A stretch of DNA of 38,426 bases from Clostridia bacterium (lineage in GTDB: Bacteria; Bacillota; Clostridia; UBA1212). The position numbers and the translations under genes were made by a program. The stretch lies in assembly GCA_017848335.1 (NCBI GenBank), contig JAGDAX010000044.1:1-38426 (forward strand). Reading direction: 5' to 3'. Shown one piece after another: positions 1-38,426 of the stretch (position 1 is the stretch's first letter; every line of letters begins with the position of its first letter). The notes beneath the pieces are model-generated. The model was not told where the DNA came from. It saw nothing but the letters and a program-made list of their open reading frames with translations, and ran no database searches.

Positions 1-150
1 ATGCTGCGCGGTGGCCGGAGGCCGGGGATCTTCGGCAGCTGCTGAATAAAAAGGATTCCGCGTCTGCATCTTGAGACGCGAACGGTTCACGCGTCAGCGT
101 GCTCAGTGAGAGGCTCAATATGCTGCGCGGTGGCCGGAGGCGCCGGGCAC
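1..150. repeat. Noncoding edge with a 21-bp direct repeat and a hairpin
   Basis: No gene is visible here. A 21-bp sequence beginning ATGCTGCGCGG occurs identically at 1-21 and 120-140. Between the copies, CGCGTCT (59-65) and AGACGCG (74-80) form a perfect 7-bp hairpin. ACGCG (76-80) could instead pair with CGCGT further right, so two folds compete. Bases about 62-91 closely resemble 21450-21483, sharing GTCTGCAT and GAACGGTTCACGC. The segment lies downstream of the amidohydrolase stop codon. I see no T-tract terminator. Confidence 0.6.
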
Positions 151-954
151 TCAGCACTTTTCCCCCAACAATAAAGCCGCATTCCCGTAAAAGATCTTCC
201 TCTCTGCATCCTCCCCCAGGCCGAGGGATTTCACAAACCTGATCTCCTCAGCAGGCAGATGCCACGGGCAGTCGCTGCCGAACAGTATCCTGTCCGCGCC
301 GCGCAGCTTTACTATGGTTCCCGCATTGTCGGGCGTAATATTTCCGTACCCGAAGGAGGTGTCGAAATAGACGTTGTCGCCGAGGCCGTCGACGAGAAGC
401 CCTATGACGTCCTCAGTCAGCATGCTGCCGCCCCAGTGGGCCAGCACCACGTCAGTACCGGCAAGCATTTCCGCGGCCCTCTTAAGGCGATAAGGGGCCG
501 CGCGGTCCCTGTCCTCAAAGGAAATATCGCAGCCGGCGTGGAAAACGACAATGAAACGAAGCCTTGCCACGGTCTCGTAAAACCGCAGGAGCCGCGGGTC
601 GTCCGCGACGAAATCCTGAAAATACGGGTGCAGCTTGATGCCGGCGATCCCATTGGCGCGGAGCCTGCAGAGCTCCTCCTCGAAATTGTCGGAAAAAGGG
701 TGTACGGAGCCGAAGGAGATGACGTCGCCGCCGTTGATCGACGCCGCGAATGCGTTCACGTTGGACTGCCTTGCCGCGTCCACGGCAATGTTGTTGACTA
801 CAAATAAAGAAACCCCGGCCTCCTGCTCGCGCGCCCTGAGGGACGACAGAGTGCCGTCCGTGAAGGCTTTAACGCCTCCGGTCCTGCAGAGGCCCTCGAT
901 GGCCCTTGAGGCGAGCTTGTCGGGGTAGCAATGGGTGTGAAAATCTATAATCAT
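151..954 (-). CDS. Amidohydrolase-family (Amidohydro_2-type) metal-dependent hydrolase
   Basis: A TIM-barrel hydrolase of the amidohydrolase superfamily, 267 residues, about normal length for the compact Amidohydro_2/TatD-like group. Metal-site motifs appear in the expected order: N-terminal DFHTH (strand 1), GIKLHP mid-protein, VFHAG and AHWGG (later histidines), and GSDCPW near the end (strand-8 aspartate). No signal peptide or membrane segment, so cytosolic. The ATG at 954 overlaps the TGA of the upstream GH13 gene as ATGA, implying translational coupling; a TTG six bases further upstream is possible but less likely. It is the last gene of the glycogen operon. The substrate cannot be inferred; family members include decarboxylases and lactone or amide hydrolases. 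The family call is firm, the function open. Confidence 0.8.
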   Translation of the reverse strand: MIIDFHTHCYPDKLASRAIEGLCRTGGVKAFTDGTLSSLRAREQEAGVSLFVVNNIAVDAARQSNVNAFAASINGGDVISFGSVHPFSDNFEEELCRLRANGIAGIKLHPYFQDFVADDPRLLRFYETVARLRFIVVFHAGCDISFEDRDRAAPYRLKRAAEMLAGTDVVLAHWGGSMLTEDVIGLLVDGLGDNVYFDTSFGYGNITPDNAGTIVKLRGADRILFGSDCPWHLPAEEIRFVKSLGLGEDAERKIFYGNAALLLGEKC

Positions 955-3068
955 TCGCAAACTTCGTAAAGGGCAAAGCTGCCTTTCATTTCAAAGTCAA
1001 TGGCGCCGGAGCCGCCCACTGAGACGGTCTCAGGTGTGCCCGGGAATGACTTCACGAGCCTGAGGCTGCTTCCGGCAGGCAGGCTGCTTTTCAGGGAGAC
1101 GTTTGAGGACACCTCTCCGCTCCTTGAAACCACGGTCAGGAGTTGTTGACTGCCGAGTGTTCGCAGGAATGCAAATACGTCGCCCGACCGGGAGGCTCCC
1201 GAGTTGAAAGCTCCGGGAACGAACGTGATATCGCCCTCCACCAGGCAGTTATATTTACGGCGGATCGCGGCAAGCTCCGCGAAAAGCGTTATTGATTTCA
1301 GGTCCTCACGCCCCCAGGGGTACGTGCGTCTGTTGTCGGGATCCTCGCCGCCCTCAAGAAGAGTCTCGTCGCCGTAATAGACGAGCGGCACGCCGGGGAA
1401 GGTGAACATTACCGCGGCGTAGGCGTATACAAGCCTTGCTGCGGCGGCTCTCCTGCCCTCCGATGCGCCCATCATCTCGGTCATAAGTCTGGTGACGTCG
1501 TGGGAGCCGGTCATATTCGCGAGGGCATAGAAGTTTTCCGCAGGATAATTTTCCTTCATCGAAAGGAATCCGGCAGCGGCCCTGTCTGCGCTGATCTCGC
1601 CCTTAAAGTAGGACAAAAGAGTCTTGCGGAAGGGATAGTTGGTCACGGAGTGCAGCTCGGGCTCCGTGAAGTAGGAGCGCAGCTTGCCGTAGCTCCACTT
1701 GTTGGTGGCGTCCTCCCAGACCTCGCCGATCACCACGGGCGCGTATTTGACCTCGAGAGCCGTCTCGTCTGCGGCGGCTCTGAGAGCGCGGATAAATTCG
1801 TCCGGCAGCTCGTCGGCCACGTCAAGCCTGAAGCCGGAAGCGCCTTCGCGGAGATTTTTGCGCACCACGGAATCCTCCCCCGAGGCTATGAACTCCATAT
1901 ATCCGGGATCGGTCTCGTTGACGTTGGGCATCACCTTGACGCCCCACCAGCAGTCGTACACGTCGTCGCTCTCCTCCGAGAAGCGGTACCAGCTCCTGTA
2001 TTTGGAATCCCTGTTTCCGTAGGCGCCCCCGCCGTATTTGTGCTTCTTGTCAAAGTAAACGCTGTCGCTGCCGGTGTGGCTGAAAACGCCGTCAAGGATG
2101 AGCTTGATATTGCTGCGCTCGCACACGAATTTAAGCAGCGAAAACGCCGCGTCGCCGCCCAGAAGGCCGTCCACGTGCATATAGTCGGAGGTGTCGTAGC
2201 GGTGGTTGCTGACGGACTCGAAGATCGGATTCAGGTATATAACGTCCGCGCCAAGAGCCTCTATGTAGGGCAGCTTGCCGGAAATGCCGGAGAGGTTGCC
2301 GCCGTAGAAGTCCCAGCGGAGAATATTATTGTCGGCGTCCTTGATATACATGGGCAGGTCGTCCCAGGTTCCGTACATAAAGGAGTCCGGTTTATTGACG
2401 GTCATGGCGTCGATGCCTTTGGCAAACCTGTCAGGGAAGATCTGGTAGATGATGCTGTTCTTGAACCAGTCGGGCACCTTGAGGTCCTTGCGGTAGACGG
2501 TGATCTGGTAAGGAGGAACGTCCCCGCCCTCCGCCGTTTCGCCGACGCCGCCGGTGAGGTCTCTGTTGTTGCCGTAGGAATATACCGTGCCGCCGTTTTC
2601 AGAGCCGCCGAAGCTTCCGCCTGAGCCGCCGTTTTCAGAGCCGTCAGAGCCGCCGAAGCTTCCGCCTGAGCCGCCGTTTTCAGAGCCGTCAGAGCCGCCA
2701 AGGCTTCCGTCAAAGCCGCCCCCGTCGGCCACGTGCACCCTGAACGAATAAAAGATCACGCCCGGCCTCTCCGCCACGAAGTCTGCCTCATAGCGGCTGT
2801 AGATCCTCCTGCCGTAGTCCGTGTCCTTTTGGCACCTCGTCACGGGCGAAGCCGCAACCGTCCTCTCCGCAGCGACGCTCCCGCCGCCGGCAGGATCGTT
2901 CTCCGTGCCGTATATCCGCAGCTTGACGGACACGCCGGCAATGACCTTCGTCGATGCAAGGTCGTCCTCGTAGCAGTCAAGGAAGAGCCTGACCGCCGTA
3001 CCGTCCGGCACCGCCCCGAAGGGTATCCTGAAATATTCCGATCTCGAATCGTGATATAACGTCAGCAT
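951..3068 (-). CDS. Glycoside hydrolase family 13 alpha-amylase / neopullulanase-like
   Basis: Hydrolyses alpha-glucan or maltodextrin; probably intracellular because no signal peptide is seen. The 705-residue protein has an N-terminal beta domain (YHDSRSEYFRIPFG, about residues 5-110, the type found before clostridial GH13 domains), a Gly/Ser/Asn repeat linker, then a GH13 barrel starting at SIIYQIFPDRFAKG. All catalytic regions are present: DGVFSH (region I), GFRLDVADE with nucleophile Asp416, GEVW with acid/base Glu449, and GSHDV with Asp524. The S-H-D form of region IV resembles neopullulanase/cyclomaltodextrinase enzymes. It starts 15 bases after glgP and overlaps the amidohydrolase start by four bases. 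ATG 3068 was chosen over GTG 3077 because GGCGG is better spaced. It likely works with glgP on glycogen or its debranched products; exact specificity is uncertain. Confidence 0.88.
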   Translation of the reverse strand: MLTLYHDSRSEYFRIPFGAVPDGTAVRLFLDCYEDDLASTKVIAGVSVKLRIYGTENDPAGGGSVAAERTVAASPVTRCQKDTDYGRRIYSRYEADFVAERPGVIFYSFRVHVADGGGFDGSLGGSDGSENGGSGGSFGGSDGSENGGSGGSFGGSENGGTVYSYGNNRDLTGGVGETAEGGDVPPYQITVYRKDLKVPDWFKNSIIYQIFPDRFAKGIDAMTVNKPDSFMYGTWDDLPMYIKDADNNILRWDFYGGNLSGISGKLPYIEALGADVIYLNPIFESVSNHRYDTSDYMHVDGLLGGDAAFSLLKFVCERSNIKLILDGVFSHTGSDSVYFDKKHKYGGGAYGNRDSKYRSWYRFSEESDDVYDCWWGVKVMPNVNETDPGYMEFIASGEDSVVRKNLREGASGFRLDVADELPDEFIRALRAAADETALEVKYAPVVIGEVWEDATNKWSYGKLRSYFTEPELHSVTNYPFRKTLLSYFKGEISADRAAAGFLSMKENYPAENFYALANMTGSHDVTRLMTEMMGASEGRRAAAARLVYAYAAVMFTFPGVPLVYYGDETLLEGGEDPDNRRTYPWGREDLKSITLFAELAAIRRKYNCLVEGDITFVPGAFNSGASRSGDVFAFLRTLGSQQLLTVVSRSGEVSSNVSLKSSLPAGSSLRLVKSFPGTPETVSVGGSGAIDFEMKGSFALYEVCE
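2590..2726 (-). repeat. In-frame 45-bp repeat inside the GH13 gene
   Basis: About two full copies plus partial copies of a 45-bp unit encode the 15-residue block GGSDGSENGGSGGSF. The array joins the N-terminal beta domain to the catalytic barrel as a flexible, uncharged linker. Because the unit is a multiple of three, copy-number change would keep the frame. Confidence 0.8.
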
Positions 3069-3083
3069 CGCACGCACCGCCGC

Positions 3084-5507
3084 TTACTTGTGGTATTCAA
3101 CGTTCCAGATTTCACGGGCATAATTTATGATCGTGTTGTCGCTGGAGAACCTTCCGGACGCGGCAATATTCACCGCAGCCATTCTGCCCCAGTTCTGTCT
3201 GTCTCTGTAAAGCCTGTCGGCGCGCACCTGGGCGCTGACGTAGGAATCAAAATCCTTCAGCGCAAAGAACGGGTCGTTGTCGCTCAGAAGGTGGTTTACG
3301 ATCATATCAAACTCGCCCGGGCACAGTCCCATACCGCCGGAGATCTGCCCGATGATCCTCGGTATGCGCGGGTCGCTTGCCGCCACCTCTCTCGAGCTGT
3401 ATCCGCCGTTTGCCTGATAATTCATGACCTCCTCGGAGCTAAGTCCGAACACGATAATATTGTCGTCGCCCACCGCCTCGTGGATTTCCACGTTGGCGCC
3501 GTCCATGGTGGCCATAGTGACGGCTCCGTTCATCATAAATTTCATGTTGCCCGTGCCTGAAGCCTCCTTGGACGCGGTGGATATCTGCTCGGAAATGTCA
3601 CCCGCCGGGATCATTATCTCCGCGAGGCTCACACCGTAATTCGGCATGAACACCACCCTCAGCTTATCCTTCGTCCGCGGGTCGTTGTTTACCCTCTCCG
3701 CGACTGTATTGATGAGCTTTATGGTATTCTTGGCGAGAATATATCCCGGGAATGCCTTCGCGCCGAAAATGAACGTTCTGGGCGCCATATCGTACCCCGG
3801 ATCGTCGCAGAGCCTGTTGTAAAGGTCCAGAATGTTGAGCACGTTGAGAAGCTGCCTCTTGTACATATGGAGCCTCTTCACCTGGATATCGAAGATCGAA
3901 TCCGGGTCGACAGCCAGTCCGTAGCTTCGCAGAATGTACCCGCTGAGACGCTCCTTGTTGGCGCGCTTGATCTCCATCGTCCTGTCCACAAAGGCGCTGT
4001 CCCCGGTGTAAGGCATAAGCTCCGAAAGCAGATTGGGATCCCTTCTCCAGCGGTCTCCGATCGTCTCGTCAATGAGCGCCGCAAGGGACGGGTTCGCCTC
4101 GATAAGCCACCTTCTGTGGGTAATGCCGTTGGTTTTATTGTTGAATCTGCCCGGGAAGAACTCGTTGAAGTCCGCCAGCTCCCTGTGCTTGAGAATATCC
4201 GTGTGAAGAGCCGCCACGCCGTTGACGCTGTGGCTTCCCACGATCGCGAGGTGCGCCATCTTGACGATATCGTCCTGTATGATGGACATGCCGCGAAGCT
4301 TGCCCCAGTCGCCGTTGTACCTGGCAGAGACCGCCACGCAGAATCTGCGGTTGATCTCCTCGATGATCATATAAATGCGCGGGAGAAGCGACTTGAACAT
4401 AGGCACGCTCCACTTCTCGAGAGCCTCCGCGAGAATCGTATGGTTGGTGTAAGCCAGCGTCCTCACCGTAACGTCGAACGCGTCGTCCCACTCGAAATTC
4501 TCCTCGTCCACGAGAATGCGCATAAGCTCAGCCACCGCCAGCGCCGGGTGCGTGTCGTTAATGTGAATCGCCGCGGCATTGTAAAGCCTCGACAGCGGTA
4601 TTCCCATTTTTTTGACGTTGTTGATAATGGTCCTTATACCGGCCGCCGTGAAGAAATATTCCTGCTTGAGCCTCAGGAGTCTGCCTCTTTCGGTGGAATC
4701 GTCGGGATATAGAACGCTGGTGATGGCGTTGATGGCATACTGCCCGGCCGAAGCCTTCTCGAAGTCGCCTCTGCTGAAGGTGGAAAAATCAAACCCCTCG
4801 CCTCCCGTCTCGGCGCTCCAGAGCCGCAGCGTGTTGACGACGCCGTTTTCGTATCCGGGAACCGGCATATCGTAAGGCACCGCGAGAATGGGCTCGTAAT
4901 TCTCGTGGGAGCAGCGAAGCTTGCCGCTCTCGTCAAGATACATCCTGCAGTCGCCGCCGAATTTAATGATGCAAGCCAGGTCGTCGCGCCTTGATTCCCA
5001 CACGTTCTGGATCTTGAGCCAATTGTCGGGCGTCTCGATCTGCGCGCCGTGTACGATCTCCTGCTTGAAAAGGCCGTATCTGTACCGGATGCCGATACCC
5101 ATGCCGGAGATGCCGAGGGAGGCCATCGAGTCCATGAAGCACGCGGCAAGCCTTCCCAGACCGCCGTTGCCGAGGCCCGCGTCAGGCTCCACCTCCTCCA
5201 GCGAGGAAAGCTTTATGCCCAGCTCCTCGAGGCCTTCAGCCACCGTGCCGCGGATCCCGAGATTGATCATTGCGGAATCCATGAGCCTCCCGATAAGGTA
5301 CTCCATGGAAAAATAGTATACCGTTTTCTTCTTTTGCTCAAAGCTGCGCGTCTCGGTGCCGTACCAGTCTCTTGCCATATATTCCTTGAGAAGCGTGCCC
5401 AGGGCGATGTACCTTTCGGTGTCCGTGCTTTCCTTGATACCGATGCGGTAAAGCCTCAGCAGGCTCTCTTCGTAATCTTTTTTGAAGGTTTCTTTGTCAA
5501 GTCTCAT
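3084..5507 (-). CDS. glgP: Glycogen/maltodextrin phosphorylase (GT35)
   Basis: Cleaves alpha-1,4-glucan with phosphate to release glucose-1-phosphate, in the cytosol and with pyridoxal phosphate. The 807 residues match the usual family length. Visible signatures: N-terminal EYLIGR, GNGGLGRLAACF, the NDTHPALAVAELMR segment, GITHRRWL, KRLHMYKRQLLN, and the PLP site EASGTGNMKFMMNG with Lys656. The open frame extends to 5645, but ATG 5507 is chosen because AAAGGA lies about seven bases upstream, the protein then starts like other GlgP proteins (MRLDKETFKKDY), and the extra 46 codons are low-complexity Lys/Thr/Gln. It lies third-from-last in the glg operon, after a 244-base gap from glgA that holds a palindrome and an AC-rich repeat leader. 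Confidence 0.95.
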   Translation of the reverse strand: MRLDKETFKKDYEESLLRLYRIGIKESTDTERYIALGTLLKEYMARDWYGTETRSFEQKKKTVYYFSMEYLIGRLMDSAMINLGIRGTVAEGLEELGIKLSSLEEVEPDAGLGNGGLGRLAACFMDSMASLGISGMGIGIRYRYGLFKQEIVHGAQIETPDNWLKIQNVWESRRDDLACIIKFGGDCRMYLDESGKLRCSHENYEPILAVPYDMPVPGYENGVVNTLRLWSAETGGEGFDFSTFSRGDFEKASAGQYAINAITSVLYPDDSTERGRLLRLKQEYFFTAAGIRTIINNVKKMGIPLSRLYNAAAIHINDTHPALAVAELMRILVDEENFEWDDAFDVTVRTLAYTNHTILAEALEKWSVPMFKSLLPRIYMIIEEINRRFCVAVSARYNGDWGKLRGMSIIQDDIVKMAHLAIVGSHSVNGVAALHTDILKHRELADFNEFFPGRFNNKTNGITHRRWLIEANPSLAALIDETIGDRWRRDPNLLSELMPYTGDSAFVDRTMEIKRANKERLSGYILRSYGLAVDPDSIFDIQVKRLHMYKRQLLNVLNILDLYNRLCDDPGYDMAPRTFIFGAKAFPGYILAKNTIKLINTVAERVNNDPRTKDKLRVVFMPNYGVSLAEIMIPAGDISEQISTASKEASGTGNMKFMMNGAVTMATMDGANVEIHEAVGDDNIIVFGLSSEEVMNYQANGGYSSREVAASDPRIPRIIGQISGGMGLCPGEFDMIVNHLLSDNDPFFALKDFDSYVSAQVRADRLYRDRQNWGRMAAVNIAASGRFSSDNTIINYAREIWNVEYHK

Positions 5508-5513
5508 AGTTTG

Positions 5514-5582
5514 TCCTTTGGTTTGTCCTATTTTCTTTTGGTTTGTCTTTTGATTTGTCTTTTTGGTTGTCTTTTTGGTTTG
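5514..5582 (-). repeat. About 12-bp A/C-rich repeat in the glgP leader
   Basis: On the transcribed strand the leader just before glgP is made of variants of AAAAGACAAACC with a period of about 12 bases, ending in the AAAGGA ribosome site. A second pair, CCACGCAATAC, repeats just upstream (about 5586-5620). The stretch should be unstructured RNA. No function can be assigned. Confidence 0.55.
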
Positions 5583-5652
5583 ACAGGGTATTGCGTGGTT
5601 TTCAGAGTATTGCGTGGTTTGACAGGTCACGTCATGACAGACCATAAAGCGA

Positions 5653-5727
5653 GGCTGTCCGCCCCGGAGCTAAAGAACCCTCTGCTTTAAAAAAAGCACT
5701 CTCCGGGCAATAAATTCGCGGACAGCC
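5653..5727. other. Nested 75-bp palindromic element between glgA and glgP
   Basis: Three nested inverted repeats share one centre. The outer stem is GGCTGTCCGC (5653-5662) with GCGGACAGCC (5718-5727), ten perfect pairs. The middle stem is CCCGGAG (5663-5669) with CTCCGGG (5701-5707). The core is TGCTTT-AAAA-AAAGCA (5683-5698). It begins about 25 bases after the glgA stop codon on the minus strand. No T-tract follows the outer stem, so it is not a standard terminator. It could be an mRNA processing or stability structure, or a MITE-like or REP-like element with GGCTGTCC ends. Confidence 0.65.
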
Positions 5728-5751
5728 GCAAAATCTTACTGAAAATCAGAA

Positions 5752-7191
5752 TTATTTCTCACAAATATCGTTGTAAAGCGCGACGTATTTGTCAGCTCCG
5801 GTCTCCCAGGTATTGTCGGTGTCCAGGCCGGCCTTTATGATGCCGTTGAAGGCAGGCTTGTTCTTGTACACGTCCACCGCGTTTCTGATGATGTCCAGCA
5901 TCTCGTGGGCGTTGTAATTGCTGAAGGAAAAGCCGTTCCCCTCGCCCGTGTATTTATTGTACGGCAGCACCGTATCCTTGAGACCGCCGGTCTCTCTCAC
6001 CAGCGGCACCGTTCCGTATCTCATGGCGATCATCTGGCTGATGCCGCAGGGCTCAAACTGCGAAGGCATGAGAAGGATATCCGCGCCGGCATATATCAGC
6101 GAAGCGAGGCTGTCGTCAAAGCCTATCTTGACGCCCACCTTGCCGGGGTAAGCCGAGGCGTAATATTCAAAGAAATCCTGGTAGTCCGTGTCGCCGCTTC
6201 CGAGAAGCACAAACTGCGCGTCCGTGTCCAGTATCTGCTCCATTACGCAGGTTATAAGGTCAATGCCCTTCTGCCTTGTGAGCCTTGAAACCACTGCCAG
6301 GACGGGCTTGTCGGCTTCCTCCGGGAGACCCATCGTCCGCTGAAGCTCGGCCTTGTTGGCGGCCTTCCCGGCGGCGTAGGAATTCCTGTCGTAATTGAGG
6401 ACCAGGTTCTTGTCGGTGGCGGGATCGTACCTCTCAAAATCTATGCCGTTGACGATGCCGCAGAGCTTAAAGGACTTCTCCCTGAGAAGGCCGTCCAGCC
6501 CTTCGCCCGCCAGGTCGCCCTTGATCTCATCTGCGTACGTCTCGCTGACCGTGGTGATCCTGTCCGCGTAAACAATGCCCGCCTTCATAAAGGAAATGCA
6601 GTCCATAAATTTGAGCTTCTCCTCGGTGAAGTAGCCCATGTTGAGGCCCAGCAGCTCCTCAAGCACCGCCGGCGAATAGATGCCCTGATATTTGAGGTTG
6701 TGGATCGTGAATACCACGTGGGCGTTTGCGAACTCAGGCGAGCTGTAATATACGTCGCGGAGATACACAGGGATCATTCCCGTGTGCCAGTCGTTGCAGT
6801 GTATGATATCGGGCTCGAAGCTGTCCATGTGCTTCACGGACTCCATGACCGCCCTGTCAAAGAAGGCGAACCGCTCGCCGTCGTCAAAGTAGCCGTAGCA
6901 CCCGGGCCGCTTGAAATAGTACTCATTGTCGATGAAATAGAACGGTATACCGTCATAGTTGAGATATTCAAGGCCGCAATACTGGTTTCTCCAGCCCACC
7001 GAGACGCCGAAGCTTGAAAGCTGGCTCATCTTGTTGGCAAAATCCGCGTCAATATCACCGTACTTGGGCATTATGACGCGCACGTCAATACCTTTTTTGT
7101 GAAGCGCTTTAGGGAGGGCAAAAGCCACGTCCGCAAGTCCGCCGGTTTTGGCGAAGGGCTCCGCTTCAGCTGTAACAAATAAAACTTTCAT
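5752..7191 (-). CDS. glgA: Glycogen synthase (ADP-glucose type, GT5)
   Basis: Transfers glucose from ADP-glucose to the growing alpha-1,4 chain, in the cytosol. At 479 residues it matches bacterial GlgA. The N-terminal glycine loop KTGGLADV (residues 15-22) binds ADP-glucose; HCNDWHTG, FTIHNLKYQG, the VSRLTRQKG segment opening the second Rossmann domain, and the PSQFEPCG-type signature with RETGGLKDT near the C-terminus are all intact. ATG 7191 (MKVLFVTAEAEPF) is preferred over ATG 7203 because GGAG sits seven bases before it and family members start this way. It follows glgD by 148 bases and precedes glgP. Confidence 0.96.
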   Translation of the reverse strand: MKVLFVTAEAEPFAKTGGLADVAFALPKALHKKGIDVRVIMPKYGDIDADFANKMSQLSSFGVSVGWRNQYCGLEYLNYDGIPFYFIDNEYYFKRPGCYGYFDDGERFAFFDRAVMESVKHMDSFEPDIIHCNDWHTGMIPVYLRDVYYSSPEFANAHVVFTIHNLKYQGIYSPAVLEELLGLNMGYFTEEKLKFMDCISFMKAGIVYADRITTVSETYADEIKGDLAGEGLDGLLREKSFKLCGIVNGIDFERYDPATDKNLVLNYDRNSYAAGKAANKAELQRTMGLPEEADKPVLAVVSRLTRQKGIDLITCVMEQILDTDAQFVLLGSGDTDYQDFFEYYASAYPGKVGVKIGFDDSLASLIYAGADILLMPSQFEPCGISQMIAMRYGTVPLVRETGGLKDTVLPYNKYTGEGNGFSFSNYNAHEMLDIIRNAVDVYKNKPAFNGIIKAGLDTDNTWETGADKYVALYNDICEK

Positions 7192-7339
7192 AAATTGCTC
7201 CATCCGGCATCAGTCCCCGCGGGGCTTTCAGCCTTTAAATAAATATGTTGTCTGCGTGATGACACGGCAAACGCTTATCCGCGTTTCCGGTTTTCCGCTT
7301 ATCCTCTTATCCTCTTGACGGCAATAACCGCGTTCCCGC

Positions 7340-8458
7340 TCACGGCAGGTAGACGTTCCTCTTTTCCACGATGGTCGGGAAATACTCATTCCCCTTGAAC
7401 TCCGCGTTTTCGGAGATCACGACGTTCTTGTCAATAATCGCCCCCGAAAGCTTCGCGCCGCTCCTTATCTGCACGTTCTGGAGAATGATGCTGTCCTCGA
7501 CCAGGGCGTCCTCCTCCACCACCACGAACCGTCCGATAATACTGTTGCGCACGGTGCCCTTGATGATGCTGCCGTCCGCCACCAGCGAATTTGAAACGCG
7601 GCAGCCTTTAACGTAGATCGTAGGCGGCTCGTCCTTGATCTTGGTGTACACGGGCCTCTTGGATCTGAAAAGCTCGGAGGACACGTCCATGCGCAGCATA
7701 TCCATATTTGCCTTGAAATAGCCGGATTTACTGTTTATGCACGCCACGTAGCCGTCGAACCGGTAGGCATTGAAATTAAGGACGTTCAGCTTTGAAAGCA
7801 GCAGCGAATAGAGGTCGCTGAAATGCCTGCTCCTGGCGTTCTCCTGTATAAGGCTTATGAGGAGGCTCTTCTTGAGAATGAAGACCTCCATGCAGATAGA
7901 GGCATTGGGGATGTAGCCGATGTTTTTGCCCACACCCGTGACGTTGTGGTGCACCTCGTCCACCTCGAGCGTGAAGCAGTTGAGGAACTCCCTGTCCGCG
8001 TTCTCCACCTCCGTGTATACAGCCGTGACGTCAGCGCCGGAATCCTCGTGGGATCTGATGACGTCGCGTATGTCCATATTGCAGATCATATACGAGGACG
8101 TGAGAATGACGTTCTCGCTCTGGCTGCGGAAAAGATATTCCATATTGCTCTGGAGCGCCCTTGACTCGAAGTTCGCGATGTCGATCAGGCGGTGGTTGAA
8201 CAGGAACAGACCGTCGTTTTTGCGGTTGAGATCCCAGGGCTTGCCGTCGCCCACGTGATCCACCAGCGACCTTGAGTTGGTGTCCGCGAATATGCCTACG
8301 TTGGTAACGCCTGCGTTTACCACGTTGGAGAGCATAAAATCGATCACCCTGAAGCGGCTCCCTATCGGGACGGATGCCAGCGACCTTTTGGCAGTGAGGG
8401 CCTTGATGTCGCTCTCGTCCTCGGCAAGATTAAAAATTGCCATGTACTCTTTGCTCAT
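7340..8458 (-). CDS. glgD: Glucose-1-phosphate adenylyltransferase regulatory subunit
   Basis: Partner subunit of GlgC in Bacillota ADP-glucose pyrophosphorylase. It resembles GlgC along its 372 residues (SRFRVIDFMLSN, GKPWDLNRKNDGL, then a left-handed beta-helix tail with VADGSIIKG and hexapeptide-like repeats), but the N-terminal nucleotide loop GGxGxRL is replaced by FNLAEDESDIKAL. That loss is characteristic of GlgD, known in this family to act as a poor catalyst that modulates GlgC. An AGGAGG site lies about nine bases before the ATG. It begins 24 bases after glgC, so the two are surely co-transcribed. Confidence 0.95.
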   Translation of the reverse strand: MSKEYMAIFNLAEDESDIKALTAKRSLASVPIGSRFRVIDFMLSNVVNAGVTNVGIFADTNSRSLVDHVGDGKPWDLNRKNDGLFLFNHRLIDIANFESRALQSNMEYLFRSQSENVILTSSYMICNMDIRDVIRSHEDSGADVTAVYTEVENADREFLNCFTLEVDEVHHNVTGVGKNIGYIPNASICMEVFILKKSLLISLIQENARSRHFSDLYSLLLSKLNVLNFNAYRFDGYVACINSKSGYFKANMDMLRMDVSSELFRSKRPVYTKIKDEPPTIYVKGCRVSNSLVADGSIIKGTVRNSIIGRFVVVEEDALVEDSIILQNVQIRSGAKLSGAIIDKNVVISENAEFKGNEYFPTIVEKRNVYLP

Positions 8459-8481
8459 TTAAAACGCCTCCTCTCCGCCTG

Positions 8482-9624
8482 TCAGCCTCTTATGTTGGGC
8501 TCAAGCACCGAATTCGCGTCGATGACCGCGATCTTGTCGCCGTCGCCTATCACGTTGCCTGACTTCACAACGGACTTCTCGAGCACGATGCCCTTGTTGA
8601 CGATCACGTTGCCCTCGATGACGCAGTCCTCCATGATAATGGAATCCACTATCCTGGCGTTTTTGTCTATCCGGCAGCCCGGGAACAGTATCGAGTGCGT
8701 CACCTCGCCGTTCACGATGCAGCCCTCCGTGATAATGCTGTCGCTTACGGAGGCGTCCTCTCCGATATACTGCGAGGGCCTCACGTCGCTGCGCGTAAAG
8801 AGCTTCCAGCTCGTGTCAAAAAGCCGGACTTCATTGTCGAGACTGAGAAGGTCCATATTTGCCTCCCAGAAGCTCTGGATCGTTCCCACGTCCTTCCAGT
8901 AGCCCTTAAATTCGTAAGCCACCAGCGTCTCGCCGTTATTGAGCATATTGGGAATGATATTCTTGCCGAAATCGTAGCTCGAATCCGGATCCGCAGCGTC
9001 CTGCTCCAGATATTTTTTGAGCAGCCTGTAGTTGAAAATGTAAATGCCCATCGAAGCAAGAGTGCTCCTGGGATGCTTGGGCTTCTCCTCGAATTCGACG
9101 ATATGGTCTGTGCCGTCGGTGTTCATGATGCCGAAGCGCGAGGCCTCTTCGAGGGGCACGTTGATGACCGCGATGGTGGCCGCCGCCTTCTCGGCGATAT
9201 GCTTGCGCAGCATTTCGCGGTAGTCCATCTTATAAATGTGGTCGCCCGACAATATCAGCAGGTACTCCGGGTCGTACTGGTCGCAGAACGAGAGGTTCTG
9301 GTATACCGCGTTGGCCGTGCCCTTGTACCAGTCGCCGCCCTGCTCGCTCATGTACGGAGGAAGCATGGCAACGCCTCCGTGAACGCGGTCCAGGTCCCAG
9401 GGGGTGCCGATACCGATGTGCACGTTAAGCTCCTGAGGCTTGAACTGCGTCAGTATCCCCACCGCGTCGATGCCTGAATTCGAGCAGTTACTGAGGGCAA
9501 AATCGATTATTCTGTACTTCCCTCCGAAATGCACCGCAGGCTTTGCCATCACCTTGGTCATCGGCGAAAGTCTGCTGCCCTGACCGCCTGCCAGAATCAA
9601 CGCGATCATATTCTTCTTTGCCAT
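8482..9624 (-). CDS. glgC: Glucose-1-phosphate adenylyltransferase, catalytic subunit
   Basis: Makes ADP-glucose and pyrophosphate from glucose-1-phosphate and ATP, the committed step of bacterial glycogen synthesis. The 380 residues show the nucleotide loop GGQGSRL at 13-19, [19 protein letters not shown], the GTPWDLDR segment, [11 protein letters not shown] (metal-binding Asp), EFEEKPKHP and YWKDVGTI, then a beta-helix C-terminus. All catalytic motifs look intact, unlike neighbouring glgD. It is the first gene of the glycogen operon, 81 bases after the zinc-ribbon gene. A purine-rich GAAGGGGG site precedes the ATG. No convincing promoter was found directly upstream. Confidence 0.96.
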
Positions 9625-9663
9625 AATCCATCCCCCTTCCGGGCCTTAAATTTTGTAAGGAAA

Positions 9664-9678
9664 CGCCGGAAACCGGCG
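9664..9678 (-). terminator. Short GC hairpin between the zinc-ribbon gene and glgC
   Basis: CGCCGG and CCGGCG form a six-pair stem around a three-base loop. On the minus strand it is followed by TTTCCTT, a weak T-tract. It lies 27 bases after the stop of the zinc-ribbon gene and about 40 bases before glgC, so it may be a partial terminator separating the two units. The small loop and poor tail keep confidence low. Confidence 0.4.
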
Positions 9679-9705
9679 CTTGCTGTCTGTAATAATATCA
9701 GGCTT

Positions 9706-11016
9706 TCAGCTTTCTTTTTTACGCAGCTTTCGGCTGGTCTTCGAGTCGGTAAACACGTCCTCCCTGACCGAGAGCTTGAGGCTGCCCGACACGTAATTCG
9801 ACGCGCCGCCCTGACGGATAACGTTTCTGACCTTTGAAGTCAGGTTGCTTCTCGTGATAAGCCCGGTAATGAGCGCCACCAGCGCACCGATAAGGATGCC
9901 CGCAAAGAACGCCCCTGCGGAGAAATTGACTATCACGAATATCGCAAGTACGATCAGGAAGGCCAGCGCCGCGTAGCCGAATGAAATGCGCGAAACCTTT
10001 TTGCTGTCCACGGGAAGCCTGCCCGCGGTCTTGCCAGTCTGACCGTTCATCGCGAAATAGTAGAATTCGTTATTGAACCTGGTCCTGAGAAGCCACACCG
10101 GCAGCAGCGCGTAGGAATATTTGCGGTTGAAAATATTGATCTCCGCGGATTTTTGGGCAATGTTTTTGTACCCCGCGTTCTCAACCGTCTTGCGGAGCTC
10201 CGAATATATGGTGCTCTCGACGCGCACGTCAAGAGTCTTGGAGCATTCCTCTATGCCGAGGTCGTATTTGTCCGCCAGAAATCCCGAAAGATAGGACATT
10301 TCAAAGGGCTTCAGCCCGCCGTAATCGAAGGGCTCAAGTGATTCCATGAAATCGTCGTCAATGGAGCTGGACGCGTCCGAGGGAATGCGGTCAAAAGCCA
10401 TACGGCCCGCCCTTGCATTGGAGAAAAAGTTGGTCTTCTCGTAGTCGTACGTGTTATCCGACCACTTCTCCGTCGTTTCGCTGGTGAATTTGCAGCTCGC
10501 GCTGGCGTCGCAGCTCATAAGGTGATACGGAATGTAAATGCCCGTGACCTTCTCCACCGCGTGGTTGTCCTGAAACGCCTTCGGCAGCACCTTCTGCCCC
10601 TTCCCCACGAACGCCTTGTAAGCTTCGACAGCCTCCTCTTTCGTCCTGGTGAACGGAATAATAAAATCCGGCGCAAATTCGCCCGATAAAGAGCTTTGAA
10701 TCACCGCCGGGTTGCCGCAATAAGGACAGAAAAGCGCAGCAGAATCCACCGTACCGATAATGGCTCCTCCGCAGGAAGAACACGTATAGCCGGCAGTCTT
10801 CGCCTTGATAGCCTTCCAGTATTCCTCGGCCTTCTCGCCCTCGATATATTCGTCATCGATTTTGGCGGTCTCGTGGCTTATGGCGGTGGTCTCGATCTTG
10901 CCGAGCTCCTCCGGATCAAAGGTGCTGTCACAGAATTCGCACTTGATGACCTTGGCGCCGGGGTCGTAAACCAGCGGAGCGGCGCAGTTTGGACATTTGT
11001 ATTCGATAGCTGCCAT
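9706..11016 (-). CDS. Zinc-ribbon membrane protein of unknown function
   Basis: A 436-residue protein with two zinc ribbons at the N-terminus (CPNC 7-10 with CEFC 26-29; CSSC 79-82 with CPYC 97-100), a long central domain (about 115-335; contains KVTGIYIPYHLMSCDASA and ALLPVWLLRTRF), and two adjacent membrane helices near 346-392. After the second helix a short basic tail follows. Similar proteins in Bacillota are annotated as TFIIB-type zinc-ribbon proteins without known role. The ribbons might bind nucleic acid or serve only as folds; the C-terminal helices should anchor it. ATG 11016 is chosen because GGGAGGA precedes it; the frame extends seven codons further. No enzyme motif is recognised. 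Confidence 0.7.
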   Translation of the reverse strand: MAAIEYKCPNCAAPLVYDPGAKVIKCEFCDSTFDPEELGKIETTAISHETAKIDDEYIEGEKAEEYWKAIKAKTAGYTCSSCGGAIIGTVDSAALFCPYCGNPAVIQSSLSGEFAPDFIIPFTRTKEEAVEAYKAFVGKGQKVLPKAFQDNHAVEKVTGIYIPYHLMSCDASASCKFTSETTEKWSDNTYDYEKTNFFSNARAGRMAFDRIPSDASSSIDDDFMESLEPFDYGGLKPFEMSYLSGFLADKYDLGIEECSKTLDVRVESTIYSELRKTVENAGYKNIAQKSAEINIFNRKYSYALLPVWLLRTRFNNEFYYFAMNGQTGKTAGRLPVDSKKVSRISFGYAALAFLIVLAIFVIVNFSAGAFFAGILIGALVALITGLITRSNLTSKVRNVIRQGGASNYVSGSLKLSVREDVFTDSKTSRKLRKKES

Positions 11017-11407
11017 TTTATTCCTCCCGTTGATCATTTGCTTTGAAAGAGCTGATAAATTGCTCTTTTGCTTAGGTCGTTGTCTCAGGCTGCGTTTCGC
11101 CGCGGGGCGGTCGTATCTGCTTAGCGGCGGCTTTTGCGCTACGCTGCGGTTTTCGCTTAAAGGCGTTATTCGCCGCGGGGCGGCTGCTTGCTGAGCGGCT
11201 GATCTCGCAGCGGGGCGGTCGTTTCGCCGCGGATCCGTGATCCGGTCATTCCCGGCCGCATGGATTGCTGCTGCGGCGATATACTTCCCTGCGCAGCCTC
11301 GTTATTTGCGGCCGCGCACGTTTAAGCTTCGGAAATCAGATCAGCCCTTGCCAAAAGGTTCACCGGCAACGCATTGCCTGTCTGAAGATATTATACCACG
11401 TTTCTAT
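11017..11407. other. 391-base GC-rich gap with repeats
   Basis: No gene is supported. The motif GCCGCGGGGCGG occurs at 11099-11110 and 11172-11183, and a variant (CAGCGGGGCGG) near 11208. Open frames across it are low-complexity Arg/Ala. The gap probably is the leader of the zinc-ribbon gene, with a possible promoter at its right end. Confidence 0.5.
11390..11398 (-). promoter_or_regulatory. Possible extended -10 promoter for the zinc-ribbon gene
   Basis: Read on the minus strand, TATAAT (11390-11395) is preceded by TGG, giving the TGnTATAAT extended -10 form. No good -35 box lies 16-18 bases upstream, inside the end of the exonuclease gene. It would give a leader of about 370 bases. Confidence 0.4.
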
Positions 11408-12934
11408 TCATTTTTCATCCGGAGCGGCGCTTTTTTTGGCCTTTTCGCCCGGATTATTTTTGGGTCTGCGCCTGCGCGGAGCAGCCGCTTTCCCTTCGGC
11501 TGCAGCATTCCCTTCGGCTGCGGTTTTTCCGTCATTGACCGCTTTTCCGTCGGCGGCTGCTTTTCCTTCGGCGGCGGCTTTCCCTTCGGCAGGCGCCTTT
11601 CCTTCTGCAGGGGCTTTCCCTTTGGCGGCTGCTTTCCCTTCATCGGCCGCCCTTCCTTCGGCGGCTGCTTTCCCCTCGGCGGCCTTTTTCCTTTTGGCAG
11701 GAGATTTTCTGCCGCCGCCCGTGGGCTTTGTATCCGCGGCCGCGGGCTTGCTTTCATTGGCCGTTGAACTTGTTTCGGGAGCCGCGGCCCTGCTTTCGGC
11801 GGTTCTTTCCTTTGATTCGGGAGCCGCCGGCCTGCTTTCATTGCTTGCGGTCTTTGCAGAAGAATTTCCTTCGGGGGAAGATTCTCCACCGGCGCTGCCG
11901 GTCTTAGCCACGACACGCACGGACGGGCGTTTGCGCGAACGCGTTTTCTTTGAAGACGGGTTTACGTCCGTGGCCTTGGGATCCGCAGACTTCATTTCCG
12001 CGCCCTTCGCATCCGCCGCTTTGATTTCAGCAGCTTTCATATCCTGTGGCTTGACTTCGGAAGCTCCCGTATCCGGAGTCTTAACCTCCGGAGCCTTCAT
12101 ATCGGGAGCCTTGACCTCCGCCGGTTTTATAGCCGCGGCGCCGGACTTTTTCCTTCGGCCGGACGATCTGCGCGAGCGCCGCCTTCCCGGGGATTTGGGC
12201 GCGGCTGTGTCCTCCTGCAGCTGCGGCCGGGAGTCTTCGCGCGTATCCTCAAAAGGCTTTTTGTACGAAGCACCCGGCGTGCCGCTGACTCTGCCGTTCT
12301 GGCGTCCTCTGTGGCGGTTTCTTCCCGCGCCCGCAGTCCTTCCGGGCATGAAATTATTCTCGATCCCCGCAAGGAAAAACACGTTCAGGTCGACGGTCTC
12401 AAGCGCCTGGCAGAATCTGAATATGCGGGCCGTGTTGTAAGCGTCGACACATGCCCTGTGCGCGTCGCCGGCGAAATATATGTCGCAAAGCTCCACCGCT
12501 CTCTCAAGCGAGATCTGATTTTTAAGCCCCGCGGCGTTCATGAATACCTTCTGAAAATCGATCCAGCGCTTCATCATGCCGCTCTCGACGATCGGGAAGC
12601 CCTTGACTCTGGACTCGCGAAGGCACTGTATCGGGTCGTTGGTGGACCAGGAATAAACGAGATACTCGCCGTCTCCCACCCACTTCATAAAATCGTAAAA
12701 AACGTCCGTGAACGAACTTTCATTTTCCACCATACTCCAGCTGATGCCGGTCAGGTTTCTCTCGGTTGAAGGAATACTTTTTGCGAAATCCGGCCTGACA
12801 AATCTGTCAAACTCACCTATCAACCGGTAATTATCATCAAGCTTTACGGCTCCGATCTCGATGGTCTCCGTGCGAAGAGGCGAGCTTTTCCGAAAGCATG
12901 TGCAAAATTCGAGATCTATAAATATGTGTTGCAA
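11408..12934 (-). CDS. DnaQ-fold 3'-5' exonuclease with long repetitive basic tail
   Basis: The first 190 residues are a DEDDh exonuclease: Asp7 and Glu9 in FIDLEF, Asp100 in WSTND, and His159/Asp164 in HRACVDA. The layout resembles KapD/ERI-like RNA or DNA exonucleases of Bacillota. Residues 195-508 are low complexity: a basic RRRSRRSSGRRKK patch (251-263), ten pentapeptides of the type EVKAP (271-325), a Ser/Ala/Pro stretch, 11 hexapeptides EGKAAA (420-485), and a basic end. Such Lys/Ala repeats look like histone-H1-type nucleic-acid tails; that role is inference. The start is TTG with GGGAGG eight bases upstream; the in-frame ATG option is blocked by a TGA. It lies 111 bases after tsaD and may end that operon. 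Confidence 0.82.
   Translation of the reverse strand: MQHIFIDLEFCTCFRKSSPLRTETIEIGAVKLDDNYRLIGEFDRFVRPDFAKSIPSTERNLTGISWSMVENESSFTDVFYDFMKWVGDGEYLVYSWSTNDPIQCLRESRVKGFPIVESGMMKRWIDFQKVFMNAAGLKNQISLERAVELCDIYFAGDAHRACVDAYNTARIFRFCQALETVDLNVFFLAGIENNFMPGRTAGAGRNRHRGRQNGRVSGTPGASYKKPFEDTREDSRPQLQEDTAAPKSPGRRRSRRSSGRRKKSGAAAIKPAEVKAPDMKAPEVKTPDTGASEVKPQDMKAAEIKAADAKGAEMKSADPKATDVNPSSKKTRSRKRPSVRVVAKTGSAGGESSPEGNSSAKTASNESRPAAPESKERTAESRAAAPETSSTANESKPAAADTKPTGGGRKSPAKRKKAAEGKAAAEGRAADEGKAAAKGKAPAEGKAPAEGKAAAEGKAAADGKAVNDGKTAAEGNAAAEGKAAAPRRRRPKNNPGEKAKKSAAPDEK
11480..11677 (-). repeat. In-frame 18-bp repeats (EGKAAA) in the exonuclease tail
   Basis: Eleven degenerate 18-bp units encode hexapeptides such as EGKAAA, EGKAPA, EGRAAD and DGKTAA without a frame break. 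The DNA copies differ mainly at third positions, so the array is not newly expanded. Confidence 0.85.
11960..12124 (-). repeat. In-frame 15-bp repeats (EVKAP) in the exonuclease tail
   Basis: About ten or eleven 15-bp units encode pentapeptides of the pattern acidic-x-Lys-Ala-x (for example EVKAP, DMKAP, EIKAA). This block is separate from the hexapeptide block and has a different period. Confidence 0.8.
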
Positions 12935-12950
12935 TCACATTCCTCCCTTC

Positions 12951-12965
12951 TGTAAACGTTTATCA
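12951..12965. promoter_or_regulatory. Palindrome resembling a LacI/CcpA-family operator
   Basis: TGTAAACGTTTATCA is a near-perfect palindrome around AAACGTTT and is close to the catabolite-responsive pattern TGWAANCGNTNWCA (the right end is shifted by one base). It sits just upstream of the exonuclease ribosome site (about 12937-12945), where a bound repressor could block transcription. A single site with an imperfect end is weak evidence. Confidence 0.3.
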
Positions 12966-13045
12966 AATGCTCTTTACGCAAGCGACGATGTTTTCCACCG
13001 TCAGGATCCGGCGGGATTTGAGCAAAACCTCCGCTCTGCGCGTTC
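12965..13045. repeat. Dispersed intergenic repeat, copy A
   Basis: The stretch starting ATGCTCTTT and including CGCAAGCGA, CCGGCG, ATTTG and GCAAAAC aligns over about 80 bases with 21510-21590 at roughly 70 percent by eye. It fills the gap between the tsaD stop and the exonuclease leader. No protein is conserved between the copies, so it is an intergenic element. Confidence 0.55.
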
Positions 13046-14059
13046 TTACATTTCCTCCAGCGGCAGCGTCGCGTATGCATTTAGATCAAGCGGCGAAACG
13101 CGGCCCTTCAGAAAAGCATAATACGCGGCGGCTCCTATCATGGCTCCGTTGTCAGTGCAGAGCACCGGTGCGGGCCTGTAGAATTTCATCCCCCTCCGCG
13201 CAGTTCTTTTCGAGAACATTTCCCTGAGCCTGGAATTGGCGGCCACACCGCCGGAGAGCGCCACGGTTTTCTGCCCCGCCGCAGCGGCGGCCTTCAGTGT
13301 ATTGTCGCACAGTACCTCGCAGACGGCTTCCTGAAACGACGCGCAAACGTCGGGAACGCAGATCTCCGCCCCTGTCATTCTCGCTCTGTTCACGTAATTC
13401 AGCACCGCGGTCTTGATGCCCGAGAAGCTGAAATCAAACGAGTCCTCAAACCGCGTCCTCGGAAAGGCGACAGCGTCCCTCCGGCCTTCCTGCGATATAC
13501 GGTCGATGACCGGCCCGCCGGGATAGCCCAGTCCCAATTCGCGCGCAACCTTGTCGTAAGCCTCGCCCGGAGCGTCGTCGCGCGTGCGCCCAAGCACCTC
13601 GTACGAGCCGTAATCCTTGACGAAAACGATATGGCTGTGCCCGCCGCTGGCAACCAGCGAAACAAAGGGCGGCTCAAGCTCGCTGCCTATGAGATTCGCG
13701 AAAATATGCCCCTCGAGGTGATGCACCCCTATCAGCGGAATGCCGCGGGCAAGGCAGATCCCCTTGGCGGCCGTAAGCCCCACCAGAAGTCCTCCCACCA
13801 GCCCCGGCCCGTAGGTGGCTCCCACCGCGTCGATCCTCTCAAGCGGAACACCCGCAGCCAAGAGAGCCTCGTCGATCACGGGCACCAGGAACTCAAGATG
13901 CTTGCGGGACGCGAGCTCCGGCACAACTCCTCCGTATTTCTGATGGAGAGGGAGCGACGTGGAAATAATATTGGAAAGCACCTCCCTGCCGTTTTTTACG
14001 ACGGCGGCCGAGGTTTCGTCACAGCTGCTTTCTATTCCGAGAATAAAAATATCGTCCAT
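13046..14059 (-). CDS. tsaD: tRNA N6-adenosine threonylcarbamoyltransferase TsaD
   Basis: Transfers the threonylcarbamoyl group from TC-AMP to A37 of ANN-decoding tRNAs, with TsaB and TsaE. The 337 residues match the family. Seen: [12 protein letters not shown] at the N-terminus, the metal site HHLEGH (His114 and His118), [32 protein letters not shown] and [12 protein letters not shown], with a late CTDNGAMIG motif. GGGAGG precedes the ATG with short spacing. It sits after a Nif3-like gene and apart from tsaB/tsaE, which lie about 8 kb away in this window. Confidence 0.96.
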
Positions 14060-14080
14060 GAGCCTCCCGATAATACCCTC

Positions 14081-14105
14081 CGGGCAGCCGTCACTGCGCT
14101 GCCCG
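14081..14105 (-). other. 8-bp hairpin between the Nif3-like gene and tsaD
   Basis: CGGGCAGC (14081-14088) pairs perfectly with GCTGCCCG (14098-14105) around a nine-base loop. No T-tract follows on either strand, so it is not an obvious terminator. It may affect mRNA stability or tsaD translation, as it ends about 20 bases before the ATG. Confidence 0.5.
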
Positions 14106-14127
14106 ATAATTCCTTCCGTACCGCCCT

Positions 14128-14952
14128 TTAAAGGCCTCCGCCGTTTTGCTCCTCGAAAGAGAATATGTCGAAATACGGATTTGTCTTCGACGCGATCCTG
14201 AGCGCCACGCCCTCGTGCTTCAGCTGCGCCTCCATGCTCTTTTTGACGTGGGCAGCCAGCGACATAATACCGCTGATTTCCGACTCATAGTGCCCGATCT
14301 CGAGGGCCGCGATGCCCTGCTCGAAAAGGTCAAGCGCCGCATGATGCTTCATTTCTCCGGTGACCAGGATATCCACCTTGTTTTCGATCATCCAGTCGGT
14401 CTCTCCGTCGAACGAGCCGCAGCAGACTCCTACGGTGACCACGTTGTCGTCCATCGCGAGATTGGCGGGCAGCACAAGCTTCGAATTGAAGCTGTTGAAG
14501 GTTGAGGTCTTGTCGTCCACAAAAAAGGACACCGGCACCGCCGTCGGAAGACTCCCCACCCTGTGCAGCTGGCTTTCGTCAGCCTTTATGTCGGTAAGTC
14601 CCAGCCTGAGAGCCAGCACGTCGTTGACGCCGCCCCTCGCCTTGTCGAGGTTGGAGTGGGCCGAATAAACGGTAATGCCGCTGTCGTTAAGCTTTTTGAT
14701 CTTGCGCGCAAGAAGGCTGCCCTCTGCCACAGGGTTTTCCTTGTCGAAGATCAGCGGGTGGTGCGTTATGATGAGATTGATGCCTGACGCCGCGGCGCTG
14801 TCAATGATGCTCTCCGTAAGGTCAAGGCAGAAAAGCACGTTCCGGGTCTTATCCTCGCGGCTGCCTGCCATAAGTCCGACGTTGTCCCATTCGCAGGCAA
14901 GGCTCAGTGGCGCAAAGGCCTCGATCCATTCAAGAATTTCATTGTGAATCAT
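14128..14952 (-). CDS. Nif3-like dinuclear metal-center protein (YqfO family)
   Basis: A 274-residue member of the Nif3/DUF34 family, sometimes labelled GTP cyclohydrolase I type 2 homolog. Seen: [12 protein letters not shown] near the start, [11 protein letters not shown] (metal-binding His64-His65), [20 protein letters not shown], and [10 protein letters not shown] plus IGHYESE near the C-terminus, all typical metal ligands. The size fits the short form that lacks the inserted PII-like domain of B. subtilis YqfO. Its biochemical role is not settled in the literature I know. It overlaps the end of trmK by 14 bases and has GGAGG before the ATG. The trmK/Nif3 pair is conserved in Bacillota. 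Confidence 0.92.
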
Positions 14953-15823
14953 GTGAATTTCCCTCCGATTCGTTGTAAAAGGCGAGGATCTTTCCTATCC
15001 CGTCTGTGATCTCCTCCAGATATTTCAGCCTGTCTCCGCAAGAAGCCGCCTCCGCGCCGCTCTCTATCGCTTTTTTGACCGAAAGCGCCTCGTTAAGTCT
15101 GGCGGTGAGATACCTTTTGTTGATTTCGGAAAACTGCACGGGAATGAAATCCCCGAATTCAGCCCTTATCGCGGAAATTTCGCCGGCTCTTGCCGCGGAT
15201 GCTTCGCAAGCACTTTCCCCGGACGTTCCGCGAGTACTTATCGCGAAAATACTGTCTGCCCGGCTCCGGTTCTTCACGGAAACGTCGGGCCTGCATTCCA
15301 TCACCGGATAGAACTTCCCGTGCTCCTCGACCAGTACCTCCGAAACGATCTCGAAGCCGTTCTCCCAAAGGAAAACTCTCAGCTCGCGGTGCAGCGTATT
15401 CGGCTGCAGCACAAAACGCGAAACGCTTCCTGCGACCTCCGGACTCCCGCCGATGATCTCGGCAACGGTAAGCCCGCTGAGCCCGCTTACGGTAACCACG
15501 TCCGCTTCACCGGGCTCGAGAGTTTCAAGCCCTCCGCCAAGCCTCAGGTCAAACAGGGCATCTGTCCCGGCGGGATCCGCCGCCCCTGCAGTCCCGGCTG
15601 CCGTGACCGTCTTCAGTCCCGCGGAATAGAGCCTGATATTGGCGGAGGCCCTTTTGAGCGGCCCCTCCCTTATGTCGGAGAGAATCGCCTTGCGGAATCT
15701 GCCCTCGCCTACCAGCTTTATGGGCATCAGACCGTGGTCGCAGCCAATATCCGCAATGACTTCGCCCGTCCCGGCAAGCCTTGCCACGCATTCGAGCCTT
15801 TTTGACAGCCTGGGAAGTCTCAA
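14939..15823 (-). CDS. trmK: tRNA (adenine(22)-N1)-methyltransferase TrmK
   Basis: A SAM-dependent methyltransferase that makes m1A22 in tRNA. The N-terminal Rossmann fold shows VIADIGCDHGLMPIKL (motif I, DIGCDHG at 25-31), LSDIREGPLKRASANI, and TVSGLSGLTVAEII, where family members usually have a GMGG-like loop. At 294 residues it is longer than typical TrmK (about 230-240); the extra length includes an Ala/Ser/Glu-rich stretch near 200-225 (STRGTSGESACEAS). The start is TTG with AAGGAG about seven bases upstream, directly after the DUF368 stop; that spacing suggests coupling. It overlaps the Nif3-like gene downstream. Confidence 0.88.
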   Translation of the reverse strand: MRLPRLSKRLECVARLAGTGEVIADIGCDHGLMPIKLVGEGRFRKAILSDIREGPLKRASANIRLYSAGLKTVTAAGTAGAADPAGTDALFDLRLGGGLETLEPGEADVVTVSGLSGLTVAEIIGGSPEVAGSVSRFVLQPNTLHRELRVFLWENGFEIVSEVLVEEHGKFYPVMECRPDVSVKNRSRADSIFAISTRGTSGESACEASAARAGEISAIRAEFGDFIPVQFSEINKRYLTARLNEALSVKKAIESGAEAASCGDRLKYLEEITDGIGKILAFYNESEGNSHDSQ

Positions 15824-15834
15824 ATCAAATCTCC

Positions 15835-16971
15835 TTATTCCGGCCGCTCGTCCGGTCGCCCGTCATCCGAAGGCACGGAAGCCTGCACGTCGTCTGAAGG
15901 CGCGGAAGACTGCCCGTCGTCTGACGTCGCAGAAGCAAGTTCTCCGGTGGAAGCTTCTTCGTGCGCATCGATCCCGGAGACTCCCGCTTCATTCGAGGCA
16001 GCCGCAGCCGCCTTGGCCGGGGCTGATTTCTTCTCGATAAGGAACCTCAAAAGCTCCAGCCCCACGAGAATCAAAGCTCCCACAATAAGGGGAATGATCC
16101 TCAGGCTGTTGGGAAGGCCCTGCGTCAGCACGATACCTTCCTGCGACGGCTTGAGGTTTAGCGGCCCCTGAGCGATTGCATACGCGGAGCCGAGAAGCAG
16201 TCCCAGCACCGTATACACGGTCTGGCTTCTGAATTTGAGAAGAGCCGCCTTGATGCCCTTCACCGCCAGAAGCGCTCCCACGACAATACCCGCCGCCATC
16301 ACAAGGATTCCCGAGATCATCCTGAAGGAGAAATTGAACCGGAAAACCTCTTTGATCGCCTCAAGCAGCGGCAGATAACAGCCGAACACCAGCAGGATGG
16401 TGGAGCCGGAAATACCCGGCAGGATCATGGCCGAGATGGCCGCCATTCCTGCGAGGAAAACGTACAGATACTGCCAGCCTCTGAGACCGTCCACAAAGCT
16501 TATCTGCCCGGACATGAAATCGAGCTCGCGAAGAAGCGATATGCCCACGACAAGAGCGGCGCCCAGCAGCGTGAACACGAGATTGTAATATTTTCCCTTT
16601 ATTACGGCAATTTCGGCGATCACGATGAAGGGAACGGCCGCCAGCGACAGCCCGATGAAGGCAGAACACAGTACGTACACGTGCTTCTCGAAAAGAGCCG
16701 AAAGCAAAAGCATGGAAGCCACCAGACCGATGACCCAGCCGATGCCGAGATTCAAAAGGTACAGAATGGCCTTGCGGCGCGCGGCTTTGTCCTTGGACAA
16801 AAGGTCGTTGATCGACAGAATGAATCTGTCGTAAAAACCCAAAATAAAGCCGACTGTGCCGCCGGATACTCCGGGAACACTGTCAGCAAGCGCCATGGCA
16901 AGGCCGTGAAAGGCAGTCAAAAACATTAAATAATCCCGCTTTCGTAGAGATTTCGGGCCGCAGTGGTTCAT
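15835..16971 (-). CDS. DUF368 membrane protein, likely polyprenyl-phosphate translocase (PopT-type)
   Basis: A polytopic membrane protein, 378 residues, with about eight to ten helices. The DUF368 hallmarks are the paired re-entrant motifs SVPGVSGGTVGF (31-42) and LPGISGSTILLVFG (near 184). DUF368 proteins are known from work in Staphylococcus and Vibrio to recycle undecaprenyl phosphate across the membrane; the role here is inferred from family. After the last helix (about 320) the tail is low complexity: Ala-rich, then repeats such as PSDDGQ and PSDDVQ. A promoter lies directly upstream with a very short leader if ATG 16971 is used; ATG 16926 is an alternative. It is the first gene of a unit with trmK, Nif3-like and tsaD. 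Confidence 0.85.
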   Translation of the reverse strand: MNHCGPKSLRKRDYLMFLTAFHGLAMALADSVPGVSGGTVGFILGFYDRFILSINDLLSKDKAARRKAILYLLNLGIGWVIGLVASMLLLSALFEKHVYVLCSAFIGLSLAAVPFIVIAEIAVIKGKYYNLVFTLLGAALVVGISLLRELDFMSGQISFVDGLRGWQYLYVFLAGMAAISAMILPGISGSTILLVFGCYLPLLEAIKEVFRFNFSFRMISGILVMAAGIVVGALLAVKGIKAALLKFRSQTVYTVLGLLLGSAYAIAQGPLNLKPSQEGIVLTQGLPNSLRIIPLIVGALILVGLELLRFLIEKKSAPAKAAAAASNEAGVSGIDAHEEASTGELASATSDDGQSSAPSDDVQASVPSDDGRPDERPE

Positions 16972-16989
16972 GTCCCGCCGCCCTTTGAT

Positions 16990-17018
16990 ATGATACTACT
17001 TTTGGCCCGATTTTTCAA
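16990..17018 (-). promoter_or_regulatory. Promoter upstream of the DUF368-trmK-tsaD unit
   Basis: On the minus strand TTGAAA (17013-17018) and TATCAT (16990-16995) are separated by exactly 17 bases, a good housekeeping-sigma promoter. Transcription would start around 16983, about a dozen bases before ATG 16971. Confidence 0.65.
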
Positions 17019-17360
17019 GAGCGGAATGGCTTCGCGGGCGGCCCCTGAGACGGCCTTCGGGCAGGCTTTCGGACGGACTTTGTGACAGGCTTTTCTTCAG
17101 GCTCCCGGGCGGACTTTTGAACGGGCTTTTGGGGGCGCTTCCGGTGTACCTTCGGGTATACTTCCGTGAAGGCTTTGGCGCAGACTTTGGCAGCTGCTTT
17201 GAGCAAGGTTTTTTGAGCAAGCTTTTGAGGAAGCTTTTGAGGAAGCTTTTGCACACTCTGCTGCGCCTCACGTCAGCTTCGTCCTGAAGCCTTTTCGCCG
17301 CCGCATCAGCCGCCTTTTTAAGCCGGCTTTTCGCCGCCTCTTCAAGCCGCCTTTTCATTT
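17019..17360. other. Low-complexity gap downstream of pepF
   Basis: About 340 bases without a supported gene. The sequence has short internal repeats (GAAGCTTTTGAG occurs several times near 17215-17250). A minus-strand frame runs across it and is rich in Lys, Ser and Pro, but it lies beyond the pepF terminator and lacks a ribosome site. Confidence 0.5.
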
Positions 17361-17389
17361 CAAAAGGCCGGGGCGTTCCCGCCCCGGCC
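17361..17389 (-). terminator. Intrinsic terminator of pepF
   Basis: GGCCGGGGCG (17366-17375) and CGCCCCGGCC (17380-17389) form a perfect 10-bp GC stem with a four-base loop. On the minus strand it is followed by TTTTG and an A/T-rich run. It lies 31 bases beyond the pepF stop codon. Confidence 0.85.
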
Positions 17390-17419
17390 GTCCAACCAAA
17401 ATAAACCAAGATCACGGAC

Positions 17420-19120
17420 TTAAGCTTTGACCTTTCCCTTCAGAAGCTCCGCCTGCGCCTCCGCAAACTCCGCCACCGCCTTAACAGTGTCCTCAAGCAG
17501 AGGCCTCGGAATACCCGCCTTGTCGAGCGTTTCAAAATACCCGTACTTCCCGCCAAGGCCGCAAAGCTCGATATACCTTCTGAAGCCCTCTCCGGTCTCC
17601 TCGTTCAGCTTGTAAAGGTACAGAGCCCCCATCTGCGCGAGTGCGTAGTCCACGTAGTAGAACGGGTACAGGAAAATGTGCTGCTTCTGCATCCAAAAGC
17701 CGCCGTTCTCAAGGAACTCAATGCCGTCGTAGTGCCGCCAGGGCATGTATTTCTGCTCGATCTCCTTCCAGTACTGCCGCCACATTGCAGGTGTGGAGCC
17801 CGGATTCCCGTAAACTCTGTGCTGGAATTCGTCGACGGACACAAGGTACGGTATGGTCTTGACGGCCTCGCAGAAATGCCCGAATCTGTACTTGTCGGCT
17901 TTGTCGCCGAAGAAGCTCTCCATATAGGGGTACGCGAAGTGCTCCATCGTCATCGAATGGATCTCGTTGATCTCACTGGTGCCGGTGCAGATATCGTCAA
18001 TTGGAAGCCTTCTCGAGGAATAGTAATACTCGAAGGCGTGGCCCGCTTCATGGGTCAGCACGTCCACGTCAGCGGCAGTGCCGTTGAAGTTGGAGAATAT
18101 GAAGGGCGCCTTGAACTCGTGAATCATCGTGCAGTAGCCGCCCATGTGTTTATTCTCGCGTGTCACAAAATCGTAAAGCTCATACTCGCGCATAAACGAG
18201 AAGAACTCGCCCGTCTCAGGCGACATGTGCCTGTACATCTCGAGGGCCTTGTCGGTAAGCTCCTCGGGCGTGCCCTGCGGGATCGCGTTGCCGTCCGGGA
18301 ATATCACCGCCTCGTCGCACCAGTTGAGCTTTTCGAGCCCCAGTCTCCCTGCCTGCTCCCTGTAGAACTTATCGCACAGGGGCGTGATGTATTTGCGCAC
18401 CGCTTCCCTGAAGGCCGCCACGTCCTCCGGGCCGTAGTCGAATCGCTCCCTGGCAAGGTACGCGTAGTCGATATAGCTCTTGAATCCGAGGCGCTTCGCT
18501 ATCGTAACGCGCTTTTTGATGAGCTTTCCGTAGATCTCATCCAGCTTGCCGGAAATGCTCTCGTAAAGGTCAGCCCATGCCTTAAGCGCCGCTCTGCGCG
18601 TCTCAATGTCGTCCGACTGCATCTCCTTCAGCAGCCCGTAGAAGTTGCACTGCTTCCCGTTGAACTCGGTCGAGGCCGCCGCGGCCACCTTGGAATACTC
18701 CGTCCCGAGAAGGCTCTCCTCCACCGAGGGCTTGATGATGCTGAGCTTCATGAGCCTGATCGAATTCTCGAGCGATTTGAAATAGTGGTCGCCGTAGGTC
18801 TTCTCCAGGTCCTTCCTGTAGGGGCTCTCCGCCAGCGTCTTGTTCAGCTTTTTGACCAACGGCATGAGCTTCGGCAGGTTGACGTCGAAAAATTTCTTCT
18901 CCGCGTCGTAAAACTCATCCTTCATGTTCATCGTGTTTCTGATGTGCGCAATGGACACCATCGAGAAGAAATGCTTCTGCGACCCGTTCATGGCAAGAAA
19001 AGCCGCGTCTGCCTCTTCGGCGCTCTTCGCGCTCCTGAGCTTTTTAATATACAGCCTGCACTGCTTTTTAAGCTCGTTAATATCAGGCCGCTTGTATTCG
19101 ATGTCCTTGAATTTTTCCAT
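17420..19120 (-). CDS. M3-family oligoendopeptidase (PepF-like)
   Basis: A cytosolic zinc metallopeptidase that trims oligopeptides; 566 residues, normal for the PepF/M3B group. The zinc motif HEAGH spans 357-361 in DVLTHEAGHAFEYY, followed by the expected downstream Glu region (GTSEINEIHSMTMEHFAYPY). The C-terminal FYYVDYALAQMGALYL segment, a typical M3 substrate-binding helix with Tyr and His partners, is intact. GGGAGG lies nine bases before the ATG. It is flanked by a strong terminator downstream and a 16-bp repeat array upstream, so it is probably transcribed alone or as the end of the rimI unit. Confidence 0.93.
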   Translation of the reverse strand: MEKFKDIEYKRPDINELKKQCRLYIKKLRSAKSAEEADAAFLAMNGSQKHFFSMVSIAHIRNTMNMKDEFYDAEKKFFDVNLPKLMPLVKKLNKTLAESPYRKDLEKTYGDHYFKSLENSIRLMKLSIIKPSVEESLLGTEYSKVAAAASTEFNGKQCNFYGLLKEMQSDDIETRRAALKAWADLYESISGKLDEIYGKLIKKRVTIAKRLGFKSYIDYAYLARERFDYGPEDVAAFREAVRKYITPLCDKFYREQAGRLGLEKLNWCDEAVIFPDGNAIPQGTPEELTDKALEMYRHMSPETGEFFSFMREYELYDFVTRENKHMGGYCTMIHEFKAPFIFSNFNGTAADVDVLTHEAGHAFEYYYSSRRLPIDDICTGTSEINEIHSMTMEHFAYPYMESFFGDKADKYRFGHFCEAVKTIPYLVSVDEFQHRVYGNPGSTPAMWRQYWKEIEQKYMPWRHYDGIEFLENGGFWMQKQHIFLYPFYYVDYALAQMGALYLYKLNEETGEGFRRYIELCGLGGKYGYFETLDKAGIPRPLLEDTVKAVAEFAEAQAELLKGKVKA

Positions 19121-19159
19121 CTTCTCTGACCTCCCGGTAAATGCTGACGGCTTCTGCCC

Positions 19160-19271
19160 GTGAATGAGCTCCCACGTGAATGAACTTCCCCGTGAATTAA
19201 CTTCCCCGTGAATGAACTTCCATGTGAATCAACTTCCATGTGAATAAACTTCCCCGTAAATTCACTGCTCC
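19160..19271. repeat. Seven tandem 16-bp units upstream of pepF
   Basis: Units such as GTGAATGAACTTCCCC repeat with a period of exactly 16 bases, starting at 19160, 19176, 19192, 19208, 19224, 19240 and 19256. The inner five differ by only one to three bases; the outer two are more divergent. The array lies between the EPSP-synthase-like gene and pepF. The period is not a multiple of three. Confidence 0.9.
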
Positions 19272-19313
19272 GCGATAAGCTGTTCCGCGCGTGATCCGAT
19301 TCCCCTGAAAAAT

Positions 19314-20879
19314 CTACTCCGCAAATCCGCCGATGCCCGCGAATATATCCCAGAAATCCGGATAAGCCTTCTCAAGGCATTCCGAGTTCTCCAGAACGTT
19401 CGACTTTTTGGAGCAAAGCGACGCAAGTATCGCCACCTCGGAAAGAATGAAATTGTTGCGGCAGTTGATGCGCGTGCCGCCCTCGAAGGCAGTCTTGCCC
19501 TTGACCCACATGGAGCCGCAGGTCCCGGGCGTAAACTCCGCGCCCAGCTTTTTGAGCTCGGCCACGGTGTAATAAAACGCGCCGCCGTTCATATTGATGA
19601 TCTCCTGCGTCAGGTCGGTAATTTCCGTATTTCCCTCGATCTGCGTGGCAAGAAAAACGATGAAAGGCAGGCATTCCCGGGCCTCCGCGGCATTGACCGA
19701 CGTCGGGATCTTAAACTCGCTTCCCGTGAACGCAGCCTCGCCGTCGAAGCCCTCCCTCAGGACAAGCTTCATGCGCGCCAGCTGGTCGATGAACTCCTTT
19801 TTCTTCACGAAGGGACTGCCCGGATATGTGTTCGAGACCGACACCGCATACCCCAGCGCCGAGCACGTAAGCCCGAACACAGCCATTCGCCAGTCGCCCG
19901 CAGGCGTGAAAACAACGCCGCTCTTAAGAGGCGCGGTGCCGTCCACAAAGCAGACCGTGTCGTCCGAAAGTGTGACGACGCCGCCCATCTGCCTGAGCGC
20001 ATCCCTGTAGATATTGAAAATATTTTCGTGCTCCAGCGGAAGATCCATTACGATCTTCTGCGTGTTCCCGTAAACGATATTGCCCACCGCAATCGCGATA
20101 AGGATCCTCTCCGTGGTGTCGCCGTTGAGAACAAGCTTGTCCAGCCCGAAAATATACCTGGCGAAATTCGCGTCGAAATCCTCGCCGTCCTTGCGTTTTT
20201 GCGCCTGAGGATCTTCTCCGGTATCGCCTTCGGCACCCTCACCGCCGGCATTTTCCTTACCGTCCTCCGGAGCGTCAGCCGCTGCGGATGTCCCGGCGGC
20301 ATTGCCGTCTGAACGGCCGTCTGCACGGCCGGAAGCTTCCTGCAGCTTTGCAGCTTCATTGTCGGGCCCTTCGAGGTGTGCGGGTGCAGTCCCTTCTGCA
20401 GGTCCGGAAGCTGCGGCCGGTTCGGAAGCCGCGGCAGGTCCGGAAGCCGCGGCAGGTTCGGAAGCTTCAGCCTGTTCGGAAGCCGCGGCAGGTTCTGCAG
20501 CCGCAGCGCCCTCGTTCTTGCCGCATTCAGCCTTGCCGCCATCGTCCCTGCAGCCTTCGTCCTTGTCGGGCGCGAGATTCTCCTTGGTGTTCTTCACCAC
20601 GTTCTTAAACTGCCTGATCTCCTCCGAGAATATGATCCCGTATGCCCTTTTGGCGTCCCCGGCCCCGTCCACGGCAAGCCCGTTTGTCCGCATCACGTAG
20701 CCCGCGCCTGCTTTCTTGATGAGGCTGAGCACCCCTGTAAAGGGCTCGCGAAGCACAGTCCCCCTGAATTCCGTCCTTCCCGGCGAAAGCGCCGATATCT
20801 TCAGCGCAAAATACGTGTAATCGTCGATGGCCGGTATTTCAAGAAGTCCCTTCAGTTTGGTCTGGTAAACGAATCTCAT
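19314..20879 (-). CDS. Degenerate EPSP-synthase/MurA-fold (EPT) protein with a low-complexity insert
   Basis: The 521-residue protein resembles 5-enolpyruvylshikimate-3-phosphate synthase: an N-terminal LKGLLEIPA...ALKISALSPGRTEFRG block, a TPAGDWRMAVFGLTCSALG block like the family's DHR-AMA region, FLATQIEGNTEITDL, and the ending ENSECLEKAYPDFWDIFAGIGG. However, the active-site motifs PGDKSIS, GNAGTxxR and RxKESDR are not seen; the position of the catalytic Lys reads AIDDYTY. Residues about 100-232 are an Ala/Pro/Glu-rich insert with hexapeptide repeats; without it the core is about 390 residues, near normal. So it probably keeps the fold but not AroA activity. Its ATG abuts the rimI stop (TGAATG), implying coupling. 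A working AroA may lie elsewhere. The alignment is by eye. Confidence 0.55.
   Translation of the reverse strand: MRFVYQTKLKGLLEIPAIDDYTYFALKISALSPGRTEFRGTVLREPFTGVLSLIKKAGAGYVMRTNGLAVDGAGDAKRAYGIIFSEEIRQFKNVVKNTKENLAPDKDEGCRDDGGKAECGKNEGAAAAEPAAASEQAEASEPAAASGPAAASEPAAASGPAEGTAPAHLEGPDNEAAKLQEASGRADGRSDGNAAGTSAAADAPEDGKENAGGEGAEGDTGEDPQAQKRKDGEDFDANFARYIFGLDKLVLNGDTTERILIAIAVGNIVYGNTQKIVMDLPLEHENIFNIYRDALRQMGGVVTLSDDTVCFVDGTAPLKSGVVFTPAGDWRMAVFGLTCSALGYAVSVSNTYPGSPFVKKKEFIDQLARMKLVLREGFDGEAAFTGSEFKIPTSVNAAEARECLPFIVFLATQIEGNTEITDLTQEIINMNGGAFYYTVAELKKLGAEFTPGTCGSMWVKGKTAFEGGTRINCRNNFILSEVAILASLCSKKSNVLENSECLEKAYPDFWDIFAGIGGFAE
20391..20501 (-). repeat. In-frame 18-bp repeats in the EPT-like gene
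   Basis: About five units encode hexapeptides such as SEPAAA and SGPAAA. The DNA unit GAAGCCGCGGCAGGT is nearly identical between neighbouring copies, so the expansion looks recent. The array is part of the insert in the N-terminal domain. Confidence 0.85.
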
Positions 20880-21326
20880 TCAGGCGTCCCCCTTAAGTGA
20901 AAGCTGGTAAACCAATGCATCCTCACCGTTCTCATAGTAGTTATATCTCGTGTATGAATACGCGAAGCCTCTGCTCTCGTAAAGCGAGATCGCGCCCCGG
21001 TTGCTTTTTCTCACCTCAAGGAAAATCCTGTCGCAGCCGCTTGCCCGCGCATCCGCGATAAGGTCGTCAAGAAGTCCCGCCGCCACGCCTTTTCTCCGAA
21101 ACCTCGGCTGCGTGCATATCCGCATAAGCTCGCAATCCTCGAAAATAACGGAGTAGCAGCAATACCCCATCAATTCACCGGATTCGGCGTCGTAAGTACC
21201 GCGAAGGCGCATAAATTTATTGTCGGCAAGGCTCGCCAGGAAAGAGCTCCCCCAGGGCTTTCTGAAGCAGCACTCTTCGAGGTATGCGGCCTCGTCTATT
21301 CCGGTTCCCCAAAGTTTTTCAGACAT
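20880..21326 (-). CDS. rimI: GNAT acetyltransferase, probable ribosomal protein S18-alanine N-acetyltransferase
   Basis: A 148-residue GNAT enzyme with the acetyl-CoA loop RFRRKGVAAGLL (75-86), FLEVRKSNRGAISLYESRGF, and a C-terminal YYENGEDALVYQL motif, the standard RimI layout. RimI acetylates the N-terminal Ala of S18, though in many bacteria it acts on other N-termini too. ATG 21326 is chosen: AGGA lies about six bases upstream and the size then matches RimI; the frame itself extends to 21401. It follows tsaB, a common rimI location, but here 466 bases of repeat-rich DNA separate them. The EPT-like gene follows without a gap. Confidence 0.85.
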   Translation of the reverse strand: MSEKLWGTGIDEAAYLEECCFRKPWGSSFLASLADNKFMRLRGTYDAESGELMGYCCYSVIFEDCELMRICTQPRFRRKGVAAGLLDDLIADARASGCDRIFLEVRKSNRGAISLYESRGFAYSYTRYNYYENGEDALVYQLSLKGDA

Positions 21327-21792
21327 TATGATTCCTGCTTTGTGATGTTTTGGCAGATTTAAGTGCCGAGTGCCGAGTGATATCTGCAAGGCCGGAGGCA
21401 ATAGGCCAAAGGCCGGAGACTTCGGCTGCCGGTGAACGGTTCGGATCCCCCGTCTGCATTTTGAGTCACGAACGGTTCACGCACAAGCTTGCTCGGCGAT
21501 TGCTGATTAAATGCTCTTTCCGCAAGCGAGGATATCAGCACCACACATTCCGGCGATATTTGGGCAAAACATCTGCCTTCAGCGCATTACGGGCAACAAG
21601 GTGCCGTACGACTTATTATTCGTCGCAGCGAAGCGCGATCTGTGCTATAAACGCACAACTCACGTTACATAACTCTTAACTCACATTCCGGAGCAGCCGC
21701 GAAGCGGCACCCTGGCCTCTGGCACTCATTTACCGCGAAGCGGCACTACGGCCTCCGGCCTCTTGCCTCTTGCCTATTCCCGGCACCGGCAC
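21327..21792. repeat. 466-base repeat-rich gap between tsaB and rimI
   Basis: No gene is supported. It holds several copies of sequences seen elsewhere: 21450-21483 matches 62-91 near the window start (GTCTGCAT and GAACGGTTCACGC); 21510-21590 matches 12965-13045; GAACGGTTC occurs also at 21433-21441; and CCGCGAAGCGGCAC occurs near 21695 and 21732. The region looks like decayed or dispersed intergenic elements inside what is usually a tight operon. Confidence 0.6.
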
Positions 21793-22503
21793 TTAGCACT
21801 TCTTCACCGTAACGTGCACGTCCTTGTAATAATTCACGGCTGCATTCTGCGCGTCCAGCGCGGCAGCGTCCTCAACGCTGCCCAGAACCCTCATTGTTTC
21901 CTTGTATGCGCCGCTGTACGTTCCGCATATTTCCCCTTCAGGTGCAAACCTCGCCTCAGGAAGCAGTTCAGCTATTAAACTTCTGTAATTGAGCGCCCCG
22001 TCGCCGGTAAATACCGCCGGTAAGCCCGGTCTGAGGGCTTCCTTTACGACGCCGCATATTTTATCAAGATAGTCGGAGCCGACCTTGTCAAATACCGTCC
22101 CTGCACCGCGGTTCGCGCCGTCGCCGCTCAAAAGATAATAACAAAGGGTGTTCCGTCCGTCAATGAGACTGACCCTGATATCCGGCGTAACGCTTACCGA
22201 CGCGGCAAGATAACGAAGCGTATTCACAGGCACGAGCGGCTTTTTGAGACTGTACGAAAGGGTCTTGGCGGCGGCCATTGAGATGCGCAGACCCGTATAG
22301 GAGCCCGGGCCGGCGGTGACGGAAAAAACGTCGATATCTTCAAGGGCTGCGCCGGCGTCTTCGAGCACCTTCCCGATGCACGGAAAAAGCATTGACGCGT
22401 GTGTTTTGACGCCGTCATCGGAGGCCTCCGACAGAAGCGCGCCGTCTTCGATCAGGAACACACGGGCCAGACGGCAGGACGTATCAAGAAACAATATCTT
22501 CAA
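21793..22503 (-). CDS. tsaB: t6A synthesis protein TsaB (TsaD-binding scaffold)
   Basis: TsaB pairs with TsaD in the threonylcarbamoyl transfer complex. It has the ASKHA-like fold: LFLDTSCRLARVFL at the start, IDVFSVTAGPGSYTGLRISMAAAKTLSY (the family signature), and ALKKPLVPVNTLRYL-type following strand. It lacks the C-terminal metal site of TsaD, as expected. I place the start at TTG 22503 because AAAGGA lies nine bases upstream and the protein then begins MKILFLDTS as in relatives (236 residues); ATG 22521 is the alternative without a clear ribosome site. It overlaps tsaE by 20 bases. Confidence 0.93.
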   Translation of the reverse strand: MKILFLDTSCRLARVFLIEDGALLSEASDDGVKTHASMLFPCIGKVLEDAGAALEDIDVFSVTAGPGSYTGLRISMAAAKTLSYSLKKPLVPVNTLRYLAASVSVTPDIRVSLIDGRNTLCYYLLSGDGANRGAGTVFDKVGSDYLDKICGVVKEALRPGLPAVFTGDGALNYRSLIAELLPEARFAPEGEICGTYSGAYKETMRVLGSVEDAAALDAQNAAVNYYKDVHVTVKKC

Positions 22504-22981
22504 AGCATTCAATCCTTTCATCCGGTCCGGAAATCTCAATATCCCTTCGGTCAGGGGAAATATCGTCGCGCCTCGTGATATTCACGCGGAAGGTGCGGCC
22601 GAAAAGCTTCGCGGCGTCGGCGCCGCCTGCGGCGAATACTATATCGGCCCATTCGATGACGAAAACCGTGTCGCTTCCGTCAAAATCAAAGAAACCGATG
22701 TCGTAAAGATCCTCGATTCCGGTCAGCCTGTAGGCGTCGCAATGAACCACCGAAACCTCTCCGCTGCGCGGCTCGTAAATATTCATGAGCGAAAATGAGG
22801 GGCTGGTGACAGGCGTCCTGAGGTCAAAATTGCCGCAAACGCCTCTGGTAAAAGCGGTCTTGCCCGCCCCGAGATCCCCCGTGAGAAGCACACAGTCTCC
22901 CGGCGCCAGCAGCGCGCCAAGAGCCTTGCCGTATAATTCGGTTTGCTCCGGAGACCCGGAATTCAAAAAGACCTTGCCCAT
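22484..22981 (-). CDS. tsaE: t6A synthesis ATPase TsaE
   Basis: P-loop ATPase that resets the TsaB-TsaD complex. The 165 residues show Walker A GDLGAGKT (35-42), TSPSFSLMNIYE, HCDAYRLTGIEDLYDIGF, and the Walker-B-like VFVIEWAD, all family hallmarks. ATG 22981 gives the normal size and lies 10 bases after the stop of the deacetylase gene; the open frame extends upstream to 23050 inside that gene, which is not expected to be used. It overlaps tsaB at its end. The tsaE-tsaB-rimI order is widespread in Bacillota. Confidence 0.95.
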   Translation of the reverse strand: MGKVFLNSGSPEQTELYGKALGALLAPGDCVLLTGDLGAGKTAFTRGVCGNFDLRTPVTSPSFSLMNIYEPRSGEVSVVHCDAYRLTGIEDLYDIGFFDFDGSDTVFVIEWADIVFAAGGADAAKLFGRTFRVNITRRDDISPDRRDIEISGPDERIECFEDIVS

Positions 22982-22991
22982 TGCCGTCAGA

Positions 22992-24086
22992 TCAGTTAAA
23001 CACAGGATGCTGCACAGGCTTTGTCTCGTAAGTGAGCCTGTCGAAAGCATAGCCCTCAGAAAGCGCGCGCTCGATGATCAGCGGCAGCGCGTCGGCGGTG
23101 GTATCCTGTCCGTCGTAATCGTGCATAAGGACTACGTTCTCGGTCTTGGTCCTGCTGACCTCCTTGAACACAGCCGCGACAATCTCCTCCGCCGTCATAC
23201 GTGTCATGGCGTCCTCAGGAGATACGTTCCAGTCAAAATAGATGAAGCCCCTCTCCGGCACCATTTTCGACAGCTGCGTCATAATGCCCGGGCAGTATTT
23301 TTTGCTGACTCCGTTGGAAGCTCCGCCGGGAAATCTGGAAATATTGGGCGCGAAGCCTACGCCCTTCTTGAGCGATGAGTCCACGGCGTAGAAATCCTCG
23401 AAAAACGCGTCCGTCGAGGTGTAAATGATCTGGTATTCGTGGGTCTTGCTGTGGATGCCGACGTTGTGGCCCTCCTCCAGGGCGCGCTTAATGTATCGGC
23501 CCCGGGAGCCCTCAAAATCCGAGCCCACCACAAAGAAAGTTGCCTTCACGTTGTACTTTTTGAGCTGGTCAAGGACCTTATCGGTCACGTAGCTCGGTCC
23601 GTCGTCAAAGGTCAGGTAGATGGTGGAGCCGTTCCAATTGTCGGGCTTCACGATGGTGGAAGGATCGTAATGGACAGTGAGATATTCGCCCTCAGGCAGC
23701 CGCGTGGGAGCTTCGGTGACCTTCCCGGTGGAGGTCACTTCGGGAGTTTCCGCCGTGGTGTCGGGTGTTTCGGCAGGTGTATTGTCGGGGGAAGGCGTCT
23801 CCGTCTCCTGAGCGTCAGTCTCGGAAGGCGCTTCGGTATATTCCGAAGGAACGTTCGTCGCAACGGGCTCAACGGTATTCACGGAAAGGTGGCCGGACGG
23901 GCCCGGAACGACCGCTGCCTGATTCATCTTGTTGTTTATGACCAGCATGCCGAGCGCAACCGCGGCGCCGAGCAATATCAAAACAATTCCGGGCAAAACA
24001 CTCTTTTTTCCGAAAAGGAAGGCCGCGCCCAGGACCGCGATCGCTATTCCAAGCGCAAGGCCGAGACCAAACATCACACTACTCAT
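22992..24086 (-). CDS. Membrane-anchored polysaccharide deacetylase (CE4/NodB domain)
   Basis: Likely removes acetyl groups from cell-wall glycan or another surface polysaccharide. Order: two membrane helices (about 4-25 and 29-50), a Thr/Glu/Pro-rich spacer (70-130), then a NodB domain. Seen: TFDDGP (159-164; catalytic Asp and metal Asp), HSKTH (212-216; metal His pair), RFPGGAS, and late LMHDYDG. All five CE4 motifs look present, so it should be active, outside the membrane. ATG 24086 has GGGAG eight bases upstream; a TTG at 24101 is possible. A good promoter lies at 24143-24172, making this the first gene of the tsaE-tsaB unit. The substrate is inferred. Confidence 0.88.
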   Translation of the reverse strand: MSSVMFGLGLALGIAIAVLGAAFLFGKKSVLPGIVLILLGAAVALGMLVINNKMNQAAVVPGPSGHLSVNTVEPVATNVPSEYTEAPSETDAQETETPSPDNTPAETPDTTAETPEVTSTGKVTEAPTRLPEGEYLTVHYDPSTIVKPDNWNGSTIYLTFDDGPSYVTDKVLDQLKKYNVKATFFVVGSDFEGSRGRYIKRALEEGHNVGIHSKTHEYQIIYTSTDAFFEDFYAVDSSLKKGVGFAPNISRFPGGASNGVSKKYCPGIMTQLSKMVPERGFIYFDWNVSPEDAMTRMTAEEIVAAVFKEVSRTKTENVVLMHDYDGQDTTADALPLIIERALSEGYAFDRLTYETKPVQHPVFN

Positions 24087-24142
24087 CCAAGCATCTCCCA
24101 AACAGATTTGTAACCGGGGAAATCATTCTCCGATATCGTCAT

Positions 24143-24172
24143 ATTTTAGCATATTTTTCCACTCTTTTTCAA
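24143..24172 (-). promoter_or_regulatory. Promoter of the deacetylase-tsaE-tsaB unit
   Basis: On the minus strand TTGAAA (24167-24172) and TAAAAT (24143-24148) are 18 bases apart, and TGC directly before TAAAAT gives an extended -10. It faces away from the plus-strand promoter at 24508-24536. Confidence 0.65.
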
Positions 24173-24198
24173 TATTTTTGAGAGCCGGGATTCACGCG

Positions 24199-24312
24199 GA
24201 AGTCAAGGAGATCAAGGCCCGAAGCTCTGCAGGACATCAGGGATATCAAGGCCCGAAAACGCTGCCGGACATTAGCGAGATCAAGGCCCGAAAATGCTGC
24301 CGGGAGCCACGA
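24199..24312. repeat. Three direct copies of a 34-36 bp unit
   Basis: TCAAGGCCCGAA recurs near 24212, 24245 and 24281 within longer similar units that also share GCTGCCGG. Part of the divergent intergenic region between the deacetylase and DUF1385 genes. No gene or hairpin function is visible. Confidence 0.7.
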
Positions 24313-24507
24313 AAATTTCCGCCGGGCATTTACGGAAATCACCGCGGTAAGTCACAAAGATCACCGCCGGGCTTTTTCGGAAGCACCGCCGTAAGTCACG
24401 TCCGGCATCAAGCATTGCGGAAAAAGCATCAAGCCGGCGCTTACCCGAATCAAACTTGATCAAAGCTGAAAAGCCGCTGAAAAACCGGTTCAAAAACGCG
24501 CTCCCAC

Positions 24508-24536
24508 TTGAAAAAAAAGGCGCAAAAATGTATAAT
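24508..24536 (+). promoter_or_regulatory. Strong promoter of DUF1385 and prmC-recG
   Basis: TTGAAA (24508-24513) and a consensus TATAAT (24531-24536) are 17 bases apart. Transcription would begin near 24543, giving a leader of about 370 bases that carries three kinds of repeats before the ATG at 24914. Confidence 0.75.
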
Positions 24537-24632
24537 TATGCGCGGTTAAAACACTTGCGGACAGAGACGACGAGCCTCATTCGCGGGCTTCAGCCGGGAC
24601 AGCCGCACCCCCGATCTTCGGGCAAATAAACG

Positions 24633-24726
24633 TCCCGACGGAAAGAAAACCTCCCGACGGAGGAAAAACTTCCCGACGGAGAACAATCTTCCCGACGGAG
24701 AAAAGCTTCCCGACGGGGAACAAGCT
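24633..24726 (+). repeat. Five tandem 19-bp units in the DUF1385 leader
   Basis: Units such as TCCCGACGGAGAACAATCT repeat five times (periods 19, 19, 19, 18). They lie between the promoter and the DUF1385 start, so they should be transcribed into the 5' leader. Confidence 0.85.
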
Positions 24727-24751
24727 TACCGCTGCAGAAAAAGGTTTCCCC

Positions 24752-24870
24752 AAACGGAATCGCTCACCTCGCTGCGGCACAAAACGGAATCGCTCACCTC
24801 GCTGCGACGTATTCCTGCGACAAAACCGTCTGCAAATCCGTCTGCAAATCCGGCGGCAAATCCGGCGGCA
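24752..24870 (+). repeat. 30-bp direct repeat and short GCAAATCCG repeats
   Basis: A sequence beginning AAACGGAATCGCTCACC occurs at 24752-24776 and again exactly 30 bases later (24782-24806). From about 24828 on, GCAAATCCG repeats four times with a period of about 12. Both lie in the DUF1385 leader. Confidence 0.75.
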
Positions 24871-24913
24871 CAAAATAACTACGAAAATTCATCACGGGAC
24901 AACAGAGACACAA

Positions 24914-26065
24914 ATGGCTAAACAAAACAAACCCACCGACACCAAAAGCGGCGCAAGCTGCGACACACGTATATGCTCCGTAGGCGGCGAAGCCCTCATG
25001 GAGGGCATCATGATGCGCTGCCCCTCGGGATACGCACAGGTAGTAAGAACCCCCGAAGGCACGCTCAGCATCGAGACGAAGCGCCAGCCCCAGTTCGGCG
25101 CCGGCAACAAATTCCTCGAATTCCCCTTCGTCAGGGGCACCGTCCGCCTTGCCGATTCGCTGATCGTAGGCACCAAAGCGCTTTTCAACTCCGCGGAGAT
25201 CTCCGTCTCCGACAACGACCCCAACTACAAGCCCTCTAAATTCGACCTATGGATCGAAAAGCACCTCGGCGACAAGGCCATGGGCGTTATCATGACGATT
25301 TCCCTCATTCTTTCGCTGGTCCTCTCCGTCGGACTCTTCTTCGTGCTGCCGCAGCTTATCGTGACCGGCATCAACGCCATCCCCGGCGTCGACCTTCCCC
25401 AGATCGCAAACAGCGCCATCGAGGGCGTTGTCCGCATACTCATCTTCCTCGGCTACCTCGCGCTGATCTCCTCCATGAAGGACATCCGCCGCGTCTTTAT
25501 GTACCACGGCGCCGAGCACAAGACCATCCACTGCTACGAGCACTACGACGAGCTTACGGTGGATAACGTCCGCAGGTATTCGAAGCACCACCCCCGCTGC
25601 GGCACGGCTTTCCTTTTCGTGGTAATGGTCATCAGCATCCTGATACACGCCCTGATTCCGAATCTCGGCAACGTCTTCCTCAACGTTCTGATGCGCATCG
25701 CCACCCTGCCGATAATTGCGGGCATTGCATACGAATTCAACCGCTTCGCCGGAAAGCACGACAATAAAATCGTCAGAATTCTTCGCGCGCCGGGGCTTTT
25801 GATGCAGCGATTCACCACCAGAGAGCCGGACGACGGCATGATAGAGGTTGCTATTGTTGCGCTAAGCGAGGCGCTGAAGCTTGACGAGATGCCGGACTAT
25901 TCCGCCAAGGAACCTGCCGTGCCCGCCGCTTCGGATGACGAAGCCCCTGAAGGCGCCGCCGAGCCCGACAATGCCGCGGATGACACTTCCTGCGCGGACG
26001 CCACTGACGCCACTGACAACGCTGACAATGCCGACGAAAACGCGGAAACGACGGAGCGGGCATAA
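24914..26065 (+). CDS. DUF1385 membrane protein (YqhQ family)
   Basis: A 383-residue polytopic membrane protein. The family signature is clear: GGEALMEGIMMRCP near the start, PFVRGTVRLADSL, then membrane helices around 125-150 and 170-190, the histidine-rich cytosolic motif MYHGAEHKTIHCYEHYDELTVDNVRRYSKHHPRCG split by no insertion, and two more helices. After about residue 310 the tail is acidic and repetitive (Asp/Ala/Asn). The function of this family is unknown to me. In Clostridia it typically sits between rpmE and prmC; here it directly precedes prmC (39 bases), while rpmE lies 11 kb away. The ribosome site before ATG 24914 is weak. Confidence 0.88.
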   Translation: MAKQNKPTDTKSGASCDTRICSVGGEALMEGIMMRCPSGYAQVVRTPEGTLSIETKRQPQFGAGNKFLEFPFVRGTVRLADSLIVGTKALFNSAEISVSDNDPNYKPSKFDLWIEKHLGDKAMGVIMTISLILSLVLSVGLFFVLPQLIVTGINAIPGVDLPQIANSAIEGVVRILIFLGYLALISSMKDIRRVFMYHGAEHKTIHCYEHYDELTVDNVRRYSKHHPRCGTAFLFVVMVISILIHALIPNLGNVFLNVLMRIATLPIIAGIAYEFNRFAGKHDNKIVRILRAPGLLMQRFTTREPDDGMIEVAIVALSEALKLDEMPDYSAKEPAVPAASDDEAPEGAAEPDNAADDTSCADATDATDNADNADENAETTERA

Positions 26066-26104
26066 GCCCCGCCCGCGGATGAGGCATTGAAAGAGGCATC
26101 AAAA

Positions 26105-29100
26105 TTGAAATTATACGAATTAAAGCGTGCAATCAAAAAGGAGCTTGCCGGTTACGGCATCAGGGACGAGGATCAGACCGTCCTGTCCGGGCTCTTTGAG
26201 CACGCTTTTAATTTTTCCCTGAATTTCCTTCTGTCCGAGCCGCAGCACGAAATCGACGAAGATTCCGAGGGCTGCAGGATATTGGCGGAGGATATGGAAA
26301 AGCTCTCCCGCGGCATGCCCCTGCAGTACGTGACAGGCAAGGCCTGGTTCTGCGGACACCGCTTTTACGTAAACAGCGACGTTCTTATCCCGCGAATGGA
26401 AACCGAGCTTCTGGTGGCCCACGCAGCGGATTACGTGCAAAGGTTCATCGAGGTCAGCGGCCGCGCTCCGCGTATTCTCGATCTTTGCTCGGGAAGCGGC
26501 GCCATCGGCATTTCCTTAAAATACCTCTTTCCGGAGGCTGACGTCACCCTCTCCGACATTTCCCGCAAGGCCCTTCAAGTGTCCATGCAGAACGCCGCCG
26601 AAATACTCGGCGACAGCAGCAGTCTGAATTACGTCTGCGGAAGCTTCCTGAGCCCGTTTACCGACAATGAAACCGACGAGCTGACCGGCGAAGCACCCGG
26701 CAGTGGATCTCCCGGCGGTGAAGCTCTCCCCGGTCGCGGCAGGTTTGATATCATTCTCTCAAATCCGCCCTACGTCTCCACGGAAGCGATCAAGAAGCTG
26801 CCTGCGTCGGTACGCGATTACGAGCCGGGCATCGCCCTTGACGGAGGCCCCGGCGGCATTTTGCCTTATCGCGAGATCGCCCGCAGCCTCCGCAAGGTCC
26901 TCAGCGATATTTCCTTCGTCCTTTTCGAGATAGGCGAGACGCAGGGAAACGCCGTGGCGTCGATTCTTCGCGCGCAGGGGTTCTCAAACGCCAGAATTCT
27001 CAAGGATCTGGACAAAAAAGACAGGTTCGTTAAGGCCGTCTCGATTCCCGCCGACTTTTCGGAATCCGACCCGTCCTTTGCTCTCATCAGCGCGGCAATG
27101 CGCTCCCTCAGCGTCACCGAGCCCGTCCTTCCGGACGCACCTCAGAGCAGCGCTGCCGACGCAAAAAGCAGCGCGGACGCGGGGCGCTCTGAAAATGCAG
27201 GCGCCGGGGCCAACGCATATCCTGCGCCGCAAGGCACAAAGACTGCGCCGGCACAAGGCGCAAAGCCCGCGCCGCCGCAAAGCGAAAAACCTGCGCCGGC
27301 GCACATCGCAAAACCGGCGCCGCCACTAAACGCAAATACTGCGCCGGCACAAGTCACAAAGCCCGGCGCAGCCCCCGGCCTCACAGCCGCCTCCCCCGTC
27401 AGCCTGCTCAAGGGCATCGGCCCCAAGATCACAGCCTCGCTTGCAGCCTGCGGCGTAATCACCGTCAAGGACCTTCTCGGTTATTTCCCGCTGAGGTACG
27501 AGGACCGCACCAGGCTCTTCACGGTCACCGAATGCCGGCAGGAGCTGCTTTCGAAAGGCCTCACCCGCGGCAATTTCCTGCTGTCACTCAAGATCACGTC
27601 CGTCAAGGAAAAGCACACGCCGGGCCTTCCCGTCACGATCCTTCAGGGCTGCGACGTCACCGGCGACGCGGAAATCCTTTTCTTCAACAACAAATTCCTG
27701 CGGAAAATGATCTTCACCGGCAGGACATACCTCTTCTACGGCACGGTAAGGCTGAAGGAGGACCTTTACAAAACCGTCTCCCTGCTGCAGCCTAAATTCG
27801 TGCCCGAGAATGACCCCCTTAAGGTAAAAAGCTTCGTGACGGTAAATCCCGTTTACAGGCTCAGGGGCGACCTTAGGCAGCAGGATATAAAAAAGGCCGT
27901 GGCCAAAGCGCTTGCTCTGCCCGGCAATTGCTTCACAGACGAGCCCGACGTTCCTGCGGCTGTTCTCAATGAAAACGGCTTTCCCGGTATTATTGACGCG
28001 CTGAGGATGATCCACGCGCCTTCAACGCTGAAGGACGCCGAGACCGCCCTCAGGAGATTTTCCTTCGTCAATATGCTGAACGCGGTTCTTTGCATAAAGG
28101 CGCTCAAAAACCTCCGCAAATCCGACAGGCTCACGGGCATCAGCTTTCCCCTCTCCGATTTCGGGCCCCTTGACGGCAGGCTCGCCTTCAGGCTCACCGA
28201 AGGCCAGAAAAAGGTCATCAGGCAAGTCACGGACGACATGGCCGACTCCAGGCCCATGAACAGACTCATCGACGGCGACGTGGGCTCCGGCAAGACGATC
28301 ATCGCGCTTTACGCGATCTACAACGCCGTCAGGAACGGCTTCCAGGCCGCCTTTATGGTTCCCTCCACCGTGCTGGCAGAGCAGCACACGCGCAAGACCT
28401 CCGCGCTTTTCGAGGCTCTGGGCATTCGGACCGCCCTTCTTTACTCATCCACCACCGCCAGGGAGCGCCGGAGAATCGAGAAGCTCGTCTCAGAGGGCGA
28501 AATTGACCTTGTTATAGGCACGCACAGCCTCCTTAACGAGTCCGTTGTTTTCAGGAATCCCGGCCTGTTCGTAATCGACGAGCAGCACCGCTTCGGTGTG
28601 GCCCAGAGGGCGCTTCTCGCGTCGAAGCGCGGCAAGAACGGCGCCGTCCCGGACGTGCTTTCACTGAGTGCCACGCCCATTCCCCGCTCACTTGCTCTTA
28701 TCCTGTACGGAGACATGGACATTTCGATTCTGGACGAGAAGCCCGCAGGAAGGCAGCAGATCGAGACATACCTTTACACAAGCTCCGCCCTCCCCAGAAT
28801 CTACGAGCGCGTGAGGAACGCCGCCGGGAAAGGCTCCCAGATATATATGGTCTACTCGAAAATATCCGATAAGGACGAGGCCGCTTTTACAGGCGAAGGA
28901 GAAGCCGAAGACCCTGAATACGTCGGCAGCCTTCAGATGACCGGCAATGACGGTCTTCAGGACGACGGCGGCTTGCCCGGCTCCGGCTCCGATACGCGAA
29001 AAGGCGCCGTTGAAGCCTTCAGCGAGCTTTCCTCCACGGTATTTAAGGGCATCAGCACCGGCCTCATTCACGGCAAAATGAAGGACGCCGACAAGAAATC

Positions 29101-29572
29101 CGTCATGGACTCCTTCGCGGCCGGAGAGATCAAAATACTGTTTGCCACCACAGTTATCGAGGTGGGAATCGACGTGCCCGCCGCCAATATAATCATCATC
29201 AACAACGCCGAAAGGTTCGGCCTGTCAACGCTTCACCAGCTGCGCGGACGCGTAGGCAGAGGCAGCGCGAAATCCTTCTGCCTTATGGTCAGCGACAGCG
29301 ACACCGAAAGGCTGAAATTCCTCACCACCACCGACGACGGCTTCAAGATCGCCGAAAAGGACCTGGAGCTCCGCGGCCCCGGCGAATTCTTCGGCACCAG
29401 CCAGTCGGGCAGGTCGGATATTCTCGAGGGATCAGCCCTCCTCTCGCCTGGCACGGTGGAAAAGATCCGCAGCGTCGCAGACAACATATTCGAGGAGGCC
29501 CGCCAAGGCAACGCCGAGTACAAGGAATACTACGACAGGATAACCGCCGTCACCGGAGACCTCACGCTCTGA
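26105..29572 (+). CDS. Fusion: release-factor glutamine methyltransferase (PrmC) and RecG helicase
   Basis: One uninterrupted frame of 1155 residues. Residues 1-318 are PrmC: IPRMETELL, the SAM loop DLCSGSGAIG (126-135), and NPPY (220-223), the Gln-binding motif. PrmC methylates the GGQ glutamine of release factors. Residues about 350-430 are an Ala/Pro-rich linker with six 8-residue repeats. From about 433 to the end is RecG: helix-hairpin LLKGIGPKITASL, wedge domain, Walker A GDVGSGKT (724-731), DEQH (825-828) in the RecG signature DEQHRFG, and QLRGRVGRG. RecG remodels stalled forks. Both halves look complete; no internal start with a ribosome site was found before RecG. PrmC and RecG each carry small low-complexity inserts. 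TTG 26105 has AAGAGG eight bases upstream; TTG 26087 is an alternative. Confidence 0.9.
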   Translation: MKLYELKRAIKKELAGYGIRDEDQTVLSGLFEHAFNFSLNFLLSEPQHEIDEDSEGCRILAEDMEKLSRGMPLQYVTGKAWFCGHRFYVNSDVLIPRMETELLVAHAADYVQRFIEVSGRAPRILDLCSGSGAIGISLKYLFPEADVTLSDISRKALQVSMQNAAEILGDSSSLNYVCGSFLSPFTDNETDELTGEAPGSGSPGGEALPGRGRFDIILSNPPYVSTEAIKKLPASVRDYEPGIALDGGPGGILPYREIARSLRKVLSDISFVLFEIGETQGNAVASILRAQGFSNARILKDLDKKDRFVKAVSIPADFSESDPSFALISAAMRSLSVTEPVLPDAPQSSAADAKSSADAGRSENAGAGANAYPAPQGTKTAPAQGAKPAPPQSEKPAPAHIAKPAPPLNANTAPAQVTKPGAAPGLTAASPVSLLKGIGPKITASLAACGVITVKDLLGYFPLRYEDRTRLFTVTECRQELLSKGLTRGNFLLSLKITSVKEKHTPGLPVTILQGCDVTGDAEILFFNNKFLRKMIFTGRTYLFYGTVRLKEDLYKTVSLLQPKFVPENDPLKVKSFVTVNPVYRLRGDLRQQDIKKAVAKALALPGNCFTDEPDVPAAVLNENGFPGIIDALRMIHAPSTLKDAETALRRFSFVNMLNAVLCIKALKNLRKSDRLTGISFPLSDFGPLDGRLAFRLTEGQKKVIRQVTDDMADSRPMNRLIDGDVGSGKTIIALYAIYNAVRNGFQAAFMVPSTVLAEQHTRKTSALFEALGIRTALLYSSTTARERRRIEKLVSEGEIDLVIGTHSLLNESVVFRNPGLFVIDEQHRFGVAQRALLASKRGKNGAVPDVLSLSATPIPRSLALILYGDMDISILDEKPAGRQQIETYLYTSSALPRIYERVRNAAGKGSQIYMVYSKISDKDEAAFTGEGEAEDPEYVGSLQMTGNDGLQDDGGLPGSGSDTRKGAVEAFSELSSTVFKGISTGLIHGKMKDADKKSVMDSFAAGEIKILFATTVIEVGIDVPAANIIIINNAERFGLSTLHQLRGRVGRGSAKSFCLMVSDSDTERLKFLTTTDDGFKIAEKDLELRGPGEFFGTSQSGRSDILEGSALLSPGTVEKIRSVADNIFEEARQGNAEYKEYYDRITAVTGDLTL
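27233..27376 (+). repeat. Six in-frame 24-bp repeats in the PrmC-RecG linker
   Basis: Units of exactly 24 bases start at 27233, 27257, 27281, 27305, 27329 and 27353 and encode octapeptides such as GAKPAPPQ and IAKPAPPL. The core (AAA/G-CC-GCGCCG) is nearly constant. They form a flexible Pro/Ala linker between the two enzymes. Confidence 0.9.
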
Positions 29573-29650
29573 ACAGGCGCCGCCACCGGAGGCCTCACGC
29601 TCCGAACAAGACCGTCCGCTTCCCTTTGAATCAACCCTTTTAAATCAAGC

Positions 29651-29671
29651 AGGGGCTGACGCACAGCCCCT
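29651..29671. other. 8-bp hairpin downstream of recG
   Basis: AGGGGCTG (29651-29658) and CAGCCCCT (29664-29671) form a perfect stem around a five-base loop. No T-tract on the plus strand follows, so it is not itself a good terminator; it lies just before the bidirectional terminator and may support it. Confidence 0.55.
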
Positions 29672-29683
29672 CTCACACCACTT

Positions 29684-29713
29684 AAAAAAGAGCCTCACAA
29701 CGGGCTCTTTTTT
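29684..29713. terminator. Bidirectional terminator between recG and rpmB
   Basis: AAAAAAGAGCC (29684-29694) and GGCTCTTTTTT (29703-29713) form an 11-bp inverted repeat with an eight-base loop. Each strand gives a GC core followed by six Ts, so it can end the plus-strand prmC-recG transcript and the minus-strand rpmB transcript, which converge here. Confidence 0.9.
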
Positions 29714-29785
29714 ATAGACTCGGAAATATTGGTCTATATACGGATCTTTGATGCCTCCGTGGCATTTGGGTCGTTCCAATCGGAA

Positions 29786-30028
29786 TCAAACAGCAGCAGC
29801 CTCTGCAACGGCAGTCTTTGGAGCCTTGACCGCTCTGGTGACGCTGCCGGACTTAAGGCAGGAAGCACAGACGTAAGCATATCTGGTAACACCCTTCGCG
29901 TCAACGATCTTAACGCGGCGAACGTTGACCTTCCAGTTTCTCTTCGCTCTTCTGCTGACCTGTGAACGAGTGATGCTGATATGACGACCAAACATCATGT
30001 CCTTGGAACAAATTTCGCACTTTGCCAT
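29786..30028 (-). CDS. rpmB: 50S ribosomal protein L28
   Basis: An 80-residue L28 with two zinc-type cysteine pairs (Cys4/Cys7 and Cys54/Cys57) and the conserved core FGRHISITRSQVSRRAKRNW, then VRRVKIVDAKGV. It is about 15 residues longer than the shortest L28 forms because of an Ala/Val/Lys tail. A strong AGGAGG site and promoter precede it. In many Bacillota rpmB is a neighbour of recG; here they converge on a shared terminator. Confidence 0.96.
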   Translation of the reverse strand: MAKCEICSKDMMFGRHISITRSQVSRRAKRNWKVNVRRVKIVDAKGVTRYAYVCASCLKSGSVTRAVKAPKTAVAEAAAV

Positions 30029-30415
30029 CTAACACACCTCCTTGGTTTCTGATTAAACAGCATTTTTCATTATAACACATTCCAATCCCTGATTGCAACT
30101 GTTTTGTTCCGCAATTTCGCCGCAACCAATTTCGCCGCAATTCCGCCGAAAACCTGCCCGACTAAAATCACGCAGGAATCCTTCCCGCCGCGATTTCGCA
30201 TTGATTCTCGCGGAGGTCCAACGCGCCTCAAGGACAGCCTCGCGCCGGGAGGGCCCCAACAGACCCGCACAAAGCCTCGCAAGGACGCACAAAGCCTTAC
30301 AAGCCCACGCAAAGCCGCACAAAACCGCGCACGGCCACGACAACCGCCCGAAATAAGGCAATTCAGTGCGGTTAACACACGACCGGCGCGGAAAGAGCAT
30401 TAAATCAGCGCTTAC
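30029..30415. other. Gap upstream of rpmB; only its promoter seen
   Basis: Besides the rpmB promoter (30069-30098) I see no gene. The part from 30100 to 30345 is low complexity, with repeated TTTCGCCGCAA and GCAAAGCC-type words; open frames there are Arg/Pro-rich and lack ribosome sites. No terminator was found for the lipoprotein gene that ends at 30416. Confidence 0.5.
30069..30098 (-). promoter_or_regulatory. Promoter of rpmB
   Basis: On the minus strand TTGCAA (30093-30098) and consensus TATAAT (30069-30074) are 18 bases apart, with TGT before TATAAT giving an extended -10. A leader of about 35 bases with AAGGAGGTG follows. Confidence 0.8.
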
Positions 30416-31390
30416 TTATTTTTCTATCAGGCACCCCTCGGCAATGCTTACGGTGCCGTTGCAGTTGATCGACTTGCCGCCCACGTATGTGGTAATTTTG
30501 CCGCCGGTGACCGTAATACTGTATATGGCCGTAAGCGCATCGTCGTCTGCATTGATGGTGATCGTGCCGCCTTCAATGGAAATAAAGCCCTTTGAAATGT
30601 CGGCGTCCTCGTTCACCTTGATGCCGTCGTCGTCGGAATTGACCACCAGCGTGCCGGAATTCATCTGGAAGCTGTCCTTGCCCTTGATGGCGTTGTTCTT
30701 GGCAGTCACGGTGATGTTGCCGCTCACGATCTTGAGGTCGTTCTTGGTGGCGATGCCGTTGTTGTAATTGCCGGTCACCACCAGCGTCCCGTAGCCGTTA
30801 ATGGTAAGGTCGTCCTTCGAGAAGAGGCATCCCGTGGGCTCGTCCTTCTCGTTGAGGTTTGTGTACGTGCTGCCGTCCGTCAGCGTATTGACGGTGCCTG
30901 AGGCCAGAGTGATCCCGACCTTGTCGGCGGAGGTGACGTAGATGGCGGCCTGGGACTGATTGGTGATATTCACCCCGTTAAGGATAAGGCGCACCTTCTC
31001 GGTTTTTTCCACCGTCACAATGATCTGGCCGTTGGACAGCGTGCCGCTCACAATGTACTCGCCGGGCTTGTTAACGGTAATGACGTCGCCGCTGACCGTC
31101 GCGCCCTCGCCTGTCACGGCAGAAGCGCCGTCGCTGAGCTGGATCTTTACGCATTTGTCAGGATCGTAAGCGAGAGTCGTATCGAAGCCCGAGAATTTAT
31201 CGGAGGCCTCCACCGGAGCCAGCGTCCGCGGATCCACGTTCAGTCCGGGATCGTCAATCGGAGCGTCCGTCGAAGCCGGTGGCTGCGTCGTGCCGGGACC
31301 GTCGACCCCGGTAACGCAAGCCGCAGCGGCGATACCAAATACGAGCGCCATGCCGGCCGCAATTATTGTCTTGAATAATCTGTTTTTCAT
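30416..31390 (-). CDS. Lipoprotein with Cthe_2159-type beta-helix carbohydrate-binding domain
   Basis: A 324-residue predicted lipoprotein. A basic start and hydrophobic helix (MKNRLFKTIIAAGMALVFG) lead to AAAC with Cys25 as the likely lipid site, then a Thr/Pro/Asp-rich spacer. From about 65 on, the sequence is a right-handed beta-helix of the Cthe_2159/PF14262 type: repeats such as LILNGVNITNQSQAAIYV, NNAIKGKDSFQMNSGTLV and DDDALTAIYSITVTGG. Members are described as binding acidic polysaccharides such as polygalacturonate and having calcium sites; here binding is inferred. ATG 31390 is favoured over the frame start 31414 because a signal peptide then begins properly and AAAGG precedes. It is a single gene, 98 bases after metK. 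Confidence 0.8.
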   Translation of the reverse strand: MKNRLFKTIIAAGMALVFGIAAAACVTGVDGPGTTQPPASTDAPIDDPGLNVDPRTLAPVEASDKFSGFDTTLAYDPDKCVKIQLSDGASAVTGEGATVSGDVITVNKPGEYIVSGTLSNGQIIVTVEKTEKVRLILNGVNITNQSQAAIYVTSADKVGITLASGTVNTLTDGSTYTNLNEKDEPTGCLFSKDDLTINGYGTLVVTGNYNNGIATKNDLKIVSGNITVTAKNNAIKGKDSFQMNSGTLVVNSDDDGIKVNEDADISKGFISIEGGTITINADDDALTAIYSITVTGGKITTYVGGKSINCNGTVSIAEGCLIEK

Positions 31391-31488
31391 AAAATAAACT
31401 GCCTTTCGGTGCAAAACAACTGACAGATTGCTGTCGTCCGGGAAATCCTAACACAGAATTGTTGAAAAATCCCAAAATCAGATCAATT

Positions 31489-32631
31489 TCAGATGTACGT
31501 CTTTAGAATATTTACTTTATCGAGCTTTTCCCAGGGGAGATTGCAGTCCGTCTTGCCGAAATGTCCGTAGCAGGTGGACAGCGCGTAAATCGGTCTCCTG
31601 AGGTCAAGGTAACTGATGATGGCCTTGGGGGACAGATCGAAATTGTCCAGCACGGCCTGTTCAATGCGAGACACCGGCACGGCCTCCGTGCCGAAGGTCT
31701 CAATGCTTATTGACACGGGATGCGCCACACCGATTGCATATGCGACCTGAAGCTCGGCTTTTTCGGCAAGTCCTGCCGCAACGATATTCTTGGCGATATA
31801 TCTGGCCATATAGGCGCCGCTTCTGTCGACCTTGGTGGGATCCTTGCCGGAAAACGCACCGCCGCCGTGTCTGCCCATGCCGCCGTAGGTGTCGACTATT
31901 ATCTTGCGGCCCGTAAGTCCGGAATCTCCGTAGGGCCCGCCGATAACAAACCTTCCCGTAGGGTTGATGTAAAACGCGGTATCGCTGCCGATAAGCTTCT
32001 CCGGAATAACCGCCCTTATCACGTGCTCCTCAATGTCTCTGCGAAGCTCCGCGGTGGAGATATCCTCCGAATGCTGCGAGGACACGACAATGGCCGATAT
32101 CCCGCAGGGCCGCCCGTTTTCGTCATATTTGACGCTGACCTGGCTCTTTCCGTCGGGCCTCAGATACTTGAGAATGCCCTGCTTGCGCACGTACGTAAGC
32201 CTCTTTGAGAGCCTGTGGGCGTATGCAATAGGCGCGGGCATATATTCGTCATTGTCGGTGACCTCGTTGGAGGCATAGCCGAAAACCATGCCCTGATCCC
32301 CTGCTCCGTCCGCGTCCACACCCATGGCAATGTCCGGCGACTGCTGGTGGAGGCAGTTGTTCACGCAGCAGGTGCTGCCGTCGAAGCCCAGCTCCGAGCT
32401 GTTGTAGCCGATACCGAGAATCGTCCTGCGCGCAATATCCGCGTAGTCCACAACGGCAGTGGTGGTGATCTCGCCCATGATCTGGACAAGACCCGTCGCC
32501 GCGGTGACTTCGCAGGCAACTCTGGACATCGGGTCGCCGGCAATAACGGCGTCCAGGATATTATCGGCAATACTGTCGCAGATCTTATCGGGATGTCCCT
32601 CTGTTACAGATTCGGATGTAAATATTTTCAT
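31489..32631 (-). CDS. metK: S-adenosylmethionine synthetase
   Basis: Makes SAM from ATP and methionine, in the cytosol. The 380 residues match the family. Seen: [10 protein letters not shown] (His13, Asp15), [15 protein letters not shown] (mid signature), [24 protein letters not shown], and the P-loop-like [30 protein letters not shown] 32631 has GGAG about eight bases upstream; the 42 codons further upstream are repeat-derived. I see no SAM riboswitch in its 161-base gap from clpX, which contains a 23-bp repeat array instead. It may be co-transcribed with clpX. Confidence 0.97.
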
Positions 32632-32714
32632 AAATAAAGCTCCGTTAATGAGATGAAAAGTTTGTACGTGAATATTTGCAAATAATGCTCGTGAATGAGA
32701 GGCCGGGATCATTC

Positions 32715-32814
32715 CGTCTCCGGTCAGGAAGCGTCCGCGTCTCCGGTCAGGAAGCATCCGCGTCTCCGGTCGTAAAGCATCTGCGTCTCCGGTCAGGAAG
32801 CGTCCGCGTCTCCC
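32715..32814. repeat. 23-bp tandem repeats overlapping the 3' end of clpX
   Basis: Four units of CGTCTCCGGTCAGGAAGCGTCCG with few changes start at 32715, 32738, 32761 and 32784, with a partial fifth. The clpX stop codon (32793-32795) and its last codons (GDADAS) lie inside unit four, so the array extended from or into the gene end. The core CCGGTCAGGAAG resembles the array at 34338-34463. Confidence 0.9.
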
Positions 32815-34163
32815 ACAGGCTCCGCCCTGCCGTCCTCAAAAACGAGCCGCGGCGGGCTGCCCTTCAATATCGTATCCCTCGTGACAATGCATTCCCTGAC
32901 GTTGCCCGCCGAAGGAACGCTGAACATAACGTCCTGCATTGCTTTGTCAACGATTGCCCGAAGGCCTCTGGCGCCGGTCTTCCTCTGAAGCGCCAGCTCC
33001 GCGATCGCGCCGATGGCTTCGTCGTCGAAGGTCAGCTTCACGCCGTCCAGCGACAGCAGCTTCATATATTGCTTGACAAGAGCATTCCTCGGCTTGGTGA
33101 GTATGCTCACCAGCGCGTCGTAATTCAGCGCCTCAAGCGTAACGATCGAAGGCACGCGGCCTATGAACTCCGGAATAAGGCCGAAGCGCAGCAGATCCTG
33201 CGGTTCAACCTTGGGGAGTATCTTATTGACGTCCGTGTCCGCCTGCGTTATGAGCTTGCTGCCGAAGCCCAGCGTCGCCTTGCCGAGTCTGTTCTCGATG
33301 ATCTTGGGAAGCCCGTCGAAGGCCCCTGAGCAGATGAACAGGATGTTGGTGGTGTCGATGGGAATAAACTGCTGCTGAGGATGCTTGCGGCCGCCCCCTG
33401 GAGGCACCTGAGCCACGGTGCCCTCAAGGATTTTGAGAAGCGCCTGCTGCACGCCTTCGCCGCTGACGTCACGCGTAATGGAGACGTTCTCGGTCTTGCG
33501 GGCGATCTTGTCGATCTCGTCCACAAAAATGATGCCCCTCTCGGCCAGCCCCACGTCGCCGTCAGCCGCCTGAATGAGGCGCAGCAATATATTCTCGACG
33601 TCCTCGCCCACGTATCCGGCCTCCGTAAGAGCCGTGGCGTCCGCAATGGCAAATGGCACGTTGAGGATCTTGGCCAGCGTCTGCGCAAGGTACGTCTTGC
33701 CGACGCCGGTGGGCCCGATAAGAAGCACGTTGCTCTTGGTGAGCTCCGTGTCCATGAAGTCATGCTCGCGGGCAGACGTATCGCCCTCCGACGAGAAGTC
33801 CACGCGGAATCCGTCTTCGCTGCGTTTTTTATTGTCGAGAATGCGCTTGTAATGGTTATACACGGCCACGCAGAGGGCCTTTTTGGCACTGTCCTGCCCT
33901 ATGACATACTCATCAAGCTTTTCCTTGAGCTCCGCGGGCTTGGGCAACACGAAATCCTCCGCCTCCAGGTCGTATGAGCCGGAGGACCCCGAAGTGCTCT
34001 TGGGGCGCTTGCCTGCCTGGGTCTCCTTGTTGATAAGCTCCATACAGGTTCTGACACAGTCCTCGCAAATATTGATGCCGGGGCCCTGAATCACCGGAAT
34101 GGATCCGTCAAGATTCCTGCCGCAGAACGAACATTTGTATTTGTATTTATCTTTTTCAGCCAT
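32793..34163 (-). CDS. clpX: ATP-dependent Clp protease ATP-binding subunit ClpX
   Basis: AAA+ unfoldase that feeds substrates to ClpP. The 456 residues show the N-terminal zinc domain (Cys11, Cys14, Cys33, Cys36), Walker A GPTGVGKT (150-157), pore loop GYVG (183-186), Walker B FVDEID (213-218), and the sensor regions with GRVPSI and [15 protein letters not shown] 20-30 residue Ser/Gly spacer after the zinc domain and a C-terminal tail ([15 protein letters not shown]) are species-specific; the tail comes from a 23-bp repeat. ATG 34163 has AAGGA about nine bases upstream. Gaps with tandem repeats separate it from clpP (320 bases) and metK. Confidence 0.97.
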
Positions 34164-34337
34164 AAAACAATTCCTTCGGTGAGAAATCACTTATTAAGCG
34201 CGTATCCTCCGCCAAGGCGCGGCCCGGTGGCCTGACGGCCCGGCGGTCTTCAAATTACAGGTTGATAAAACTGCGTGACGTTTGGTTAAATCAGATCAAA
34301 AAGGTTTGCCGGTCTGCACGTCCGGCGCCGCACCGCG

Positions 34338-34463
34338 ACCGCTCCGGCAGACGCCTTAAAACCGCTCAGGCAGACGCCTTAAAACCGCTCCGGCAGACGC
34401 CTTAAAACCGCTCAGGCAGACGCCTTAAAACCGCTCAGGCAGACGCATCAAAACCGATCCGGC
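34338..34463. repeat. Five tandem 23-bp units between clpP and clpX
   Basis: Units of ACCGCTCAGGCAGACGCCTTAAA start at 34338, 34361, 34384, 34407 and 34430, with a partial sixth at 34453. Differences are confined mostly to CCGG/CAGG in the middle. The remaining part of this 320-base gap shows no gene or terminator. Confidence 0.93.
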
Positions 34464-34483
34464 GCCGCGTCAAGCGGCCCTTC

Positions 34484-35071
34484 TCACGCCCTGTGCACGT
34501 ACACGTCGTCAATGATACCGTATTCCTTGGCCTCGGCGGCGGTCATGTAGAAATCCCGGTCGGTGTCCTTCTCGATGATCTCAAGCGGCTTGCCGGTATT
34601 CGCGCTCAATATGCTGTTGAGGTTCGCCTTGATGTTTTTAATATGCTCCGTCGCGATAAGAATATCAGTCGCCTGTCCCCTGGTGCCTCCCATGGGCTGG
34701 TGGATCATGATCTCGCTGTTGGGGAGCGCGAAGCGTTTTCCCCTTGCGCCCGATGAAAGCAGGAACGCTCCCATGCTGGCGGCTCTTCCGATGCAGATGG
34801 TCGAGACGTCGCACTTGATGAAATTCATGGTGTCGTAAATCGCAAGTCCCGCGGAAACGCTGCCTCCGGGGCTGTTGATGTAAAGCGCGATATCCTTGCC
34901 GGGGTTGTCACCCTCGAGATAGAGAAGCTGCGCAATGCAGAGGCTGGCCGTGACGTCGTTGATCTCGTCGCTGAGCACGATAATACGGTCATTGAGAAGC
35001 CTCGAATATATATCATATGACCTTTCTCCGCCGTTGCCGGTCTGTTCTACAACATAAGGTACAAGTGCCAT
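34484..35071 (-). CDS. clpP: ATP-dependent Clp protease proteolytic subunit ClpP
   Basis: Serine peptidase forming the tetradecameric chamber that works with ClpX. The 195 residues match the family. Catalytic triad: Ser99 in [11 protein letters not shown], His124 in MIHQPMGG, Asp173 in DTDRDFYM. The Gly-rich oxyanion segment [16 protein letters not shown] is intact, as is the N-terminal [29 protein letters not shown] lies six bases before the ATG, and a promoter was found about 30 bases further upstream. It follows tig and precedes clpX, the standard order. Confidence 0.98.
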
Positions 35072-35103
35072 CTGTTCCTCCTTATATAAATAATAACGGT
35101 GTC

Positions 35104-35131
35104 ATTTTACCACATATTATGTGTTAATCAA
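35104..35131 (-). promoter_or_regulatory. Possible clpP promoter with a palindrome in its spacer
   Basis: On the minus strand TTGATT (35126-35131) and TAAAAT (35104-35109) are 16 bases apart. The spacer contains the inverted repeat CACATAATATGTG, placed where a repressor could block RNA polymerase. No CtsR heptad (GGTCAAA direct repeat) is seen. Confidence 0.5.
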
Positions 35132-35356
35132 ACCACAATTAACGTCCGCTGCGCGTTTTAAGCTATTTTTTTGCCTGGCAGACTCTTCGCACACTGACTC
35201 GAAAGCCCCTTTCGCGGCGCTCAACGCCTCACTGAAGCCCTCCAAATTACCAGAATACGCGGTCCCGGTAAATCATTGTGGTGCTGATCGAGGGTGCCGC
35301 GTAATAAATCTGTATGTGTCGAAATAGTAGAAATAGTGCTGTCCGCGCAGGTGAAA

Positions 35357-36646
35357 TCAGTCCGTATAGACTGCGTTCTCCAGCAGGAAATCCACCGCGA
35401 GCCGCGGGCCCATCTCCTTGGCGAACATCTGTCTGGACTCGTCGCTGAGGTTCTTTGAGAACTCGTCATAATCCACCCTATAGCGGGCAGTGACCTCCTT
35501 GATATGCTCGTCAAGCTGCTCGTCCGTCGGCTTGAGCTCTTCCTTGTCCGCGATGGCGTTCAGCACCAGCTCCTCTCTGACGCGCTTTTCGGCGTTGGGC
35601 CTTACCTGGGTCCTCAGTCCGTCAATATCGCTGCCGGTCATCTCAAGATAATCCTCAAATTTGATACCGTATGAATTGATCTGCTGCCTGTAGCCTTCGA
35701 TCATATTGGCGACGGCATTCTCGAACATAACCTCGGGAATATCGATCTCAGCGGCCTCGACAGCCTTGTCCACCAACTGATTCTCGTATTCGGCCTTGAC
35801 CTGCTTTTCCTTCTTTTCGGCAAGCTTGACCTTGAGGTCGGCCCTGTACTCGTCAAGAGTCTCGAACTCGCTCTTCTCGGCGGCGAAATCATCGTTGATC
35901 TCGGGAATGACCTTTGTCTTGATATCGTGAATCGTTACCTTGAACACGGCTGCCTTACCGGCAAGCTCGGCCGCGTGATAATCCTCCGGGAAGGTCACGT
36001 TCACGTCGAACTCATCGCTCACGCCGTGTCCCACGATCTGATCCTCAAATCCCGGAATAAAAGACCCTGAGCCAAGCACCAGATTGTAACCCTCAGCGGA
36101 GCCGCCCTCAAAGAGCACACCGTCAACAGAGCCTGCATAATCGATAACAACTGTGTCGCCGTTCTCGGCGCTTCTGTGTCCAACGGACTCGAACCTGTAA
36201 TCCTCCTCGGCCAGTCTCTTGAGCTCATTTTCCACGTCCTCATCGGTGATCTCGGCGGACTGACGCGCGATCTCGATACCCTTGTAATTACCGAGAATGA
36301 CCTCCGGCATCACAAATACGGTGGCCTTGAAAGCCAGCTTGGAATTGCCTTCCACCTCTGTGATCTCGTAATCGGGGTCGGAAACAGGCTTCAGCTCCAG
36401 TTCCTTTACGGCCTCCTCGTACTCGGCGGGGATCAGCCTCTGAAAAGCGTCGTCATATAGAACGCCTATGCCGTATATCTGTTCGACCATCCTGCGGGGA
36501 GCTTTTCCGTCGCGGAAGCCCTTGACCTTAAATCTTTTCTTATTCTTTTCAAAGGAGCGGCTGAGAGCGGCCTCAAATTTGGCCGGCTCAACGTCGACAG
36601 TAACCGTCACCTTGTTCTTCTCAATTGTTTCATATGTTGCGCTCAT
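35357..36646 (-). CDS. tig: Trigger factor (ribosome-bound chaperone)
   Basis: Ribosome-associated chaperone and prolyl isomerase. The 429 residues hold the ribosome-binding signature GFRDGKAP (43-50), a PPIase (FKBP-like) domain at about 150-245 (DTVVIDYAGSVDG, LGSGSFIPGFEDQIVG), and a helical C-terminal arm (LKVKLAEKKEKQVKAEYENQLV onwards). All parts look intact. GGAG precedes the ATG by eight bases. It lies after the rpmE terminator and 285 bases upstream of clpP; no terminator was seen behind it, so read-through to clpP is possible. Confidence 0.97.
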   Translation of the reverse strand: MSATYETIEKNKVTVTVDVEPAKFEAALSRSFEKNKKRFKVKGFRDGKAPRRMVEQIYGIGVLYDDAFQRLIPAEYEEAVKELELKPVSDPDYEITEVEGNSKLAFKATVFVMPEVILGNYKGIEIARQSAEITDEDVENELKRLAEEDYRFESVGHRSAENGDTVVIDYAGSVDGVLFEGGSAEGYNLVLGSGSFIPGFEDQIVGHGVSDEFDVNVTFPEDYHAAELAGKAAVFKVTIHDIKTKVIPEINDDFAAEKSEFETLDEYRADLKVKLAEKKEKQVKAEYENQLVDKAVEAAEIDIPEVMFENAVANMIEGYRQQINSYGIKFEDYLEMTGSDIDGLRTQVRPNAEKRVREELVLNAIADKEELKPTDEQLDEHIKEVTARYRVDYDEFSKNLSDESRQMFAKEMGPRLAVDFLLENAVYTD

Positions 36647-36695
36647 GGCAATATCTCCAGTCTCTCAGAAAAAATCGTTGCGGAAAAATCCTTGC

Positions 36696-36724
36696 AAAAA
36701 ATAAGCCTGCAAACAAAAGCAGGC
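36696..36724 (-). terminator. Intrinsic terminator of rpmE
   Basis: GCCTGC (36705-36710) and GCAGGC (36719-36724) form a six-pair stem; on the minus strand the stem is followed by TTATTTTTT. It begins 27 bases after the rpmE stop codon, before tig. Confidence 0.8.
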
Positions 36725-36750
36725 CTCTTATGTGATAAAAATATAACGAA

Positions 36751-36948
36751 TTAAAGACCGTATTTTTTCTTGAATTTGTCTACGCGTCCGCCGGTATCGA
36801 CTAATTTCTGCTTACCGGTATAGAACGGATGGCACTTGGAGCAAATTTCTACGTTAACAGCATCCTTTGTGGATAAGGTGGTAAAAGTCTCACCGCAGGC
36901 GCACTTTGCGGTTACCTCCTTAAATTTCGGATGGATACCCTCTTTCAT
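36751..36948 (-). CDS. rpmE: 50S ribosomal protein L31 (zinc-binding form)
   Basis: A 65-residue L31 with the full zinc set Cys16, Cys18, Cys36 and Cys39 (CACG and CSKC), the conserved start GIHPKFKEV and [25 protein letters not shown]. Zinc-containing L31 acts as a zinc reservoir in other Bacillota. ATG 36948 has AAGGAAGG nine bases upstream; the GTG at 36960 would overlap that site. It has its own promoter and terminator. In related genomes rpmE precedes DUF1385 and prmC, but here it stands apart. Confidence 0.97.
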
Positions 36949-37020
36949 AATATATGTCACCTTCCTTTAGTACATGATAGGGATAATTTCACTTGACTGC
37001 CCGAATCGGCAGTATCGGTA

Positions 37021-37049
37021 AGTATAACACTTCTCAAAAAGTTTTGCAA
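37021..37049 (-). promoter_or_regulatory. Promoter of rpmE
   Basis: On the minus strand TTGCAA (37044-37049) and TATACT (37021-37026) are 17 bases apart, with TGT before TATACT as an extended -10. The leader is about 65 bases. No Zur-like palindrome was recognised. Confidence 0.75.
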
Positions 37050-37675
37050 TAGCGTTTTTCAACTTTTCTCCACTTTTTTGCCGATTTTTCGCCGCAATCT
37101 CATTAAATCCGCACGAATTCCCGCGAAGCCCCGCAGATTCCCCATATGCCGGCCGCCCGTCTTACTCCCGTCTTTCACCCGGTGCCCCTGCCGCCCTGAT
37201 TTATGCGCGCCAATATCACCCGATGCCCGTCAATACCTCCCCCTCCCGTTACGCAAAAATGCCGCTGCAATACCGCTCCGTTACGCGAAAATGCCGCCGT
37301 CACCTATGCCCCGCTTACCGGAACACAAACAACCAGCGGCAATTATCTGATTTGATTTATAAACGTAACAGTCAGAGCCGTACAGCTATCGGATCCGTAC
37401 AGGTAAATCCGTACTGGTAAATCCGTACAGTTGATCCGTACAGCTGATCCGTACAGTTGATCCGTGAGGCTCTCGGAATCAAGGCGTACCGGAAACGAGC
37501 CTCAGCCTTGACTTCAGCTTCAATCCCGGCCTCAGCTTCAATCCCGGCCTCAGCTTCAGTCTCAGCCTCAGCTTCAGTCTCAGGCTTTGCGTCCCGAACG
37601 GTAACTCACTCAGCGCCGCCGGATCGTTAATCGCCGCAGGATCGTTAATAACCGCCGGATCTTATTCCCGGGCAC
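37050..37675. repeat. Gene-free 626 bases with three different tandem arrays
   Basis: No gene is supported. Near 37379-37467, six units containing ATCCGTACAG repeat every 13-14 bases. At about 37508-37587, units of CTCAGCTTCAATCCCGGC repeat with a period of 18. At 37617-37664, GCCGGATCGTTAAT-type units repeat with a period of about 17. TCCGTTACGC-AAAATGCCGC occurs twice near 37244 and 37278. No terminator for the surface-protein gene was found. Confidence 0.75.
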
Positions 37676-38426
37676 TCACTCAGAACTGCCGCGCCTCTTT
37701 CCCCGGAAGATTGCCGCGGCAAGCCCCGCAGCGGACAGGCACGTGAGAGTCACCCAAAACAGCGCGCCCGTGATATCGCCGGTAACCGGAATCTCAGGCT
37801 TGTATTCCTTCGCTTCCTTGTAGGAGACCTTGACCTTGACGCCGCCCTCAGGCATGATAAAGCCGTAGGTGCCGTCTTCTTTTTTGAAAACCTCTATCTC
37901 GTTGCCTTCCTCGTCGGTGACCTTGATCTCGTCGACCTCGTAGCCTTCCTCCGGCTTCGGCGTGATTTTTACCTCTTCGCCGCTCTTAGGCTCTTCGGGG
38001 GTGATCTCAACGCTGCCGTTCTCGGTGTCTGCAGGCTCGGCGTGGAATTCCACCGTATCGATCTCACGCTCCTCGAAATGTCCGCAGTTCTTGCAGTCCC
38101 GCTTCTCAATGCCCTTCTCGCGGTCGGTTGGCTTTTTGTCAACGTACCACTCGCCAAGGTCGTGGCCCGTCGACGGCGCCTCAGCGTAAGTGGAATAGTC
38201 GCACCTGCTGCAGGTGTCATACTCCTCCCAGCCGTGCTCAGTGCAGCCCGCCGCCTTCGCCTCGTGGTGCGTGAGATCGTGGCCTAAAGCCGGCGCCTCA
38301 GCGTAAGTGGAATAATCGCACCTGCTGCAGGTGTCATACTCCTCCCAGCCTTGCTCAGTGCAGCCCGCCGCCTTCGCTTCGTGGTGCGTCAGGTCGTGGC
38401 CTAAAGCAGGCGCCTCAACGTAGGTC
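37676..38426 (-). CDS. Surface protein, C-terminal part (cut by window edge)
   Basis: Only the last 249 residues are visible; the frame stays open to the window end. They contain two and a part 39-residue repeats (GHDLTHHEAKAAGC, then EYDTCSRCDYSTYAEAP), each with a Cys, a CSRC pair and a His pair, which could bind metal or form disulfides. Then follows an InlB B-repeat-like domain (ENGSVEITPEEPKSGEEVKI, ending FIMPEGGVKVKVSY), a proline-poor spacer, IPVTGD, a membrane helix and a basic RGKRRGSSE tail. The last block resembles a sortase signal with IPVTG instead of LPxTG. So it is a wall-attached, multi-repeat protein of Bacillota type; the ligand is unknown. Confidence 0.75.
   Translation of the reverse strand, partial: TYVEAPALGHDLTHHEAKAAGCTEQGWEEYDTCSRCDYSTYAEAPALGHDLTHHEAKAAGCTEHGWEEYDTCSRCDYSTYAEAPSTGHDLGEWYVDKKPTDREKGIEKRDCKNCGHFEEREIDTVEFHAEPADTENGSVEITPEEPKSGEEVKITPKPEEGYEVDEIKVTDEEGNEIEVFKKEDGTYGFIMPEGGVKVKVSYKEAKEYKPEIPVTGDITGALFWVTLTCLSAAGLAAAIFRGKRRGSSE
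38163..38426 (-). repeat. 117-bp repeats in the surface-protein gene
   Basis: The unit is 117 bases (39 residues) and at least two copies are nearly identical, for example around 38184-38230 and 38301-38347. The array runs off the window edge, so the copy number is unknown. Confidence 0.9.

Follow-up and report, generated by a model that had tools for sequence, protein, structure and literature searches.

The window analysed here, 38,426 nucleotides of a Clostridia bacterium contig (JAGDAX010000044.1), carries one stop-free plus-strand frame of 1155 codons that spans both PrmC and RecG, in agreement with a sequence-only reading of the same DNA, and this gene is a true single-gene PrmC–RecG fusion. 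Both are textbook enzymes: PrmC methylates the glutamine of the GGQ motif in the release factors RF1 and RF2, and RecG is a known processor of R-loops and replication forks. The features of the locus are as follows.

24914–26065, plus strand: DUF1385 gene upstream of the fusion; the DUF1385–prmC order occurs at most checkable loci of the order
26090–26096, plus strand: likely ribosome-binding site AAAGAGG ahead of the TTG start (SD energy −5.8)
26105–29572, plus strand: coding sequence of the prmC–recG fusion, running from a TTG start to a TGA stop (1155 aa)
26105–27034, plus strand: PrmC (HemK) release-factor glutamine methyltransferase module, residues 1–310, assigned from profile matches and the motifs DLCSGSGAIG and NPPY
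26669–26725, plus strand: low-complexity insert within PrmC, ahead of NPPY; window species only, predicted disordered
27032–27412, plus strand: inter-module linker, residues 310–436, rich in Ala, Pro and Ser; residues 337–422 predicted disordered (pLDDT about 25–33)
27230–27363, plus strand: degenerate 24-bp tandem repeat within the linker (5.6 copies, 73% match); window species only
27389–29569, plus strand: RecG helicase, comprising the wedge, both helicase domains and the C-terminal domain; assigned from profile matches, structural relatives and motifs
28883–28993, plus strand: low-complexity insert within helicase domain 2 of RecG; window species only, predicted disordered

The TTG at 26105 was taken as the start because the relatives begin at the same place, with GTG or ATG codons that are likewise preceded by ribosome sites.

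The N-terminal half is a complete PrmC, as had been claimed from its SAM loop (DLCSGSGAIG) and NPPY motif. TIGR03534 (PrmC) scored 217.7 bits against a curated cut-off of 199.1, aligning model positions 5–252 of 253 to residues 30–309, and hmmscan placed Pfam PrmC_N and MTS (small methyltransferase domain) within residues 8–188, PrmC as a whole extending over residues ~8–310. The N-terminal helical domain, the glycine-rich SAM loop and NPPY are all present, and the solved relatives of this half are the HemK structures 1nv8 and 1sg9. With PrmC_N, the methyltransferase domain, the SAM loop and NPPY, the window protein matches ordinary PrmC/HemK (TIGR03534; PDB 1nv8, 2b3t); it departs from it in its C-terminal extension, a linker followed by an entire RecG, and, in the window species, in the small insert ahead of NPPY. 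PrmC is already known to occur fused to another enzyme: PrmC–TrmB, a bifunctional PrmC/tRNA m7G46 methyltransferase with its own NCBIfam model (NF002421, 524 positions), is likewise a PrmC extended C-terminally by a second enzyme, which there is a tRNA methyltransferase and here is RecG. NF002421 matched only the PrmC part of the window protein (90 bits), and an assignment as PrmC–TrmB was rejected because the C-terminal part is RecG and contains no TrmB methyltransferase.

For the C-terminal half, hmmscan placed RecG_wedge (PF17191), DEAD (PF00270), Helicase_C (PF00271) and RecG_dom3_C (PF19833) across residues 433–1136. The full-length RecG models scored below their equivalog cut-offs, NF008165 with 647 bits over residues 429–1139 (cut-off 711) and TIGR00643 with 571.8 bits (cut-off 659.4), but RecG was by far the best family for this half. 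We read the shortfall as a probable effect of the insert and of a fast-evolving lineage; since domain content and motifs are complete, the name RecG was kept. The closest solved chain is the RecG structure 1gm5 (E 1.6e-124). Walker A, DEQH, motifs IV–VI and the TRG region are intact, and the earlier claim of a complete helicase held up, with all domains matched and GDVGSGKT, DEQHRFG and QLRGRVGRG in place. Relative to free-standing RecG (TIGR00643, NF008165; PDB 1gm5), the module shares the wedge, both helicase domains, the C-terminal domain and every helicase motif, whereas it has no start of its own, lies tethered behind PrmC, and carries the species-specific insert in helicase domain 2 along with the somewhat lower scores.

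Facing the fusion, at 30416–34190, lie genes for a Cthe_2159-like protein, the S-adenosylmethionine synthetase MetK and a ClpX-like protein, an order kept next to the fused gene in two relatives (G002 and G004) and partly in a third (G003). That MetK, the maker of the PrmC cofactor, sits beside the fusion is probably coincidence.

Distribution of the fused frame

The family sample comprised nine genomes: six of one genus (g1, including the window genome G000), one of a second genus (G006), and two of a third (g3; G007 and G008). With all nine searched, a single frame over both halves was present in 6/6 g1 genomes and in G006, and absent from G007 and G008. The related genomes therefore bear out the PrmC–RecG architecture, with seven fused genomes in two genera and fused proteins of 994–1155 aa. 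Five g1 members are known by name, namely yak-rumen RGIG10266, goat-rumen RGIG3519, Mageeibacillus sp. UBA1243 and UBA1212, and RUG12790, all found by a search with an alignment of the PrmC N-terminus. The catalytic motifs of both modules, including the SAM loop and NPPY of PrmC, are preserved in 7/7 fused proteins. Judged from sequence, either half resembles a normal functional enzyme on a flexible tether.

Across the 31 genomes of the order, the fusion occurs only in these seven. At the class level, 391 genomes were searched and 351 matched; among the roughly 150 best matches listed, only G000 and G003 were fused, and the others were ordinary RecG frames of 660–750 aa, except one. This exception, a 919-aa RecG frame in G009, was rejected as a further fusion, as its N-terminal extension is not PrmC and its PrmC lies on another contig. 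PrmC was found in 144/149 genomes of the phylum, within which the sampling stayed, and only the window's lay in a frame over 430 aa. As far as sampled, the fusion appears confined to one small set of uncultured Clostridia from the gut, chiefly the rumen.

A single PrmC was found per genome, with no second prmC in any of the nine family genomes, and no second recG was found in the window's own genome, where the other hits of the RecG query look like Mfd and other helicases, named from length and match region only. Completeness is 79% for the window genome, a draft assembly, and 97% for G003 and G004. The fused gene thus appears to be the sole source of PrmC and of RecG in the cell. The genes for RF1 and RF2, the putative PrmC substrates with their encoded GGQ, are present in 9/9 family genomes. 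The RF1 gene of the window genome (prfA; L074, G000:C86:3122-4180, minus strand) has an in-frame TGA shortly after GGQ; this site is Lys or Arg in 8/8 family relatives, and the conserved frame continues beyond it. The TGA may reflect an error in the metagenome sequence or a nonsense mutation that arose recently, or the UGA may be read through.

An incomplete draft, in which the prfA TGA might itself be an error, could raise the suspicion that the fused frame is an artefact of assembly or sequencing, or a chance read-through between adjacent genes. Against this, one frame is kept in seven genomes, several of them from independently assembled metagenomes (yak rumen, goat rumen), and at matched base composition the joint chance of stop-free sequence across all seven linkers (17–127 codons) is about 10^-8.9, a figure that treats the genomes as independent and overstates the evidence, the genomes being related. 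We regard the probability of an artefact as negligible.

The linker and internal starts

From the PrmC tail to the RecG start, the linkers of the seven fused proteins measure 17, 34, 93, 94, 107, 122 and 127 residues, the two shortest belonging to G004 and G006, respectively. They are largely unalignable, yet every one is in frame. In the window protein, the six exact 24-bp units described earlier proved degenerate: Tandem Repeats Finder returned 5.6 copies at 73% match, with 12–19 of 24 bases shared between pairs of units. The companion suggestion, that repeat expansion after loss of a stop codon may have made the fusion, was not borne out, given that the repeats are inexact and confined to the species and that the fused relatives have unrelated linkers. 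The Pro/Ala repeat array is a later expansion specific to the window species, which also has the low-complexity inserts inside PrmC and RecG. Tandem repeats are very frequent throughout the window (46 entries in 38 kb), both in intergenic sequence and in low-complexity protein parts such as the DUF1385 tail, which suggests a habit of repeat-driven insertion in this species. A second copy of the final ~33 bp of the fused gene follows just after the stop (29545–29608), with CGA in place of the TGA stop.

AlphaFold2, run on a 36-row alignment, predicted the PrmC and RecG modules confidently and the intervening stretch as disordered. The pTM of the whole protein was only 0.58, so the model points to no fixed arrangement of the two halves. 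The earlier statement that RecG lacks an internal start with a ribosome site agrees with a survey of in-frame ATG, GTG and TTG codons between PrmC and RecG in the window gene, none of which has a plausible ribosome site (only an ATG at residue 332, with an SD energy of +1.2); nor was any start within the frame that is backed by a ribosome site conserved among the fused relatives.

Origin of the fusion

In the order's other families, whenever both genes were found they occupied separate contigs, with a DUF1385 gene usually preceding prmC. In the present family, recG stands directly behind prmC. The unfused genus g3 has the same gene order as the fusion and close relatives of both halves; it differs in encoding separate proteins, recG starting in the +1 frame at an ATG that lies 17 nt before prmC ends (G007 and G008).

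Because trees of PrmC and RecG by themselves did not discriminate between one fusion and two, a tree of RpoB+RpoC was used. It grouped G006 with g1 at 100/100, with G007 and G008 outside, and an AU test rejected a grouping of G006 with g3; RpoC alone gave the same result. Since this tree unites the fused genera and leaves the unfused one outside, a single frame-joining event in the ancestor of g1 and G006 is the simplest account of the sequences. Separate fusions in g1 and in G006, or a single fusion later undone by fission in g3, would fit the PrmC and RecG trees, in which the fused G006 falls with the unfused G007 and G008 (99/98 in the concatenation). The same gene trees do not reject a single origin (AU p 0.34–0.43; concatenation 0.42), and with the full support for G006 plus g1 in RpoB+RpoC we hold a repeated or reversed event to be unlikely. 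Genus g1 sits on a long branch in the PrmC, RecG and RpoB/RpoC trees alike, apparently a mark of lineage-wide fast evolution and not of the fusion.

Under a single origin, DUF1385–prmC would be the old neighbourhood, with prmC and recG unlinked as elsewhere in the order. In the ancestor of the family, recG would have come to sit directly behind prmC, and the two would then have become an overlapping pair, an arrangement that the sister genus retains. The frames may later have been joined a single time, by a small indel in the common ancestor of g1 and G006; because the unfused sister genus overlaps prmC and recG in different frames, such an indel in an overlapping pair is the simpler route. 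The linker would later have lengthened freely, in the window species by way of the degenerate 24-bp repeat.

Function and meaning of the fusion

The gene probably encodes a bifunctional protein that carries an N-terminal PrmC, methylating the GGQ glutamine of RF1 and RF2, and, behind a flexible linker, a complete RecG acting on stalled forks and R-loops, the two modules being independent and co-produced. Most likely it is a two-enzyme protein whose tethered halves act independently and share their expression: PrmC and RecG would each work on a flexible tether, the protein would stay uncleaved, and the effect of the fusion would be their fixed co-production. The retention of the fusion in both genera may indicate that being tethered is advantageous in itself, a point that the notion of independent modules underplays.

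Retention also bears on a more ambitious proposal, in which the fused protein is a dedicated device coupling release-factor methylation and termination to RecG at R-loops or stalled forks, with tethering selected for function. The PrmC tether would sense or serve the state of translation termination at replication–transcription conflicts, for example by placing RecG at R-loops from stalled, uncoupled ribosomes, or through allostery between methyltransferase and helicase. Such coupling would suit the established role of RecG in fork and R-loop processing and the history of linkers that all changed in frame, with no loss in either genus. We nevertheless judge it quite improbable: linker length (17–127 aa) and sequence are unconserved, no confident interdomain arrangement is predicted, the fusion is limited to one small lineage among those sampled, and the literature searched yielded no link between PrmC and RecG. 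A freely varying linker argues against allosteric coupling, though not against simple co-localisation. It is similarly doubtful that the gene is fused while the working proteins are separate, RecG being released by cleavage of the disordered linker or made in addition from an internal start. Long disordered linkers are protease-sensitive in general, so this one could be cut, and some relatives have an in-frame GTG near RecG (residue 364 in G005, SD energy −5.6), whereas the window gene offers no internal start backed by a ribosome site, none with such a site is conserved among the relatives, and the linker of G004 measures only 17 aa. The tethered, co-produced pair of independent enzymes is accordingly the reading we retain.

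No description of a PrmC–RecG fusion was found in the open literature searched, a body of 5.4 million papers that leaves most subscription journals and database architecture listings outside; the earlier remark that no described enzyme of this kind was known agrees with this search of open papers, and the fusion seems undescribed. It offers a clean case in which two near-universal enzymes of unrelated pathways have been joined, with the likely pre-fusion state preserved as overlapping genes in a sister genus and post-fusion linkers of very different lengths. For annotation, pipelines may name such genes for one half only. The fusion is also a test case for 'Rosetta stone' inference, by which fused proteins share a pathway: it would be a counter-example or, if coupling is true, would tie translation termination to fork repair.
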